In this document: piece after piece, positions 1-40,567 of the stretch
How positions within the stretch are numbered: position 1 is the stretch's first letter
Layout of the letters: each line of letters opens with the position of its first letter
NCBI GenBank assembly: GCA_021646405.1
Contig: SOER01000030.1
Span: 1-40,567, forward strand
Length of the DNA: 40,567 nucleotides
Reading direction: 5' to 3'
Source: Candidatus Loosdrechtia aerotolerans
GTDB taxonomy: Bacteria > Planctomycetota > Brocadiia > Brocadiales > Brocadiaceae
The notes under the pieces: model-generated
The model's input: the letters and a program-made list of their open reading frames with translations, nothing else
What the model was told of the DNA's origin: nothing
Databases searched by the model: none
Made by a program: the position numbers and the translations under genes

Positions 1-132
1 GATGAGGATATTGAGTTGCTCTCTATGCTGTCAGGGTATATTGGTATGGCAATAGAAAATGCCCTGCTGTACCAGGAAGTAAATCACCGGAAGATTCATA
101 ATGAGAATGTCCTGGAGAATATTCCCTTCTGA
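1..132 (+). pseudogene. 3' end of GAF-domain sensor protein, truncated
   Basis: An open frame enters from the left edge and stops at a TGA (130-132). The visible 43 residues read like the last strand and helix of a GAF domain (LSGYIGMAIENALLY) followed by the start of a linker helix ending VLENIPF. In GAF/PAS sensor kinases a phrase of this kind (ENIPFG...) normally opens the following PAS domain, so the stop falls just where the next domain should begin. No continuation is visible in the other two frames after position 132. I read it as a kinase truncated by a past rearrangement, but a natural short GAF protein cannot be excluded because the 5' part is outside the window. Confidence 0.5.
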
Positions 133-568
133 AAATACCGTTTATAGAGATGTAGCGCAGGCGGTTACCAACTTATCGAGGAGTTGGATCTCTGAACGCC
201 AACGGTTAAACCGAAACCACAAAACATAAAGTGGCTGCACATTCATTCAACTTTGTCACGGACGATCTCAGTGCAGGCTATCATAAGATCGGGGTTCAGG
301 CACAGATTGATACAATTTTTTCCTTATTATACGGCAACCAAATCACATAATTAGTTGATTTATTACAAAAAAGGGATAAAATATTATTGAATTTAGGATA
401 TGTACATACTAGATTTTTCAAAGGAATTAAGGTATTACCTGAAAAGAACAGAAGATTTGACCAGTCATTCCATCTAACACCTTTCCGTACTACTTATACC
501 TTGCTCTATTCCAGGATACAGGCAAACTCTTAACGTTAGAGGGTTTTACAGGTTCGTAGGGAAACTAA
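133..568. other. gene-free stretch
   Basis: About 435 bases with no convincing reading frame. It follows the truncated GAF frame and precedes the amphi-Trp gene. The piece around 229-350 has a slightly coding look (short open frames, higher GC) and may be the debris of whatever disrupted the upstream kinase gene. I see no strong terminator, tRNA or repeat in it. Confidence 0.4.
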
Positions 569-805
569 GTGGCGATACGAAAGAAGAAGCCAAAACGCGA
601 CATTGAGAAAAACTATCCCGCGAAGCAGTTTGTTACTAAACTGCGTCGCCTGGCTGATTGCATTGAACAGGGCAAGCGCTTCCGGATCCAGATAGCCGGA
701 GAACGAATCTCCATACCACCCACTGCCATCATCAATATCGAACATGAGCGTGGACTATCGGATGAGGAGGTGGAATTTCAGCTCAAATGGAGGACTGGTC
801 ATTAG
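569..805 (+). CDS. amphi-Trp domain-containing protein
   Basis: A 78-residue basic-to-acidic small protein. Residues 20-75 match the pattern of the amphi-Trp domain family (TIGR04354-like): FVTKLRRLADCIEQGKRFRI, then IAGERISIPPTAIINIEHERG, then an acidic helix and a final LKWR. The family's function is not established; members are small and often sit beside other small stress or envelope genes. The start is GTG at 569; the N terminus MAIRKKKPKRDIEKNY is strongly basic. No clear Shine-Dalgarno is visible, so the start is less certain than the frame. It is followed 98 bases later by a zinc-ribbon gene on the same strand. No signal peptide or membrane segment. Confidence 0.75.
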   Translation: MAIRKKKPKRDIEKNYPAKQFVTKLRRLADCIEQGKRFRIQIAGERISIPPTAIINIEHERGLSDEEVEFQLKWRTGH

Positions 806-903
806 CGCAGGACAGGTGCGCCATGTGGCAGGACACAACCTGATGATCGTCCTGGAATTATCGTGGATACAAAAACTATTGCAACTTTAAGGAGAGTAGG
901 TAT

Positions 904-1179
904 ATGAATTGCCCCGTATGTAAAAAGGTCACGCTTGTTATGGCGGACCGGCAGGGTATCGAAGTGGATTGTTGTCCACAATGTTGTGGAATCTGGCTTG
1001 ATCGCGGAGAGCTCGACAAAATCATCGAACGCTCCGCCCAGGCCAGTGCAGCAATCGGGAGGCGGGTGTCAAAGCAACGGGATCGTGGCTCTAGAGGCAG
1101 ACGTGACTATCATGACTACGATGACGACGAGTACCATGGCTACCCGCGAAAAAAGAAAAAACGAGGGTTTCTCAACTAG
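904..1179 (+). CDS. TFIIB-type zinc-ribbon protein (zf-TFIIB family)
   Basis: A 91-residue protein with an N-terminal zinc ribbon: C3-x2-C6 and C24-x2-C27, with the family signature GIWLDRGEL right after the second Cys pair (residues 29-37). This matches the small zf-TFIIB family (PF13453), believed to bind zinc; its cellular role is unknown. The C-terminal half is low-complexity: an Arg/Gly stretch (50-66), an Asp/Tyr/His run (67-80) and a Lys-rich end (KKKKRGFLN), consistent with nucleic-acid or anionic-surface contact, which is inference. The start is well supported by AAGGAGAG about 8 bases before the ATG. Probably co-transcribed with the upstream amphi-Trp gene. Confidence 0.8.
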   Translation: MNCPVCKKVTLVMADRQGIEVDCCPQCCGIWLDRGELDKIIERSAQASAAIGRRVSKQRDRGSRGRRDYHDYDDDEYHGYPRKKKKRGFLN

Positions 1180-1570
1180 GTATTCGAATTCGACTGTGGA
1201 AAACACAGCTAATACACGATTGGAACTTCAAACACTTCTCTAGCTTGTTGGGTGAGAGAACATACATCAGAAAAAGACCGTGTTGGTGTACAAAAAATAT
1301 TTTCACAAATAGATAGATTAGTCAGAAATATATTGAGAGGTTACACTGCTCATATATCTTCATGATTTGATAAGAGACTTCAATCAAACCATTCATCAGT
1401 AGGGTCGAGGACTGGCGCGGTACTCAAAGCCCGTTTCCAGTCCCCGCACCGTCAAACGCAGCATGCAGATTTCCTGCACTACGCGCTTACTCTGTTAACT
1501 TTCATTCACAAATGCAATTGGCGCCATCGGAGCCGGCTGTTTGTGGCGTTGAATACAAAGAGTCTCTTAA

Positions 1571-1583
1571 GCTCCAGAGGAGC
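1571..1583. repeat. short palindrome GCTCCAGAGGAGC
   Basis: A 5-bp stem with a 3-base loop, followed by GACCTGTTT. A related version occurs at about 38876-38900 (GAGCTCCTGAGGAGTGGTAT...) with the same layout of palindrome followed by a T-rich tail. The two look like members of one dispersed repeat family. Confidence 0.5.
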
Positions 1584-1645
1584 GACCTGTTTCTTCCCAT
1601 CATTATTCACATAAAGCATCCTGGCTACCCTTTTGCCCTTTTCTC

Positions 1646-1674
1646 CTCGTTCCAACGCTCTGCGTTGTAACGAG
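1646..1674. repeat. 29-bp hairpin repeat (REP-like)
   Basis: CTCGTTCCAACGC, loop TCT, then GCGTTGTAACGAG: 12 of 13 stem positions pair. There is no T-run on either side, so it does not look like a terminator. It resembles the common bacterial short palindrome of the type CGTTCCCACGC-N3-GCGTGGGAACG. Its location in a gene-free stretch suits a REP-like dispersed element. Confidence 0.65.
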
Positions 1675-1771
1675 ATATATAAGATGAGAAAAATATGTGG
1701 GTAAGGATGAGCTCACAAGGGGAGGAAAGAGGGAGGGTTTTTTCCACTGATAAAGGGAAAGGTACAATGAC

Positions 1772-1788
1772 TTATGGTCAGGTACTTA
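1772..1788 (-). repeat. solo terminal-repeat-like word of the 79-bp element family
   Basis: TTATGGTCAGGTACTTA matches the reverse complement of the left end of the 79-bp elements (TTGTGGTCAGGTACCTA) at 15 of 17 positions. No partner end is visible within 200 bases, so this may be a relic end or chance similarity. Confidence 0.3.
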
Positions 1789-1945
1789 CTAGCTTTCCCT
1801 GGACACACAACCGGATATCATTGAGAACAGTGAATTTTGTACTCGATTTTTCCGGGATAATGAGGTATGTTACCGGTAGTTGTATGGTTGTCTTTACCCA
1901 AAATTTCATGCTTAAATAATTACCTCTTTCTACTAAGAATACCAA

Positions 1946-3325
1946 ATGGATATTAAATTTATGGAGATAATCTGGTTAACCGTCCCTCCAATTGCCGGGG
2001 CATTGCTCGGAGGCATGATTATGTGGCTGATTAACAGGCCGCGCGTTACATTACTTAATGACCGGCTGGTTATAATCCAACAGGAACTCGCTATGGTTCA
2101 ACAGGATCTTGAAAATACCTATACAGATCTGAATCAAAAGAATGAAAAAATCGCTGAGCTTAATCAATTAACTACGCGGCTTGAGACCATACTTGAACAT
2201 GAACGCAGGACAGCAAATGAAAAAATCGCAATCCTGAATGATGCTACAGTAAAACTCGGCGATACCTTTAAAGCGCTTTCTGCTGAGGCCCTCAAAAGTA
2301 ACAATCAATCCTTTCTGGAATTAGCAAGGGTTACCCTGGAAAAATACCAGACGGAGGCAAAGGGCGATCTCGAACAAAGACAAAAGGCCGTAGAGAACCT
2401 GGTTACACCTATTAAACAATCATTAGAGAAGGTAGATATTCAGATTCGTGAATTAGAGAATGCCCGTCAACAGGCGTACGGGAGTCTAACCGAACAGGTC
2501 AAATCACTCGTCTCTACGCAAGAGAGATTGCAGTCCGAAACAAATAACCTCGTTAAAGCGCTCAGAACACCATCAGTACGGGGTCATTGGGGTGAAATAC
2601 AATTGAAAAGGGTTGTTGAGATAGCAGGCATGATAGAATATTGCGATTTCTATCAACAACAAACGGTACAGTCTGAGGATGGGAAGCTGCGACCCGATGT
2701 CCTTATCCGGCTACCCGGAGGTAAAAATATCATTATCGATGCCAAGGCTCCTCTGCAAGCTTATCTTGAGGCGCTGGAGGTTGCCACTGATGATCTGCGT
2801 TCATCGAAACTCAAAGATCATGCACGACAAGTCCGGTCACATATAGGAAAGTTGAGTACAAAATCGTATTGGGACCAATTCCAACCTACCCCTGAATTTG
2901 TGATCCTTTTCCTGCCAGGAGAAACGTTTTTCAGTGCAGCACTGGAACATGATCCTGCACTTATTGAGGAAGGTGTCCAGCAGCGTGTTATCCTGGCAAC
3001 CCCGACAACATTAATTGCACTCCTCCGTGCAGTACATTATGGATGGAGGCAGGAACAGATAGCTGAAAACGCCTTGCGAATCAGTGAACTCGGTCAGGAA
3101 CTTCACGAACGCATTGCAACAATGGTCGAACACTTAACCAAACTCGGCGGGTCCCTGGGAAAGGCCGTAGAGACGTTCAATGCAACGGTAGCATCCTTTG
3201 AAGGACGTGTACTCCCCTCTGCACGGAAATTTAAATCGTTAGGAGCCGGAAGTAAGAAGGAAATAGAAGATGTTCTTCAGATCGATAAAATTACAAGGGT
3301 TCCTGCGAATACAAAAGATGATTAG
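1946..3325 (+). CDS. rmuC: DNA recombination protein RmuC
   Basis: A 459-residue RmuC-family protein. An N-terminal membrane segment lies at residues 6-29 ([20 protein letters not shown]), followed by a long coiled coil (about 35-205) rich in Gln, Glu, Lys and Leu. The conserved RmuC core begins near 205 with [19 protein letters not shown] and continues through [15 protein letters not shown] and [16 protein letters not shown]. RmuC proteins limit inversions and recombination at short inverted repeats and are thought to be nuclease-like; the catalytic details are not established. Two ATGs are possible (1946 and 1961); no good Shine-Dalgarno decides between them. It converges with the DUF362 gene, the two stop codons overlapping by 4 bases. 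Confidence 0.93.
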
Positions 3326-4392
3326 GTTACATTCAGTTCTATTATATCAATAGCATTTTTATCATACACACCCAACCCCTTCATTCCTGCTGTAATAATG
3401 TGCCTGGCTTGCCGGGATGCAGGCATGCGATTATGCTCTTTTCGTTTCTTGTCGATGATTTCGAGGCCGATCCTGTCAATAGCCACAGGGTCAGTCCCAA
3501 AAAACAACCGCTCCTCATTCCACATCATGTTTGGCTTCATACCAACTGGTCCGCCGTCAAAACAGGCCTGTAATGCATCTACAATATGGAGACGGACTTT
3601 ACTCTGCATGGCCGGATGAACACATATCTCGGATATGGCAGGGTCGCAGAAATACGGTGATGGATGAAACCTGGCAGTATTATTTACCACACCAAAGGCA
3701 AGGTTTTTGAGGCACAGGGTTACGCCTGCAATTCCATGATTTTTCATAACAGGGACATTAATTATAGCTGTAACCTGTCGGGTAGCGATGTTGCTAAACA
3801 GCGACCGGACACCATTTTTTTCGCGTATAGTAGGATCATCATCTTCAGATTCATAGTAGACTTCATTATTATATCCAGCCGTTTGTTCAGTGCCATAATA
3901 GCGAACCCCGCTGCTTCCCTTGTTTAATTGGTAACCTGCAAACATCAAATGGCCTTCAAAACGGTCCCAAACAATAATATTATTTTCTTTCACACCAGCG
4001 GCTAGTAAACTGAGGATGATAGCATGAACAACCTCTGGCCTTGTGGATAGTTTTTTTCCGGCAATCGGGTTAATTTTAATTCCCACAACATCCTGAGGAC
4101 TAAAGAAACTACGCCATGCCCCTGCAGTTGTCTTTTTCCCCGTAAGGGCGAACATCCCCTCATCCATCATCCTTTGAATCACTGTTAAATCCGGCTTGCC
4201 ATCCTTCATGATCCCGCCCTTTTTTACAGCAATCACCCTGCTTCTGGTGTTTACCGGAAGCTGCTTATCATCGCCGTCACTCACCGGCGGCAAACCTCCC
4301 ATATATCCAATACCTATACTCGCCCCAAAAACACCAAATGCGGTATGCTTTAAGAAATCCCGGCGCGTGAGACAATTATCCTTTGTACTCAT
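3322..4392 (-). CDS. DUF362 domain-containing protein with Tat signal
   Basis: A 356-residue exported protein. The N terminus carries a twin-arginine signal, [19 protein letters not shown], so it is probably exported folded. The mature part has the DUF362 pattern: [19 protein letters not shown], then [19 protein letters not shown] (family K-x-H region), [13 protein letters not shown], and [18 protein letters not shown] near the end. The family's reaction is unknown; some members carry Fe-S domains, but no extra Cys cluster is visible here. I chose the ATG at 4392, not the upstream one at 4416, because AAAGGAGG sits 7 bases before it and the Tat motif then lies at the usual distance. The gene converges with rmuC. 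Confidence 0.88.
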
Positions 4393-4622
4393 CCTATTGC
4401 CTCCTTTCAAAAACAAAACTGTTATTGAAAATGAACATTATAGCGATTCAAGATTAAAACCGGATAGAATAAAATGTGCAGGTACATTGCTTCAGGGTCG
4501 ATTCTAGCTAAATAAGAACCCTTTGTCCAAAAAATTTTCTTCCTGTCGGGAAGCAGAATTGTATTGAATTTTAAATGATAAATCTTTACATTAAAGACAT
4601 GTTACAAAAATACATTCGAAAC

Positions 4623-5288
4623 ATGAAACTATCAATAACCTTTATTACCCTCGCGATTGCATGCGTTTGCATGAGTATCTCTGCCGGTGAAAAGATAAAG
4701 CGTGAGCGCCCGGGCAGGCTCTTTAGTCTTTCAAAGATACCATTACTCGAGGATCCCGGACGTGATGCATGGCAAAAACCAGAACAAATATTTGATGCAC
4801 TAAAGATTGAAAAAGGACAGCATATCGGAGATATTGGTGCAGGATCCGGATACCTTACTATAAAACTAGCGGAACGTACAGGAACAACCGGGACTGTTTA
4901 TGCCGTTGATATACAACAAGATATGCTCGATTATATAAAACACCGATTAACCGAAAAGGGATTAAAAAATGTCGTCCTCGTGTTAGGCGATATGAACGAT
5001 CCAAAGCTGCCTCCCGAAAGTTTGGATACAGCAATCTTATTAAGCATCTACCATGAGATAGTGAAACCGGTTGATTTTATAAAAAAGCTCAAACCAGTTT
5101 TAAAACCTAATGGAAAACTGGCCATCCTGGAATTCGGTGACGAGAGCCCCATTGGTCCACCCCTGTATTTCCGCTTACCAGAAGACGTTATCATAGACGA
5201 AGTAACAGCGGCTGGTTTTACCCTATCACAAAGGCATACATTCCTCCTCCCCTACCAGTACCTTTTAGTCTTCACTTTATCTCATTGA
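4623..5288 (+). CDS. exported class I SAM-dependent methyltransferase
   Basis: About 221 residues from the ATG at 4623. A hydrophobic N-terminal segment (MKLSITFITLAIACVCMSISAG) looks like a signal peptide. The following domain is a Rossmann methyltransferase: motif I GDIGAGSGYLTIKLAE, acidic strand-2 residue in VYAVDIQQDML, and motif IV region LDTAILLSIYHEI. An in-frame ATG at 4575 would add 16 residues before the signal peptide; I prefer 4623 because it places the basic residue and hydrophobic core correctly. Such signal-bearing methyltransferases occur in planctomycetes and other envelope-rich bacteria; the substrate is unknown. SAM is normally cytoplasmic, so an exported enzyme is puzzling. 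A MITE-like element starts 1-2 bases after the stop codon. Confidence 0.8.
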   Translation: MKLSITFITLAIACVCMSISAGEKIKRERPGRLFSLSKIPLLEDPGRDAWQKPEQIFDALKIEKGQHIGDIGAGSGYLTIKLAERTGTTGTVYAVDIQQDMLDYIKHRLTEKGLKNVVLVLGDMNDPKLPPESLDTAILLSIYHEIVKPVDFIKKLKPVLKPNGKLAILEFGDESPIGPPLYFRLPEDVIIDEVTAAGFTLSQRHTFLLPYQYLLVFTLSH

Positions 5289-5289
5289 T

Positions 5290-5368
5290 TAGGTACCTGA
5301 CCACAAATTTTTGTACATTTGTATTGCCGGGGAGTTTCAATATGCAAATATTTATGTACAGGTACTTA
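5290..5368 (+). mobile_element. 79-bp MITE-like element, copy 1
   Basis: Begins TAGGTACCTGACCACAAATT and ends ATGTACAGGTACTTA. The outer ~25 bases of each side are imperfect inverted repeats of each other. A near-identical copy (2 differences in 79) lies at 39117-39195. Both copies are bounded by TA, as expected for insertion at a TA target. It carries no coding capacity. It sits directly after the methyltransferase stop codon. Confidence 0.8.
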
Positions 5369-5402
5369 TAGTATCAAAATGACGTAAAAAAGGAAAAAGG
5401 AC

Positions 5403-5783
5403 ATGGTAAAATTATTAAATAAAAAATTACCCATTCTCATCTGTTTAGCTTTTTCCCTAACAAGTTCATGTACACAACCTCCTCCCTGTCAGAATGGAAA
5501 ATATCTCACTGCGAGTCCTCATAAGTTAAGTGTCCATTCAGGATCCGTAGATACGGTATTTGTCCGGTTATTGGACCGGAAGGGAAGGCCTCTTTCCGGA
5601 ATGATTGTCAGAGCAAGAAGTACCTCTCCAACTGTTGCAACAGTTACACCAGAATCAACAGTTACGGACGTAACAGGAAAGGCAACATTTACGGTAAAAG
5701 GTATTTCACCGGGAACTACCTATAGTATTATTTCTACAGATGGATGTACTGCGAAAGTTGAGATTGTATTTATAGGACATTGA
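5403..5783 (+). CDS. Ig-like (Big_1/invasin-type) domain lipoprotein
   Basis: A 126-residue protein. Residues 1-23 form a lipoprotein-type signal (LPILICLAFSLTSSC), with Cys23 as the likely lipidated residue. The rest is a single beta-rich domain of the bacterial Ig-like group 1 kind: an early SVHSGSVDTVFVRLLDRKGRPLSG, then a VATVTPESTVTDVTGKATFTV core with the characteristic T-D-x-x-G-K-A-T-F turn, and a final strand KVEIVF. It probably sits in the periplasm or on a membrane as a small adhesion or structural module; the partner is unknown. The ATG at 5403 follows an AAAAAGGAAAAAGG purine run. Confidence 0.78.
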   Translation: MVKLLNKKLPILICLAFSLTSSCTQPPPCQNGKYLTASPHKLSVHSGSVDTVFVRLLDRKGRPLSGMIVRARSTSPTVATVTPESTVTDVTGKATFTVKGISPGTTYSIISTDGCTAKVEIVFIGH

Positions 5784-5950
5784 GGATATTTTTTATCTTT
5801 TATCAGCACTTTAACCGTCTGGCAGAACTCGAATGTTGGGATAAGAGACTCCCTCAGATTGTACCTGACATTCAAGAGGTTTCCTGTGAAGAATTGCTTG
5901 AAATCTTTATAAAGGATTTAGGGCTTCTAAAAGAACCACCCTGGCTATGA
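5780..5950 (+). pseudogene. possible small gene or gene fragment
   Basis: A 56-codon open frame (TTG at 5780 to TGA at 5948-5950) that overlaps the end of the lipoprotein gene. The translation looks protein-like (FNRLAELECWDKRLPQIVPD, then CEELLEIFIKDLGLLKEPPWL) with a soluble helical character. No ATG and no ribosome-binding site are present. It is most likely the tail of a decayed gene; a genuine small TTG-start gene is less likely. I do not recognise the family. Confidence 0.3.
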
Positions 5951-6042
5951 GCAGAATGGCTTTTTTCGTCAGTAAGGGGTTTGAAATACTATACGCTTGT
6001 TAGAAGCCCATTGGTTAGAAATAGGAATTCCATACTACTTTC

Positions 6043-6810
6043 CTATGGAATCTTTTTCACTACAAGTTCTTGTTTTATCCTTGTATTTCCACGTTCTTCA
6101 ATAGTTTTAATCAACTTCTCTTTCGATGTCCATCCACGGTAAAAACAAACCTTTACTTCGCCCGTATCAGTATTTACGTCAGAACTTACCACCCCAAAAA
6201 CCCCTAAAAGGTAAGCTCGTACATCATGCGCCTCAACTTCAACCATACCCTCTGTCTCAAAGGTAATGGTATCCAGAGGAATATTTACCCTGAACTCGTT
6301 GTCTTCCAATGCCTTTATTATCTTTTTGGCAAACCTGATCCATCCTTCATAGTAATGAATAGTAACCTCTCTCGTTTTCAAATCAATATTATTCGTCAAA
6401 ACACCCGGTAGCTCATCAAGGGTCTGTTTTAATTTTTCTACATCTGAATCATTCATTACATTATCAATTTTAAAGGTAAGATAATCAGGAAGCGAGGCAT
6501 CAAAACCTGCATCCTGAATAGCTTCAATAATTTGTTCTTCCGTAATCGCACCGGGGCAAAGGGTGGAGATACATATCTCCGTTCTATCCGGATTTATATT
6601 TGCGCACTTAATTGCCTCGTTCTTTTGTAAAACAGCCTTTAATTTAATTGCCTCAGCAAGGTTATTTACTCCTTGTAATTTCAGGGTAATGCCATCCGGT
6701 GAAGAGCCGCCACCTCCACATGCATACACGTTGTTCGAGAATGGATACAGGAGCACAAAACCTATTAATAAACATATCAATACCATCGTATACTTAAACA
6801 AAATCTTCAT
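6043..6810 (-). CDS. exported protein with three HMA-like (ferredoxin-fold) repeats
   Basis: A 255-residue protein. Residues 1-31 are an export signal ending NVYACGGGG; the VYAC word could serve as a lipobox with Cys31. The mature part has about three repeats of a beta-alpha-beta-beta-alpha-beta pattern (about 40-108, 108-180, 180-250), each with phrases like ITLKLQGVNNLAEAIKLKAVL or LTFKIDNVMNDSDVEKLKQTL and a G-V-hydrophobic turn. This resembles heavy-metal-associated (HMA) domains, but the metal-binding C-x2-C is missing; the only other Cys are at ANI-preceding and STLCPG positions. The ATG at 6810 is preferred over 6876 because of AGAGG upstream and the signal peptide. It lies downstream of the di-heme peroxidase on the same strand, probably in one transcript. 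Confidence 0.7.
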   Translation of the reverse strand: MKILFKYTMVLICLLIGFVLLYPFSNNVYACGGGGSSPDGITLKLQGVNNLAEAIKLKAVLQKNEAIKCANINPDRTEICISTLCPGAITEEQIIEAIQDAGFDASLPDYLTFKIDNVMNDSDVEKLKQTLDELPGVLTNNIDLKTREVTIHYYEGWIRFAKKIIKALEDNEFRVNIPLDTITFETEGMVEVEAHDVRAYLLGVFGVVSSDVNTDTGEVKVCFYRGWTSKEKLIKTIEERGNTRIKQELVVKKIP

Positions 6811-6845
6811 ATGCGTTACCTCTTCTTGAAAATTATTTTTATAGA

Positions 6846-6876
6846 TTGAATGACCCGCCGATGGCGGGTCATTCAA
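6846..6876 (-). other. perfect 14-bp hairpin between peroxidase and HMA-like gene
   Basis: TTGAATGACCCGCC, loop GAT, GGCGGGTCATTCAA: every one of 14 pairs matches. On the coding (minus) strand it starts 13 bases after the peroxidase stop codon. No T-run follows it (TCTATAAAA), so it is not a classic intrinsic terminator. It could stabilise the upstream mRNA or reduce read-through into the HMA-like gene. Confidence 0.75.
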
Positions 6877-6889
6877 CCGTATGAGAATC

Positions 6890-7915
6890 TTATAACGCCT
6901 TCATGAACTCAACCAGGTCTTGTAACTCCTGCTGGCTCAGATGTGATGTCCTGCCATGCATGTCTTTCTCATTTACCGTGTTATTGATCGTATCCATCAG
7001 TGTCCGTGCACTTCCGTCATGGAAATAGGTCCCTGATGCATAGATGTCCCGTAAAGTAGGGGTATCAAACTCCTTTACCAGGTCTAACCCGATAATCGGC
7101 GTATCGCTCTCCTCACCATAGGGATCCTCTCCTGCCTCCAGTGCACTCACATTGAATACCTTTCCCGGTGTTGATCTGAATCCCTTTACCCCAACCCTGC
7201 CTGTTCCTACATCATGGGTCTGGGCATCACTGAAAAGAGCCCTCGGATCTGATGCGTCCCCCGGATGGCACTCTGAACATCCTACCTGCGGATCATTGAA
7301 TATCTTCTCACCCCTCTTCTGTGCCTCGGTCAAACCACCATCTTCGGTCCTGAAAGGGCTTCCCGTAAACTCTAATGACCTGATGTAGCAGATCAGCGAC
7401 TCAAGTCTCTCAGGGGAAAAGTTCTCACTCCTGAACACAAACCCCGGGTCTCTTCCGCATACCCTGTCCAGTGAACTGGTTGCACCTACGATTTCATCCG
7501 GATGTCCGGTGAATCCCTCATGCCTGAACGGCGGTAAGTATCTTCCACCCCGGATATACTTCACATTCTTCCAGCTCCCCCAGCCCTCATCACCTAAGTC
7601 CCAGATCAACCCCGTTGTCTGACCTCTCTCATAATGGCAGCTGGCGCAGGTATACTCTCCCTGAAGCGACCAGGAAGCGTCATTAAAGAGAAACTGTCCG
7701 TATCGGACCAACTCGCTCTTATAGGGCGAATGCTTTACCCGATAATGTACCTCAGGTACCGTCAGGGGTTCACCCCGTGGAAGCGGTTCCCATTCCGGTC
7801 CTGTCTGGATCGTTGCCGTCACCTGTGGCATTGCAGCCATCAGCTCTCCGGTTGTTGCAAACCCGGCAATACCAAGGGCAGCAACTAACCCGATCTTTAG
7901 CGTCCTTGTAAACAT
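6890..7915 (-). CDS. di-heme cytochrome c peroxidase / MauG family protein
   Basis: A 341-residue exported c-type cytochrome. Residues 1-29 are a signal peptide. Two heme-binding motifs are present: C90-A-S-C-H94 and C213-S-E-C-H217, the usual one-per-domain layout of bacterial di-heme peroxidases. The family signature TPTLRDIYASGTYFHDGSAR lies at about 285-304. Such proteins reduce hydrogen peroxide with electrons from small cytochromes or, in MauG relatives, carry out high-valent iron chemistry; which applies here is not clear. It acts outside the cytoplasmic membrane (in anammox bacteria perhaps in the anammoxosome, by inference). The start at 7915 is fixed by AAGGAGG 7 bases upstream. A sigma-54 promoter lies about 150 bases upstream, and an NtrC-type regulator is the next gene. 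Confidence 0.9.
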   Translation of the reverse strand: MFTRTLKIGLVAALGIAGFATTGELMAAMPQVTATIQTGPEWEPLPRGEPLTVPEVHYRVKHSPYKSELVRYGQFLFNDASWSLQGEYTCASCHYERGQTTGLIWDLGDEGWGSWKNVKYIRGGRYLPPFRHEGFTGHPDEIVGATSSLDRVCGRDPGFVFRSENFSPERLESLICYIRSLEFTGSPFRTEDGGLTEAQKRGEKIFNDPQVGCSECHPGDASDPRALFSDAQTHDVGTGRVGVKGFRSTPGKVFNVSALEAGEDPYGEESDTPIIGLDLVKEFDTPTLRDIYASGTYFHDGSARTLMDTINNTVNEKDMHGRTSHLSQQELQDLVEFMKAL

Positions 7916-8074
7916 GTTAAACCTCCTTAAATAATATAACAATAAAATAAATCCTATTGTATACAAACCTTGCGATCATTTCTCACCACTATTCGTACTC
8001 GCAAATATCTTTCTCCGCATCACCTCCTTTCCCTTACACTATTACTTAAAATAATCACCTGTAGCATAAAGTTT

Positions 8075-8090
8075 AGCAACAAGAATGCCA
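8075..8090 (-). promoter_or_regulatory. sigma-54 (RpoN) promoter for the peroxidase operon
   Basis: On the minus strand: TGGCATTCTTGTTGCT. This fits the -24/-12 consensus TGGCAC-N5-TTGCW: GG and GC are separated by exactly 10 bases, and the only core mismatches are T for C in TGGCAT (an allowed pyrimidine) and a T at the less conserved next position. It points at the di-heme peroxidase gene, with a predicted start near 8064. Confidence 0.75.
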
Positions 8091-8109
8091 ATACCTTCTG
8101 TTTGTATAT

Positions 8110-8132
8110 AAGTATTTACAATGCAATTACTT
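8110..8132. promoter_or_regulatory. candidate activator-binding dyad upstream of the sigma-54 promoter
   Basis: AAGTATTT-N7-AATTACTT, with 7 of 8 arm positions complementary, lies just upstream of the -24 element. This could be a site for the adjacent NtrC-type regulator. The region is AT-rich, so a chance dyad is quite possible; usual enhancer sites lie further upstream. Confidence 0.3.
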
Positions 8133-8256
8133 AAATAATTTAAAAGTGTATTTTTCAGGAAAGGTATTTATTTATATCTGACGGAGATAGGTCTTACATA
8201 ATTTATTGAAAGGACCACTTTTACGTTAGGGTTTGATACTATTAGACTTAAGAAAA

Positions 8257-8272
8257 TGCCTAAATACAGGCA
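8257..8272 (-). terminator. weak hairpin after the NtrC-type regulator
   Basis: TGCCT-N6-AGGCA immediately follows the regulator stop codon on the minus strand, followed by TTTTC. The stem is only 5 bp (extendable by one), so termination is probably partial. Confidence 0.4.
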
Positions 8273-9679
8273 CTATTCCGCCCATTCGCTGGCAGTCGGG
8301 TTGTGTTTTGTTATATGATACTTGGCAAGCTTATTTTGAAGGGTGGTACGTGGTATATGGAGAACTTCAGACATACGCACTTGATTACCGTTTGTCTTTT
8401 GGTATGCCCAGAGGAGGAGTTTTCTTTCTGTCTCGCTCAGTATTTCTTGAAGATCAACAGAATCGATGGTAGAAAGCTCAATAGGCAGTATCCCTGCAAT
8501 TCTTTCCTTTCCGGCGATGTTGTGGGGCAGATTCTTTGGAATGATCGTTTGAGAGGAACAGAACGTTACCGCATGTTCAACTGCATTTTCCAATTCCCTG
8601 ATATTTCCCGGCCACTGGTATGATATCAATAAATTAAGTGCTTCCTGTGATATGGATTGAACACTAACGTGCTGCCGTGCAGCATATTTTTTAATAAAAT
8701 AGTTTACCAGGAGTGGTATATCTTCTCTTCTTTCCCGGAGAGGCGGAAGATGAATAGTAACTACATCAAGCCGGTAATATAAGTCTTCGCGAAAACGACC
8801 TTCCTGTACATATCTTTTAAGATCTTTTTTTGTTGCACAGATAATGCGTACATCAACAGGGACTGTTTCTTCGCCTCCGACACGTTCAAACTCCCGTTCC
8901 TGAAGAACCCTGAGCAGTTTAACCTGCATTTCTAACGGAATATCATCCACATCGTCAAGAAATATCGTGCCCCCATTGGCAAGTTCAAAGCGGCCTCGCC
9001 TCATTTTTATCGCCCCTGTAAACGAACCTTTTTCATGTCCGAAAAGTTCACTTTCCAGGATTTCTCTGTTTAAGGCAGCACAACTCAACTTTATGAAGGG
9101 ACCGTTCCGGCGATTACTATTATAATGAATGGCACTGGCCGTGAGTTCTTTTCCGGTGCCACTCTCTCCTTGAATAAGTATTGTCGTATCTCTATTCGAT
9201 ATAGTATTGATAATCTCAAATACACGTTTCATAGCATCGCTTTTTCCTACGATGTTGTCATACCCATACTGGCTGAGGATCTGTTGTTTCAGCATGATAT
9301 TTTCTGTAACCACATCTTTATGTCTAAGCGCCTTTTGAAGCTTGATAATCAACTCTTCCAGAGAAAATGGCTTTGTCACATAATCGTATGCCCCTTCCTT
9401 CATAGCCATAACTGCGTTTTCAATGGTACCATAGGCAGTCATAATAATCACAACGGCATCAGGGGATACTTTTTTTATCTCTCGTAAGAATTCAATACCA
9501 TCCATCCTGGGCAAGCGTAAATCAGTTATTACTGCATCGAAGTTTGCCGATTGTAATAACTTAAATCCTTCAATAGCATTAGGTAAAGAGGCAACATCAT
9601 ATCCCTCCTTTATTAATCTATCTTCAAGAGACATACGCATAAGTTTTTCATCATCAACAATGAGTATCTTACTTTTCAT
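8273..9679 (-). CDS. NtrC-family sigma-54-dependent response regulator
   Basis: 468 residues in the classic three-part layout. Receiver domain 1-120 with the acidic pocket VDDEK and phospho-acceptor Asp53 (ITDLRLPRMDG). AAA+ sigma-54 activator domain about 140-375 with Walker A GESGTGKE, the sigma-54 contact loop as GSFTGA, Walker B GTIFLDDVDD and the arginine-finger region FREDLYYRLDV. C-terminal Fis-type helix-turn-helix (NGNQVRMSEVLHIPRTTLQN). It would bind enhancer DNA and drive sigma-54 RNA polymerase when phosphorylated. It starts 7 bases after the sensor kinase stop, so the pair is one operon, and the next gene downstream has a sigma-54 promoter, making that gene the obvious target. 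Confidence 0.93.
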   Translation of the reverse strand: MKSKILIVDDEKLMRMSLEDRLIKEGYDVASLPNAIEGFKLLQSANFDAVITDLRLPRMDGIEFLREIKKVSPDAVVIIMTAYGTIENAVMAMKEGAYDYVTKPFSLEELIIKLQKALRHKDVVTENIMLKQQILSQYGYDNIVGKSDAMKRVFEIINTISNRDTTILIQGESGTGKELTASAIHYNSNRRNGPFIKLSCAALNREILESELFGHEKGSFTGAIKMRRGRFELANGGTIFLDDVDDIPLEMQVKLLRVLQEREFERVGGEETVPVDVRIICATKKDLKRYVQEGRFREDLYYRLDVVTIHLPPLRERREDIPLLVNYFIKKYAARQHVSVQSISQEALNLLISYQWPGNIRELENAVEHAVTFCSSQTIIPKNLPHNIAGKERIAGILPIELSTIDSVDLQEILSETERKLLLWAYQKTNGNQVRMSEVLHIPRTTLQNKLAKYHITKHNPTASEWAE

Positions 9680-9686
9680 CTCTGAA

Positions 9687-11618
9687 TTACCCCTTACAGC
9701 AAGGAAGGCATATCATGAAAGTAGTCCCATCACCTATTTTACTTTTGACATGAATTTCCCCATGATGATCTTCTATAATCCTCTTTGTAATGGCCAATCC
9801 CATTCCTAGTCCCTTTTCACCTTCTTTACTCTTGGTACTAAAAAAGGGTTCAAATATCTTACCGGCAATTTCTTCATCCATACCAGATCCGGTATCGATA
9901 ATATAAACGGTAACACAGCATTCATGATGTTTGCAAAAATCAGTCCTTATGGTAAGCACTCCCCCATTTGACATACTTTCAATAGCGTTAACCATAACAT
10001 TAATAAATACCTGAGAAATGTGATCTGCATCTACGAAAATGGGAGAAAGAGACTCGTTAAGCTCTTTGCGGATAGATACATGCCCCGGCTCAATTCTATG
10101 CTCTATAAATTCAATAGAGCTGTTTATGATCCTGTTCACATTATTTTCAGATATTCGAAGGGTATAGGGTCTGGAAAACGTTAAGAGACGTTTTACAATT
10201 ATTTCTACCCGTTTAAGTCCTTCTAACATAAGCGAGGAATATTTCTTCGTTTGTAAGATATTTTCTGGTTCATTTTTCAGCATATCAGCAAAATTCTGTA
10301 ATCCTCCCAACGGATTATTAATCTCGTGAGCAACATCAGCCGCAAGTTCTCCTACAGCCGCAAGGCGTTCTGCACGCAATAACTGAGCCGTCCGGTCCTC
10401 AACTTTTTGTTCGAGATTCGAATATGACTCCTTTAACTTTACAGCCATCTGGTTAAATTCCCGGGCAAGAAGACCAACTTCATTTTGCGAAACGATTGAT
10501 ATACGATGATCAAGATTTCCTGAGGCAATAGCCTTTGCCCCTTCCGATAATTGCAATATCGGTTGTGTAATCCGGTTTGTAATGGAAATGCCAGTGGCAA
10601 CAGTCACTGAAATACAGATAATAATGAGCACAATAACACGGGTCTTGAGTTTTTCAATCGGTGCAAATGCCTCTTGTACATCTTGTTTTGCCACCAGACC
10701 CCAATTAAGTTTTGGTATATGACGATACGCAGAGAGTACCGGAACATTTCTATAATCCATGGATTCTTTAAAACCCTCTTCTCCCCGGGAACTTAAAACT
10801 GAGGGAATATCTAGTGTGGAGTCGATAGGGGCAGTGACCTTCATGGCCGAACCCTGCATGTGGCGGAGATTATTCAAATAAATGATGTTATCCCCGTCCC
10901 TCCTCACAAGAAGTGTCTCACCCGTATTTCCCATCCCGGGCCAATTCCGAATCAGAGGTTCAATACTATTTTTAATATTAATGTCCAATAAAATAACGCC
11001 AACAATAATATTAGTGCTTTCGAGGGTAAAAGTATCTGTCAAACATACCGGGCAAAAATACGTCATGTAGTTTTGTCCGGTAAGTTCAGAGGTATGGATA
11101 TCCTTCACTGCTATTTCTTTTTCTTGCAGGATTTCAACATAATCACCAAATGACCGTATCGTCTTGCCAATAATATCCGGATAGGTAGAGATAATAATCT
11201 CTCCGTTCGCACCATCGATTATGGATATGATATTGTAGTGCTTATAGATCTGCTTCAGGACATGAAGGTTATCCAGGATCCTTATATAATTTATGCGGCC
11301 TTTTTCCGAACTCATTAACTGCTCCACCCCCTCAAACCTTCTCCGCTGTTGTAAAAGGCTTGTTGCTGCCGCAGCAAGTATCTTGTTACGGGCGATAACC
11401 GATGTATCGGTAATCCGCTCTTCTAACCAACTGGTTAATTCGTTCTTTTTCAGATCGGCAATAGAGGTAAGTTGTTCGATTACCCGCTGTTCAATAGCAC
11501 TCTTCCCGCTGTAATACTCCATAATACAAACAACCAGGAGTGGAACCGTAATCAAAAAACACATGCAGCAGATGAGCTGCACTTTGATACTTTTAAAGAT
11601 ATTTTTATAATACCTCAT
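9687..11618 (-). CDS. membrane sensor histidine kinase (Cache-HAMP-HisKA-HATPase)
   Basis: 643 residues. Transmembrane helix 1 at about 14-32, a large extracytoplasmic Cache-type sensor domain (about 35-320), transmembrane helix 2 at about 328-350 (VIVLIIICISVTVATGISI), a HAMP domain (350-402), then HisKA with the phospho-acceptor in LAADVAHEINNPLGG, and a HATPase_c domain with N box NVMVNAIESM, G1 DTGSGM, F box EPFFSTK and G2 GLGMGLAITK. All catalytic boxes look intact. The ligand cannot be told from sequence; Cache domains usually bind small organic molecules. Co-transcribed with the NtrC-type regulator that follows, and divergent from a second kinase. Confidence 0.93.
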   Translation of the reverse strand: MRYYKNIFKSIKVQLICCMCFLITVPLLVVCIMEYYSGKSAIEQRVIEQLTSIADLKKNELTSWLEERITDTSVIARNKILAAAATSLLQQRRRFEGVEQLMSSEKGRINYIRILDNLHVLKQIYKHYNIISIIDGANGEIIISTYPDIIGKTIRSFGDYVEILQEKEIAVKDIHTSELTGQNYMTYFCPVCLTDTFTLESTNIIVGVILLDINIKNSIEPLIRNWPGMGNTGETLLVRRDGDNIIYLNNLRHMQGSAMKVTAPIDSTLDIPSVLSSRGEEGFKESMDYRNVPVLSAYRHIPKLNWGLVAKQDVQEAFAPIEKLKTRVIVLIIICISVTVATGISITNRITQPILQLSEGAKAIASGNLDHRISIVSQNEVGLLAREFNQMAVKLKESYSNLEQKVEDRTAQLLRAERLAAVGELAADVAHEINNPLGGLQNFADMLKNEPENILQTKKYSSLMLEGLKRVEIIVKRLLTFSRPYTLRISENNVNRIINSSIEFIEHRIEPGHVSIRKELNESLSPIFVDADHISQVFINVMVNAIESMSNGGVLTIRTDFCKHHECCVTVYIIDTGSGMDEEIAGKIFEPFFSTKSKEGEKGLGMGLAITKRIIEDHHGEIHVKSKIGDGTTFMICLPCCKG

Positions 11619-11848
11619 AGCAAAATATCCATCCTTGTGTGACTATGGAAACAGAATTGGGGATACTATTTAATAGTAGCAAAATTATTGATTACTTAGC
11701 AAGTTTTGTCTTCGGGTACTCCGGAGTATATTTTTCTTAAAGACTGTTTGAAACATCCGGGATAGAATTAATGAGTTCTCAACATCATAACACCTATCTA
11801 TTTATGGCTTGATGTTATGGAAACAGTATCGTAAAATTAACATTCATC
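11619..11848. promoter_or_regulatory. divergent control region between two kinase operons
   Basis: A 230-base region between two oppositely oriented kinase genes. It holds a perfect 12-bp palindrome TACTCCGGAGTA (11717-11728) and a pair of overlapping inverted words, AACATCATAACA at 11781-11792 with TGATGTTATG at 11810-11819. I see no sigma-54 match. Either dyad could be an operator shared by both operons; this is inference from position. Confidence 0.4.
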
Positions 11849-14335
11849 ATGATAAAAGGGGTTAATCTTTTCAGTGGGATAGGAAGAAAGCTGCTCTGCT
11901 GGTTCTTATTATTATCTATTCTGCCCATAGTAGCAGTCGCTCTTCTTACCTATCGTTATGCACGGGAAACCATAAAGAACGAACTTCTTAATGAAGAGGC
12001 ATTTCTTGCTGATGGGATTAAGAATCACATCCTGACCGTCCTTGATGCGGGGAACTATTCCTCGCAATTTTTCGCCTCCGATGAATTTATTCGAAGGCAT
12101 TTAGAAATATTGAACCGCAGACCGGACAGCAAGCATGCCGTCAAGAAGTTCAACAAGTATATGGTGTATAAAACAAGCCTTAATAAAGATTTTTACGAAA
12201 CCTTTGTTATAAATCGGGCAGGCACTATTGTAGCGTCAAGCAATGAAAATAACATTGGTAAAATCGAGGCTGATACAGATTTTTTTCTCTCCGGTAAAGA
12301 AGGGCCTTATATAAAAGATGTTTATAGAGATGAAACCACCGGGGAGTATTCAATAGCCTTTGCCGCACCTATCTTAAAAAAACGAAGTAAACAATTTCTT
12401 GGTGTACTCGTAATCAGGTACAACGCAAACAAAATCAATGAGATTACCACGGGAAAGAGAACAAACAGAAAAGATGACACAGGCATGTTCCTAAGAAGGG
12501 GTAAGACCAGTGAGGCGTATATCGTAAATAAAGACCAACTGTTAATTACTAAATCGAGATTTAAGGAAAACGCAATACTATCCCAAAAAGTAAATACAGA
12601 ACCGGTAATGGCAGCATTACACTCCGGTAAAGAATTCGTGGGTGTATATAAAAATTATATGGGGAAACAGGTTATCGGTGCCACGCGCTATCTAAAAAAG
12701 ATGCAGTGGGTCTTGCTGGTTGAAACAGATGAATCTGAGGCATATTTTCCTATTTCCAAGTTCAAATACCGGGCAACTACTGCTGTTGGACTATGCATTA
12801 TCGGCGTAATATTTGTTTCGTTTTTTGTCTCACGGGGTATTATTAATCCTATTATCCTCCTTGTAAAAGGGATGAAACGAATAGCAGAAGGGGACTTAAA
12901 TTTTCGGGTAAAGAGCCATTTGAAGGATGAAATGGGAGAACTTACGGCATCCTTTAACTCTATGGCAGATGATATTAAAGATGCACGCGAAAAGCTTTTA
13001 ACGCTAAAAGCCCATCTTGAAGAGAGGAATGAATATCTGGAGAGCATCTTAAAATATGCAAATGAACTGATCTTCACACTCGATGCACAGGGAAATTTTA
13101 CCTTTGTTAACCCAAAAATCAAAGAATGGGGTTACAAAGAAGAAGAGTTAGTTGGCCAATCTTTTCTCTCTATCTTGTTTGATAAACGACCGGAGATTAT
13201 CGATAAAATATCTCATGATGGTTTCAAAAGGATATTTGAGGTTGATGTATTGGATAAGCAAAAAAATATCCGGAATGTGCTGCTTACGATATTCCTTATA
13301 AAAAACAACGAAGGGCACATAGTACGCATCCTCGGAGTGGCCAATGATGTGACAGAACTTAGAAAACTGGAGCAAAAGCTTGTGCAAGCGGACAGACTGG
13401 CATCGATAGGTCAGCTGGTTGCCGGAATTGCCCATGAAATTAATAATCCAATTGGAGTAATTTATCTTTACAGCACGGAAAGCCTGAAGCTTTTTGAAAA
13501 GACTACGCATGCCTTTCAACAGCTCACCACCTTACCCATTACCAAGGATATCAACCGGTTAAATACCCTTATTGCCCATCTTGAAAGCAAGGTAAATAAT
13601 GAATCAGAAAAAAAAGCATTGCAAAAAGAACTCCCTTATATCATTGAGAATCTGAGCAAAAACTGCAGGGATATCGAGGAAATATATAATACCATTACCA
13701 AGATAAGGTCTTATTTGCTTGAATATTTAGAAGGTTCCGTTAAAGAGTCGATACGCTGCAAGGACCTGATTAGCGGTTTACTCGATTTTTCAAGGCAAAA
13801 AGAACCTCAAATGCAACTCTTCAATGTAAATACTTTAGTAGATAATGTACTGAATATCGTAGAAAAACAGTACCGAAAAGAGAAGATCGAGGTGGTTCGG
13901 ACTCTTGATTCAAACATTCCCAACGTTATGATGGACGCCCGCCAAATGGAACAGGTTATCATTAATATTACCAACAATGCAGTGTTTGCAATGAAAGAAG
14001 CAACCGGAAAGGCGGAACATGTTGGGACATACAGAAAAGGCGTGTTAACGGTGGGATCATGCTTTCATCCGGATAAAGACTTAGTAGAAATATTTATTAA
14101 GGATACGGGCGTTGGCATTAGCAAAAATGCCTTGAGAAAAATATTCGACCCCTTTTTTACCACACGGAAGGATGGCAAGGGAACGGGGCTGGGTTTGAGT
14201 ATTAGCTATGGAATCGTGAAGATGCATGATGGGAGTATTGAAGTACAGAGTGAATACGGAAAGGGTACGATATTCAAAATATTTTTACCTTTAAAAGCAA
14301 AAAGAGAACAGGAAACCCGGGGCGTTAAATTGTAA
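11849..14335 (+). CDS. membrane sensor histidine kinase (dCache-HAMP-PAS-HisKA-HATPase)
   Basis: 828 residues. TM1 about 14-34, an extracytoplasmic double-Cache sensor (about 38-300; note TIVASSNENNIGKIE and the second lobe near GVYKNYMGKQVIGATRYL), TM2 about 308-328, HAMP 330-382, PAS 395-510, then HisKA (LVAGIAHEINNPIGV) and HATPase_c (NITNNAVFAM, DTGVGI, DPFFTTRKDGKGTGLGLSIS). The stretch between the phospho-His helix and SGLLDFSR is about 120 residues, where about 55 is usual, so the dimerisation domain carries an extra helical insertion of some 65 residues. The gene ends 19 bases before an NtrC-type regulator, with which it forms a two-component pair. Confidence 0.93.
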   Translation: MIKGVNLFSGIGRKLLCWFLLLSILPIVAVALLTYRYARETIKNELLNEEAFLADGIKNHILTVLDAGNYSSQFFASDEFIRRHLEILNRRPDSKHAVKKFNKYMVYKTSLNKDFYETFVINRAGTIVASSNENNIGKIEADTDFFLSGKEGPYIKDVYRDETTGEYSIAFAAPILKKRSKQFLGVLVIRYNANKINEITTGKRTNRKDDTGMFLRRGKTSEAYIVNKDQLLITKSRFKENAILSQKVNTEPVMAALHSGKEFVGVYKNYMGKQVIGATRYLKKMQWVLLVETDESEAYFPISKFKYRATTAVGLCIIGVIFVSFFVSRGIINPIILLVKGMKRIAEGDLNFRVKSHLKDEMGELTASFNSMADDIKDAREKLLTLKAHLEERNEYLESILKYANELIFTLDAQGNFTFVNPKIKEWGYKEEELVGQSFLSILFDKRPEIIDKISHDGFKRIFEVDVLDKQKNIRNVLLTIFLIKNNEGHIVRILGVANDVTELRKLEQKLVQADRLASIGQLVAGIAHEINNPIGVIYLYSTESLKLFEKTTHAFQQLTTLPITKDINRLNTLIAHLESKVNNESEKKALQKELPYIIENLSKNCRDIEEIYNTITKIRSYLLEYLEGSVKESIRCKDLISGLLDFSRQKEPQMQLFNVNTLVDNVLNIVEKQYRKEKIEVVRTLDSNIPNVMMDARQMEQVIINITNNAVFAMKEATGKAEHVGTYRKGVLTVGSCFHPDKDLVEIFIKDTGVGISKNALRKIFDPFFTTRKDGKGTGLGLSISYGIVKMHDGSIEVQSEYGKGTIFKIFLPLKAKREQETRGVKL

Positions 14336-14354
14336 ACCTTTTAGGCAGGTTCTC

Positions 14355-15752
14355 GTGAAAGTACAGGACACCAAAATATTAGTCGTCGATGATGAAATTG
14401 GATATCGAAAGGTATTATCCAATGCATTGACGGAGCGCGGCTTTTATGTCAAAACAGCCGAATCCGGCGAAGAGGCACTGGATGAGATCAAAAAACAGGA
14501 ATATCACATTATTCTTGTAGATATGAAACTTCCCGGAAACATTGACGGACTGGAATTACTTCAGAGGGTTAAGAATCTCTATAACCCTTCGGTATTAATA
14601 ATGACCGCTTATGGCGGTATAGAGAGTGCTGTAGAAGCGATGAGGCGGGGTGCTTTTAATTATATTACAAAGCCCTTTAACCTCGATGAGATCATCCTTA
14701 ACATTGATCGAATAATTGCACAACAGAAAATTATTGAAGAAAATAAATATCTTCATTCGGAGTTAGAGAAGGTTTACGGATTAAAGAGAATTATTGGGAG
14801 TTCACGGGAAATACAAAAGGTACTGAATATGATCTCCCGGATAGCTTTCAGCGCTGCAACGGTGTTGATTACAGGAGAAAGTGGTACAGGAAAGGAACTT
14901 GTTGCCAGGGCACTCCATTTTACCGGAAACCGGAAAGACAAAAAATTCGTAGTAATCAATTGTGCTACCCTCTCCGAAAATCTCCTTGAAAGTGAGCTAT
15001 TCGGCCATGTAAAAGGTGCCTTTACCGGTGCTATTAAGGACAAAAAGGGGCTTTTTGAAGAGGCAGACGGGGGGACTTTATTTATGGACGAGATTGGCGA
15101 CATCCCCAAATCAGTACAGGCCAAGATACTCCGTGTCTTACAGGAAGGAGAATTTATCCCCCTTGGGGATACTACAGCAAAAAAAGTAGATGTGCGGATT
15201 ATTGCGGCAACAAACCAGGATCTGTTAAAGGGAGTACAGGAAAAAGAATTCCGAGAAGATTTGTACTATCGCTTAAACGTAATCAATATCGCAATGCCGC
15301 CTTTACGGGAGAGGAAAGAGGATATTCCACTCCTGGTAAAACATTTTATCGAAAAGTACAACAAAAAGGCAAATAAACACATAAAAGGTATATCCCCCGA
15401 GGTAGAAAAGGAATTTTATAACTACAACTGGCCTGGTAATGTCCGTGAGCTTGAAAATGTAATAGAGAGGGCGATCACCCTGACAAATGAGGATAGAATA
15501 TCAGTAAATGTGGTTTTGCCACTGGTAAAGAAGGAAGGAAATCCTGAGGTATCGGAAAATGAATTATTTGCACAACCTTATAAAGAGGCGCGGAGAAAGG
15601 CAATTGATTCGTTTAATGTAAAATATATAACCAACATCCTCAACAAAATGAATGGGAACGTAACCTACGCAGCAAGGGAGAGTGGAATAGAACGGCAGTA
15701 CCTTCAGCGGATGATGAAACACTATCATATTAAATCAAAAGAAATTTTTTGA
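14355..15752 (+). CDS. NtrC-family sigma-54-dependent response regulator
   Basis: 465 residues: receiver domain with VVDDE and phospho-acceptor Asp56 (ILVDMKLPG); AAA+ domain with GESGTGKE, the canonical sigma-54 loop GAFTGA, Walker B GTLFMDEIGD and FREDLYYRLNV; C-terminal Fis-type HTH (NGNVTYAARESGIERQYLQR). The start is GTG at 14355, preceded by AGGCAGG. It is probably co-transcribed with the preceding kinase. Its targets are unknown: I searched the flanking intergenic regions for a -24/-12 promoter and found only a near miss at 15827-15840 with wrong spacing. It is clearly a paralogue of the regulator at 8273-9679. Confidence 0.93.
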   Translation: MKVQDTKILVVDDEIGYRKVLSNALTERGFYVKTAESGEEALDEIKKQEYHIILVDMKLPGNIDGLELLQRVKNLYNPSVLIMTAYGGIESAVEAMRRGAFNYITKPFNLDEIILNIDRIIAQQKIIEENKYLHSELEKVYGLKRIIGSSREIQKVLNMISRIAFSAATVLITGESGTGKELVARALHFTGNRKDKKFVVINCATLSENLLESELFGHVKGAFTGAIKDKKGLFEEADGGTLFMDEIGDIPKSVQAKILRVLQEGEFIPLGDTTAKKVDVRIIAATNQDLLKGVQEKEFREDLYYRLNVINIAMPPLRERKEDIPLLVKHFIEKYNKKANKHIKGISPEVEKEFYNYNWPGNVRELENVIERAITLTNEDRISVNVVLPLVKKEGNPEVSENELFAQPYKEARRKAIDSFNVKYITNILNKMNGNVTYAARESGIERQYLQRMMKHYHIKSKEIF

Positions 15753-15852
15753 TCATTCTCCGCAAATACTGTAAAAAATCCCTCCCCCTTACCTCCTCCA
15801 GAGGGGGACAGGTACATGCATCGGACTGGAGGTACCTTGCCGTATCTTTTTC

Positions 15853-15871
15853 AAAGTCCAAAGGACTTTTT
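15853..15871 (+). terminator. intrinsic terminator after the kinase/regulator operon
   Basis: AAAGTCC-AAA-GGACTTT followed by further T residues (TTTTTCTC). A 7-bp perfect stem about 100 bases downstream of the regulator stop. Confidence 0.7.
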
Positions 15872-15979
15872 CTCTGATTGAATGTCAGATCAATAACCCA
15901 GATAGCTGCTTTCCTTAAATCAAAACCTCTTTACTCTACGCCGGGAAAGTTGTCGAAGATGTAGTCTCATGAATACGAT

Positions 15980-17242
15980 ATGCAAATCTCAATTATAAAG
16001 ACTATAGTTAACTGGCGGATGCTGGTTATCTTCTGTTTGGGGATAAGTTCCGGCATCCCTCTTCTTGTCACGGGTTCCACGCTTCAGGCATGGATGACGG
16101 ATGAAAAGGTAGACCTTGCAGTGATTGGGATGTTTTCACTGGTAGGATTTCCCTACACGGTTAAATTCCTCTGGGCCCCTGCCCTGGACCGATACGTACC
16201 TCCATTCTTTGGCCGAAGGCGCGGATGGATGCTGACTTCCCAGTTCCTTCTCATGATAAGTATCGGAGCCTTTTATTTTGTAAGGCCTGCTGAATCTCCA
16301 TGGATTGTGGCCTTTCTTGCCCTCCTTGTATCGTTCTTTAGCGCAAGTCAGGATGTAGTGGTTGATGCCTATCGGCGGGAACTTTTACGGGACGAAGAAC
16401 TTGGGTTGGGTTCTTCATTTGCTGTAAACGGATATCGTATCGGTATGCTTATTTCCGGGGCATTTGCCCTTTTTTTAGCGGATCAGATTTCCTGGAATTT
16501 TGTTTATCTGCTCCTGGCGGCTTCACTCTTTATCGGAATTATTACGACACTCCTGGGGCCGGATTCTGAGGGGCACATTATTCCCCCGCAATCCCTTCAT
16601 GAAGCCGTTATAAAACCATTTACCGATTATTTCAGAAGGAGAGGGGCCATTGAAATTTTGGCCTTTCTTATTCTTTATAAGATTGGCGATATTATGGCTG
16701 CTACCATGACGGTTCCTTTTATCCTGAAGATAGGATTTACCAAGACAGATTTAGCGGTTATTGCAAAAACCTTTGGTATATTGGCTACGATTGCAGGCGG
16801 TCTTATCGGAGGTATTCTTTTGATAAGGCTTGGAATTTATAAATCTCTCTGGATTTTCGGAGCCCTTCAGGCTATTTCGACCTTGTCGTTTTCTGCGCTT
16901 TCTTCTGTCGGTGCATGTTACTCTCTGTTAGTATCCATAATAACCTTTGAGAATCTAACCAGCGGTATGGGGATTTCTGCCTTTACCGCTTTTATGGCAA
17001 GTCTTTGTAATAAGAGGTTTACCGCAACTCAGTATGCCCTTTTTAGCAGTTTTATGGGTATCCCGCGGGTGATCATTTCTTCGCCCACCGGATACCTGGC
17101 TGAATATCTGGGATGGGGTTATTTCTTTATCGTGTGTACACTCGCTGCAATTCCAGGTTTGGCTTTCCTTTTTCGCTACAAGGCCTGGCAAGAGGAGTCT
17201 TATCCTTTGAACCCGGATATTATGCATCAACGGATTCTATAG
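15980..17242 (+). CDS. AmpG-like muropeptide permease (MFS transporter)
   Basis: 420 residues with about 12 predicted membrane helices. The opening (LGISSGIPLLVTGSTLQAWM, then FPYTVKFLWAPALDRYVPPFFGRRRGWML) is the hallmark of AmpG-family transporters, which import anhydro-muropeptides for cell-wall recycling; SASQDVVVDAYRRELL is the second characteristic motif. Some planctomycete relatives may carry other substrates, so substrate is inferred. The ATG at 15980 has no clear Shine-Dalgarno. Downstream lies a type II NADH dehydrogenase on the same strand, and beyond it uppP, another envelope-recycling gene, on the opposite strand. Confidence 0.85.
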   Translation: MQISIIKTIVNWRMLVIFCLGISSGIPLLVTGSTLQAWMTDEKVDLAVIGMFSLVGFPYTVKFLWAPALDRYVPPFFGRRRGWMLTSQFLLMISIGAFYFVRPAESPWIVAFLALLVSFFSASQDVVVDAYRRELLRDEELGLGSSFAVNGYRIGMLISGAFALFLADQISWNFVYLLLAASLFIGIITTLLGPDSEGHIIPPQSLHEAVIKPFTDYFRRRGAIEILAFLILYKIGDIMAATMTVPFILKIGFTKTDLAVIAKTFGILATIAGGLIGGILLIRLGIYKSLWIFGALQAISTLSFSALSSVGACYSLLVSIITFENLTSGMGISAFTAFMASLCNKRFTATQYALFSSFMGIPRVIISSPTGYLAEYLGWGYFFIVCTLAAIPGLAFLFRYKAWQEESYPLNPDIMHQRIL

Positions 17243-17371
17243 ATCGATGAATGTTCATGAATCAGAACAGAAGTGTCCTTTTCACTTTTCACTGATAGTG
17301 CTTGTTTCATGTTTTATGTCGGTCATTAAAGCGATCATCTTTTGAAAAAAATTGGATATGAGAGGTGGATG

Positions 17372-18634
17372 ATGAAGCGAGTTATAATCGTTGGAGTGGG
17401 TTTTGGCGGGCTCAGGGCAGCACGAATATTGTCTGGTAAGGGTTTTGATGTATTGCTGATTGACCGGAATAATTACCATCTCTTCCAGCCCTTATTGTAT
17501 CAAGTAGCAACAGCAGCGCTGGAGCAAGAATCAATTGTTTATCCCATCCGTGAAGTTATACGATACTGGAAAGGTGTGCGGTTCCGGCTCGCTGGGGTAC
17601 ACGGTATTGATCTTGAACAGCGCAGAGTATTTATGGCTACCGGCACGGTTGAATACGATTACCTTATACTCGCTGCCGGTAGTATAACAAACTTCTTTGG
17701 CATTGATACTATTAAACGTTACGGATACGACCTTAAACATCTTAGTGATGCAGTAGTGTTGCGAAGTCAAATCCTGGGCGCTTTTGAACGGGCAGTACAG
17801 GAGTCTGATGTATCTGAGCGTGCAGCGTTGCTCACCTTTGTAATCGTTGGTGGGGGGCCGACAGGGGTTGAGTTTGCCGGTGCACTTTCAGAATTGGTTC
17901 GTTACGTATTATCAAAAGATTATCCGGAACTGCGGATGAAAGATGTTAGGATTATCCTTGTTGAGGCGAGTGGCAGTCTCTTATTGACCTTTCCGGGAAA
18001 ACTTCAGGATTACACACTCACAAGGCTCCAGCAGATGGGCATTGAAGTGAAACTCAGAACAGCGGTACGTGGGGCCGAACCGGGCCGGGTATTGCTGGGG
18101 GAGGGAACTTCAATTCCATCGTATACCCTCTTTTGGGCAGCGGGTGTTCGTGCCGCATCATTAGCAGATGCCTTGTCAGTGAAGAAAGTACGCGGGAATC
18201 GTATTGTTGTCAAACCCGACTTAACAATTGACGATCATCCGGAGGTTTTTGTGGTTGGTGATATGGCATATCTTGAACAGGGTGGTATTCCGTTACCCAT
18301 GACAGCTCCTGTTGCAATGCAGCAGGGTGAATATGCAGGGAGGGCAATTCTTCGGCGGGAACAGGGTTACTCAGCGAAACCATTTCGGTATTTTGACAGA
18401 GGTTCAATGGCAGCAATTGGGAGAGGTTTAGCAGTTGCGAATATTATGAACTTAAACTTTTCGGGACTCGCTGCATGGATTATCTGGTTGGTGCTACACC
18501 TGTTTTTCCTGATCGGCTTTCGCAATCGCGCTGTCGTGCTGCTGAACTGGGCCTATGATTATTTCCTGTTCAAAAAACAAATTCGTATCATTCTCCAGGA
18601 GAAAAAGGGAGATTCAAATAATTTTCCGGAATAA
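17372..18634 (+). CDS. ndh: type II NADH dehydrogenase (NAD(P)/FAD-dependent oxidoreductase)
   Basis: 420 residues. An N-terminal FAD-binding motif (VIIVGVGFGGLRAAR), a second dinucleotide motif for NADH (FVIVGGGPTGVEFAGAL), the FAD-contacting VFVVGDMAYL, and a hydrophobic C terminus (AAWIIWLVLHLFFLIGF and beyond) that anchors these enzymes to the membrane. It oxidises NADH and passes electrons to quinone without pumping protons. Start: two adjacent ATGs at 17369 and 17372; AGAGGTGG at 17361-17368 gives better spacing to 17372. A longer TTG-start version would add ten residues before the Rossmann strand and is unlikely. It converges with uppP, 15 bases apart. Confidence 0.9.
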   Translation: MKRVIIVGVGFGGLRAARILSGKGFDVLLIDRNNYHLFQPLLYQVATAALEQESIVYPIREVIRYWKGVRFRLAGVHGIDLEQRRVFMATGTVEYDYLILAAGSITNFFGIDTIKRYGYDLKHLSDAVVLRSQILGAFERAVQESDVSERAALLTFVIVGGGPTGVEFAGALSELVRYVLSKDYPELRMKDVRIILVEASGSLLLTFPGKLQDYTLTRLQQMGIEVKLRTAVRGAEPGRVLLGEGTSIPSYTLFWAAGVRAASLADALSVKKVRGNRIVVKPDLTIDDHPEVFVVGDMAYLEQGGIPLPMTAPVAMQQGEYAGRAILRREQGYSAKPFRYFDRGSMAAIGRGLAVANIMNLNFSGLAAWIIWLVLHLFFLIGFRNRAVVLLNWAYDYFLFKKQIRIILQEKKGDSNNFPE

Positions 18635-18649
18635 GAGATGTATACGTGT

Positions 18650-19423
18650 TTACATTTTTAACAAAAGGGCAATAACAGCAAGTATCACACCAACAGCAAT
18701 CCGATAGTAACCAAACCATTTAAAACCATATCGTTTCAGGAAAGTGATAAGGGCTTTTATGGCAAGCATGGCCACGATAAACGCTATAAAACTTCCAAAT
18801 AGCAGGATTTTTATATCCTGATAGTGAATTGTTCCATAAAAATCAAAGAGTTTCTTCGCTGTGGCTCCCAGCATTGTTGGTACAGCAAGAAAGAATGAAA
18901 ATTCTGCAGCTGTTTTTCTGTTAAGCCCGGAACCCATTCCCCCGATGATGGTAGCTGCTGACCGTGATACACCCGGAATCATTGCAATACACTGGAAACA
19001 GCCGACTTTCAGACTCTGGGTCCAGGATACTTCTTGTTCTTCCGTTTCATTCGCATGCTTGAACCATTTATCTACGAAAATGAGAATAATTCCTCCCGCA
19101 AGAAGTGCGGTAATTACCACCCATATATTTGCTAAAAGCGTATCAATATAAGTACCTAACAGAGCACCTGCAACTGCTGCCGGAATAAATGCAAAGACCA
19201 ATTTCATGTTAAATTGAAAAGAGGTAAAAAACTTCCGCCAATAGAGCACTACGACAGACAGGATTGCACCAAACTGGATAATAATTTCAAAACTCTTTAC
19301 AAAGGTATTCCCGTTGATACCCATAAATGTAGATGCAATTATCATATGGCCGGTAGATGATACGGGAAGGAATTCGGTAATACCTTCGATAATGGCGAGA
19401 ATCAGCGCTTCTATATATGTCAT
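18650..19423 (-). CDS. uppP: undecaprenyl-diphosphatase UppP (BacA)
   Basis: 257 residues, about 8 membrane helices. The catalytic motif [14 protein letters not shown] (Glu13, Glu17, Ser23, His26) and the second motif [10 protein letters not shown] (Arg154) are both complete, as in the BacA/UppP family. The enzyme removes a phosphate from undecaprenyl pyrophosphate at the membrane so that the lipid carrier can be reused for peptidoglycan and surface polymers. The start ATG is at 19423, with the first helix directly following. It stands alone on its strand between the NADH dehydrogenase gene and a leftward methyltransferase operon. Confidence 0.95.
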
Positions 19424-19583
19424 AGATTACTTACGAGATTTTTCGAAATTATAGGTGATTCTGAATAAGAATGGTTAATACCTGTTTAAACCATTATGAT
19501 TATAAAGAAAGATACCCGCAATGCAATAGAATTCTTGTATTGTGGCGGAGCTTATATATAACACGAGGGTAAAAGCCCTTATT

Positions 19584-20768
19584 TTACAGAGGGAGTACCC
19601 GTGCAAAGACGGCCTTGAGATATCGTCCCTCGGGGAAGATAGTAGAAAAGGGATGATCCGGGGATGCCCCGGCGACTTTGAAAATTTGTAATACAACCCT
19701 GGCATCTGCAGCCGAGCGGGTTAAGATAGAGAGGAAGTCTCGCTCTGAAACAAGACCGGAACAGGAACATGTCAGCAGGATACCGCCTGGTTTGAGAACA
19801 TGCATACCAAGCCGGTTTATATCGCCATACGTCCGGTGTGCTCTCCTGATTTCCTCTTTGCAACCAGCAAGTTTGGCAGGATCGAGAATTATTACATCAA
19901 CCTTTTCATTATTGTGAATCATCATACGTAAATGATCGAATACATTACCGTGTTTGAACGTTGCCTTTACAGAGTTCAGCCGTGCGTTTTCCTGTGCTGT
20001 TTCCAGGGCTTTTTCATCCAAATCTATTCCTACAACTGATTTTGCACCCATTACCATTGCTGAAAGAGCAAATCCTCCCGTATAACAAAAACAATCAAGT
20101 ACCTCTTTGCCGGGGCAATAGTGTGAGAGTGTGAAGCGATTCTCACGTTGATCGAGAAAAAACCCTGTTTTATGCCCTGTCCGGAGATTTACCTTCATTC
20201 TTAACCGATGCTCTGTAATTTCCACCGTATCAGGTCCGGGATAATTGTTTGCTATCCCCGAGAAGTCTATCCCTTCTTTTACCGCAGTTCGCTCATCCGG
20301 ACGCACCAGGATCTTAGCATTTGAGTAGAGAGACCGCAAAGATGATACGATCCAGCCAATTGTTTCAGTGTATCCGGCAGAATACGGTTCTACGACAAAA
20401 ACATCCGCAAATTTGTCAACAATTAACCCCGATAAACCATCTGCTTCTCCGTGAATTAAGCGATAACAATCTGAGGTTTTATGGATTCCCAGGATTTCTT
20501 CGCGAAGTATTTTTGCCTGCGTAAACTTCTTCAGGAAGAATTCGCTATTCAATGGTTCGGAAACGTTTTCCGTCAACAGGCGAATACCTATATTACTCTT
20601 ATAATTATAAATACCCCTGCCAACAAATGTTCCTTCCTTAGATACTACCTCTACCAACGTCCCTGGTTTTAAGCGTCTCTGAGGATGGCGTATCATTCGA
20701 TTGAATATCCATGGGTGCAGGGAGTTTCTTTTTGCTTTTAACGAAATAACCGGTAATTCCATGTTCAT
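19584..20768 (-). CDS. RlmI-like class I rRNA (cytosine-5) methyltransferase
   Basis: 394 residues, close to the length of E. coli RlmI. The N terminus is a PUA domain (LHPWIFNRMIRHPQRRLKPG...), then a linker region (GLIVDKFADVFVVEPYSAG), then the Rossmann methyltransferase domain: TGHKTGFFLDQRENR, motif I region DCFCYTGGFALSAMVMGA, acidic VGIDLDEKAL, motif IV VIILDPAKLA and the Cys motif TCSCSG. Most relatives have DPPxFA at motif IV; here it is DPAKLA. It probably methylates a cytosine of 23S rRNA; the exact site is not shown. It overlaps the preceding CBS-domain gene by 4 bases (ATGA), so it is the last gene of a three-gene operon. Confidence 0.88.
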   Translation of the reverse strand: MNMELPVISLKAKRNSLHPWIFNRMIRHPQRRLKPGTLVEVVSKEGTFVGRGIYNYKSNIGIRLLTENVSEPLNSEFFLKKFTQAKILREEILGIHKTSDCYRLIHGEADGLSGLIVDKFADVFVVEPYSAGYTETIGWIVSSLRSLYSNAKILVRPDERTAVKEGIDFSGIANNYPGPDTVEITEHRLRMKVNLRTGHKTGFFLDQRENRFTLSHYCPGKEVLDCFCYTGGFALSAMVMGAKSVVGIDLDEKALETAQENARLNSVKATFKHGNVFDHLRMMIHNNEKVDVIILDPAKLAGCKEEIRRAHRTYGDINRLGMHVLKPGGILLTCSCSGLVSERDFLSILTRSAADARVVLQIFKVAGASPDHPFSTIFPEGRYLKAVFARVLPL

Positions 20769-21787
20769 TCAGGAGTAGTTTTTTCCCTCAATTCTCCAAA
20801 AATAACTTTTAAGATATCTTTTATATCGATCAGGCCTGAAGTAACCATTCCGGTATTTCTCACCATAGCAATATGAAGCTCCTTTTGTTGAAATTCCCTA
20901 AGTATCTTACTGATTTTTTCAGTCTCAGAAACAAAGTAGGGTTCTATCATAAGATCTTCCAGAACAAAGAGTTGGTTATTTGACAGCATATTAATAACTG
21001 CTTTCGCATGAATTATTCCAATAATGTTGTCAATGCTCTGTTTGTATATTGGATACCTGGTATACCCCTCTTCTGTTATAATTCTTATAATTTGTTCGGG
21101 GTTTAAGTTTGCATCGATAGCGGCAATTTTGTATCTGGGTACCATAATTTCCTTAGCAAGTCTGTCGTTAAATTCGAATACCTGATGAAGTAACACATGC
21201 TCCCCATCTGCCAGGACGCCTGTTTCCCCACTTTCTTTGATAATATGTCTTACCTCTTCACGGCTAAAAATCGTTTTTTTATATTCGATTTTTATGCCGA
21301 ATAAATTAAAAGACAGATACGTAATGTAGGTAATAAAAGTAACGATGGGTGACAAGATCCACCGTATCCACTCATAGGGCTTAACAATCTGTAGAGAAAA
21401 CTGTTCCGGAAACTGGGTTGCCATCATTTTGGGAAACGTTTCGCTAAAAAGGAGGAGTGTGGCGGTAACGATAATGGGTGCCATTACAACACCCCATTCA
21501 CCCAAATAATATATTGCGATCGTGGTTCCTATCGTAGATACCAGCGTATTGACAATATTGTTTCCGGTAAGAATGGTACTCAGAAGTTTATCCGGTTCAT
21601 TAATAATATTATAAATAGAAACGGCTTTTGGACTCTTCTTCTTCTTAATCAGGAAATCTAATCGTATTTTGTTAATAGAAAAAAGTGCTGTCTCTGTTAG
21701 TGAGAAAAAGGCAGAAACAAAAAGAAGGACAAAAAAGAGTACCATCATAAAAATAATTGTTGCGGTTGAGAAATGCATCGGGTCCAT
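20765..21787 (-). CDS. CNNM/CorB-type protein (DUF21 plus CBS pair)
   Basis: 340 residues. A DUF21 membrane domain (three to four helices, starting FMMVLFFVLLFVSAFFSLTETALFSI), followed by two CBS domains (about 205-330; IMVPRYKIAAIDANL and EDLMIEPYFVSETEKISKIL). The C-terminal CorC/HlyC domain found in longer relatives is absent. CNNM/CorB proteins are linked to magnesium transport, with the CBS pair sensing adenine nucleotides; substrate here is inferred from family. It starts 13 bases after the PtsN-like gene and overlaps the RlmI-like gene by 4 bases. Confidence 0.9.
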   Translation of the reverse strand: MDPMHFSTATIIFMMVLFFVLLFVSAFFSLTETALFSINKIRLDFLIKKKKSPKAVSIYNIINEPDKLLSTILTGNNIVNTLVSTIGTTIAIYYLGEWGVVMAPIIVTATLLLFSETFPKMMATQFPEQFSLQIVKPYEWIRWILSPIVTFITYITYLSFNLFGIKIEYKKTIFSREEVRHIIKESGETGVLADGEHVLLHQVFEFNDRLAKEIMVPRYKIAAIDANLNPEQIIRIITEEGYTRYPIYKQSIDNIIGIIHAKAVINMLSNNQLFVLEDLMIEPYFVSETEKISKILREFQQKELHIAMVRNTGMVTSGLIDIKDILKVIFGELREKTTPE

Positions 21788-21800
21788 AAAGCAGCTCTTT

Positions 21801-22256
21801 TTATTCCTTCTCTTTTTCTGTGATAAGGTTCATAATTTCTCCTGGTGAGACAGACCTGATGATCTTTTGTTTAAAGGGTTCATCAATAAATAGACGGGCT
21901 ATTCGGCTTAAAAGTCCGAGGTATGTACTATTTGTTCGTTCTTTCGTGGCAATTAAAAGAATTAAATGTACCGGTCTTCCGTCAACAGCATTGAATTCGA
22001 TTCCCTGCTCTGAGACTCCCAGGCATGCAATAATATCTGTTACTCCGGATGTTTGAGCATGTGGAATTCCGATTCCGCCACCAATTCCTGTACTCTTAAT
22101 TTTTTCTCGTTCGGTTACCTTTCTTAAAAGGTCTGCTTCATTTGTTACCTTGCCTGAAACTCTGGCTACATGTACTAATTTTCCCAAAACGTCGTATTTA
22201 TCCTTTCCTTTCACATGGATGACGATACGCTCTTTAGCCAATACTTCTGAAAGTTT
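21801..22256 (-). CDS. PTS EIIA (PtsN-like) domain protein
   Basis: 151 residues from the GTG at 22256. The fold is a fructose/nitrogen-type EIIA domain: KLSEVLAKERIVIHVKGKDKYDVL, the active-site histidine in GIGGGIGIPHAQT, then HLILLIATKERTNSTYLGLLSRIARLF. Such domains accept phosphate from NPr/HPr and usually regulate other proteins, not sugar uptake. An in-frame ATG at 22295 would add 13 residues (MKYWCGSERKANV) without homology; AAAGGAAAG lies at a good distance before the GTG, so I prefer it. No PTS partners are visible in the window. First gene of the operon with the CBS and RlmI-like genes. Confidence 0.88.
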   Translation of the reverse strand, partial: KLSEVLAKERIVIHVKGKDKYDVLGKLVHVARVSGKVTNEADLLRKVTEREKIKSTGIGGGIGIPHAQTSGVTDIIACLGVSEQGIEFNAVDGRPVHLILLIATKERTNSTYLGLLSRIARLFIDEPFKQKIIRSVSPGEIMNLITEKEKE

Positions 22257-22516
22257 CACATTCGCTTTCCTTTCACTACCGCACCAATACTTCATCCTTA
22301 CTTATTGCCGTTAACGTTCTATTCCACTATTACTGAGAGGGGTGGAATGTTGAAGCAACCTTAAGGGAAGAGCACTTCTATACACTCCTCATGAGAGTAA
22401 AGCCATAAGACCACACATAGGAATGGAGAAACCTGATTCGTGTTTTTTGGTGGCAATACTTAAGGTCTTTTAACATTAATATATATTGTAATTTACAATT
22501 AATAAAAATCAAATCT

Positions 22517-23636
22517 TTAAATTTTTTGTATGTGTTTAGCTAATGGAAGTTTAATGGTAAATGATGTACCATTTTCCACACGACTAGTGACTTGAATGGT
22601 ACCACCATGTTCCTGGATGATCTTACGGCAAATTGAAAGTCCCAAACCCGTTCCCTTCCCTGACTCTTTTGTCGTAAAGAATGGATTAAAGATCTCTGTA
22701 ATATTTTCCTCCGGGATACCACACCCTGTATCTGTCAGCTCTATCTGTGCAGCACTATTTGTTTTTTCTGTTTTGATAGAGAGCATTTTCCTGTTGATTC
22801 CACATCTTCTTATGCTCTGTTATATCTTTCGTAATATGAATAGTACTTCTATACTTTCCGGCATCATTATAACAGGGAAATGTTGTAATATTAAAAACAC
22901 CACCCATATGCGGGTCTTCAATCTCCTCAGAACATTTCGTCATTGTTTCTAATGATTTACGATGCGGACACGTCTTCCAGGGCTCATCTGTTCCGTGAAA
23001 GATTTTATAGCACTTCTTACCGATAATCTCTTTGATATCCTTGTTGAATTTTTTAGCAACTGCCATGTTTGCCCGTATAATATTGAAATCCGCATCATGT
23101 ATACTAATCAGATCATCAATAGTATCAAGGGCCCCCTCCCATTCTGATTTTGATTGTTCAATTACTTTAAACGAGTTTATTTGAGATGCATTTTCAATAG
23201 TTACTGCAATATAACTTGCGAGCATGGTTAAAAGAAGATGTTCATATTTATTGTGTTCAAAGAGGGCAAATTTCTCCGGCAGCGTACTAAATACAGCGGA
23301 TAGACCAATAAGTTTCCGGTTCTGAATAAGAGGTGTATTCATAAAAGAGGCATATCGCACATCCAGGGCCGGACGGGAAAGAATATCTTTCAATCGGGTT
23401 GATAATGGCAAGCTTATATCCTTGATTTGAGAAAGAGGTATTCCTAAAGAACTGACAGGTATAAGATTTCCATCATTACTTAACATAATTACCGATGCAT
23501 CTGCGCCCGTAAATACCCTGAAATGCTTGGTTGCTGTCCGCAGGACCGATTTATAATCCAGGTTCTTGGAAGATAAAAGAAATGCATCTGAAAGGAATTT
23601 GAGGCGTTGATAGAGTTTCTTTTCAGGTGATGTCAT
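22517..23636 (-). pseudogene. GAF-PAS sensor histidine kinase with internal deletion and frameshift
   Basis: Two frames make up one broken kinase. The first (23636 to 22755) has a GAF-type domain (residues about 10-150), a PAS domain (about 160-275, with ITKDITEHKKM) and then ends abruptly. The second (22786 to 22517) starts in the middle of a HATPase_c domain: LSIKTEKTNSAAQIELTDTG, GIPEENITEIFNPFFTTKES, GTGLGLSICRKII. The phospho-acceptor HisKA domain and the HATPase N box, about 150 residues, are missing between them, and the reading frame changes near 22780. So this protein cannot autophosphorylate as a normal kinase. No response regulator is adjacent. A deletion is more likely than a sequencing slip because real coding sequence is missing. 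Confidence 0.85.
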
Positions 23637-23704
23637 ATTCTGTTCCCATTAAGAAATATCATAAAAATCATGTTAAGCAAAATACGTTTTGAATAAAATT
23701 ATAC

Positions 23705-23733
23705 TTGACAATAAATATTTTGGTATGTAAACT
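23705..23733 (+). promoter_or_regulatory. candidate sigma-70 type promoter for the DAHP synthase operon
   Basis: A perfect -35 box TTGACA (23705-23710), 17 bases, then TAAACT (4 of 6 matches to TATAAT). It lies about 85 bases before the leader peptide and 300 bases before the DAHP synthase gene. AT-rich surroundings make the -10 weak evidence. Confidence 0.4.
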
Positions 23734-23823
23734 TTACCATTCAAAAAATAAAAAGTAAATAGTGTCCTGTAGAATTCGTTTTGATAATGGAAAAGCTCTC
23801 CTTCCTTTTCGTTATACCCTGCG

Positions 23824-23919
23824 ATGAGTATACATAAAGATACCTTTAGCACAATAGTATCATACGTTAATTTTTATTATTTTCGATACTATTATCGAAA
23901 AGGGCGATTTAAGGTTTAG
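23824..23919 (+). CDS. candidate Tyr/Phe-rich attenuator leader peptide
   Basis: A 31-codon frame, ATG at 23824 to TAG at 23917-23919. Its core reads SYVNFYYFRYYYRKGRF: six Tyr and three Phe codons within 17 residues. It lies just upstream of a strong intrinsic terminator (23947-23978) and of a DAHP synthase gene, the first enzyme of aromatic amino acid synthesis. Ribosome stalling at the Tyr/Phe codons would cover a hairpin (23880-23901), leaving 23902-23920 free to pair with 23945-23954 and block the terminator. The stop codon lies inside this antiterminator arm, as in classical attenuators. Against it: no Shine-Dalgarno before the ATG, and AT-rich hairpin DNA tends to spell Tyr and Phe. 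A second short frame (23787-23837) overlaps it. Confidence 0.5.
   Translation: MSIHKDTFSTIVSYVNFYYFRYYYRKGRFKV
23880..23901 (+). promoter_or_regulatory. leader hairpin overlapping the Tyr codons
   Basis: TTTTCGATA, loop CTAT, TATCGAAAA: a perfect 9-bp stem within the leader peptide frame. It would act as the pause or protector structure of the proposed attenuator. Confidence 0.55.
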
Positions 23920-23946
23920 GAGAAAGACTTTAAGATTAATACAACG

Positions 23947-23978
23947 CCCTAAAACTCTTGGTTTTAGGGTTTTTTTTT
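23947..23978 (+). terminator. intrinsic terminator in the leader of DAHP synthase
   Basis: CCCTAAAAC, loop TCTTG, GTTTTAGGG, then nine T residues: a strong intrinsic terminator, only 28 bases before the DAHP synthase start codon. The upstream arm can alternatively pair with GGGCG at 23902-23906 (to CGCCC, 23945-23949) or TTTAGG at 23915-23920 (to CCTAAA, 23948-23953). Since the pseudogene upstream reads the other way, its only sensible role is premature termination of the rightward transcript. Confidence 0.85.
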
Positions 23979-24006
23979 GCCCACAAATTTGGTGGAGGTG
24001 TAACGG

Positions 24007-25023
24007 ATGATTATTGTAATGAAGGCCGAATCTGCAAAAAAAGACATTGATCATGTTCTTGAAAACATAGAAAAGATCGGTCTAAAGGGTGTTCTCTTGC
24101 AGGGAACGAATCGAAATATAATTGCAGTTATTGGAGACGAGCGGATAGTACCGAAGGATTTTTGGGATGTTATGCCAGGTGTAGAAAAGTCTGTTCCCAT
24201 TCTTGCACCATATAAGCTAGCGAGTAAAGAGGGGAGAGATTTTAAAACAGTTATTCATCTTAACAATGGCAAAACAATCGGAGGGGAACATATTGCTGTT
24301 ATTGCAGGGCCGTGTGCTATAGAAAGCAAAGAACAGATTATCGAGATTGCTAAAAGAGTCAAAGATGCGGGCGCAACTGTATTACGGGGAGGGGCTTTTA
24401 AACCTCGAACAAACCCATACAGTTTCCAGGGGCTTATGGAAGAAGGGCTCGTACTTTTGGCCCATGCCCGCGAAGCAACAGGCCTTCCTATTGTTACGGA
24501 AGTGCTCACTCCTGAACATGTAAAATTAGTGAGTAAGTACAGCGATATATTACAAGTCGGAACCCGTAACATGCAAAATTTCTTACTCCTGCGTGCTGTG
24601 GGTGAGTCCGGGAAACCTGTGATCATAAAGCGGGGAATGTCCGCTACTGTTGAAGAATTCCTTTTGGCGGCAGAATATGTTCTCGCCCAAAATAATCCAA
24701 ATGTAATCCTCTGCGAAAGGGGTATCAGAACATTTGAGACCCATACTCGTTTTACCCTGTCATTAAGTATTGTCCCGCAACTTAGGGAAATGACGCATCT
24801 GCCTGTTATTGTAGATCCCAGTCATGGAACAGGAAAGAGGAGCCTTATTAATCCGATGTCAAAAGGTTCTATAGCTGTAGGGGCTGATGGTCTCCTTATT
24901 GAGACCCATCCTGATCCGGAAAAATCATTCGTGGATGGTCCTCAGACAATCAACCTTGAATCATTTGATGAACTCATGCAGGAATTAAAGCCAGTGGCAG
25001 AGGCCGTTGGAAGAAAAATATAA
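24007..25023 (+). CDS. aroF: 3-deoxy-7-phosphoheptulonate (DAHP) synthase, type I-beta with regulatory N-domain
   Basis: 338 residues. It condenses phosphoenolpyruvate and erythrose 4-phosphate, the first step of the shikimate pathway. Residues 1-65 form a ferredoxin-like domain (MIIVMKAESAKKDIDHVLEN) of the kind that gives Tyr/Phe feedback control in the Thermotoga maritima enzyme. The catalytic barrel shows AGPCAIES, RGGAFKPRTNPYSFQG, IIKRGMSATVEEFLLAAEY, CERGIRTFE and DPSHGTGKR, all complete. The ATG at 24007 is preceded by GGTGGAGGTG. It is first in a rightward gene series including an aminotransferase, trpS and argS, and is preceded by a leader that looks like a transcription attenuator. 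Confidence 0.95.
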   Translation: MIIVMKAESAKKDIDHVLENIEKIGLKGVLLQGTNRNIIAVIGDERIVPKDFWDVMPGVEKSVPILAPYKLASKEGRDFKTVIHLNNGKTIGGEHIAVIAGPCAIESKEQIIEIAKRVKDAGATVLRGGAFKPRTNPYSFQGLMEEGLVLLAHAREATGLPIVTEVLTPEHVKLVSKYSDILQVGTRNMQNFLLLRAVGESGKPVIIKRGMSATVEEFLLAAEYVLAQNNPNVILCERGIRTFETHTRFTLSLSIVPQLREMTHLPVIVDPSHGTGKRSLINPMSKGSIAVGADGLLIETHPDPEKSFVDGPQTINLESFDELMQELKPVAEAVGRKI

Positions 25024-25027
25024 TCTT

Positions 25028-25537
25028 GTGAGAAGAAAAGACAAAAAGATAACAGATAAAAATGAGATTGAATATATCCTTTCAACTGCTACAGTAGGGA
25101 GGTTGGGAACATGCGCTCATGGAATTCCGTATATTACGCCAATGAATTTCGTGTACGATAAAGAGACTTCAAAGGTCTACCTCCACTGTGCACATGAGGG
25201 GAAAAAGCTGGATAATATCAGGGTTAATCCGAATGTTTGCTTCGAAGTGGAAGATGTTAAACATATTATAGTAAAGCAGCCTACCTGCGGTTCTTCGGTT
25301 GCATATAAATCTGTTATTATGTTTGGTAGTATAAGAATGCTTACTGACAGTGCTACGAAGAATGCCGCCCTCCGGAAACTTGCCGACAAATATGCACCAC
25401 AAAATCCCGAGGTTCCTTTCACTGATGTAATGCTAAACAGGACGAATGTCCTTGAAATAGAAATTGTGGAAATAACCGGGAAAAGAAGCCCCGCAAAACC
25501 TGTGATGCCGGTAAATACAGATCCATCAAAAAAGTAG
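25028..25537 (+). CDS. pyridoxamine 5'-phosphate oxidase family (flavin-binding) protein
   Basis: 169 residues from the GTG at 25028. It has the split-barrel flavin-binding pattern of small PNPOx-like proteins: RRKDKKITDKNEIEYILSTA, VGRLGTCAHGIPYITPMNFVYD, VYLHCAHEGKKLDNIRVNPNVCFEVE, and YKSVIMFGSIRML. Such proteins bind FMN, FAD or F420 and often reduce small substrates or detoxify; this one has no predicted specific reaction. A TTG at 25007 would add seven residues overlapping aroF, but relatives typically begin at the R-R-K-D position, so I use GTG, 4 bases after the aroF stop. Likely co-transcribed with aroF. Confidence 0.85.
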   Translation: MRRKDKKITDKNEIEYILSTATVGRLGTCAHGIPYITPMNFVYDKETSKVYLHCAHEGKKLDNIRVNPNVCFEVEDVKHIIVKQPTCGSSVAYKSVIMFGSIRMLTDSATKNAALRKLADKYAPQNPEVPFTDVMLNRTNVLEIEIVEITGKRSPAKPVMPVNTDPSKK

Positions 25538-25639
25538 CATTACGAGTTGCTGCAGAGATAACAGAGGATAGGAAAAGGGTAAAAAGGAATGGCAGGGAGC
25601 ATACTTTTAACGTCGAAATCAAGAAAGGAAGATGGAATT

Positions 25640-26827
25640 ATGGAAATTACGGCATCAAAGCGATTGCAATCTATTGGTTCGTATGCCTTTGCAGAAGTTG
25701 ATAAAGAAGTTGAGAAATTAAAATCAATGGGTATTATACCAATTGACTTTGGAGTGGGTGATCCAACGGTACCAACGCCTGAGGTTGTCCGTAAGGCAAC
25801 ACAAAAAGGGATAACACTTCGCAAATCATCAGGTTATCCCAGTTATATTGGTGCGCCTGAATTCCGACAGGCGGTTGCCCGGTGGATCCAGAAGAGGTTT
25901 GGTGTGTCTATGGATCCGAATACAGAGATCTCATCGACTATCGGCTCAAAGGAGGGTGTATTTAACTTTCATGAAGGAATTGTTGATCCGGGTGATTATG
26001 TAATTATTCCTACTCCCGGGTATCCACCATATACCCGTGGTACTCTGTTCGCCGAGGGAATTCCTTATTATGTACCACTTCTTGCGGAAAATAAGTTTCT
26101 TATAGACCTGAAATCTATTCCTGAAGAGGTCTGCAAAAAGGCAAAGGTTTTATGGATCAACTATCCAAATAGTCCGAGCGGAGCTGTAGCTCCTTTATCG
26201 TATCTGGAGGAGGTTGTGGAGTTTGGTAAAAAGCATAACATTATCATTGCCTCGGATGAGGCCTACAGCGAAATTTATTTTAACGAACTCCCTCACAGTA
26301 TTTTAGAGGTTGCGAAAGAAGGAATTATTGTTTTTAATTCCCTGTCGAAAAGAAGTGCTATGACGTGTTACCGCATTGGTTGGATAGCGGGTGATAAACG
26401 TATTGTCGATATATTTAAAAAGGTAAAAACAAATATTGATTCGGGTACACCCACCTTCATCCAGGACGGGGCGGTTGCGGCCCTTCACGATGAGGCCCAT
26501 GTTGACAAAATGAGGGCGGAGTACAGGATTAAGAGGGATTTATTGGTAAAGGCATTTAACGATATCAGTCTCACCAACTGTACACCGGAGGCAACTATTT
26601 ATCTATGGCAAAAAGTACCACACGGTATGACTTCTGTCGATTTTGCCAAAAAACTCCTCTCACCTGACATTGCTATCGTAGCAACACCAGGTGTATGGAT
26701 TAGTGATAAAACGGAAAAAGGACTCAACCCCGGCGAAGGATATGTGCGCTTTGCTCTGGTACCGGGTATGAAAAATACCAGGGAAGCAGCACGACGAATA
26801 AAAAATCTATTGCCAAAGCTTTTATAA
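25640..26827 (+). CDS. class I/II aminotransferase, LL-diaminopimelate aminotransferase (DapL)-like
   Basis: 395 residues from the ATG at 25640. The fold-type I PLP enzyme features are clear: substrate region DFGVGDPTVPTP, SSGYPSYIGAPEFRQAVA, GSKEGVFNFHEG, PTPGYPPYTRGTLFAEG, NYPNSPSGAVA, ASDEAYSEI and the PLP lysine in FNSLSKRSAMTCYRIGW. This combination is closest to DapL and its aspartate-aminotransferase-like relatives, so a role in lysine/peptidoglycan diaminopimelate synthesis is likely; aromatic or aspartate transamination would also suit the neighbouring aroF. The GTG/ATG further upstream at 25589 would add 17 residues with no homology; GGAAGATGG lies before 25640. Confidence 0.85.
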   Translation: MEITASKRLQSIGSYAFAEVDKEVEKLKSMGIIPIDFGVGDPTVPTPEVVRKATQKGITLRKSSGYPSYIGAPEFRQAVARWIQKRFGVSMDPNTEISSTIGSKEGVFNFHEGIVDPGDYVIIPTPGYPPYTRGTLFAEGIPYYVPLLAENKFLIDLKSIPEEVCKKAKVLWINYPNSPSGAVAPLSYLEEVVEFGKKHNIIIASDEAYSEIYFNELPHSILEVAKEGIIVFNSLSKRSAMTCYRIGWIAGDKRIVDIFKKVKTNIDSGTPTFIQDGAVAALHDEAHVDKMRAEYRIKRDLLVKAFNDISLTNCTPEATIYLWQKVPHGMTSVDFAKKLLSPDIAIVATPGVWISDKTEKGLNPGEGYVRFALVPGMKNTREAARRIKNLLPKLL

Positions 26828-26972
26828 AGAATATCTACAGACTTCACAGATTATACAAATGTGATTGGCAAAAACCGGAAGAGATGGAGCACAGAGATTT
26901 TTCATTTCCGTCTGCTTTCTGTCGTTTGTTTTCTCTGTGAGTTCTGCGGTTGAAAAGCAAGGATGTTATGGT

Positions 26973-27950
26973 ATGAAAAAACGATTATTTAGTGGAATAC
27001 AGCCCAGTGGAGATGTACATATCGGTAATTATCTGGGAGCTATCAGGAACTGGGTGCGACTTATCGATCAGTTCGAGTGCATCTTTTGCATTGTAGATTA
27101 TCATGCAATTACCATCGAATATGATCCCAAAGACATGAAGAAGAGAATCCTGAATGCAGCGGCAGTTAATATTGCATCAGGTCTAGACCCCGGTCGGTGT
27201 ATCCTCTTTGTCCAATCACACGTACCGGAACATACTGAACTTGCATGGATATTAAATACTGTAACCCCTATGGGGCATCTGGAACGCATGACTCAATATA
27301 AGGATAAATCAAGGCAACATGCTGAAAATATTAATGCAGGACTGTTTAACTATCCTGTTTTGCAGGCAGCTGATATTCTGCTCTATAAGAGTGATGCAGT
27401 ACCAGTAGGTGAAGATCAGGTTCAGCATATTGAACTTGCACGGGAGATTGCGAGAAAATTCAATATGCGGTATGGAGAGATATTTCCGGAACCAAAGGAA
27501 ATCCTGTCAGAGGCACCACGAATTATGGGGCTTGACGGTAAAACGAAAATGAGTAAAAGTCTCGGAAACTACATATCACTTATAGAATCTCCTGAATCGA
27601 TAAGAAAGAAACTATCGGCGGCTGTGACCGATGAGAATAGAAAGAGGCGTACCGACACCGGCAATCCTGATATCTGCAACCTGTTTACCCTGCATAAGTA
27701 TTTTTCTACGAAAGAACAGATTGAATATGTTCAGGGTGCATGCCGTACTGCAGAAATTGGTTGTGTTGAATGTAAAAGGGTCTTATCAGATAATGTAGCT
27801 GAGGCACTCACCCCTGTTCGTCTGAGATATGAGGAACTTGTTAAAGACCCGGATTTCCTGCTCGGCATTTTATCTGAAGGTGCAGCAAGATGCAAGAGAA
27901 TGGCAGAAGATACTATGGGTGATGCGAGAAAAAGGATGGGATTACTATAA
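26973..27950 (+). CDS. trpS: tryptophanyl-tRNA synthetase
   Basis: 325 residues from the ATG at 26973, the usual length of bacterial TrpS. Class I synthetase signatures are present: HIGH variant in GIQPSGDVHIGNYLGAI, the tRNA/ATP region GEDQVQHIELAREIA, and KMSKS in KTKMSKSLGNYI. It charges tRNA-Trp in the cytoplasm. A longer frame starting at 26865 adds 36 residues of hydrophobic, repeat-derived sequence (its DNA resembles the common CTCTGTGAGTTCTGCGGTTGAAA repeat) and is not real. It lies in the rightward series after the DapL-like aminotransferase. I saw no T-box in the 145 bases before it. Confidence 0.95.
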   Translation: MKKRLFSGIQPSGDVHIGNYLGAIRNWVRLIDQFECIFCIVDYHAITIEYDPKDMKKRILNAAAVNIASGLDPGRCILFVQSHVPEHTELAWILNTVTPMGHLERMTQYKDKSRQHAENINAGLFNYPVLQAADILLYKSDAVPVGEDQVQHIELAREIARKFNMRYGEIFPEPKEILSEAPRIMGLDGKTKMSKSLGNYISLIESPESIRKKLSAAVTDENRKRRTDTGNPDICNLFTLHKYFSTKEQIEYVQGACRTAEIGCVECKRVLSDNVAEALTPVRLRYEELVKDPDFLLGILSEGAARCKRMAEDTMGDARKRMGLL

Positions 27951-28006
27951 AAATAAAATCCAACCACTATTCTCTATTGATATGAGTTAGCACCACACAA
28001 AATACT

Positions 28007-29704
28007 ATGGACTACTTTATAAAAAGCATCGTATCTCTATTAAAAGAAAAGACAGACCTCCGGGAAGATGAGATAGAAAAACGTATTGAAATACCACCTG
28101 TCTTAAAGATGGGTGATTACGCATTTCCCTGTTATACCCTTTCAAAAATACTGAAAAAACCACCAAACAGCATCGCCGAAGAATTAACCAAAATACTCCA
28201 TCCCGTCAGTCCAATTACAGGGATCAGAGCTATTGGCCCTTATGTAAACTTCTTCGTTGACAGATCGATATTTTCAGAAAGGGCATTGAAAAAGATTCAT
28301 GAAGAGAAAGATTCTTATGGCAGCGATGACACTGGAAGCGGTAAAACTATCGTTATTGATTACTCTTCTCCGAATATTGCCAAACACCTTGCCGTTCATC
28401 ATCTCCGTTCTGCAGTAATCGGAAATGCAATTTATCATATCTACAAAGCACTCGGGTATAGCTGTGTAGGGATTAATCATCTTGGCGACTGGGGAACGCA
28501 ATTTGGTCAATTGATCGTTGCATACAGAAGATGGGGAGATGAAAGTACCCGTAAGACGTACACGGTTACCGACCTGAATAGTCTTTATGTAAAGTTTCAC
28601 CAGGAGGCAGAAAAAAACCCTGCCCTGGAAGACGAAGCAAGGGAATGGTTTAAAAAACTCGAAGCAGGAGACCCTGAGGCGAGAACGCTGTGGCAGCATT
28701 TCAAAGATATCAGCTTAAAGGAATTTCAGAAGCTTTATGATATGCTTGAAGTACATTTCGATGCCTATATCGGCGAGAGTTTTTACAATACCATGGTTGA
28801 AGATACCATAAGAAGAATTAAAGAAAAAGGGCTTGCGAAGATTAGTGAAGAGGCATTGATTGTTGATCTGGAGCCCTATAATATGCCACCATGTCTTTTA
28901 CGGAAGAAAGATGATGCTACCCTTTATGCCACTCGTGATATTGCTGCTGCTGAATATCGAATGAGAACATACAACTTTGATAAAATGACCTATGTGGTTG
29001 GGTCTGAGCAAAAGTTACATTTTAAACAAATTTTTAAAGTTCTGGAATTGATGGGGTATGATTGGGCAAGCCGCTGTGTCCACATAGATTTTGGTCTTAT
29101 GAAGTTTAAAGATGGTAAGATGTCTACCCGTAAAGGGAAGGTTGTCTTATTGGAAGACCTGTTAATTGAAGCCATTGAGCGTATCAGAAAAATTATAGAA
29201 GAAAAAAATCCATTGTTAGAGGATAAAGATGCTGTGGCAAAAGAAGTTGGTATCGGGGCTATTATCTTTGCTGATTTATCTACAAAACGCAACAAGGATA
29301 TTGTCTTTGACTGGGATACCGTTCTGAATTTTGAGGGAGAAACAGGTCCTTATGTCCAGTATACCCATGCCCGCCTGTGCAGTATCCTGAGAAAATATAA
29401 TCAACCTGTAACAGGAGAAGTAAATTATGAATTATTAAAAGAAGACGAGACCTTTCGTCTTATCAAGAATTTATGGCAATTTCCCTCTGTTATACAAAGG
29501 GCGGCAGAATCTTATGAACCATCTTTACTCTGTAATTATCTTATTGATGTTTGTGGTAATTTAAACAGGTTTTATAATACCTACCGCGTTTTATCCGATG
29601 TTGAGGAGCTGACAAAGGCCAGGGTATTCTTAGTAGATGCCACACGACAGGTCATAAAGAATGGCCTTAACATCATTGGTATACACTCACCGGACCGAAT
29701 GTAA
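28007..29704 (+). CDS. argS: arginyl-tRNA synthetase
   Basis: 565 residues. The N-terminal Arg-tRNA synthetase domain (1-95, with IGPYVNFFVD) is followed by the class I core with the HIGH-like motif SPNIAKHLAVHHLRSAVIGN, GDWGTQFGQLI, and the KMSKS-equivalent KMSTRKGKVV, then the DALR anticodon-binding domain near the C terminus (YVQYTHARLCSILR onward). It charges tRNA-Arg. The ATG at 28007 lies 57 bases after trpS. It ends the rightward series; downstream is a repeat-rich gene-free region. Confidence 0.95.
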   Translation: MDYFIKSIVSLLKEKTDLREDEIEKRIEIPPVLKMGDYAFPCYTLSKILKKPPNSIAEELTKILHPVSPITGIRAIGPYVNFFVDRSIFSERALKKIHEEKDSYGSDDTGSGKTIVIDYSSPNIAKHLAVHHLRSAVIGNAIYHIYKALGYSCVGINHLGDWGTQFGQLIVAYRRWGDESTRKTYTVTDLNSLYVKFHQEAEKNPALEDEAREWFKKLEAGDPEARTLWQHFKDISLKEFQKLYDMLEVHFDAYIGESFYNTMVEDTIRRIKEKGLAKISEEALIVDLEPYNMPPCLLRKKDDATLYATRDIAAAEYRMRTYNFDKMTYVVGSEQKLHFKQIFKVLELMGYDWASRCVHIDFGLMKFKDGKMSTRKGKVVLLEDLLIEAIERIRKIIEEKNPLLEDKDAVAKEVGIGAIIFADLSTKRNKDIVFDWDTVLNFEGETGPYVQYTHARLCSILRKYNQPVTGEVNYELLKEDETFRLIKNLWQFPSVIQRAAESYEPSLLCNYLIDVCGNLNRFYNTYRVLSDVEELTKARVFLVDATRQVIKNGLNIIGIHSPDRM

Positions 29705-30288
29705 CTGTGATCATATCACTTCGCTGCGTAATGGGAAGGGTGGAAGAGCCATTCGGCCCTCCCCAAAAGGAGTACAAATACCGTTGTTTAGTCTAAGATG
29801 CTCTATTAATACCATGAAAAGGCGAGATTCCCCGCTGCCGAGATTCTTCACTCCGCTTCGCGGAGTTTACACTGAATGAAGTGAATGTGTTCAGAATGAC
29901 AAATTCCCTGCTGGCGCTTCATCCGGGATGGAATGAAGGGTTTCAGGATGGCACCCTGTATTCTGTCACCCTGAGTGGAACGAAGGGTTTCGTCCCTGAT
30001 GAAAGAGATTCATTCCTGCACGAGAGAGGAACACCATGTATTGTCATAGGGTATATGCCAAAAGCCGGATGTCCGGGGTGTAACAACTCTACCATGGAGT
30101 GTGTTGAGTAAAAGCCCGCCGAAGGCGGTAAGTTCATGGTATAGGAATTTTCATATTATGTAAGCGGGTTTACGGGGAGGTGTTGTTATAAGGTTAATGA
30201 TGTTGCTATGATGCAACAGTGATTCTTTCTGTTCAATTGTTTTTAATCCCGAAGGGATGTCATGATTATAGCAAAAGACCTCTCAAGC

Positions 30289-30400
30289 GGGTTCAAGTTT
30301 GCAACTTGAACCCTGAGTTTTATCCTGTCTATTAAGCCATCGACTGTAGAAAATGCTATTGTCCGCATAAACTATGGGTTCAGGTTACAAACCTGAACCC
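30289..30400. repeat. pair of inverted palindromic repeats (BIME-like)
   Basis: Palindrome 1 (30289-30313): GGGTTCAAGTT-TGC-AACTTGAACCC. Palindrome 2 (30376-30400): GGGTTCAGGTT-ACA-AACCTGAACCC. Each has an 11-bp perfect stem and 3-base loop. Their outer flanks show opposite orientation: AGC precedes the first and GCT follows the second. This is the layout of two REP units in a BIME, which are usually mobilised by RAYT-type transposases; none is in the window. Confidence 0.8.
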
Positions 30401-30490
30401 GCTGTGGGATGATTATGGATACAAGTGGATATTTTCCCAATTAGTTGCTAAATGTAGTAAAAAAGAAAGGATATGTTTTCGTACAGTCTA

Positions 30491-30524
30491 ACAAAAAAGA
30501 GGCTACAGCGATCGCTGTAACCCC
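30491..30524 (-). terminator. terminator of the tRNA-fMet gene
   Basis: On the minus strand GGTTACAGCGATCGCTGTAGCC, a near-perfect palindrome, is followed by TCTTTTTTG. It begins 11 bases after the end of the tRNA gene. Confidence 0.8.
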
Positions 30525-30534
30525 TTCATTTTAT

Positions 30535-30611
30535 TGGTAGCGGGAGTGGGATTTGAACCCACGACCTCCGGGTTATGAGCCCGACAAGCTGCCAGACTGC
30601 TCTACCCCGCG
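30535..30611 (-). tRNA. initiator tRNA-fMet (CAT anticodon)
   Basis: A 77-base tRNA on the minus strand, CGCGGGGTAGAGCAG at the 5' end and an encoded CCA at the 3' end. The anticodon loop is CTCATAA (anticodon CAT). Two initiator features are visible: a mismatch at acceptor position 1:72 (C opposite U) and three consecutive G:C pairs in the anticodon stem (GGG/CCC). T loop is TTCAAAT. A terminator follows immediately. Translation initiation depends on it, unless other copies exist elsewhere in the genome. Confidence 0.95.
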
Positions 30612-30672
30612 TTATTATTTTCTGTAAGAACGAATGTTTAGGGTCAGACCTTGAAAATAGAATATATAAGGC

Positions 30673-30945
30673 CTATGGGAATATTTTGTAAATATCTTTA
30701 CGATGTGCTACACGTTGACAGACAACTACTTGATTATTTTTATCTATTGTAACACCTATTCTGTAATCTCCGAAACGGATTTTATATTTGTCTGGATAAC
30801 CAGTCATCCTTTCAACATATCCAAGTTCAAAAGGATTAGAAGAAGGCAATTCATTAAAAACTATCTCCTCAGCCTTAGTTTGTATTTCATTTGGTAACTT
30901 AACGAGTTCTTTAAGAAAACGTTTTGTATATTCAATTTTCCACAT
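30673..30945 (-). CDS. RelE/ParE-family toxin
   Basis: 90 residues. The pattern WKIEYTKRFLKELVKLP, then YPDKYKIRFGDYRIGVTID and VVVCQRVAHRKDIYKIF, is that of a RelE-superfamily toxin: basic, one beta sheet, and conserved R-x-G-D-Y-R. Most RelE relatives cleave mRNA on the ribosome; ParE relatives poison gyrase. The frequent RelE residues in the last strand (R-x-x-H-R-x-x-I-Y) are present. It overlaps the upstream antitoxin gene by 14 bases, typical of antitoxin-first pairs. Next to it on the other side is tRNA-fMet. The word GGGTCAGACCTTGAAAAT at 30645-30657 region, just downstream, resembles a border sequence seen near mobile elements. Confidence 0.88.
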   Translation of the reverse strand: MWKIEYTKRFLKELVKLPNEIQTKAEEIVFNELPSSNPFELGYVERMTGYPDKYKIRFGDYRIGVTIDKNNQVVVCQRVAHRKDIYKIFP

Positions 30946-31141
30946 GCTGTTTTAGTGACTGATAGTACCTTTTTGCGTCTCCAGATGAAAGCCGCTCATC
31001 TTCTTTAACCTCATCCATTAATTTTGCTAATCCGTAATTTTCTATAATCTCTTCCATACGCTCAAATTCTTCAATTGGTATCTGAACTGCAATTGGTTTT
31101 TTATGTTCATCTATTATTATTTTCTTATGAATTTCCAACAT
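30932..31141 (-). CDS. antitoxin of the RelE/ParE pair (Phd/RelB-like)
   Basis: 69 residues with an N-terminal MLEIHKKIIIDEHKKPIAVQIPIEEFERMEEIIEN, which resembles the Phd/YefM or RelB kind of small DNA-binding N-terminal domain, followed by an acidic, probably flexible toxin-binding tail. It would neutralise the downstream toxin and repress the operon. AGGAGG lies at a good distance before the ATG at 31141. Confidence 0.82.
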   Translation of the reverse strand: MLEIHKKIIIDEHKKPIAVQIPIEEFERMEEIIENYGLAKLMDEVKEDERLSSGDAKRYYQSLKQHVEN

Positions 31142-31815
31142 GATAAGCCTCCTGTTATTTTTTCGTAGTATATCGCTAGGGTCACATTTTAAATAATAAT
31201 CATTGGTACTTTTTACTCAATTATTATAATGATTTCCAATATATCTTTCACTTAAAAATTTAACACTTGGAAAATCCAATAACAAGACACTTATGTATTT
31301 AACCACATCTCAGTTATTTGAAAGACAAAGTCAATAATTAAATATGGTATTCAAAATAACTGCAATTCGGCCTATTGTACTTTTTACCATTCTTACATAA
31401 AAAGGGATACCTGAAAAAGTATCCCTTTTAAATCAAATCACCATTATCTGTTCAGATAACCATATCTAATTAAGCATCAACATAACAAAAAAGATTGAAG
31501 TCTATAAAAGAAGGTGGTATTATCTCTCAAATAATTTATGTAGTTTGCTATGAAATTAAAACAACGTGATTATGATGTAATAAGATATACACGAAAACAA
31601 AGAAAGTCATGGTGTCCGAAGCCGTGTCGATGGGTTGCAGGCCGGATTATACAGTCTGTATAGTCCGGAACGGGTAACTAACGAAAACACAGAAAAATTT
31701 GATGTGAAAGAACTTAGAATACGTAACAGAAAGACACGGCAACTTCTTACACAGAAGAAGACAGTCTACCTTTGCCGTTTTATATGGACTGTATAATCAT
31801 TGTTAGGAGTTCGAA
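31142..31815. other. gene-free stretch with structured sequence
   Basis: About 670 bases. The first half is AT-rich and includes the toxin-antitoxin promoter region. A terminator-like hairpin lies at 31400-31429 (separate entry). The second half is GC-richer and structured: CCGGATTATACA-GTC-TGTATAGTCCGG at about 31650-31676, an inverted echo of that core (GGACTGTATAATC) near 31785, and ACGGCAA/TTGCCGT arms around 31736-31775. It ends in GTTAGGAG just before the DUF2971 start codon. Confidence 0.5.
31400..31429. terminator. orphan terminator-like hairpin
   Basis: AAAAGGGATAC, loop CTGAAAAA, GTATCCCTTTT: an 11-bp stem with A-run on one side and T-run on the other, so it could act in both directions. 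No gene ends nearby on either strand, so it may finish an unseen small RNA, or block read-through between the toxin pair and the DUF2971 gene. Confidence 0.6.
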
Positions 31816-32550
31816 ATGCTGAACAACGAACACGAGTGTTTCTTTCCACCCACCGTGAACTGCACGCTCTGGCGATATATGGACTTGACGAAGTTACTCA
31901 GTCTCCTTGAGAATCGAAGCCTTTTCTTTCCGCGTGCCGACCAGCTTAATGATCCCTATGAGGGAGCATGGTCACGTGCGGGTGTAGCGCTACTTCGGGA
32001 TCCCGGGACGAGCGGGGGAGTACCGCCGGAAGCTGTCGATCAACTCCTCAAAGCCACAGAGGACTTGCGACGTAATACTTTCATCAGTTGCTGGTTCGCT
32101 AGAGAACACGAATCAGCTGCGATGTGGAAGCTCTACCTGCAAAGTCCTGAAGGCGTAGCCATTCGTACTGATCACGACACCCTTGGAACAGCGCTGGAGC
32201 GGTCACCACTCGTAGTCCGTACCACAATGGTCAAATATGTTGACTATGACAAGGTACCTATTCCCTTCAGGAACGCCTTATTTCCATTTGTACACAAGCG
32301 TTTGAGTTTTGAGCACGAAACAGAGTTGCGGGCCATCATCTGGTCGCTTGAAGATGTCAACAATACTCAGATTCCTAAGGGTGCGACGGGAGTGATGGTC
32401 GATATTATACCCGAAGAGCTGATTAAGTCAGTGTACGTTTCGCCAACTGCACCAAAATGGTTTGGCCATCTCGTCGAACAGATTCTCCGAAGATACGGTT
32501 TGTCGACTCAGGTTGTGAGGTCTAGCTTGTATGACCGGCCGTCGTATTAA
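31816..32550 (+). CDS. DUF2971 domain-containing protein (accessory cassette gene)
   Basis: 244 residues. The DUF2971 features are present: LWRYMDLTKLLSLLENRSLFFPRADQLNDPYEGAW near the N terminus, TFISCWFAREHESAAMWKLY in the centre, GVAIRTD, then KRLSFEHETELRAIIW and a final YVSPTAPKWF. The function is unknown; family members often turn up in integron cassettes and mobile islands. GC content is higher than the neighbouring genes (by eye about 50%), suggesting transfer. The ATG at 31816 is preceded by TTAGGAG. It reads toward an attC site at 32727-32836, with a 32-residue peptide gene in between. Confidence 0.85.
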   Translation: MLNNEHECFFPPTVNCTLWRYMDLTKLLSLLENRSLFFPRADQLNDPYEGAWSRAGVALLRDPGTSGGVPPEAVDQLLKATEDLRRNTFISCWFAREHESAAMWKLYLQSPEGVAIRTDHDTLGTALERSPLVVRTTMVKYVDYDKVPIPFRNALFPFVHKRLSFEHETELRAIIWSLEDVNNTQIPKGATGVMVDIIPEELIKSVYVSPTAPKWFGHLVEQILRRYGLSTQVVRSSLYDRPSY

Positions 32551-32633
32551 TGTGCCTAACCGGCAGATGAAGATAAAGAATTAAGAAGGACATTCTTAAA
32601 GGTAGGAAGATAGTTGAACTGGGGAGGTTTTCA

Positions 32634-32732
32634 ATGCTCAGGGCAATCTATGTCTGGTCGGCAGTTATGTTTGTCGGCATACTTTCGGGTCTTTTCGTAC
32701 TGCGAAGGCAACCAAAGAATACCACCACCTAA
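32634..32732 (+). CDS. 32-residue membrane microprotein in a cassette
   Basis: A 32-codon gene: MLRAIYVWSAVMFVGILSGL, then FVLRRQPKNTTT. A single membrane helix (about residues 3-23) is followed by a basic C terminus, suggesting the tail faces the cytoplasm. GGGGAGG lies 7 bases before the ATG. Its TAA stop codon sits inside the conserved attC core ACCTAAC, a common arrangement in integron cassettes. I recognise no family; it may be a toxin-like or accessory membrane peptide, which is inference only. Confidence 0.6.
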   Translation: MLRAIYVWSAVMFVGILSGLFVLRRQPKNTTT

Positions 32733-32836
32733 CAAGGTCATGCAGCCGGACACGAAACCACGCGGGGCATATTTGTCGGTATTTCTTGTGACTCATTGAC
32801 CGCGTGGTTTCGTGCCGCTGATGACCGGCGTTGGAC
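32727..32836 (+). mobile_element. integron attC recombination site
   Basis: A 110-bp site running from ACCTAAC (matches RYYYAAC) to GTTGGAC (matches GTTRRRY). Inside, GTCAT-g-CAGC pairs with GCTGATGAC, leaving one unpaired G: the extrahelical base used by integron integrases to choose the strand. A large central palindrome, CACGAAACCACGCGG (32751-32765) with CCGCGTGGTTTCGTG (32800-32814), pairs perfectly over 15 bases. The site follows a small gene on the plus strand, the normal cassette polarity. No integrase gene is in the window. Confidence 0.85.
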
Positions 32837-33008
32837 ATCAAAATATAATTGCAAATAGTATGAGTACCGCGATACCATGATAGTGTGATCCAGTCATTCA
32901 GAAATAAAGGTACAGAAGATATATTCAATGGTAACAATTTAAAGGGTGCCCGAATGGCTTGTCCGCAGACATTATGGAAGATTGCTGCAAGAAAACAGGA
33001 GGTAAACA

Positions 33009-33321
33009 ATGGTTAGGATACCAACACATAGAGAGCCGACACACCCCGGAGAAATGCTACTTGAGAAGTTTCTTAATCCTATGGGAATCACCCAGAGAGA
33101 ATTAGCTGAAAAAATACATGTTCCATATCAGAGAGTAAATGAAATTATCAATAAAAGACGTTGGCATTACACCAAGTACAGCATTAAGGCTTGCAAAATT
33201 ATTTGGTGTTTCAGAGGATTTCTGGATGAACCTTCAGTTGCGTTGGGATTTATATAGAGCAAAACTAAATGAATCCAATGCATTAAAGGAAATCAGACCT
33301 TTAAAACTGAGAGCAGTGTAA
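33009..33321 (+). pseudogene. HigA-type antitoxin, frameshifted
   Basis: An XRE/HTH antitoxin of the HigA/VapI kind split by one base. Frame 1 (from ATG 33009, preceded by AGGAGG) gives THPGEMLLEKFLNPMGITQRELAEKIHVPYQRVNEIINKR, then goes astray. Frame 2 continues with GITPSTALRLAKLFGVSEDFWMNLQLRWDLYRAKL, the normal second half. Removing one T at 33161-33162 restores a continuous protein of about 103 residues. No higB toxin is visible upstream. Either it is a decayed antitoxin without its toxin, or an assembly error of one base. Confidence 0.88.
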
Positions 33322-33613
33322 TAAGTAGACTGCCCAACCAGGCATGGAACAGGAGCTGCTACAGAGACTATATTTGCATTATTGTTCCCACAGCTTTCGA
33401 ACACTGTTTTGACCTGCAAAGATAAATTCCCGGATATCTTGTAAAGGCTTCCCCCCTTTTTTACCCTGGTTTAATAATTATTACTTTTGTATACTATGTT
33501 CGCATAATATTTTGATTTGAAAGGCATTGGCTTAGCCCGCATGTAATTTTTCAGTATGAAAGACAACAGTGGAATAGCGTACAAACAACAGATTTAACGG
33601 AGGTTTTTTAACT
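33322..33613. other. gene-free stretch before the fused membrane protein gene
   Basis: About 290 bases, no gene and no clear repeat. The last 40 bases hold the AACGGAGG ribosome-binding site of the next gene. Confidence 0.4.
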
Positions 33614-35476
33614 ATGCTTCTTCCCAGAACTATAAGAAAATTATTAGGTGTTTTTCGCGGTTCTGTGGCCCCGCCAATAATTTTCCTTTCAGTATTGATT
33701 GGGTTTTGTCTTGGATTGATGCCGGGTTTTTCCGGATTGCATATAGTGCTGATTGCTGCTGTGCTTTTGCTCAATATTCATATCAGGCTGTTCATGTTGT
33801 CGCTTGTTTTTGGTGGGATTGTAAGTCTGTCAGCCGCACCGCTACTGTATTATACCGGCATGTGGATCCACAACCATTTTTCCGGATTGTTATTTATTTT
33901 ATCATCGGTACCTGTGGCCGGAATGACCGATTTCAGCAGGTATGCAATGGCAGGGGCAGTGGTTATCGGACCAATTATAGGGGCTGCCTGCGGATTGACA
34001 CTGGCATTTATCGTAATTAATTTCCGTAAGATGATGTTGAAGATTGACAGTAAATCCGAAACGTTCCGAAAATGGTACTCTAAAACCTGGGTCCGGATTC
34101 TGGACAGGATTCTTATCGGAAAACGAACCAGGGATGTTAAAGAATTGTTTGATAAACCCAAATACATCCGCAAAATTGGTATAGTTTTGTCTGTACTCGT
34201 CACTACCGGTTTTTTAGTTGTGGCAAACTTTCTCCAGGGCACAACCGTAAGGGACTATGTTGTCCGCTCACTAACGCGTACAAATGGTGCAGAGGTCAAT
34301 CTTGAAAGTTTTATACTCTCGGTTTTGGGAGGCAGTATTTCAGCTTCAGACCTGCAGGTTACTGATCCTAAACAACCTGACCGAAATCAATTGGCTGCAG
34401 AAAAAATAGAGGCTCAGGCAAGTGTTTATGGCCTGCTGCTCGGCCGGCTTGTTATGGAAAATGTCGAAGTCTCCGCAGTAAAATTTGACCAGCCCAGGCA
34501 AAGTCCGGGAATGGTTATGGAGACACCAACAAAAGAAGAAGTACCGTTTGATCCAAAAGATTATGAAGTAACGAAAGAAAATACCAAAAAACTGGAAAAA
34601 TATGTTAAAGATGCTAAAAGGTTAAAGGAGTGGCTGGAAAAACTCAGACAATGGCTACCCGAAGGAAAAGAAGAAAAGGCAACCAAGCCTGAACAACCTC
34701 CCCATAAATATCTTGAATATCTGCAAGTTAAAGCATCCGTACCTCCTGCTCCAAAGGTGCTGGTAAGGCACATGCTGGCAGATAAGGTTGATATCCCTTC
34801 GGAATTTTTTGGTAACAGCCGGGTACTGGCTACCAATTTCAGCGATGCACCATATGCAGCCGGTAAACTTGTTACACTTGATATCAAATCCCATGAAACA
34901 CCGGCGGCTATATCCATTCTTGCAGACTATTCGTCATCAAGCACCCCGGTAATATCAGGGACGTTTGAAGGATTTGATCTAAGCAAGGTACAGCGCTCGC
35001 TGGGACAGGAAACAGGGCTTGAGTTGCAATCGGGAACTGCATCAGGAAATTTTACCGGGCAAATCACAAGAAAACAAATCGATTTAACCGTTAACCTGCA
35101 CTTAAAAGACCTGGAGGCAAAAGGAGCAGGCAAAGGTATCCTTGGTATCGGGGCAGGGCAGACATCAGAAGTTATGGACATATTAAAGGAGCTTAATATC
35201 ACAATAAGAATTGTTGGTCCGACCTCTGAACCAAGACTGGTATTTGACAGCAAAAGACTGTCAGAGGAACTCGGGAACGCATTGATACGTGCAGGAGAAG
35301 ACCGACTGCAGAAAGAGATTGAAAACAGGCTCCAAAAACAGATTGCAGGCAAGCTTGGTGAGAAAGGTAACGATGAACTCAGGGAGGCAATCAAAAAACC
35401 TGCTACAAGTATCGTAGAAGGATTAGAAAGTTTACTTAAGGGAAGGAAAGAAAAAAAGGACTTATCTCCAAAATAG
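33614..35476 (+). CDS. fused TIGR03546/DUF2062-like plus TIGR03545/AsmA-like membrane protein
   Basis: 620 residues. Residues 1-175 contain about four membrane helices in a DUF2062/TIGR03546-like arrangement (LIGFCLGLMPGFSGLHIVLIAAVLLLNIHIRLF). A fresh membrane helix at about 190-210 then opens a large periplasmic part: VRSLTRTNGAEVNLESFILSVLGGSISASDLQV, with AsmA-like short strand-and-turn repeats, a charged helical hairpin (300-380) and a final AEK/Gln-rich tail. TIGR03546 and TIGR03545 are usually separate adjacent genes; here they are one. AsmA-like proteins take part in moving lipids to the outer membrane, so an envelope role is likely. The ATG at 33614 is preceded by AACGGAGG. Confidence 0.75.
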   Translation: MLLPRTIRKLLGVFRGSVAPPIIFLSVLIGFCLGLMPGFSGLHIVLIAAVLLLNIHIRLFMLSLVFGGIVSLSAAPLLYYTGMWIHNHFSGLLFILSSVPVAGMTDFSRYAMAGAVVIGPIIGAACGLTLAFIVINFRKMMLKIDSKSETFRKWYSKTWVRILDRILIGKRTRDVKELFDKPKYIRKIGIVLSVLVTTGFLVVANFLQGTTVRDYVVRSLTRTNGAEVNLESFILSVLGGSISASDLQVTDPKQPDRNQLAAEKIEAQASVYGLLLGRLVMENVEVSAVKFDQPRQSPGMVMETPTKEEVPFDPKDYEVTKENTKKLEKYVKDAKRLKEWLEKLRQWLPEGKEEKATKPEQPPHKYLEYLQVKASVPPAPKVLVRHMLADKVDIPSEFFGNSRVLATNFSDAPYAAGKLVTLDIKSHETPAAISILADYSSSSTPVISGTFEGFDLSKVQRSLGQETGLELQSGTASGNFTGQITRKQIDLTVNLHLKDLEAKGAGKGILGIGAGQTSEVMDILKELNITIRIVGPTSEPRLVFDSKRLSEELGNALIRAGEDRLQKEIENRLQKQIAGKLGEKGNDELREAIKKPATSIVEGLESLLKGRKEKKDLSPK

Positions 35477-35545
35477 TTGGTAAAATATGAATGAATACAT
35501 TCTCATTTCGGTAAAGATATCGGGGATATAGGCATAGCAACTCAA

Positions 35546-35692
35546 ATGCTGCCGGTATTAATGAAGGGAGCCTTGCTTCTGGCCGACCTTGCATTACTTA
35601 TGAAATTTGTGATTCCTTTTATGATCGAGAAACTTGCCAAATCTCAAGAAATGTATCACCTCCTTAAACGATCATTACTTTCTTTTTCATAA
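35546..35692 (+). CDS. possible 48-residue membrane protein or gene fragment
   Basis: A 48-codon frame reading LPVLMKGALLLADLALLMKF, then VIPFMIEKLAKSQEMYHLL. It is hydrophobic, with one or two helices, and looks coding. The frame stays open further upstream to 35495 without a start. No ribosome-binding site precedes the ATG. It may be the tail of a decayed membrane protein, or a small gene linked to the preceding AsmA-like gene. I do not recognise it. Confidence 0.3.
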   Translation: MLPVLMKGALLLADLALLMKFVIPFMIEKLAKSQEMYHLLKRSLLSFS

Positions 35693-35700
35693 AATACCTT

Positions 35701-35735
35701 AAAAGGAGAGAGGGCAAAAATACCCCTCTCCTTTC
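35701..35735 (-). terminator. terminator of the Cys-rich protein gene
   Basis: On the minus strand AAAGGAGAGGGG, loop, CCCTCTCTCCTTTT: a 12-bp stem with one bulge and a T-run. It starts 11 bases after the stop codon of the frameshift-extended version of the Cys-rich gene (35746), supporting that extension. Confidence 0.75.
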
Positions 35736-35789
35736 CGGTAAAGATTCATTTTGATTTTTCCATCTCCTTTAGTTCCTCTTCAGTAGCTC

Positions 35790-36098
35790 TCAATATTTTT
35801 CCCTTTCCAACTTTCTTATCCTTTCATGTAAGCAGTCAGCACATCTGTTGCAATTGGTAGGACACCCTTCGTGTCCGCATTTTTCACACTTTCCGGCAGC
35901 TTTCCTTGCGGTTTTCCGCTCTGCCAGACACTCTTCACATCTTCCACAGTTACCAGGACACATGTGGTGTCCGCAGTCCTTACAATGGTAGTGCCCATGC
36001 CCATGAGCAAAGGACTCACCATGATACAGGCCAACTGGTCCGCTAACAAAGACAGTAAGAAGTAAAACATTCACGGCTGTAATAAATTTTTTAAACAT
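35790..36098 (-). CDS. exported Cys-rich protein with tandem metal-binding-like repeats
   Basis: 102 residues. Signal peptide at 1-31, then HGHGHYH (32-38), then two copies of a 19-residue module: C39-x2-C-G-H-x2-C-P-x-N-C-x-R-C-x2-C57 and the same at C71 to C89, exactly 32 residues apart, joined by a basic helix. Six Cys plus one His in each copy make two metal or Fe-S-like sites, or a disulfide ladder; which one cannot be told by eye. AGGAGG precedes the ATG. The stop at 35790 is followed in another frame by ILRATEEELKEMEKSK ending at 35746; adding or losing one A in the A5 run near 35800 would join them, so the last part may be frameshifted. I do not know the family. Confidence 0.7.
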   Translation of the reverse strand: MFKKFITAVNVLLLTVFVSGPVGLYHGESFAHGHGHYHCKDCGHHMCPGNCGRCEECLAERKTARKAAGKCEKCGHEGCPTNCNRCADCLHERIRKLEREKY

Positions 36099-36768
36099 AA
36101 ATACCTCCTTTTAATCTGAAAATGAATTCATTGAACTATTCAGGTTCAAGGTTCAGAGTTCAGGATTAAAGGCATTAGGAAAAGAACTGCCTGAAGGTTA
36201 TGAAAAACACATGACAGCCAGCGTCACTCCTCCTCTGAGTCTTAAACCGCAAAAACCTTTCAAGATTCTTCACTCCGCTTCGCAGAGTTTACACTGAATA
36301 CACTCGCTTCGCTCAGTATAAACTCCGTGAATGTGTTCAGAATGACAATACATGGTATTATTCTCTCGTACAAAATGAATCTCTTTCATCAGGGATGAGA
36401 CCCTTCGCTCCACTCAGGGTGACAGAAACAGGGTGCCATCCTGAAAACCCTTCATTCCACTACAGAAAGAAACATTAATGGTAATATATTGCCTTCATTA
36501 CCCTTATAATTACACCTCCCCGCAAACCCGCTTACATAAAATAAAAATTCCTATACTATAGAACCTATTTAGTATCAAAATTAATGCCAAAAATAATATA
36601 TTTTGTAGCAAGTAAATTTACAATTTTAAACGGTACCTCTCCATCATATCTTCAAAAAAACATGGCCCCGAGATATTCCTTAAGGATTTTTTTCTTAAAT
36701 TCAGAATCTGCAAAATATATTTCCGGAACCCCTCCCCCATTTGATATACTGCGAAAAGAGCTGTTCTA
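36099..36768. repeat. repeat-rich gene-free region (right copy of the modular repeat)
   Basis: About 670 bases without a gene. Modules X (about 36263-36347), inverted Y (36344-36459) and inverted Z (36498-36560) match 29841-30199. Module X here carries an extra stretch (CACTCGCTTCGCTCAGTATA). A loose palindrome-rich segment (GGTTCAAGGTTCAGAGTTCAGG) lies near 36140. An open frame at 36584-36871 lies antisense to the kinase gene and is not real. Confidence 0.75.
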
Positions 36769-38757
36769 CTATACCGTGAACACTATCTTTTCTCCTGCCG
36801 GCAGAATTACTATAACTTTGGTAAATTCTCCCTCAACACTATCAATAGTAAGCTTACCACTATGCTCGTGAATAATATCATGGCTAATACTTAAACCCAA
36901 TCCTGTTCCTTCACCATGAGGTTTTGTAGTGAAGAATGGATTCATTATTTTATCTTTTATATGGGTAGGTACGCCGGTACCATGATCATAGAAAGTAATC
37001 TTCACATAGGACTGTTTATCTATGCTGATCTTCTCGCCTAAAATTTCAAGAATTTTGTTCTCATGTTTTCCTGGATATTTTTGGTTCAAGGCATACCATG
37101 CATTGTTGATAATATTCATGAAGACCTGTTGAATTTCGTGGGAATTTACAAATATCTCCGGTACATCTTTAGAAATATCAAGCTTTATCGTAATAGAATC
37201 TTTTTTCAGTTGTTTTTCCATGAGCATAAGCGTATCAGATACTATTCCAGTTATGCTTGTCATCCTCTTTCTCTCTTCCCCTGGTCTTGCAAAAGAAAGA
37301 AGTTTACTGACTATGCTAGCTATGCGATCCCCTTCCTTAATAATCCTACGGGCAAGATCTTTTTCTCTGCTACCTTCACTGCTTTTATTGAATAAAATCT
37401 GGGCACAATTAATTATACCTGTTATAGGATTATTGATTTCATGGGCCACACCGGCTGCCAATTCACCTATCAATGCAAGATGTCTGGACATTTCAGCTTC
37501 TTTTTCCAAATTTACCTTTTCTGTAATATCTAAGAAAGAGCCTAATATACCAATACTTTCACCTTTTTCATTTTTTATGGGAACCTTAACGGTATGGACG
37601 ATTAGTTCTTGCCCATCTATAATATATCTCTCTTCTGTATCCTTTCTCTGTCCCGTCTCTATAACCTCCCTGTCATCCGTTCTGTATTTCTCAGCAAGTT
37701 CCTTAGGGTAAAAATCATAGTCTGTTTTTCCTATAATTTCTTCCGGCTTTATATGTAAATCTCTGGCATAATTCTCATTACAGGCTATATATACAGAATT
37801 TTTATCTTTGTAGAATATTCTTATGATAATACTATCAAGGAGAAACCGGTATCTATTCTCGCTGGTTCGCAAAACATCCTCTACCCTTCTGCGTTCAATA
37901 ATTTCCTGTTGAAGTTGTTTATTCAGTATTTTCAGTTCTGCTGTACGTGTTTCCACTAACTCCTCAAGATGTTCACGGTATCTTTCCAGTTCTTTCTCTG
38001 CGTCCTTTTGCCTAGTAACATCTACTCCATATAAATTAACATACGTAGTGCCAATAACCGGTACAATAGTAAAAGAAAATACTTTATCTCTATAATTAAC
38101 TTCAATATTCTCTTTAATTGATTTCGCCTGAAATGCATCAACAACTATTTGATATAAGAAATCAGGTGCAGGTTGGCCAATCTTGCTGTCCCAATCCTGT
38201 AAAAGAGGGGTACAGGATGGGCTGGCGTAGAGGAGAGTACCGTCTTGTGCAATACGGAGGAGAGGATGTGGGTTTTCATCAGGAAATTTAGCGATATCCT
38301 TTATTTCCTTTTGTATTTGTTTTTGTTTGGTGATATCCCTCCAAACGGAGATACCACCGATAATTGTATCACTGAGGTCTCTAATTGGATTCGTATCTAT
38401 AAGTAATGTGATCTTTTCTCCGGTTGATTTATGAATAACCCATTCCTCATCTTGTACTACTTCACCTTTTTTGATCGTACGGTAGAGCGGCATTTCTTCA
38501 AGTGTAGCGGGTGTGATCCCATCAGCATGACAGATGTTTAATTTTTTTATAATGTCTTTAAAATGGATATTCTCAAGAATTTTTCGTGAATATCCAATCA
38601 ATTGTGCCCCGTATCTACTAACTTTATAAATAACAATATCTTGTATATCACCAAAGGCAATAGCAAGAGCAATAGAGATACCTTCCGGAATATACTCCAT
38701 AAGAATATCAAGTATCCGGCTACTCTCCTGCAATTTTTCTTTTATTTCTTTACTCAA
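36769..38757 (-). CDS. soluble multi-PAS sensor histidine kinase
   Basis: 662 residues without membrane helices. Three PAS-type domains: about 10-145 (ends VWRDITKQKQ), about 160-250 (ends YGVDVTRQKDAEKEL), and about 310-430 (NRYRFLLDSIIIRIFYKDKN to LGSFLDITEK), with a coiled coil between the second and third. HisKA has ELAAGVAHEINNPITG; HATPase_c has NIINNAWYAL, DHGTGVP, NPFFTTKPHGEGTGLGLSIS. All catalytic boxes look intact. It would sense a cytoplasmic signal, such as redox state or a ligand, via PAS. No response regulator is adjacent, so it is an orphan kinase. Flanked by repeats on one side and a MITE-like element on the other. Confidence 0.93.
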   Translation of the reverse strand: MSKEIKEKLQESSRILDILMEYIPEGISIALAIAFGDIQDIVIYKVSRYGAQLIGYSRKILENIHFKDIIKKLNICHADGITPATLEEMPLYRTIKKGEVVQDEEWVIHKSTGEKITLLIDTNPIRDLSDTIIGGISVWRDITKQKQIQKEIKDIAKFPDENPHPLLRIAQDGTLLYASPSCTPLLQDWDSKIGQPAPDFLYQIVVDAFQAKSIKENIEVNYRDKVFSFTIVPVIGTTYVNLYGVDVTRQKDAEKELERYREHLEELVETRTAELKILNKQLQQEIIERRRVEDVLRTSENRYRFLLDSIIIRIFYKDKNSVYIACNENYARDLHIKPEEIIGKTDYDFYPKELAEKYRTDDREVIETGQRKDTEERYIIDGQELIVHTVKVPIKNEKGESIGILGSFLDITEKVNLEKEAEMSRHLALIGELAAGVAHEINNPITGIINCAQILFNKSSEGSREKDLARRIIKEGDRIASIVSKLLSFARPGEERKRMTSITGIVSDTLMLMEKQLKKDSITIKLDISKDVPEIFVNSHEIQQVFMNIINNAWYALNQKYPGKHENKILEILGEKISIDKQSYVKITFYDHGTGVPTHIKDKIMNPFFTTKPHGEGTGLGLSISHDIIHEHSGKLTIDSVEGEFTKVIVILPAGEKIVFTV

Positions 38758-39333
38758 TTTTTATATACTCAACTCGTAAATAAGCCCTTTAATACCTTAT
38801 ATTATATTTGCTGATAATTCTTTAGCTTTTTGTTCTCTCCGGAGGGGTGAAATTTCAGGAGCAAAAATGAACATAGAGCTCCTGAGGAGTGGTATATTTA
38901 TAGAATAAGAATTTACCTTTTTTGAAAACCCATGCACAAATGGTATTTGTTGTAGGGGCAGGATTGAAAAACCTACCTCTGCCCGGTATACCATCTTCCC
39001 CTTTTTTGCCTTATAGTTAACACCATAAATTAAATATATAGTCTTTTGTATTAAAACATCTACAGTTTGACGATTAGATGATTATAAGGTAATATTCAAA
39101 TAATATACCAAAAATATAGGTACCTGGCCACAAATTTTTGTACATTTGTATTACCGGGGAGTTTCAATATGCAAATATTTATGTACAGGTACTTAAATAT
39201 TTTAGATTCCTGCACCTGTAAAAAACCGCAGAGATCGGAAATTCATCAATTATAGTAAGTTACTTGCCTTATGATAGATTATTTCAATATATTCCTGATA
39301 ATTATTGATACTATTTACTATCAGACAAAAACC
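38758..39333. other. gene-free stretch with repeats
   Basis: About 575 bases. It contains two words of the palindrome-plus-tail family (CTCCGGAGGGGTGAAATT near 38837-38855 and GAGCTCCTGAGGAGTGGTAT near 38875-38894), a GTAGGGGCAGG word near 38950, and the 79-bp element copy 2 at 39117-39195. No convincing gene. Confidence 0.6.
39117..39195 (+). mobile_element. 79-bp MITE-like element, copy 2
   Basis: Same length and orientation as the copy at 5290-5368, with 77 of 79 bases identical (GGCC for GACC near the left end, TTACC for TTGCC in the middle). Bounded by TA on both sides. The terminal ~25 bases are imperfect inverted repeats. Confidence 0.8.
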
Positions 39334-40176
39334 ATGGGTTTTAGTGAATTCGTTATATACCACGAGGCGGCTGTTCGTCTGGTATTCTTTTTTGGTATTC
39401 TGTTGCTTATGGCCCTGTGGGAATTTGCAGCGCCAAGGCGAAAACTTACCGTATCCAGGAAACTCCGGTGGATTAACAATCTCGGTGTCGTATTCCTTAG
39501 CAGCTTCCTGGTACGCATCATTTTTCCCGCTGCCGCCGTTGGCATGGCAGTGTTTGCTCATGAACGCGGATGGGGACTTTTCAATTATTTCCAGGTTCCG
39601 TACAGTCTCGCTGTCGCGTTATCGGTAATCTTTTTGGACTTTATCATCTACATACAGCATGTTATGTTTCATGCCATCCCTGTCTTCTGGAGAATACACC
39701 GTATGCACCATGCAGATCTGGACTTTGATGTTACCACAGGAATCCGGTTTCATCCTTTTGAAATTATACTCTCAATGGTAATCAAGTTTGGCGTCGTTGT
39801 GGTTATAGGCGCACCTGTGCTCGGCGTGGTCATATTCGAAGTACTGCTGAATGCCACATCTATGTTTAACCACGGCAACGTTCGTATACTGCGCGGTTTG
39901 GACCGCGTACTGCGATGGATCGTAGTAACCCCTGAGATGCACCGGGTACACCATTCGGTATATATTAATGAGACAAACTCCAATTTCGGGTTTAACTTCC
40001 CATTGTGGGACAGATTTTTCGGCACATACAGGGACCAACCACGCATGGGGCACGAGGATATGACTATCGGTCTTTGGAACTTCCGAGATACAAAATATTG
40101 TGCTATTCTGCATGGCATGTTAGCAATTCCCTTTCTTGGTAAGGCAGGCGGTTATACGGTTGATCGCCGTAAATAA
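39334..40176 (+). CDS. sterol desaturase / fatty acid hydroxylase family protein
   Basis: 280 residues from the ATG at 39334 (an in-frame ATG at 39271 would add 21 residues; relatives usually begin near MGFSEFVIYHEAAVRL, and neither start has a Shine-Dalgarno). Three to four membrane helices and the family's histidine boxes: HVMFH, HRMHH, and HRVHHS, plus FNHGN, which would hold a di-iron centre. These enzymes hydroxylate or desaturate lipids with O2, or, in some bacteria, act on lipid-like alcohols; the substrate is unknown. An O2-dependent enzyme in an anaerobe, if that is what this organism is, would be of note. It is followed by a broken trmO-like remnant. Confidence 0.85.
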   Translation: MGFSEFVIYHEAAVRLVFFFGILLLMALWEFAAPRRKLTVSRKLRWINNLGVVFLSSFLVRIIFPAAAVGMAVFAHERGWGLFNYFQVPYSLAVALSVIFLDFIIYIQHVMFHAIPVFWRIHRMHHADLDFDVTTGIRFHPFEIILSMVIKFGVVVVIGAPVLGVVIFEVLLNATSMFNHGNVRILRGLDRVLRWIVVTPEMHRVHHSVYINETNSNFGFNFPLWDRFFGTYRDQPRMGHEDMTIGLWNFRDTKYCAILHGMLAIPFLGKAGGYTVDRRK

Positions 40177-40188
40177 AGGAATAGGGTA

Positions 40189-40338
40189 ATGAAAGTTACT
40201 AATATTATTCGCATTAAGTAAAAGGACTGGATGTGCTTGATGAAACACCGCTCATAGACATTAAGCCCTTTACCCCACCTTATGATGCAGTTGAAGGAAT
40301 GAAATATCCCGATTGGGTGAACAAGTTGGAATATTAAA
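40189..40338 (+). pseudogene. remnant of a TrmO (TsaA-like) protein C terminus
   Basis: The frame from about 40210 to TAA at 40338 reads GLDVLDETPLIDIKPFTPPY, then DAVEGMKYPDWVNKLEY, which is the C-terminal end of the TrmO/TsaA family (tRNA t6A37 N6-methyltransferase; typical signature D-x-L-D-x-T-P-x-x-D-I-K-P). An ATG at 40189 opens KVTNIIRIK in another frame and stops after ten codons, joining the family sequence by a frameshift. Most of the protein is missing. Confidence 0.7.
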
Positions 40339-40442
40339 TTGAGAATGATATTGTAATGGCAAGGCGCACCTTGCCATTACTCCTTGTTTCACTCCTCGCA
40401 ATGACATTTTTAAAGATTCAGTATATCCCATGTACCTGCATA

Positions 40443-40500
40443 TAAGTACCTGGACATAAATATTTGTATAAATGGAGGAGATTTTGTAATATAAACTTAA
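40443..40500 (+). mobile_element. left terminal repeat of an IS, third relative of the 79-bp element
   Basis: Starts TAAGTACCTGGACATAAATA. The first 25 bases match the terminal repeat of the 79-bp elements (as the right end read in reverse: TAAGTACCTGTACATAAATA), then diverge. It is directly followed, 40 bases on, by the start of what looks like a transposase frame, so it is probably the end of the parent IS. Confidence 0.6.
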
Positions 40501-40539
40501 GGAGTTAATTTTTGAAGAATCTTTATAGGAAAAAGAATT

Positions 40540-40567
40540 ATGAAATATGTATCTCCTCTTAATAAAG
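40540..40567 (+). CDS. 5' end of a possible IS630-type transposase (runs off the window)
   Basis: ATG at 40540, preceded by AGGAAAAAG; nine codons, MKYVSPLNK, are visible. IS630-type transposases in planctomycetes often start with a similar M-K-[FY]-[VP]-x-P-L phrase. Together with the TA-flanked terminal repeat just upstream this suggests a complete or partial IS630-like element continuing to the right. Nine residues are too few to be sure. Confidence 0.35.

Follow-up and report, generated by a model that had tools for sequence, protein, structure and literature searches.

Attenuation of a DAHP synthase gene by a leader peptide has been described in Corynebacterium glutamicum, where the aroR-aroF attenuator carries a leader with Phe-Tyr-Phe before aroF and answers Phe limitation (Neshat et al. 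2014, as presented in PMC11802643 and PMC4046766). A second motif upstream of aroF, uORFC-13-1, is recorded from Acholeplasma and unassigned environmental sequences only, with 24 representatives (PMC8632094). Leader peptides can be made without a ribosome binding site, as cited for the ilvBNC attenuator of C. glutamicum (Morbach et al. 2000, in PMC4046766). In a 2010 survey, leader-peptide systems were known only in Proteobacteria, Actinobacteria and, from a single case (hisS), Firmicutes (PMC2965389). Here we examined the region upstream of aroF in the window, that is, the whole 40,567-nucleotide stretch of anammox DNA that was analysed. A ribosome-mediated (leader-peptide) transcription attenuator very probably sets read-through into aroF, and probably also into the downstream genes, according to how much aromatic aminoacyl-tRNA is available. 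The logic of such a leader is that of the trp and pheA attenuators. The features of the locus are as follows.

23705-23733, plus strand: promoter of the leader transcript, sigma-70-like (TTGACA, 17 nt, TAAACT)
23824-23919, plus strand: leader peptide frame; homologous frame intact in 27 of 29 Brocadiaceae
23863-23895, plus strand: control codons, Tyr14 and then Phe-Tyr-Tyr-Phe-Arg-Tyr-Tyr-Tyr (residues 17-24)
23880-23901, plus strand: 9-bp hairpin over the control codons, TTTTCGATA CTAT TATCGAAAA; local to this genome
23901-23917, plus strand: antiterminator 5' side, AGGGCG (23901-23906) and inner strand (23908-23917), extending into the leader stop codon
23925-23950, plus strand: antiterminator 3' side, inner strand (23925-23934) and CGCCCT (23945-23950), overlapping the first arm of the terminator
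23947-23978, plus strand: intrinsic terminator with a 9-bp stem, 5-nt loop and nine T; in all 29 Brocadiaceae
23994-23998, plus strand: aroF Shine-Dalgarno sequence GGAGG, read from the sequence
24007-25023, plus strand: aroF, 3-deoxy-7-phosphoheptulonate (DAHP) synthase with N-terminal ferredoxin-like domain (PF18152 and PF00793, PRK08673)
25007-25537, plus strand: pyridoxamine-phosphate-oxidase-like flavoprotein (PF12900), overlapping the end of aroF
25589-26827, plus strand: class I/II aminotransferase, LL-diaminopimelate aminotransferase-like (PF00155)
26865-27950, plus strand: trpS, tryptophanyl-tRNA synthetase (TIGR00233); true start probably inside

Read directly, the leader frame encodes MSIHKDTFSTIVSYVNFYYFRYYYRKGRFKV and a stop codon, with 31 codons that include 6 Tyr and 4 Phe overall and 6 Tyr and 3 Phe from Y14 onward. 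Its best nine-codon stretch contains seven Tyr/Phe codons, a score reached in 0 of 300 dinucleotide shuffles in which the sequence ahead of the terminator was randomized and the terminator itself kept. The preliminary description of this DNA had reported the 31-codon frame and its core of six Tyr and three Phe codons, and both hold. It had also named the missing Shine-Dalgarno sequence as a weak point; there is indeed none ahead of the leader ATG (23824) at this locus, nor in most Brocadiaceae.

The intergenic region spans 370 nt between aroF (24007) and the divergent gene on the minus strand (22755-23636). Because that neighbour lies on the other strand and the terminator sits behind aroF's own promoter, a premature terminator is the only option. 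Its arms are CCCTAAAAC (23947-23955) and GTTTTAGGG (23961-23969), separated by a loop (23956-23960) and followed by nine T (23970-23978). Two terminator-like sites were found where 0.4 were expected, and the leader RNA fold had a z score of -2.87, with 0 of 200 shuffles as stable. When the RNA was folded before the second terminator arm exists, the antiterminator reached -13.7 kcal/mol, compared with -13.2 for the terminator alone. At this locus alone, the duplex between antiterminator and terminator arm scored -12.0, against -7.6 in shuffles (P 0.04). The two pairings are mutually exclusive in the fold calculations. The leader stop codon (23917-23919) is 11 nt downstream of AGGGCG, the first antiterminator strand, where the first strand of the inner helix ends; both here and in the family consensus CTTAGGG, it falls in the antiterminator arm or within about 12 nt of it. 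A ribosome finishing at this stop codon would thus mask the arm. These results agree with the preliminary description, which had placed a strong intrinsic terminator at 23947-23978, an antiterminator arm at 23902-23920, close to the strands computed here, and the stop codon within that arm.

In the mechanism that we propose, RNA polymerase would start near 23740 and a ribosome would translate the leader. If Tyr-tRNA (or Phe-tRNA) were short, the ribosome would stall at the first codons of the Phe/Tyr run, leaving the stretch from 23901 free to pair with the first terminator arm, so that no terminator would form and aroF would be transcribed. If the tRNAs were charged, the ribosome would reach the stop codon and cover that stretch, the terminator would form and transcription would end near 23978. 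The response would depend on charged tRNA rather than on the free amino acid. Assuming that a ribosome shields about 12 nt downstream of its A site, the stall would have to fall on the first codons of the run (Phe17 to Tyr19) to free the antiterminator arm, which lies near the final Tyr. The arrangement is that expected of an attenuator: the promoter is upstream of the frame and both are 5' of the gene, the frame is enriched in codons for the end products of the aromatic pathway, and the terminator is accompanied by an antiterminator that excludes it just behind the control codons, with the stop codon placed accordingly.

The same parts could in principle belong to an RNA switch that works independently of translation (a riboswitch, a T-box or a protein-bound attenuator), with the frame as a by-product of an AT-rich hairpin, given that low G+C favors TAT and TTT codons and that a local 9-bp hairpin overlaps the codons. 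No T-box (RF00230) or other Rfam leader was found at the aroF locus, and across the entire window only a tRNA matched at gathering score. This is consistent with the earlier statement that the element is not a T-box and argues against an RNA-only switch. The hairpin over the codons is present at 23880-23901, as the preliminary description had it; its place in a conserved switch did not stand, as relatives do not keep it. A role for it as a pause or protector hairpin was set aside for the same lack of conservation.

The gene behind the attenuator is a DAHP synthase with an N-terminal ferredoxin-like domain, as the earlier description held and as PF18152 and PF00793 confirm; solved structures close to AroF are 4grs and 1rzm/3pg9. 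In this genome, no second DAHP synthase and no type II enzyme was found, and the sole other match was 27% identical. The flavoprotein gene (25007-25537) is probably cotranscribed with aroF, and a like motif stands right behind aroF in 25 of the 27 relatives whose contigs reach that far. Because they are close and on the same strand, the flavoprotein, aminotransferase and trpS genes may share the control of aroF. On the minus strand, the frame at 22755-23636 encodes a sensor that includes a PAS domain; behind it, and overlapping it, a second frame (22517-22786) resembles a histidine-kinase ATPase domain, and the two together (22517-23636) are possibly a frameshifted sensor kinase.

Next, we compared the locus across the family. 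In 30 of 33 Brocadiaceae (anammox) genomes, aroF was complete or partial, and the upstream region was available in 29. Every one of the 29 retains the terminator; 27 have an uninterrupted leader frame, and 27 have CTTGACA where the -35 box belongs, together with a comparable -10 region. Most leaders end like FYYFRYY.KRGGS before the stop codon. Tyr and Phe together make up 31% of the 603 residues in family leaders, with Tyr enriched 3.3-fold and Phe 1.4-fold. Tyr is therefore the dominant signal in the anammox family, and Phe is less enriched. Across 23 aligned leader cores, TAY TTY is invariant, and differences per site at codon positions 1, 2 and 3 are 0.145, 0.188 and 0.33, so that the third position varies most; the leader Arg is retained through CGA/AGA/AGG changes. 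An RNA-only switch does not predict this pattern, in which the frame and its aromatic codons persist without the hairpin. Leaders of genus g7 have only 10 to 13 codons, with a good Shine-Dalgarno sequence, GGGAG, before the ATG (MYFKYFSIQIRCS, MYFYYNIRCS and MYFKYCYYQIRRS); they are individually nonsignificant by shuffling (P 0.02 to 0.13) and were counted through homology of place. In G001 (L009), only some 8 nt separate the leader ATG from the -10 box, which puts it near the expected transcription start, so that this leader mRNA may be nearly leaderless.

Some antiterminator forms in all 29 family intermediates, that is, in RNA folded up to the first terminator arm. In the family consensus, TTAGGGTTCGATATTA pairs with TAATATATTGCCCTAA and the leader stop codon TAG is inside the first strand; here the register is shifted to AGGGCG/CGCCCT plus a new 10-bp inner helix. 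Among 24 relatives, pairing held in 100% of cells for the terminator and in 94.5% for the antiterminator, compared with 23 to 70% and 32 to 58%, respectively, for slid partners. No double-sided compensatory changes were seen in the arms of these relatives; where a base differs, the change is on one side only, and conservation of the arms is by identity. Covariation within the Brocadiaceae is thus neutral with respect to the switch. Thus, of the two outcomes that the preliminary description had expected from aligning the region upstream of aroF in relatives, the retention of frame and Tyr/Phe codons was found (27 of 29), whereas compensatory stem changes were absent from the family and appear only over larger distances. 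Hairpins kept without the frame, or relatives lacking the terminator, which it had named as evidence against its reading, were not the pattern observed: frame, Tyr/Phe codons, terminator and antiterminator occur together in 27 of 29. The family RNA model gave no second good match elsewhere in this genome, and the same scan of pheA in 30 Brocadiaceae genomes found no upstream terminator. The layout is specific to aroF as against pheA.

The two exceptions are G010, in which the leader ATG is lost and the frame shifted, and G022, from the same genus as the window and its closest relative among the genomes compared, in which a stop codon replaces Tyr and the conserved promoter is absent. The broken leader and missing promoter of G022, together with a stop codon and antiterminator register that deviate here from the family consensus, would fit a plain 5' terminator or a relic, an element decaying in this genus with its regulation lost. 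We regard this as very unlikely, given that all parts are intact at this locus and that the antiterminator has been re-formed in the shifted register with a new inner helix.

Outside the family, the RNA model of the element matched little because its sequence is not conserved over distance: there was a weak match at aroF of a Scalindua relative, and two more weak matches lay elsewhere, in G115 and G345. Within the same order, G034 of family f3 has a 44-codon leader, MKLKKQKASTGTLILVVELLAFYTSSCFLSYYYPFNYFPGGGRS, which ends in SYYYPFNYFPGGGRS before its stop codon and has its own antiterminator (-21.3) and terminator. G060 of family f4 has a weaker leader candidate, MKGTYLLNSNFDFLRFSYWQEKEVVRAF, and in Scalindua rubra (G061) the leader frame is split. 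No leader was found before aroF in families f2 and f5 or in genus g14 of f4. These leaders also bear on whether the peptide itself could be the sensor. TnaC senses tryptophan by nascent-chain arrest, and a leader peptide with aromatic residues packed near its C terminus might likewise sense free tyrosine or phenylalanine rather than codon starvation, with the stall working through the same RNA parts. Known arrest peptides require fixed residues, and outside the aromatic run this peptide is not conserved (MYFYYNIRCS, MKHYAVFYYFRYYKRGGS, MKLKK...SYYYPFNYFPGGGRS). In addition, arrest would make abundant amino acid increase the expression of a biosynthetic gene instead of reducing it, except with inverted wiring. 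Given these points, we hold arrest to be highly improbable and codon-dependent stalling to be the better account.

We then examined the upstream regions of genes for this type of DAHP synthase more widely, at 40 further Planctomycetota genes, 70 Desulfobacterota genes and 76 mixed-phyla loci. Leader counts were restricted to regions with a terminator no more than 200 nt upstream, and significance was set at a shuffle P of 0.01 or less. A significant Phe/Tyr/Trp leader was found in 16/17 such regions in Planctomycetota and 29/34 in Desulfobacterota. Because choosing the best Tyr/Phe frame biases these counts, we also used simply the longest ATG frame at that position and set its amino acid content against that of shuffles. 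The top enriched residues were Trp (3.0-fold), Tyr (2.9-fold) and Phe (2.8-fold) in Planctomycetota and Tyr (4.2-fold), Trp (2.4-fold) and Phe (2.1-fold) in Desulfobacterota. For the arms, RNA beginning 33 nt upstream of the stop codon and running as far as the terminator was paired with the first terminator arm; it beat shuffles (P of 0.05 or less) in 11/13 Planctomycetota and 19/23 Desulfobacterota. Example leaders are MAMTKNFYFFYFSYSAGGS, MGIIMLRTYFWFYFYFRHALPVAT and MNGSTYWFAYFYFFGGHTAA. Antiterminators re-formed in this way, with sequence unlike that of anammox bacteria, provide the compensatory evidence that is absent within the family. A translation-independent switch is extremely improbable, as leaders rich in aromatic codons turn up again in Desulfobacterota and other planctomycetes although the RNA sequences are unrelated. 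The earlier proposal that translation of the leader controls aroF by attenuation is supported by this recurrence in distant phyla and by the parts being kept together in the family.

Across the loci from Desulfobacterota and other Planctomycetota (L210-L239, L240-L279 and L280-L319), aromatic leaders with terminators are widespread, with Trp codons inside the Tyr/Phe run. Trp-rich leaders precede DAHP synthase homologues at L314 (weaker at L308) and L098, as in MRIYSVSHSFWWWFSWSSMERRAVLMF, whose Trp cluster was matched by 0 of 300 shuffles. Such leaders suggest isozyme-specific control, by analogy with the E. coli DAHP synthase trio. Two Poribacteria loci (L102 and L104) carry Tyr/Phe leaders, which are clear only in L104 (P 0.01). 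Among them is MPFLYFRYYSDGQQRVTETT, where GTGATGGGCA and the terminator arm TGCCCATCAT form a perfect duplex; the second locus has CAATGATGGGCT / AGCCCATCATTG. Among the mixed-phyla loci, the detector gave no hit at most aroF genes from Bacillota, Chloroflexota, Nitrospirota and Actinomycetota, and therefore the layout does not occur everywhere. Mapped on a 116-protein tree, the leader required 9 gains or losses, compared with 28 with shuffled labels, and at least 8 were forced by well-supported branches. The leader is thus passed on within clades, with several gains or losses between them, and offers a clear example of a single regulatory idea being acquired or given up repeatedly.

Several observations stand against attenuation, namely, family leaders mostly without a Shine-Dalgarno sequence, the lack of double compensatory change, the broken leaders of G022 and G010 and the leaderless f2, f5 and g14. 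We lean slightly toward a broader reading in which one widespread, unnamed kind of attenuator guards the DAHP synthase with the ferredoxin-like domain in at least three phyla (Planctomycetota, Desulfobacterota and Poribacteria). It would read all three aromatics through mixed Tyr/Phe/Trp runs, with some paralogues Trp-rich, and would imply tight coupling of transcription and translation in anammox bacteria. Leader-peptide attenuators work only if ribosomes follow RNA polymerase closely. Because ribosomes must trail the polymerase in this way, the attenuator bears on transcription-translation coupling in planctomycetes, with their complex internal membranes. The predicted control also acts at the sole step found for entry into aromatic amino acid synthesis in anammox bacteria, which are hard to manipulate.

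Compared by description only, the aroR-aroF attenuator of Corynebacterium glutamicum likewise places a leader peptide before a DAHP synthase gene, with ribosome stalling raising transcription, and differs in belonging to Actinobacteria and in that Phe limitation alone acts there. Its aroF enzyme is presumably of another DAHP-synthase type. The uORFC-13-1 motif of Acholeplasma, also set beside this leader by description only, shares a short frame with Phe codons, a promoter and a terminator upstream of aroF, and attenuation was proposed for it; it differs in that "at least one" Phe codon is described (PMC8632094). The E. coli pheL-pheA and pheST attenuators, as outlined in PMC11802643, use the same leader, antiterminator and terminator logic with aromatic control codons, whereas they serve other genes, respond to Phe only and have another sequence; no Rfam leader family matches here. 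The ilvBNC attenuator is a precedent for a working leader without a Shine-Dalgarno sequence, although it concerns branched-chain amino acids. We found no published description of such a system in planctomycetes, nor of one at aroF in Desulfobacterota, in the open-access literature, subscription papers being mostly outside the reach of the search, and the distribution of aroF leader attenuators is unusually wide and apparently unrecorded. That one enzyme type is preceded by such leaders in planctomycetes, in Desulfobacterota and in Poribacteria widens the range given for leader-peptide systems in 2010 (PMC2965389).
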